Below the pieces are notes generated by a model. The model was not told the origin of the DNA, did not search any database, and saw only the letters and a program-made list of their open reading frames with translations. This document shows, one piece after another, positions 1 to 5,839 of a stretch of 5,839 bases of DNA. Both the position numbers and the translations under genes were made by a program. The DNA is from a bacterium (GTDB lineage Bacteria > Patescibacteria > Microgenomatia > Levybacterales > GWA1-39-11), in assembly GCA_021825285.1 (NCBI GenBank), contig JAKAHW010000064.1:1-5839 (forward strand), read 5' to 3'. Numbering within the stretch: position 1 is the first letter of the stretch; each line of letters begins with the position of its first letter.

Positions 1-75
1 TTGGCAATCTCGGCATTTAAAGAGCAGATTCTAACAATTAAACCACAATTAAAATCAATGTCAATTATTTTTTTG
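1..75. other. Unassigned left edge of the window
   Basis: AT-rich stretch before the tRNA-Val gene. The + strand is open in frame 1 up to a TGA at 100-102, but its last part is only the antisense of the tRNA. Frame 2 closes with TAA at 32-34 and could be the end of a gene lying outside the window. The minus strand has an ATG at 14-16 with five codons left. CAATTA occurs three times (35, 46, 62). Nothing here is long enough to assign. Confidence 0.3.
36..64 (-). promoter_or_regulatory. Possible sigma-70 promoter reading out of the left edge
   Basis: On the minus strand TTGACA (59-64) is followed after 17 nt by TTAATT (36-41), a weak -10 box. A minus-strand ATG follows at 16. The -35 is perfect but the -10 matches only 3 of 6 positions, and the downstream gene is outside the window, so this is a weak call. 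Confidence 0.25.
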
Positions 76-148
76 TGGACCCTAGAAGACTCGAACTTCT
101 GACATTCGCAGTGTAAATGCGACGCTCTACCAACTGAGCTAAGGGTCC
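76..148 (-). tRNA. tRNA-Val(TAC)
   Basis: A full cloverleaf can be drawn on the minus strand. Acceptor GGACCCT pairs with AGGGTCC, the D-stem is GCTC/GAGC, the anticodon stem TCGCA/TGCGA encloses loop TTTACAC with anticodon TAC (reads GUA), and the T-arm AGAAG/CTTCT encloses TTCGAGT. The discriminator is A. The 3' CCA is not encoded (genomic sequence continues CAA), so a CCA-adding enzyme must supply it. Its first 10 bases are also the last three codons and stop codon of the upstream Nudix gene. Confidence 0.97.
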
Positions 149-573
149 ATTTTTTTTAATTCAAAATATTTTTCAAGCGCTTTGTAATAATCGGTATTAT
201 CCTTCCAGTTTTGAAAATTATTGGCATCCACCCATTCATATCCTACATGCTCATCGCTTATGACTACTTCTCCGGATTTGTATTTACAAAAATATCCTAT
301 CAAAACAACTTGTATTTTGTTGTCTGTTCTTTTTGTATTAAAGTTTGTCCAGACAAAAAAAGGCTTTCCAACTTCTATTTCCAATCCTGTCTCTTCTGTT
401 ACTTCCCTTTTTAATTCATCGACTAATTCGTTTCCGTATCTAAATCTTCCTCCCGGAAAATCTAAACCTTTCTGGTCCTTTGTTAAGTAGTTTGGATCCT
501 TTAAAACAAGGATTTTCCCGTCTTTGTCTATAAAAGCCTTTTGCCCGACAAACACTTTTGTTTCAATGTCCAT
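139..573 (-). CDS. Nudix (MutT-type) hydrolase
   Basis: The 144-residue protein is a single Nudix domain, which hydrolyses a nucleoside diphosphate linked to another moiety. The substrate cannot be told from sequence. The Nudix box runs from Gly42 to Leu64. REVTEETG (56-63), which supplies the metal-binding glutamates, is intact, but the first conserved Glu of the GX5E part is Asn48, with Glu49 next to it. LDFPGGRF just before the box and the C-terminal EHVGYEWVD segment are typical of the family, and the length is normal. The ATG at 571-573 has no clear Shine-Dalgarno sequence. The gene lies 39 nt after tRNA-Leu(GAG) on the same strand and ends inside tRNA-Val(TAC), so all three probably share a transcript. 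The family call is secure. A role in dNTP sanitation, nucleotide-sugar cleavage or RNA 5'-end processing would be a guess. Confidence 0.93.
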   Translation of the reverse strand: MDIETKVFVGQKAFIDKDGKILVLKDPNYLTKDQKGLDFPGGRFRYGNELVDELKREVTEETGLEIEVGKPFFVWTNFNTKRTDNKIQVVLIGYFCKYKSGEVVISDEHVGYEWVDANNFQNWKDNTDYYKALEKYFELKKMDP

Positions 574-612
574 TTTAATGTGCTTACACTATTCCACCAA
601 TTGAGAACGAAG

Positions 613-695
613 TGGGCTTGAGAGGAGTCGAACCTCCACGTCCTTGCGAACACATGCACCTCAAGCATGCTTGTCTACCATTCCAACACAAGCCC
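613..695 (-). tRNA. tRNA-Leu(GAG)
   Basis: Type II tRNA on the minus strand. Acceptor GGGCTTG pairs with CAAGCCC, the anticodon stem CATGC/GCATG encloses loop TTGAGGT (anticodon GAG, reads CUC/CUU), and there is a long variable arm and a T-arm with TTCGACT. Discriminator A73 fits leucine identity. No CCA is encoded. It has its own promoter and probably heads a transcript that continues through the Nudix gene to tRNA-Val(TAC). Confidence 0.96.
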
Positions 696-730
696 GAAAA
701 ACCTACTTTTACCAAGGAAAAGATTGATAT

Positions 731-759
731 ATTTTACCTAAAAACACCTTGGAAAACAA
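731..759 (-). promoter_or_regulatory. Promoter of the tRNA-Leu(GAG)-Nudix-tRNA-Val unit
   Basis: Minus strand: TTGTTT (754-759), a 17-nt spacer, then TAAAAT (731-736). Transcription should start near 724, about 30 nt before the tRNA 5' end. No other convincing minus-strand promoter was seen before the Nudix gene, so this is the likely source for all three genes. Confidence 0.6.
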
Positions 760-788
760 GAATTCTGCTATAACTTTTAAATTTATTT

Positions 789-848
789 AAAAAAACTATA
801 CCAAAAGTCTCTGGCTGAGCTTGCCCAAAGCCAAGAGTTATTGGTATA
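789..848 (-). terminator. Nested hairpin with T-run: candidate minus-strand terminator
   Basis: An outer perfect 8-bp inverted repeat TATACCAA (797-804)/TTGGTATA (841-848) encloses an inner arm CTCTGGCT (809-816)/AGCCAAGAG (829-837) with one bulged A. Read on the minus strand the hairpin is followed after one base by seven T (789-795), the form of an intrinsic terminator. The loop holds CTGAGCTTGCC (815-825), the reverse complement of the repeat core inside the trigger factor gene. The same DNA carries a plus-strand promoter. Confidence 0.5.
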
Positions 849-850
849 AT
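821..850 (+). promoter_or_regulatory. Promoter of the membrane protein gene, -10 next to the ATG
   Basis: TTGCCC (821-826), an 18-nt spacer and a perfect TATAAT (845-850). The next ATG is at 857, six bases after the -10, so predicted transcription would begin at or within a base of the start codon, giving a leaderless mRNA. Both boxes lie within or at the edge of the nested inverted repeat of 797-848. Confidence 0.6.
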
Positions 851-856
851 TATTTC

Positions 857-1687
857 ATGAAGCAATTGGCAAAAGAGCAATTGATTCCTTTATCTTTAAC
901 TATTTTCACCTTTTTTGGCCTCGTTTTCTTCCTTTATTTTTTTATAACTTTGTTAAACCTTTTTCCTTTTAAGGAAAAAATTATTCCCCAAATTCGGATT
1001 CAGGATGTTCTAGTTGGCCTCACAATTTACCTTAAAACCTCTGTCGATTTTGCAATTTTTATAGCAAATTTAATGAAATCAAACCCCGGATGGAAAAAAA
1101 GAATTGCAATTGAGGCAGGCACAGCAATTGGAAATATGTCCGGAACCATTTTTATCTTGGTTATTTGGAGTTTTTTCCGTGAAGTCCCAATTTTAATGGC
1201 TATTATGGTTATTATCGCTTCTCTCGTCCTTTTGAGAATGGCCGAAGAAAGCTTTGAAGAATTTTTAAAAGGTAGGCAAAACTTTTCAGCAATTCATTCC
1301 TCCGTTTCTTTTTTAAAGACTCAGCTTGGCTTTTTAAATAAAATCTCAAAGCCGATTTTAGGGCTTATTATTCCCGACGTGAATATCACCAACCTGAAAA
1401 CTCTATCTTTCGTTGGCCTTGCTGCTTTTTCTATTACAATTCCCTTTATCCTGGGACTTGATGATTTTGCAGGGTATATCCCATTGTTTTCGATAATTAA
1501 CGTTTTTGGATTTGCTATAGGGGTATTTTTGGGTCACATGATTTTAAACCTTGCCTTATTTCTTTCCCCGAGAATGACTGTAAAGGCCGTAGAACTGCCA
1601 CTTATTCAACTGGCAGGAGGTTTGGCGTTTGCCATAATCGCAGCGTTTGGATTATTCGAAGTCATAAAACTCTTTTCTCATTTATAA
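857..1687 (+). CDS. Polytopic membrane protein, possibly a LysE/TerC/CadD-like transporter
   Basis: The 276-residue protein has about seven hydrophobic segments (roughly 10-35, 50-72, 86-106, 110-126, 182-200, 205-235 and 249-272). I chose ATG 857 because the upstream in-frame TTG at 821 is the -35 box of the promoter and a TATAAT lies six bases before the ATG. Two halves look related. Each has an acidic residue in a helix (VDFAIFIAN around Asp64; GLDDFAGYIP around Asp202-Asp203), followed by a glycine helix of the form GxAIGxxxG (88-96 and 218-226). Such a two-repeat fold with a conserved Asp is seen in the LysE/TerC/CadD group of ion and amino-acid exporters, and that is the best guess. The similarity is by eye and no substrate can be named. 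A charged loop (about 128-165) separates the halves. The gene ends 2 bp from the convergent DUF1761 gene. Confidence 0.75.
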   Translation: MKQLAKEQLIPLSLTIFTFFGLVFFLYFFITLLNLFPFKEKIIPQIRIQDVLVGLTIYLKTSVDFAIFIANLMKSNPGWKKRIAIEAGTAIGNMSGTIFILVIWSFFREVPILMAIMVIIASLVLLRMAEESFEEFLKGRQNFSAIHSSVSFLKTQLGFLNKISKPILGLIIPDVNITNLKTLSFVGLAAFSITIPFILGLDDFAGYIPLFSIINVFGFAIGVFLGHMILNLALFLSPRMTVKAVELPLIQLAGGLAFAIIAAFGLFEVIKLFSHL

Positions 1688-1689
1688 CC

Positions 1690-2097
1690 TCATCTCCAAA
1701 TTGCCAAAATTGCCCCCATCACCATGAGTGTTGCCAGATAGTATCCGGATTGGATAAAAAACATTTTCCAAGGCTTTTTTGCAAAAAGCACTTCGCTTAA
1801 AAAAGTTGTAACAACAAACCCGAGCCACATCCAAAAAGCCAAAATCATTCCGTCCAAAAGCGTACTTGAGTTGCTTAGGTTAATCAGCCAAGCAAGAACA
1901 ACAGCCATAACTACCGAGCTCATAAACATTATTGAATAATTCTTCCCCATTGAGGAACCTATATTGTCCTTTTCGGTTATGTGGTTAAGTTCTATCCATA
2001 TCTTCCCGAAAAAAGATTCCGAGTACCATATAAATCCGACTACCATAGCCGAAATTGCGGCGACCAATACTGCGAGGTAATTTACATTGCCAAACAT
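1690..2097 (-). CDS. DUF1761 family membrane protein
   Basis: The 135-residue integral membrane protein has four predicted membrane segments (about 5-25, 53-74, 82-104 and 112-133). The N-terminus NYLAVLVAAISAMVVGFIWY followed by FFGKIW (29-34) is the hallmark of DUF1761, and the length is normal for that family. No biochemical function is established, and nothing in the neighbourhood suggests one. The start is fixed by a perfect Shine-Dalgarno sequence, AAAGGAGGTGA, whose AGGAGG lies seven bases before the ATG. This is by far the strongest ribosome binding site in the window and contrasts with the neighbours, which appear leaderless or weakly led. The gene converges with the membrane protein gene, with only 2 bp between the stop codons (here TGA) and no terminator in between. 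Confidence 0.88.
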   Translation of the reverse strand: MFGNVNYLAVLVAAISAMVVGFIWYSESFFGKIWIELNHITEKDNIGSSMGKNYSIMFMSSVVMAVVLAWLINLSNSSTLLDGMILAFWMWLGFVVTTFLSEVLFAKKPWKMFFIQSGYYLATLMVMGAILAIWR

Positions 2098-2100
2098 TTA

Positions 2101-2112
2101 TTCACCTCCTTT
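2101..2112 (-). promoter_or_regulatory. Perfect Shine-Dalgarno sequence of the DUF1761 gene
   Basis: The minus strand reads AAAGGAGGTGAA, with AGGAGG at 2105-2110. It is fully complementary to the canonical 16S 3' end (TCACCTCCTTT), with ideal spacing to the ATG. It shows that canonical initiation is likely used in this organism, so the lack of such a site at other genes is informative. Confidence 0.9.
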
Positions 2113-2128
2113 CAAATGCACTAACTCG

Positions 2129-2157
2129 AACGTATCAGGAATTGCGGAAATTGTCAA
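2129..2157 (-). promoter_or_regulatory. Promoter of the DUF1761 gene
   Basis: Minus strand: perfect TTGACA (2152-2157), 17-nt spacer, TACGTT (2129-2134). The -10 is weak, but position and spacing are right: a start near 2122 gives a leader of about 25 nt holding the Shine-Dalgarno sequence. Confidence 0.5.
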
Positions 2158-2198
2158 ATTCGAGGTTCCATGAGTAGATTGAACGCTACCTCCACTTG

Positions 2199-2281
2199 TG
2201 CCCGGGAGAGGATTTGAACCTCCATACCCTTACGGATACAGCGTTCTGAACACTGCGTGTATACCATTTCACCACCCGGGC
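2199..2281 (-). tRNA. tRNA-Leu(CAG)
   Basis: Type II tRNA on the minus strand. Acceptor GCCCGGG pairs with CCCGGGC, anticodon stem CAGTG/CGCTG encloses loop TTCAGAA (anticodon CAG, reads CUG), there is a long variable arm with a hairpin closed by GTAA, and the T-arm is GGAGG/CCTCT with TTCAAAT. Discriminator A. No CCA is encoded (sequence continues CAAG). Confidence 0.96.
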
Positions 2282-2291
2282 TTCAATTGTT

Positions 2292-2300
2292 ATTATATCA
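2292..2300 (-). promoter_or_regulatory. Extended -10 promoter of tRNA-Leu(CAG)
   Basis: The minus strand reads TGATATAAT, a perfect TATAAT (2292-2297) with the TGn extension. It places transcription start about four bases before the tRNA. No good -35 box was found upstream, which suits an extended -10 promoter. Confidence 0.6.
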
Positions 2301-2324
2301 TTTTAAAATAAAATCGAACCTAAT

Positions 2325-2353
2325 TTGACAAGCTTTTTAAAATGTGACACGAT
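2325..2353 (+). promoter_or_regulatory. Candidate promoter of the first lysozyme-like gene
   Basis: TTGACA (2325-2330) is perfect. After 17 nt comes CACGAT (2348-2353), a poor -10, and seven bases later the ATG at 2361. TTGACAAGCTT (2325-2335) is repeated exactly at 3120-3130 ahead of the second lysozyme-like gene. The weak -10 suggests either an activator or a different -10 that I did not recognise. Confidence 0.4.
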
Positions 2354-2360
2354 AGGAAAT

Positions 2361-2990
2361 ATGGAAGAAGACCTGAAAAAAAGGGTTGTTTTGCTTTCGT
2401 TTTTGGGAAAGGCAGGAAGAAGGGGCTTCTTTCTAACCTCCTATTTTATTTTTTTGCCGGCTTTTATTCTCTCCATAGCCTTGTTTCAAGTAATACTTTT
2501 AAGTCAAAAGTCAAACGTCAATAGATCCGGAACCACTCGTTCCATTGAATATAAAGCCGTACCTGATAGAAAGCAGGATTCGGTTGTTTCTATTGTCCCC
2601 AGAGAGGCTAGGGTAGACATACTTTTGGATTTCTTGTCAAAATACAAATCACCTCTTGCCCCATATGCCAAAATGATCGTTGATACCGCTGACAAATATG
2701 GACTGGATTATAGACTTATTCCGGCAATTGCCATGCAGGAGAGCACGCTATGTAAAAAAATGCCAAAGGATTCCTATAACTGTTGGGGATTTGGAATTTA
2801 CGGCAAAAAGGTGACCCGGTTTCCGAATTTTGATTCTGCAATTGAAACAGTAACCAAAACTTTGGCCAAAAATTATAAATCGATGGGACTAGTAGAGCCG
2901 CAGGAAATTATGAGCATTTACACACCTTCAAACAATGGAATATGGGCAGACAACGTCTCTTATATAATGACAAAGCTCGAGCTCCCATAA
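2361..2990 (+). CDS. Membrane-anchored lysozyme-like (glucosaminidase/transglycosylase-type) protein
   Basis: The 209-residue protein has a basic N-terminus (to about 22), one hydrophobic anchor (about 23-48), a variable linker (49-80) and a C-terminal domain (about 84-209) with the look of small lysozyme-fold cell-wall hydrolases. YGLDYRLIPAIAMQES (113-128) places Glu127 as the candidate catalytic acid. It is followed by SYNCWGFGIYG (138-148) and a late TPSNNG..W motif. Cys131 and Cys141 could form a disulfide. The topology predicts a domain outside the membrane, acting on peptidoglycan. I start at ATG 2361, because the in-frame TTG at 2325 is the T of a perfect -35 box. AGGA lies just before the ATG but very close. 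A paralogue follows at 3322. The fold is well supported; actual bond cleavage is inferred. Confidence 0.8.
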   Translation: MEEDLKKRVVLLSFLGKAGRRGFFLTSYFIFLPAFILSIALFQVILLSQKSNVNRSGTTRSIEYKAVPDRKQDSVVSIVPREARVDILLDFLSKYKSPLAPYAKMIVDTADKYGLDYRLIPAIAMQESTLCKKMPKDSYNCWGFGIYGKKVTRFPNFDSAIETVTKTLAKNYKSMGLVEPQEIMSIYTPSNNGIWADNVSYIMTKLELP

Positions 2991-2993
2991 ACT

Positions 2994-3024
2994 AGTCAAT
3001 AGTCACTAGTAAATAGTCAATAGT
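2994..3024 (+). repeat. 7-bp tandem repeat, about 4.4 copies
   Basis: Consecutive units AGTCAAT, AGTCACT, AGTAAAT, AGTCAAT and a final AGT, directly after the stop codon of the first lysozyme-like gene. It is non-coding and lies upstream of the promoter at 3120. Heptamer arrays of this kind expand and contract by slippage. Confidence 0.85.
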
Positions 3025-3103
3025 TTTAAACTCCTTGTTACATCCTGTAGTATGAAAGTAAGCATTTCCAGGTTCGTTTATCGTGCCTAAAATTGTCACA
3101 ACG
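3025..3103. other. Intergenic stretch with no recognised feature
   Basis: Part of the 331-base gap between the two lysozyme-like genes. I see no reading frame, tRNA or convincing promoter pair here. The rest of the gap holds the heptamer array (left) and the promoter/terminator module (right), listed separately. Confidence 0.5.
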
Positions 3104-3139
3104 GCTTATAGTTTAGGACTTGACAAGCTTATAGTCCTA
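3104..3139. promoter_or_regulatory. Candidate operator: inverted and direct repeats over the -35 box
   Basis: TAGGACT (3114-3120) and AGTCCTA (3133-3139) form a perfect 7-bp inverted repeat with a 12-bp gap that straddles the -35 box and half the spacer. In addition GCTTATAGT occurs twice (3104-3112 and 3127-3135), 23 bp apart, about two helical turns. Either could bind a regulator that blocks this otherwise perfect promoter. No regulator gene is in the window. Confidence 0.45.
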
Positions 3140-3148
3140 TGCTATAAT
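3120..3148 (+). promoter_or_regulatory. Perfect sigma-70 promoter
   Basis: TTGACA (3120-3125), exactly 17 nt, TATAAT (3143-3148), with TG at 3140-3141 adding the extended -10 element. This is the strongest promoter in the window. Transcription should start around 3154-3156, only a few bases before the terminator stem at 3159. Confidence 0.88.
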
Positions 3149-3154
3149 GCCCAG

Positions 3155-3197
3155 TTAGATCCTAAGGTAGCCCAAAACTACTTTAGGATTTTTTTTG
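3155..3197 (+). ncRNA. Predicted very short RNA or attenuated leader
   Basis: From the predicted start near 3155 to the end of the T-run the transcript would be about 42 nt, almost all of it the terminator hairpin. It has no reading frame and no room for an upstream aptamer. It could be a small RNA or a leader in which transcription of the lysozyme-like gene is normally stopped. This is an inference from the promoter and terminator positions. Confidence 0.4.
3159..3196 (+). terminator. Strong intrinsic terminator
   Basis: A 12-bp stem, 3159-3170 (ATCCTAAGGTAG) with 3178-3189 (CTACTTTAGGAT), contains one G-U pair. It has a 7-nt loop CCCAAAA and is followed directly by T (3190-3196). It could end the transcript of the upstream lysozyme-like gene, but it lies just after the perfect promoter and before the second lysozyme-like gene. 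Confidence 0.9.
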
Positions 3198-3233
3198 GGC
3201 GCAAAGCAATTATCAATTCAGTTAGTTGCGCCT
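3197..3233 (+). promoter_or_regulatory. Second hairpin after the terminator
   Basis: GGCGCAA (3198-3204) pairs perfectly with TTGCGCC (3226-3232), extendable by a G-T pair, with a 21-nt loop. Its left arm overlaps the GGGC that can also pair with the terminator loop, so the structures exclude one another. The loop repeats CAGTTAG, also found at 3152-3158 at the transcript start. Confidence 0.55.
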
Positions 3234-3260
3234 AATACAAACTCCAAATTCTTCTCAGGT

Positions 3261-3289
3261 TTGACAAATGTTCAAGCTCAAGTTTCAAA
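3261..3289 (+). promoter_or_regulatory. Possible direct promoter of the second lysozyme-like gene
   Basis: Perfect TTGACA at 3261-3266, then after 17 nt TTCAAA (3284-3289), a poor -10 matching 3 of 6. If real, it would bypass the terminator and give a leader of about 25 nt before ATG 3322. Confidence 0.3.
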
Positions 3290-3321
3290 AAGAAGCGGGC
3301 TTGATCATTAAGAAAACCTAT

Positions 3322-3867
3322 ATGAAAAAAGTATTAATCTTTATAGCAATATTGATTGCTTTTGCTCTAACCAAGCAAGCAGCTTTTGCTGCAACTTCGG
3401 AAACTGATTCCGCGAAATTGGTAGCTATGGCTCCTAAGGTTTCTACAAAACCTGACTACAGAGTCAAAGCGCTTCAGAATATTTTTAAAAAATATAACTC
3501 TCCTCTCGTGGATTACGCACGCTTTTACGTAAAATACGCAGATAAATATTCTGTGGACTGGAAGCTTTTACCTTCTATTTCAGGCCTTGAATCAAGCTTT
3601 GGACAATTCCTTATGCCCGGATCCTACAACGGCTATGGATGGGGTGGGGGATACATCTATTTTAAAGACTGGGAAGATGGAATTGACACCATTAATAGAA
3701 CCATACGTGACAACTATATGGATAAATGGGGAGCAACTGATGTATGGTCAATTGGGCCTATTTATGCAGAAAGCAAAACCTGGTCAGTTAGGGTTAATGG
3801 CTTCATGAACGAAATAGAAGCTGAATACTTAAAACTGGCTTCGCCTACGCTTCTCGTAACCATCTAA
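3322..3867 (+). CDS. Secreted lysozyme-like (glucosaminidase/transglycosylase-type) protein
   Basis: The 181-residue protein begins with a clear signal peptide: MKK, a hydrophobic core, then AFA before the likely cleavage at 23/24. A short linker leads to a lysozyme-fold domain (about 48-172). YSVDWKLLPSISGLESSFG (76-94) puts Glu90 where the paralogue at 2361 has Glu127. It is followed by SYNGYGWGGGYIYFKDWEDG (101-120) and IYAESKTW (147-154). It lacks the Cys pair of the paralogue and has a glycine-rich turn instead. Substrate is presumably peptidoglycan, outside the cell or in the envelope. An in-frame ATG at 3268 would add 18 residues before the signal peptide, so I prefer 3322 although neither start has a Shine-Dalgarno sequence. 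The upstream promoter and terminator suggest controlled expression. Fold confidence is good, enzyme activity inferred. Confidence 0.8.
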   Translation: MKKVLIFIAILIAFALTKQAAFAATSETDSAKLVAMAPKVSTKPDYRVKALQNIFKKYNSPLVDYARFYVKYADKYSVDWKLLPSISGLESSFGQFLMPGSYNGYGWGGGYIYFKDWEDGIDTINRTIRDNYMDKWGATDVWSIGPIYAESKTWSVRVNGFMNEIEAEYLKLASPTLLVTI

Positions 3868-3877
3868 AGGCATATTG

Positions 3878-3883
3878 TATAAT
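3878..3883 (+). promoter_or_regulatory. -10 box of tRNA-Leu(TAG)
   Basis: Perfect TATAAT ten bases before the tRNA 5' end, starting 11 bases after the stop codon of the lysozyme-like gene. No good -35 is found: the region 15-19 bp upstream is the end of the coding sequence. Confidence 0.5.
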
Positions 3884-3893
3884 AAGTTTTAAA

Positions 3894-3977
3894 GCCGAAG
3901 TGGTGAAATGGCAGACACGCATGGTTTAGGACCATGTGCCCTTAAAAAGCGTGGAGGTTCGAATCCTCTCTTCGGCA
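3894..3977 (+). tRNA. tRNA-Leu(TAG)
   Basis: Type II tRNA. Acceptor GCCGAAG pairs with CTTCGGC, anticodon stem CATGG/CCATG encloses loop TTTAGGA (anticodon TAG, reads CUA and by wobble other CUN), followed by a long variable arm, a T-arm GGAGG/CCTCT with TTCGAAT, and discriminator A. No CCA is encoded (sequence continues CAAAG). With the GAG and CAG genes upstream, the window covers the whole CUN leucine box. Confidence 0.97.
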
Positions 3978-4003
3978 CAAAGGGTTCGACTTTTTGTGAA
4001 GCA

Positions 4004-4030
4004 GAAGGGTAGCGAAGCGTTTGTCCCTTC
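4004..4030 (+). repeat. Small inverted repeat between tRNA-Leu(TAG) and trigger factor
   Basis: GAAGGG (4004-4009) and CCCTTC (4025-4030) enclose 15 nt. It has no T-run, so it is not a convincing terminator. The segment is flanked by TTCGGCACAA (3971-3980) and TTCGTCCGCACAA (4028-4040), which look like imperfect copies of each other. Confidence 0.35.
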
Positions 4031-4045
4031 GTCCGCACAATTCCC

Positions 4046-4074
4046 TTTACATAAGCTTCGGATTCGGCTATAAT
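4046..4074 (+). promoter_or_regulatory. Promoter of the trigger factor gene, -10 next to the ATG
   Basis: TTTACA (4046-4051), 17-nt spacer, perfect TATAAT (4069-4074), then seven bases to the ATG at 4082. Transcription should start at or one base before the start codon, so the mRNA is predicted to be leaderless. There is no Shine-Dalgarno sequence. Confidence 0.75.
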
Positions 4075-4081
4075 ATCCACC

Positions 4082-4996
4082 ATGGCAAAAACAAAAAAAT
4101 CCCAAACAACAGCAAAAACAGAGGAGAAGCAGTCGGTCAAACAAGAACGATATTCTGTTTCAAAAGCTGTTGACAACACAATCAACATCAAAATAGTAAT
4201 TCCGTGGCATGAAGTCGAAAAGGTAAGAAAAGAAGTAAGTAACGAACTCGTAAAAGAGGTTCAAGTTCCGGGATTTCGAAAAGGGAAAGCGCCACGTGAT
4301 ATAGCAGAAGTAAAACTTTCCAAAGAAAAAGTAAACGAAGAGGTCCTAAAGAAAGTCTTGACCAAGGAATATGTTGAGGCTGTAAAGGCAAACAATATCC
4401 AGCCAATCCTAAATCCAAAAATCCATATTGAAGCTTTTGATGAAGGCACAAATCTTGAGTTTATGGCCGAAACCTGTGAAGAACCGGTTGTGGAGCTAAA
4501 TAGCTATAAAGATGAGGTGAAAAAGGTTAATGCTGCTTCAAAGATTATTGTGCCCCCTTCGGCAAGCTCAGGGCAAGCGAACCAGGAACCCAAAAAGATA
4601 TCTTTGGAAGAAATTCTGGAAACAGTCCTTAAAGTAACCAAAATTACGATCCCGAAGGTCTTGGCAGAACAGGAAGCAAATAGGCTTCTCTCCCAGCTTC
4701 TGGATGAACTCAAAACAATTGGCGTTTCGCTTGACCAATTTCTTGCTTCCAGAGGCAAAACCGGAGACGAAATAAGAGCAGAGTATATGGAAAAAGCCGA
4801 AAAAGATTTGAAGCTTGAATTTTTATTGAGAAAAATTGCGGATTCTGAAAAAATAACGGTTGAAGAAAAAGATATTCAAGAAGCATTAGCCTCAATTACA
4901 GACGAAAAACAAAAAAAGGAATTAATGGCCAATCCATACTTTTTAGCCGCTATTATTCGCCAACAAAAGACCATAGATTTCCTCTCTAAAATTTAA
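4082..4996 (+). CDS. tig: Trigger factor lacking the PPIase domain
   Basis: Ribosome-bound chaperone for nascent chains, 304 residues against about 430 in E. coli. A Lys/Thr/Gln-rich extension (1-22) precedes the N-terminal ribosome-binding domain (about 23-140), which carries the signature VPGFRKGKAP (62-71) that docks near the tunnel exit. After the EEPVVELNSY segment the protein passes through a short linker to the helical C-terminal chaperone domain (about 170-304: KITIPKVLAEQEANRLL onward). The FKBP-like PPIase domain that normally sits between them is absent. Residues 159-166 (PSASSGQA) are encoded by a 24-bp copy of a dispersed repeat inserted exactly in frame in this linker. The ATG is supported by a promoter ending seven bases upstream. 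It is probably a single-gene unit, since the next gene has its own promoter. The identification is secure from the signature and domain order. Confidence 0.95.
   Translation: MAKTKKSQTTAKTEEKQSVKQERYSVSKAVDNTINIKIVIPWHEVEKVRKEVSNELVKEVQVPGFRKGKAPRDIAEVKLSKEKVNEEVLKKVLTKEYVEAVKANNIQPILNPKIHIEAFDEGTNLEFMAETCEEPVVELNSYKDEVKKVNAASKIIVPPSASSGQANQEPKKISLEEILETVLKVTKITIPKVLAEQEANRLLSQLLDELKTIGVSLDQFLASRGKTGDEIRAEYMEKAEKDLKLEFLLRKIADSEKITVEEKDIQEALASITDEKQKKELMANPYFLAAIIRQQKTIDFLSKI
4556..4579 (+). repeat. Dispersed repeat element inserted in frame in tig
   Basis: 24 bp beginning CCTTCGGCAAGCTCAGGGCA and ending AGCG. From memory, close variants (CTTCGACAAGCTCAGG...) are scattered in many bacterial genomes, including CPR, and give tell-tale peptides such as SASSGQA on one strand and ACPELAEG on the other. 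Length is a multiple of three, so the frame is kept. Its core GGCAAGCTCAG appears in reverse complement at 815-825. Confidence 0.7.
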
Positions 4997-5028
4997 ATTT
5001 ATTAAACCCTATTCAAGCCCTCGCTTGT

Positions 5029-5057
5029 TTGAAATCATTGACTTTCTGTAATATAAT
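5029..5057 (+). promoter_or_regulatory. Promoter of the DUF5660-like gene
   Basis: TTGAAA (5029-5034), 17-nt spacer, perfect TATAAT (5052-5057). Start near 5064 leaves a leader of about 50 nt, unlike the neighbouring leaderless gene. Confidence 0.75.
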
Positions 5058-5062
5058 ATGGG

Positions 5063-5084
5063 ATGGAACGAAACCAGGTTCCAT
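5063..5084 (+). promoter_or_regulatory. Hairpin at the 5' end of the DUF5660-like mRNA
   Basis: ATGGAAC (5063-5069) pairs perfectly with GTTCCAT (5078-5084) across an 8-nt loop, beginning at the predicted transcription start. TGTTTT follows. It may stabilise the 5' end or act as a weak attenuator. A weak ribosome binding site (AGGCAGGA, 5104-5111) lies further down. Confidence 0.5.
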
Positions 5085-5113
5085 TGTTTTAGGGAAATAT
5101 TTCAGGCAGGAAT

Positions 5114-5749
5114 ATGAAAGCTCAAACAAACCGAAAACCTCAAATAAAAGAGGAATCTATAGAAGCAAAATTAGGAGTAACCTCCGAATTTAAGAATATT
5201 GGAAAAGGCATCCTTAAGTCCGCATCAAATGATCTCCTTCGTGATTCAGGGAAAAATTTGTGGGATCAGCTTCTTGGAGGAAACGAAACGCCTAATAGAA
5301 GAGACGAAGCGGTTTTGTCCGAAGGTGAAGAAATAAAGCTTAAAAATGAAAAAGTCGCAGTAAGCGCCGAATTCGTAGAATACAAAAGAGAAGTAATTAA
5401 CGGTGACAAAAAAAGCGAGAATGCCGAAACTTACATAATTCGCGAGCAAATTGAACAAATAAGACTTGAGATTAGAAAACTCGTCAAATCCTCAAAAGTC
5501 GTTGAGCAGACAGTAAAAGATGCAACTTCAGAACATGCTCCGGTTAAACCGGGAAAATATCATGTATCTTTCTTCGAATTTGTTTTAGGAGTAATTAAGG
5601 ATGCCACAAGAAAGCTTGAAGACGCTTCATCCATGGGCGCAATGTTCACCAATAAAAAACAGCAAAGACAATACTGGAATATGTATAAAAAACATGGAAC
5701 AACCTTCGGACTTTCAGGAGAACGCACAACCGCAACCCAAACAGGGTAA
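5114..5749 (+). CDS. DUF5660-like protein of unknown function
   Basis: The 211-residue protein is hydrophilic, with no signal peptide and no clear membrane segment, so probably cytoplasmic. An N-terminal part (1-55) contains a KNLWDQLLGG element (47-56). A charged, low-complexity linker follows (57-105), then a helix likely to form a coiled coil (about 108-135), then a conserved-looking domain (145-211) with KPGKYHVSFFEFVLG, QRQYWNMYKKHG and the terminal FGLSGERTTATQTG. The ending matches what I remember of DUF5660, a family of CPR bacteria with no known role. That assignment is from memory and should be treated as tentative. Its place right after trigger factor may hint at a link with protein synthesis or folding, but the gene has its own promoter, leader hairpin and weak ribosome binding site. 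It ends 10 bp from the convergent tRNA-Val(GAC). Confidence 0.7.
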   Translation: MKAQTNRKPQIKEESIEAKLGVTSEFKNIGKGILKSASNDLLRDSGKNLWDQLLGGNETPNRRDEAVLSEGEEIKLKNEKVAVSAEFVEYKREVINGDKKSENAETYIIREQIEQIRLEIRKLVKSSKVVEQTVKDATSEHAPVKPGKYHVSFFEFVLGVIKDATRKLEDASSMGAMFTNKKQQRQYWNMYKKHGTTFGLSGERTTATQTG

Positions 5750-5759
5750 AACCAAAATG

Positions 5760-5833
5760 TGGGCCCAAGAGGATTCGAACCTCTGACCTTTGCAATGTCA
5801 ATGCAACGCTCTAACCAACTGAGCTATGAGCCC
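5760..5833 (-). tRNA. tRNA-Val(GAC)
   Basis: Minus-strand cloverleaf. Acceptor GGGCTCA pairs with TGGGCCC (one G-U), D-arm GCTC/GAGC, anticodon stem TTGCA/TGCAA encloses loop TTGACAT (anticodon GAC, reads GUC/GUU), T-arm AGAGG/CCTCT with TTCGAAT, discriminator A. No CCA is encoded. Its promoter lies beyond the window. Confidence 0.97.
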
Positions 5834-5839
5834 TCAAGC

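Follow-up and report, generated by a model that had tools for sequence, protein, structure and literature searches.

A promoter followed directly by a terminator hairpin, conserved upstream of a glucosaminidase-like gene in Levybacterales and related bacteria

Between two tandem paralogous genes in a genome of the order Levybacterales (assembly GCA_021825285.1), a promoter, a hairpin and a run of eight T follow one another directly. This arrangement raises the question of what a full-consensus promoter is for, if the RNA that it starts would end after about 40 nt at a terminator formed by its very first bases. The window, meaning the whole stretch of DNA that was analyzed, comprises positions 1 to 5,839 of contig JAKAHW010000064.1 (5,839 nt, forward strand). 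Its features around the promoter are listed in Table 1.

Table 1. Features of the promoter, the hairpin and the neighboring genes in the window.
Feature	Position	Strand	Basis or remark
Upstream tandem paralog 1	2361-2990	+	28% identity with paralog 2 over 156 columns
Upstream box, GCTTATAGT	3104-3112	+	general form (A/G)CC(T/C)ATAGT; direct repeat D3, spacing 23
-35 element, TTGACA	3120-3125	+	promoter scan of the window
Spacer box between -35 and -10, GCTTATAGT	3127-3135	+	majority form AACCTATAGT
Extended -10, TGCTATAAT	3140-3148	+	TG 3140-3141, TATAAT 3143-3148
Predicted RNA of about 40 nt, terminator hairpin and U-run alone	3157-3196	+
5' arm, GATCCTAAGGTAG	3158-3170	+	folding; AGATCCTAAGGT conserved across the class
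Loop, CCCAAAA	3171-3177	+	same in nine Levybacteria-type copies, variable elsewhere
3' arm, CTACTTTAGGATT, with AGGA	3178-3190	+	folding; several pairs show compensatory changes within the family
U-run, 8 T	3189-3196	+	sequence
Second hairpin right after the U-run	3195-3235	+	arms near 3195-3204 and 3226-3235
Glucosaminidase-like (muramidase-type) gene, predicted secreted, paralog 2	3322-3867	+	in-frame ATG also at 3268
tRNA gene	3894-3977	+
Trigger-factor gene	4082-4996	+

Layout and conservation of the promoter and the hairpin

For the comparison, genomes were searched by alignment with the downstream protein, and the best 80 of 252 confirmed loci were used. Upstream of the downstream paralog, 64 loci of the order (the window, L001-L008 and L105-L159) were examined; a TTGACA...TAnnnT promoter is present in all 64 and a hairpin of the form TCCT...AGGA(T/C) lies close behind it in 62. 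Together with 40 copies of the class, which were taken from the matches outside the order and are mostly the better-scoring ones, and with L160 and L162, these 62 (window included) give 104 parsed copies. Taxon names are those of the record titles, which cover L001-L080. All counts over relatives ignore kinship. The order, the spacing and the conservation of promoter, boxes, hairpin and U-run described below emerge from this comparison.

The promoter had been described as a full-consensus one with an extended -10, and the scan bears this out, since 12 of 12 positions match, with a spacer of 17 nt and the TG of an extended -10. It is the sole 12/12 site among the 22 promoter-like sites of the window, compared with 13.7 such sites of any strength in shuffled sequences. 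TTGACA is exact in 98 of the 104 copies (62 of the 104 were found with a pattern that includes TTGACA), TG occurs in 82 and TATAAT in 55. The promoter match reaches at least 11/12 in 96 copies and the spacer measures 17 nt in 91. Where the copies were located by their hairpin, independently of the promoter (n = 42), a promoter of at least 10/12 is found in 40, versus 0.9% in shuffled upstream DNA.

The window furthermore contains a box, GCTTATAGT, at two places of the promoter region, which is absent from the preliminary description. Using a loose regular expression, a CCTATAGT-like box was detected in the spacer of 92/104 copies (3.2 expected from shuffled spacers) and missed in 12. A second box within 25 nt upstream of the -35 element was recovered in 42/104 copies against 1/104 in a control stretch, likewise by regular expression. 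Both boxes were scored in 36 copies, and in 33 of these they are 23 nt apart. The pattern TTGACANACCTATAGT, with at most one mismatch, occurs at 61 sites in 60 of the 82 order genomes, 55 of them at the hydrolase promoter and six elsewhere; read backwards, the pattern gives 11 sites in the 82 genomes. Because 55 of the 61 sites lie at the hydrolase promoter and the box is hardly found elsewhere, a regulator dedicated to the boxed promoter is likely.

Two further observations concern the vicinity of the promoter. In the Daviesbacteria-type loci L013, L016, L020, L024, L025, L026 and L027, the stretch leading from the -10 toward the hairpin is conserved as well (ACTATCGG...) and forms an additional motif between promoter and start. 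In the window, two tandem 14-nt repeats, ACTAGTCAATAGTC, lie at 2991-3018 between the upstream paralog and the promoter; they were not noticed in the upstream stretches of L001-L008.

The distance from the -10 to the A of AGATCC is 6-8 nt in 104/104 copies, a range that the scoring slightly favored, and a pyrimidine precedes this A in 101. Transcription had been placed near 3155, with an RNA of about 42 nt. The short RNA holds up and the start site is shifted, as the 104 copies point to a start that is probably A3157 and to an RNA of about 40 nt. The hairpin RNA would then begin 8 nt past the promoter (3148 to 3157). Positions +2 to +7 read GATCCT in 95/104 copies, with A at position 2 and T at position 6 in 99.

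The 12-bp terminator stem reported to begin at 3159 was recovered with arms 3159-3170 and 3178-3189. Folding of 3157-3196 gives -16.0 kcal/mol (z -4.6, 0/200 shuffles as good), and the region 3100-3260 as a whole has a z of -5.9 (0/200 shuffles). This terminator has the most pairs (14) of the four terminator-like sites found in the window; as a class, such sites are not in excess (4 versus 5.9 in shuffles). A T-run of 6-8 is present in 95/104 copies; in this count and in those of the tail and the second hairpin below, L160 and L162 entered with a 3' end displaced by one base.

The nine Levybacteria-type copies, those of the window and of L001-L008, do not differ at any position of the 33-nt hairpin. 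The nine downstream genes have a mean pairwise protein identity of 58% and agree at 626 of 1,595 fourfold-degenerate sites (39%). Because the hairpin is identical while the fourfold sites are only 39% identical, it is, judged by this comparison, under strong constraint. L001-L008, whose proteins are 53-69% identical over the best segment, share an identical 27-nt core upstream of the gene, and this exact core was found upstream in none of the other 72 of the 80 loci. The distance from hairpin to gene varies among the nine copies, and the downstream flanks differ among L001-L008, including the tail TTTTGGGC and the next hairpin.

Covariation among relatives, suggested earlier as a check, was assessed on 40 hairpins picked as non-redundant (alignment A2). 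Standard pairs fill 91.9% of the cells, and seven pairs are changed on both sides, in 35 such cells. Kinship being ignored, neither two-sided count was reached in any of 500 shuffles and slid controls were far lower, so that the stem covaries. The alignment covered the hairpin with the tail excluded, and its consensus fold is a single hairpin. Homologous hairpins carry CCTGAGG, CCTTAGG, CCTCAGG, CCTGGGG or CCTACGG, each with the matching 3' arm. In the 57 unique arm pairs, the AGATCCTAAGGT strand is less variable than its partner at stem positions 1, 4, 7, 10 and 12 and more variable at positions 2, 3 and 8. Position 10 is non-Watson-Crick in 51 of the 57 (GG 27, GU 22, AC 2). The segment TCCTAAGGTAGC (3160-3171) equals what we take to be the universally conserved stretch of 23S rRNA after helix 69. 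Mimicry of the rRNA was dropped as an explanation, as variant hairpins in relatives break the match, which was taken as chance.

Where the U-run of the first hairpin is lost, a second terminator-like structure is found. In the order loci L124, L133, L143 and L151, the first hairpin has no U-run; behind it lies another hairpin that does end in one. Because loci with a lost U-run gain a following hairpin with U-run, termination itself seems to be under selection. The second hairpin of these loci reads e.g. ATCCTAA...TTAGGATTTTTTT, as if the element had been duplicated and the roles of 5' hairpin and terminator split. A different change is found in L139 (genome G034) and L144 (genome G033), which keep the promoter and the boxes; here the hairpin is swapped for a longer, G+C-rich one with TTCCAA in the loop and no U-run, directly 5' of the hydrolase gene.

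Distribution and linkage to the hydrolase gene

A covariance model, R1, was built from the A2 hairpins; its match to the window at 3156-3195 scores 50 bits, the window sequence being part of the model. R1 matches in 63 of the 82 order genomes, at one place each, and weak extra matches in three of the order genomes are the same palindrome on the opposite strand. In 61 of the 63 genomes the match lies right before the glucosaminidase-like gene, the two exceptions being G042 and G065. The 19 order genomes without a match comprise 16 without an A1-family gene, G063, which has only paralog 1, and G033 and G034. Thus, 0/16 order genomes lacking any A1-family gene have the element according to R1, an absence that is weak evidence in draft genomes. 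An A1-family gene was found in 66/82 order genomes, most of the order showing two A1 matches in each genome.

In the class sample, at least 145 of 373 genomes match R1 with E-values up to 0.01 (order members included), and in the phylum sample 12/379 with E-values up to 0.001, of which 11 were also matched in the order and class searches. The twelfth is G666 (L237, C63:41248-41281, 31.9 bits), with no A1-family gene within 3 kb; it may be a chance match or a sixth copy without the gene. Two weak matches within one genome occur in G281 (C21:178257-178302 and C1:131227-131275), the only such case among the matches listed. R1 gave no match in 20 genomes reached via more distant loci (0/20). One of these 20, the genome of L017, carries a promoter-terminator of the AGATCC type, which shows that R1 misses distant copies and leaves 19 genomes as the actual control. 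In this locus, which is titled Omnitrophota, a promoter and a AGATCCCAGGG...CTCTGGGAT terminator precede an A1 relative at about 1947-2024; the bin may be wrongly labelled, or the family may extend beyond the group sampled here. The record of L006 is titled Parcubacteria and its genome (G006) is grouped with the Levybacteria order; the element is present and the upstream paralog absent.

The protein family behind the element resembles the Pfam family Glucosaminidase (PF01832), which matches 33/33 A1 members with E-values up to 0.1; the paralog 2 of the window scores 15.7 bits, below the curated cut-off of 30.2. Its closest named relatives are records of Levybacteria and other Patescibacteria, and, judging from its start, the protein is presumably secreted.

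The proposal that the element belongs to the following, lysozyme-like gene is borne out by the counts that are unbiased in this respect: besides the 61 of 63 order matches from the whole-genome search, 36 of the 40 class copies precede the gene. Over all parsed copies the gene follows in 98/104, a number that is partly given by construction, as the 62 order copies were located upstream of the gene by promoter and hairpin patterns; five copies are without the gene and one (L216) ends at the contig edge. Furthermore, promoter-terminators were surveyed on both strands of 327 kb of the loci L001-L042 (promoter of at least 10/12, spacer 17). Among 126 promoter-like sites, 25 have a strong terminator 3-12 nt behind. 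All 25 lie at most about 300 nt upstream of an A1 gene and on the strand of that gene, and they include unrelated hairpin sequences in Daviesbacteria and Woykebacteria records.

In 32 of the 98 copies with the gene, a start codon abuts the U-run (26 ATG, 4 TTG and 2 GTG); the abutting start of L227 overlaps the T-run and is possibly spurious. In these copies the promoter and the leader must therefore serve the gene, and by position the hairpin is the whole leader, with the AGGA of its 3' arm placed as a ribosome-binding site. The first possible start lies 11-203 nt past the stem in the other 66. For Levybacteria, coding right after the U-run was considered and rejected, because the start-like codons there open short unrelated frames; of the nine copies, only that of L003 is in frame with the gene.

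The five copies without the gene differ in what follows them. G042 and G065 have lost paralog 2, and in both of them paralog 1, the element and a tRNA-Leu gene come one after the other. G136 has the element with a decayed U-run and then tRNA-Leu. In G272 (L224) the gene that lies about 20 nt past the element encodes elongation factor P and not the hydrolase. In G091, the DNA examined behind the element contains only an opposite-strand ORF of 378 codons without a Pfam match. A search with A1 found only the upstream paralog 1 at the locus in these five genomes, and in G091 one further, very weak match (E 0.01) on another contig. The U-run is intact in four of the five. In G091, moreover, both bases of one stem pair are changed and still match, as A-T instead of T-A; at this position the remaining 56 of 57 unique arm pairs have T-A or T-G. 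The persistence of these copies, with a paired double change in G091, suggests a purpose of the short RNA, or of the unit of promoter and terminator, that is independent of the hydrolase; alternatively, the gene may have been lost only recently.

Proposed control of the hydrolase gene and competing explanations

What the unit does, from its start site and actual termination to the control of readthrough and an extra role of the short RNA, we infer from this layout. The favored reading, to which we give about an even chance, is a transcription unit that is off by default, with the hydrolase gene depending on regulated readthrough. The near-consensus promoter would start the RNA at about A3157, and RNA polymerase would halt about 40 nt further on at the intrinsic terminator, which makes up the whole transcript. 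By default the hairpin RNA alone would be produced, and the glucosaminidase-like gene would be expressed only upon readthrough. A factor recruited at the CCTATAGT box between -35 and -10, often with the second box 23 bp upstream, would carry the polymerase past the terminator, and GATCCT (+2 to +7) may act as a -10-like pause element.

An antiterminator made of RNA, or a leader RNA in this role, is implausible, because no RNA precedes the hairpin and the downstream RNA is absent when termination is decided; if the predicted start is right, the anatomy excludes it. Three routes are left for expression, namely leakage, action of a factor on the hairpin as it emerges, and loading of a factor at the promoter. 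The last would be the most likely, because a conserved box lies between -35 and -10 and is hardly found elsewhere. Against default-off control it can be held that the boxes could instead be the operator of a repressor. The copies without the gene, one of them facing only an opposite-strand ORF, are not explained by pure control in cis, and G033 and G034 keep gene and promoter with a different hairpin and no U-run. A wider version would join both roles, namely a class-conserved RNA gene of about 40 nt that consists of an intrinsic terminator only, is present at one place per genome, blocks the hydrolase gene and is an RNA in its own right, with its own promoter-loaded antiterminator unrelated to Q; this combination we regard as unlikely.

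If the default-off reading is true, the unit would be a class-wide dedicated regulatory device in a group of bacteria with poorly known gene regulation. The controlled enzyme would be a secreted cutter of the cell wall, and cells that presumably depend on a host may need it to be off until wanted. If confirmed, the unit would represent a minimal natural transcript made of its own terminator only. It would also offer a clean test of polymerase passage through a terminator that the earliest bases of the RNA form, and might point the way to a new antiterminator or to an RNA regulator of very small size.

A stand-alone regulatory RNA, as which the element had also been proposed, is the first competitor, possible though doubtful. 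The 40-nt hairpin would be the product and would act in trans or bind a protein, the hydrolase gene being partly linked. As a possibility this is upheld by the five copies without the gene (G042, G065, G136, G091 and G272), which keep promoter, hairpin and in four cases the U-run, and by the paired double change in G091. It is in line with the identity of the 33-nt hairpin in nine copies despite the divergence of fourfold sites and the varying distance to the gene, and with the non-Watson-Crick position 10, which looks as if something recognised the stem. By its sequence, the element also has the promoter and terminator of its own that are expected of a trans-acting small RNA. Against it stand the tight linkage to the gene, which follows in 61 of 63 order matches and 36 of the 40 class copies, together with the lack of the element in all 16 order genomes without A1, the start codons abutting the U-run in 32 copies, and the loop, which is not conserved over the class. 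A conserved complement is missing as well: outside the elements, exact AGATCCTAAGGT occurs at seven sites in 82 genomes against three for the reversed pattern. This is near chance, and a conserved antisense partner or a second copy was rejected as a candidate.

Quite unlikely is a leader that acts on translation or stability, in which the hairpin masks the AGGA ribosome site and protects the 5' end of the mRNA and the U-run is mostly spacer. The purine-rich 3' arm (AGGA in most copies), the U-run and then a start codon in 32/98 copies would fit, as would the U-run-less hairpin right before the gene in G033 and G034. AGGA and U-run, however, persist in the 66/98 copies with a first start 11-203 nt past the stem. 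In L210, a compensatory change destroys AGGA while the start still abuts, and the second terminator-like hairpin following a lost U-run in four loci would be unexpected for a spacer.

The preliminary description had suggested a switch, in which pairing of the loop and its flanking G (3170-3177) with TTTTGGGC at 3193-3200 would compete with both the terminator and the hairpin that follows. In the window the pairing is perfect (8/8 complementary), it is equally long in L002, and the next hairpin is present. A strong second hairpin directly past the U-run is common but not universal, being found in 34/100 copies versus 1.75 expected in shuffles. Over 100 copies the mean complementary run between loop and tail is 3.80 versus 3.59 with permuted tails (reached in 4/500 permutations), and runs of at least six occur in seven copies versus 3.0 (12/500). 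This excess is weak and may be explained by kinship, which was ignored. The three-way pairing is not supported by the relatives, as runs of at least six complementary bases are found in only 4/9 copies with the same loop and in 7/100 overall. Moreover, the TTTTGGGC tail is transcribed only past the terminator and could act only after readthrough, and the consensus fold, the tail lying outside its alignment, holds a single hairpin. Taken as a whole, the switch is very improbable.

That the hairpin only ends transcription of the upstream gene and stands behind a promoter by coincidence is extremely improbable. In 87/104 copies, the longest ORF close by on the upstream side does share the strand of the element (81 with at least 90 codons; 14 unassigned, 3 opposite). 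But the relatives that would keep the terminator and lose the promoter, named earlier as the sign of such a case, are not what was found, as 40/42 hairpin-located copies have a promoter matching at 10 or more of 12 positions immediately ahead and the gap to the -10 stays at 6-8 nt in 104/104. In two loci, L196 (CTP_transf_like) and L206 (LAGLIDADG), the upstream gene is divergent and so cannot use the terminator. In L206, a group I intron match and the LAGLIDADG ORF were noted next to the element (2093-2389 and 1456-2157); the intron scores 37.9 bits, below the cut-off of 50.

Relation to known systems

The element was compared with Rfam 15, and in the window and six relatives no family scored above its gathering cut-off at the element; the best overlapping score, SAM-II on the opposite strand of the window (23.5 versus a cut-off of 44), was rejected. 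A phage origin is not indicated, as no element match was found in annotated phages and the exact 22-base core is absent from viral contigs. No description of such a hairpin RNA was found among the top-ranked records of the open-access PMC literature, and the portions available of PMC11665869 and PMC8172020 contain no mention of such an RNA. The element is thus apparently an undescribed conserved RNA unit. Its parts are of known kinds; their combination, a predicted terminator-only transcript with class-wide conservation at one gene and occasional presence where this gene is missing, appears to be new.

Bacterial short RNAs associated with start sites (tssRNAs) measure about 45 nt, occur at many promoters and are not known to have a conserved hairpin. 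The hairpin unit is similar to them in length and promoter position and differs in being one conserved site per genome.

The HMP-PP (thiS) riboswitch is likewise a compact conserved intrinsic terminator used as a regulatory element and, in the part of the source available, it is described with an abnormally conserved loop and an alternative P1/pseudoknot fold (PMC6478431). In contrast, the loop of the hairpin unit is variable over the class, the comparison supports a single fold, and nothing is predicted to be transcribed ahead of the hairpin; the conserved core with alternative fold that characterizes a riboswitch was not found in the copies compared.

A first likeness is to the promoter pR' of phage lambda. 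The short RNA from lambda pR' measures about 194 nt, unlike the approximately 40 nt predicted here. In both cases a promoter is followed by a terminator, and for lambda pR'-tR' this terminator is overcome by Q, which requires a DNA element at the promoter, and late (lysis) genes lie downstream (PMC7171158). The same source describes loading of Q onto polymerase that has paused, in a sigma-dependent manner, close to the promoter (PMC7171158). Searching the 82 order genomes for the known Q families gave 0/82 for PF03589 and 0/82 above the cut-off for PF06530, with two weak partial matches below it. In view of these negative searches, a likeness is suggested and membership in a Q system is not claimed.

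AlpA offers the second likeness. In the excerpts consulted, its binding element lies between -10 and -35, a terminator begins 26 bp past one start site, and lysis genes are the targets (PMC7969949); the position of the element is likened there to that of the lambda Q element (PMC7969949). The layout with an element between -35 and -10, a terminator near the start (26 bp at PA0807) and lysis genes behind (PMC7969949, PMC9371919, as far as these texts were available) resembles the unit studied here, where a predicted terminator, hairpin with 6-8 T in 95/104 copies, lies between promoter and gene and the conserved box, a putative binding site, lies within the promoter (92/104 copies versus 3.2 when shuffled). 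The hairpin unit differs from AlpA in having a terminator that begins at the predicted start itself and is conserved in sequence over a bacterial class.
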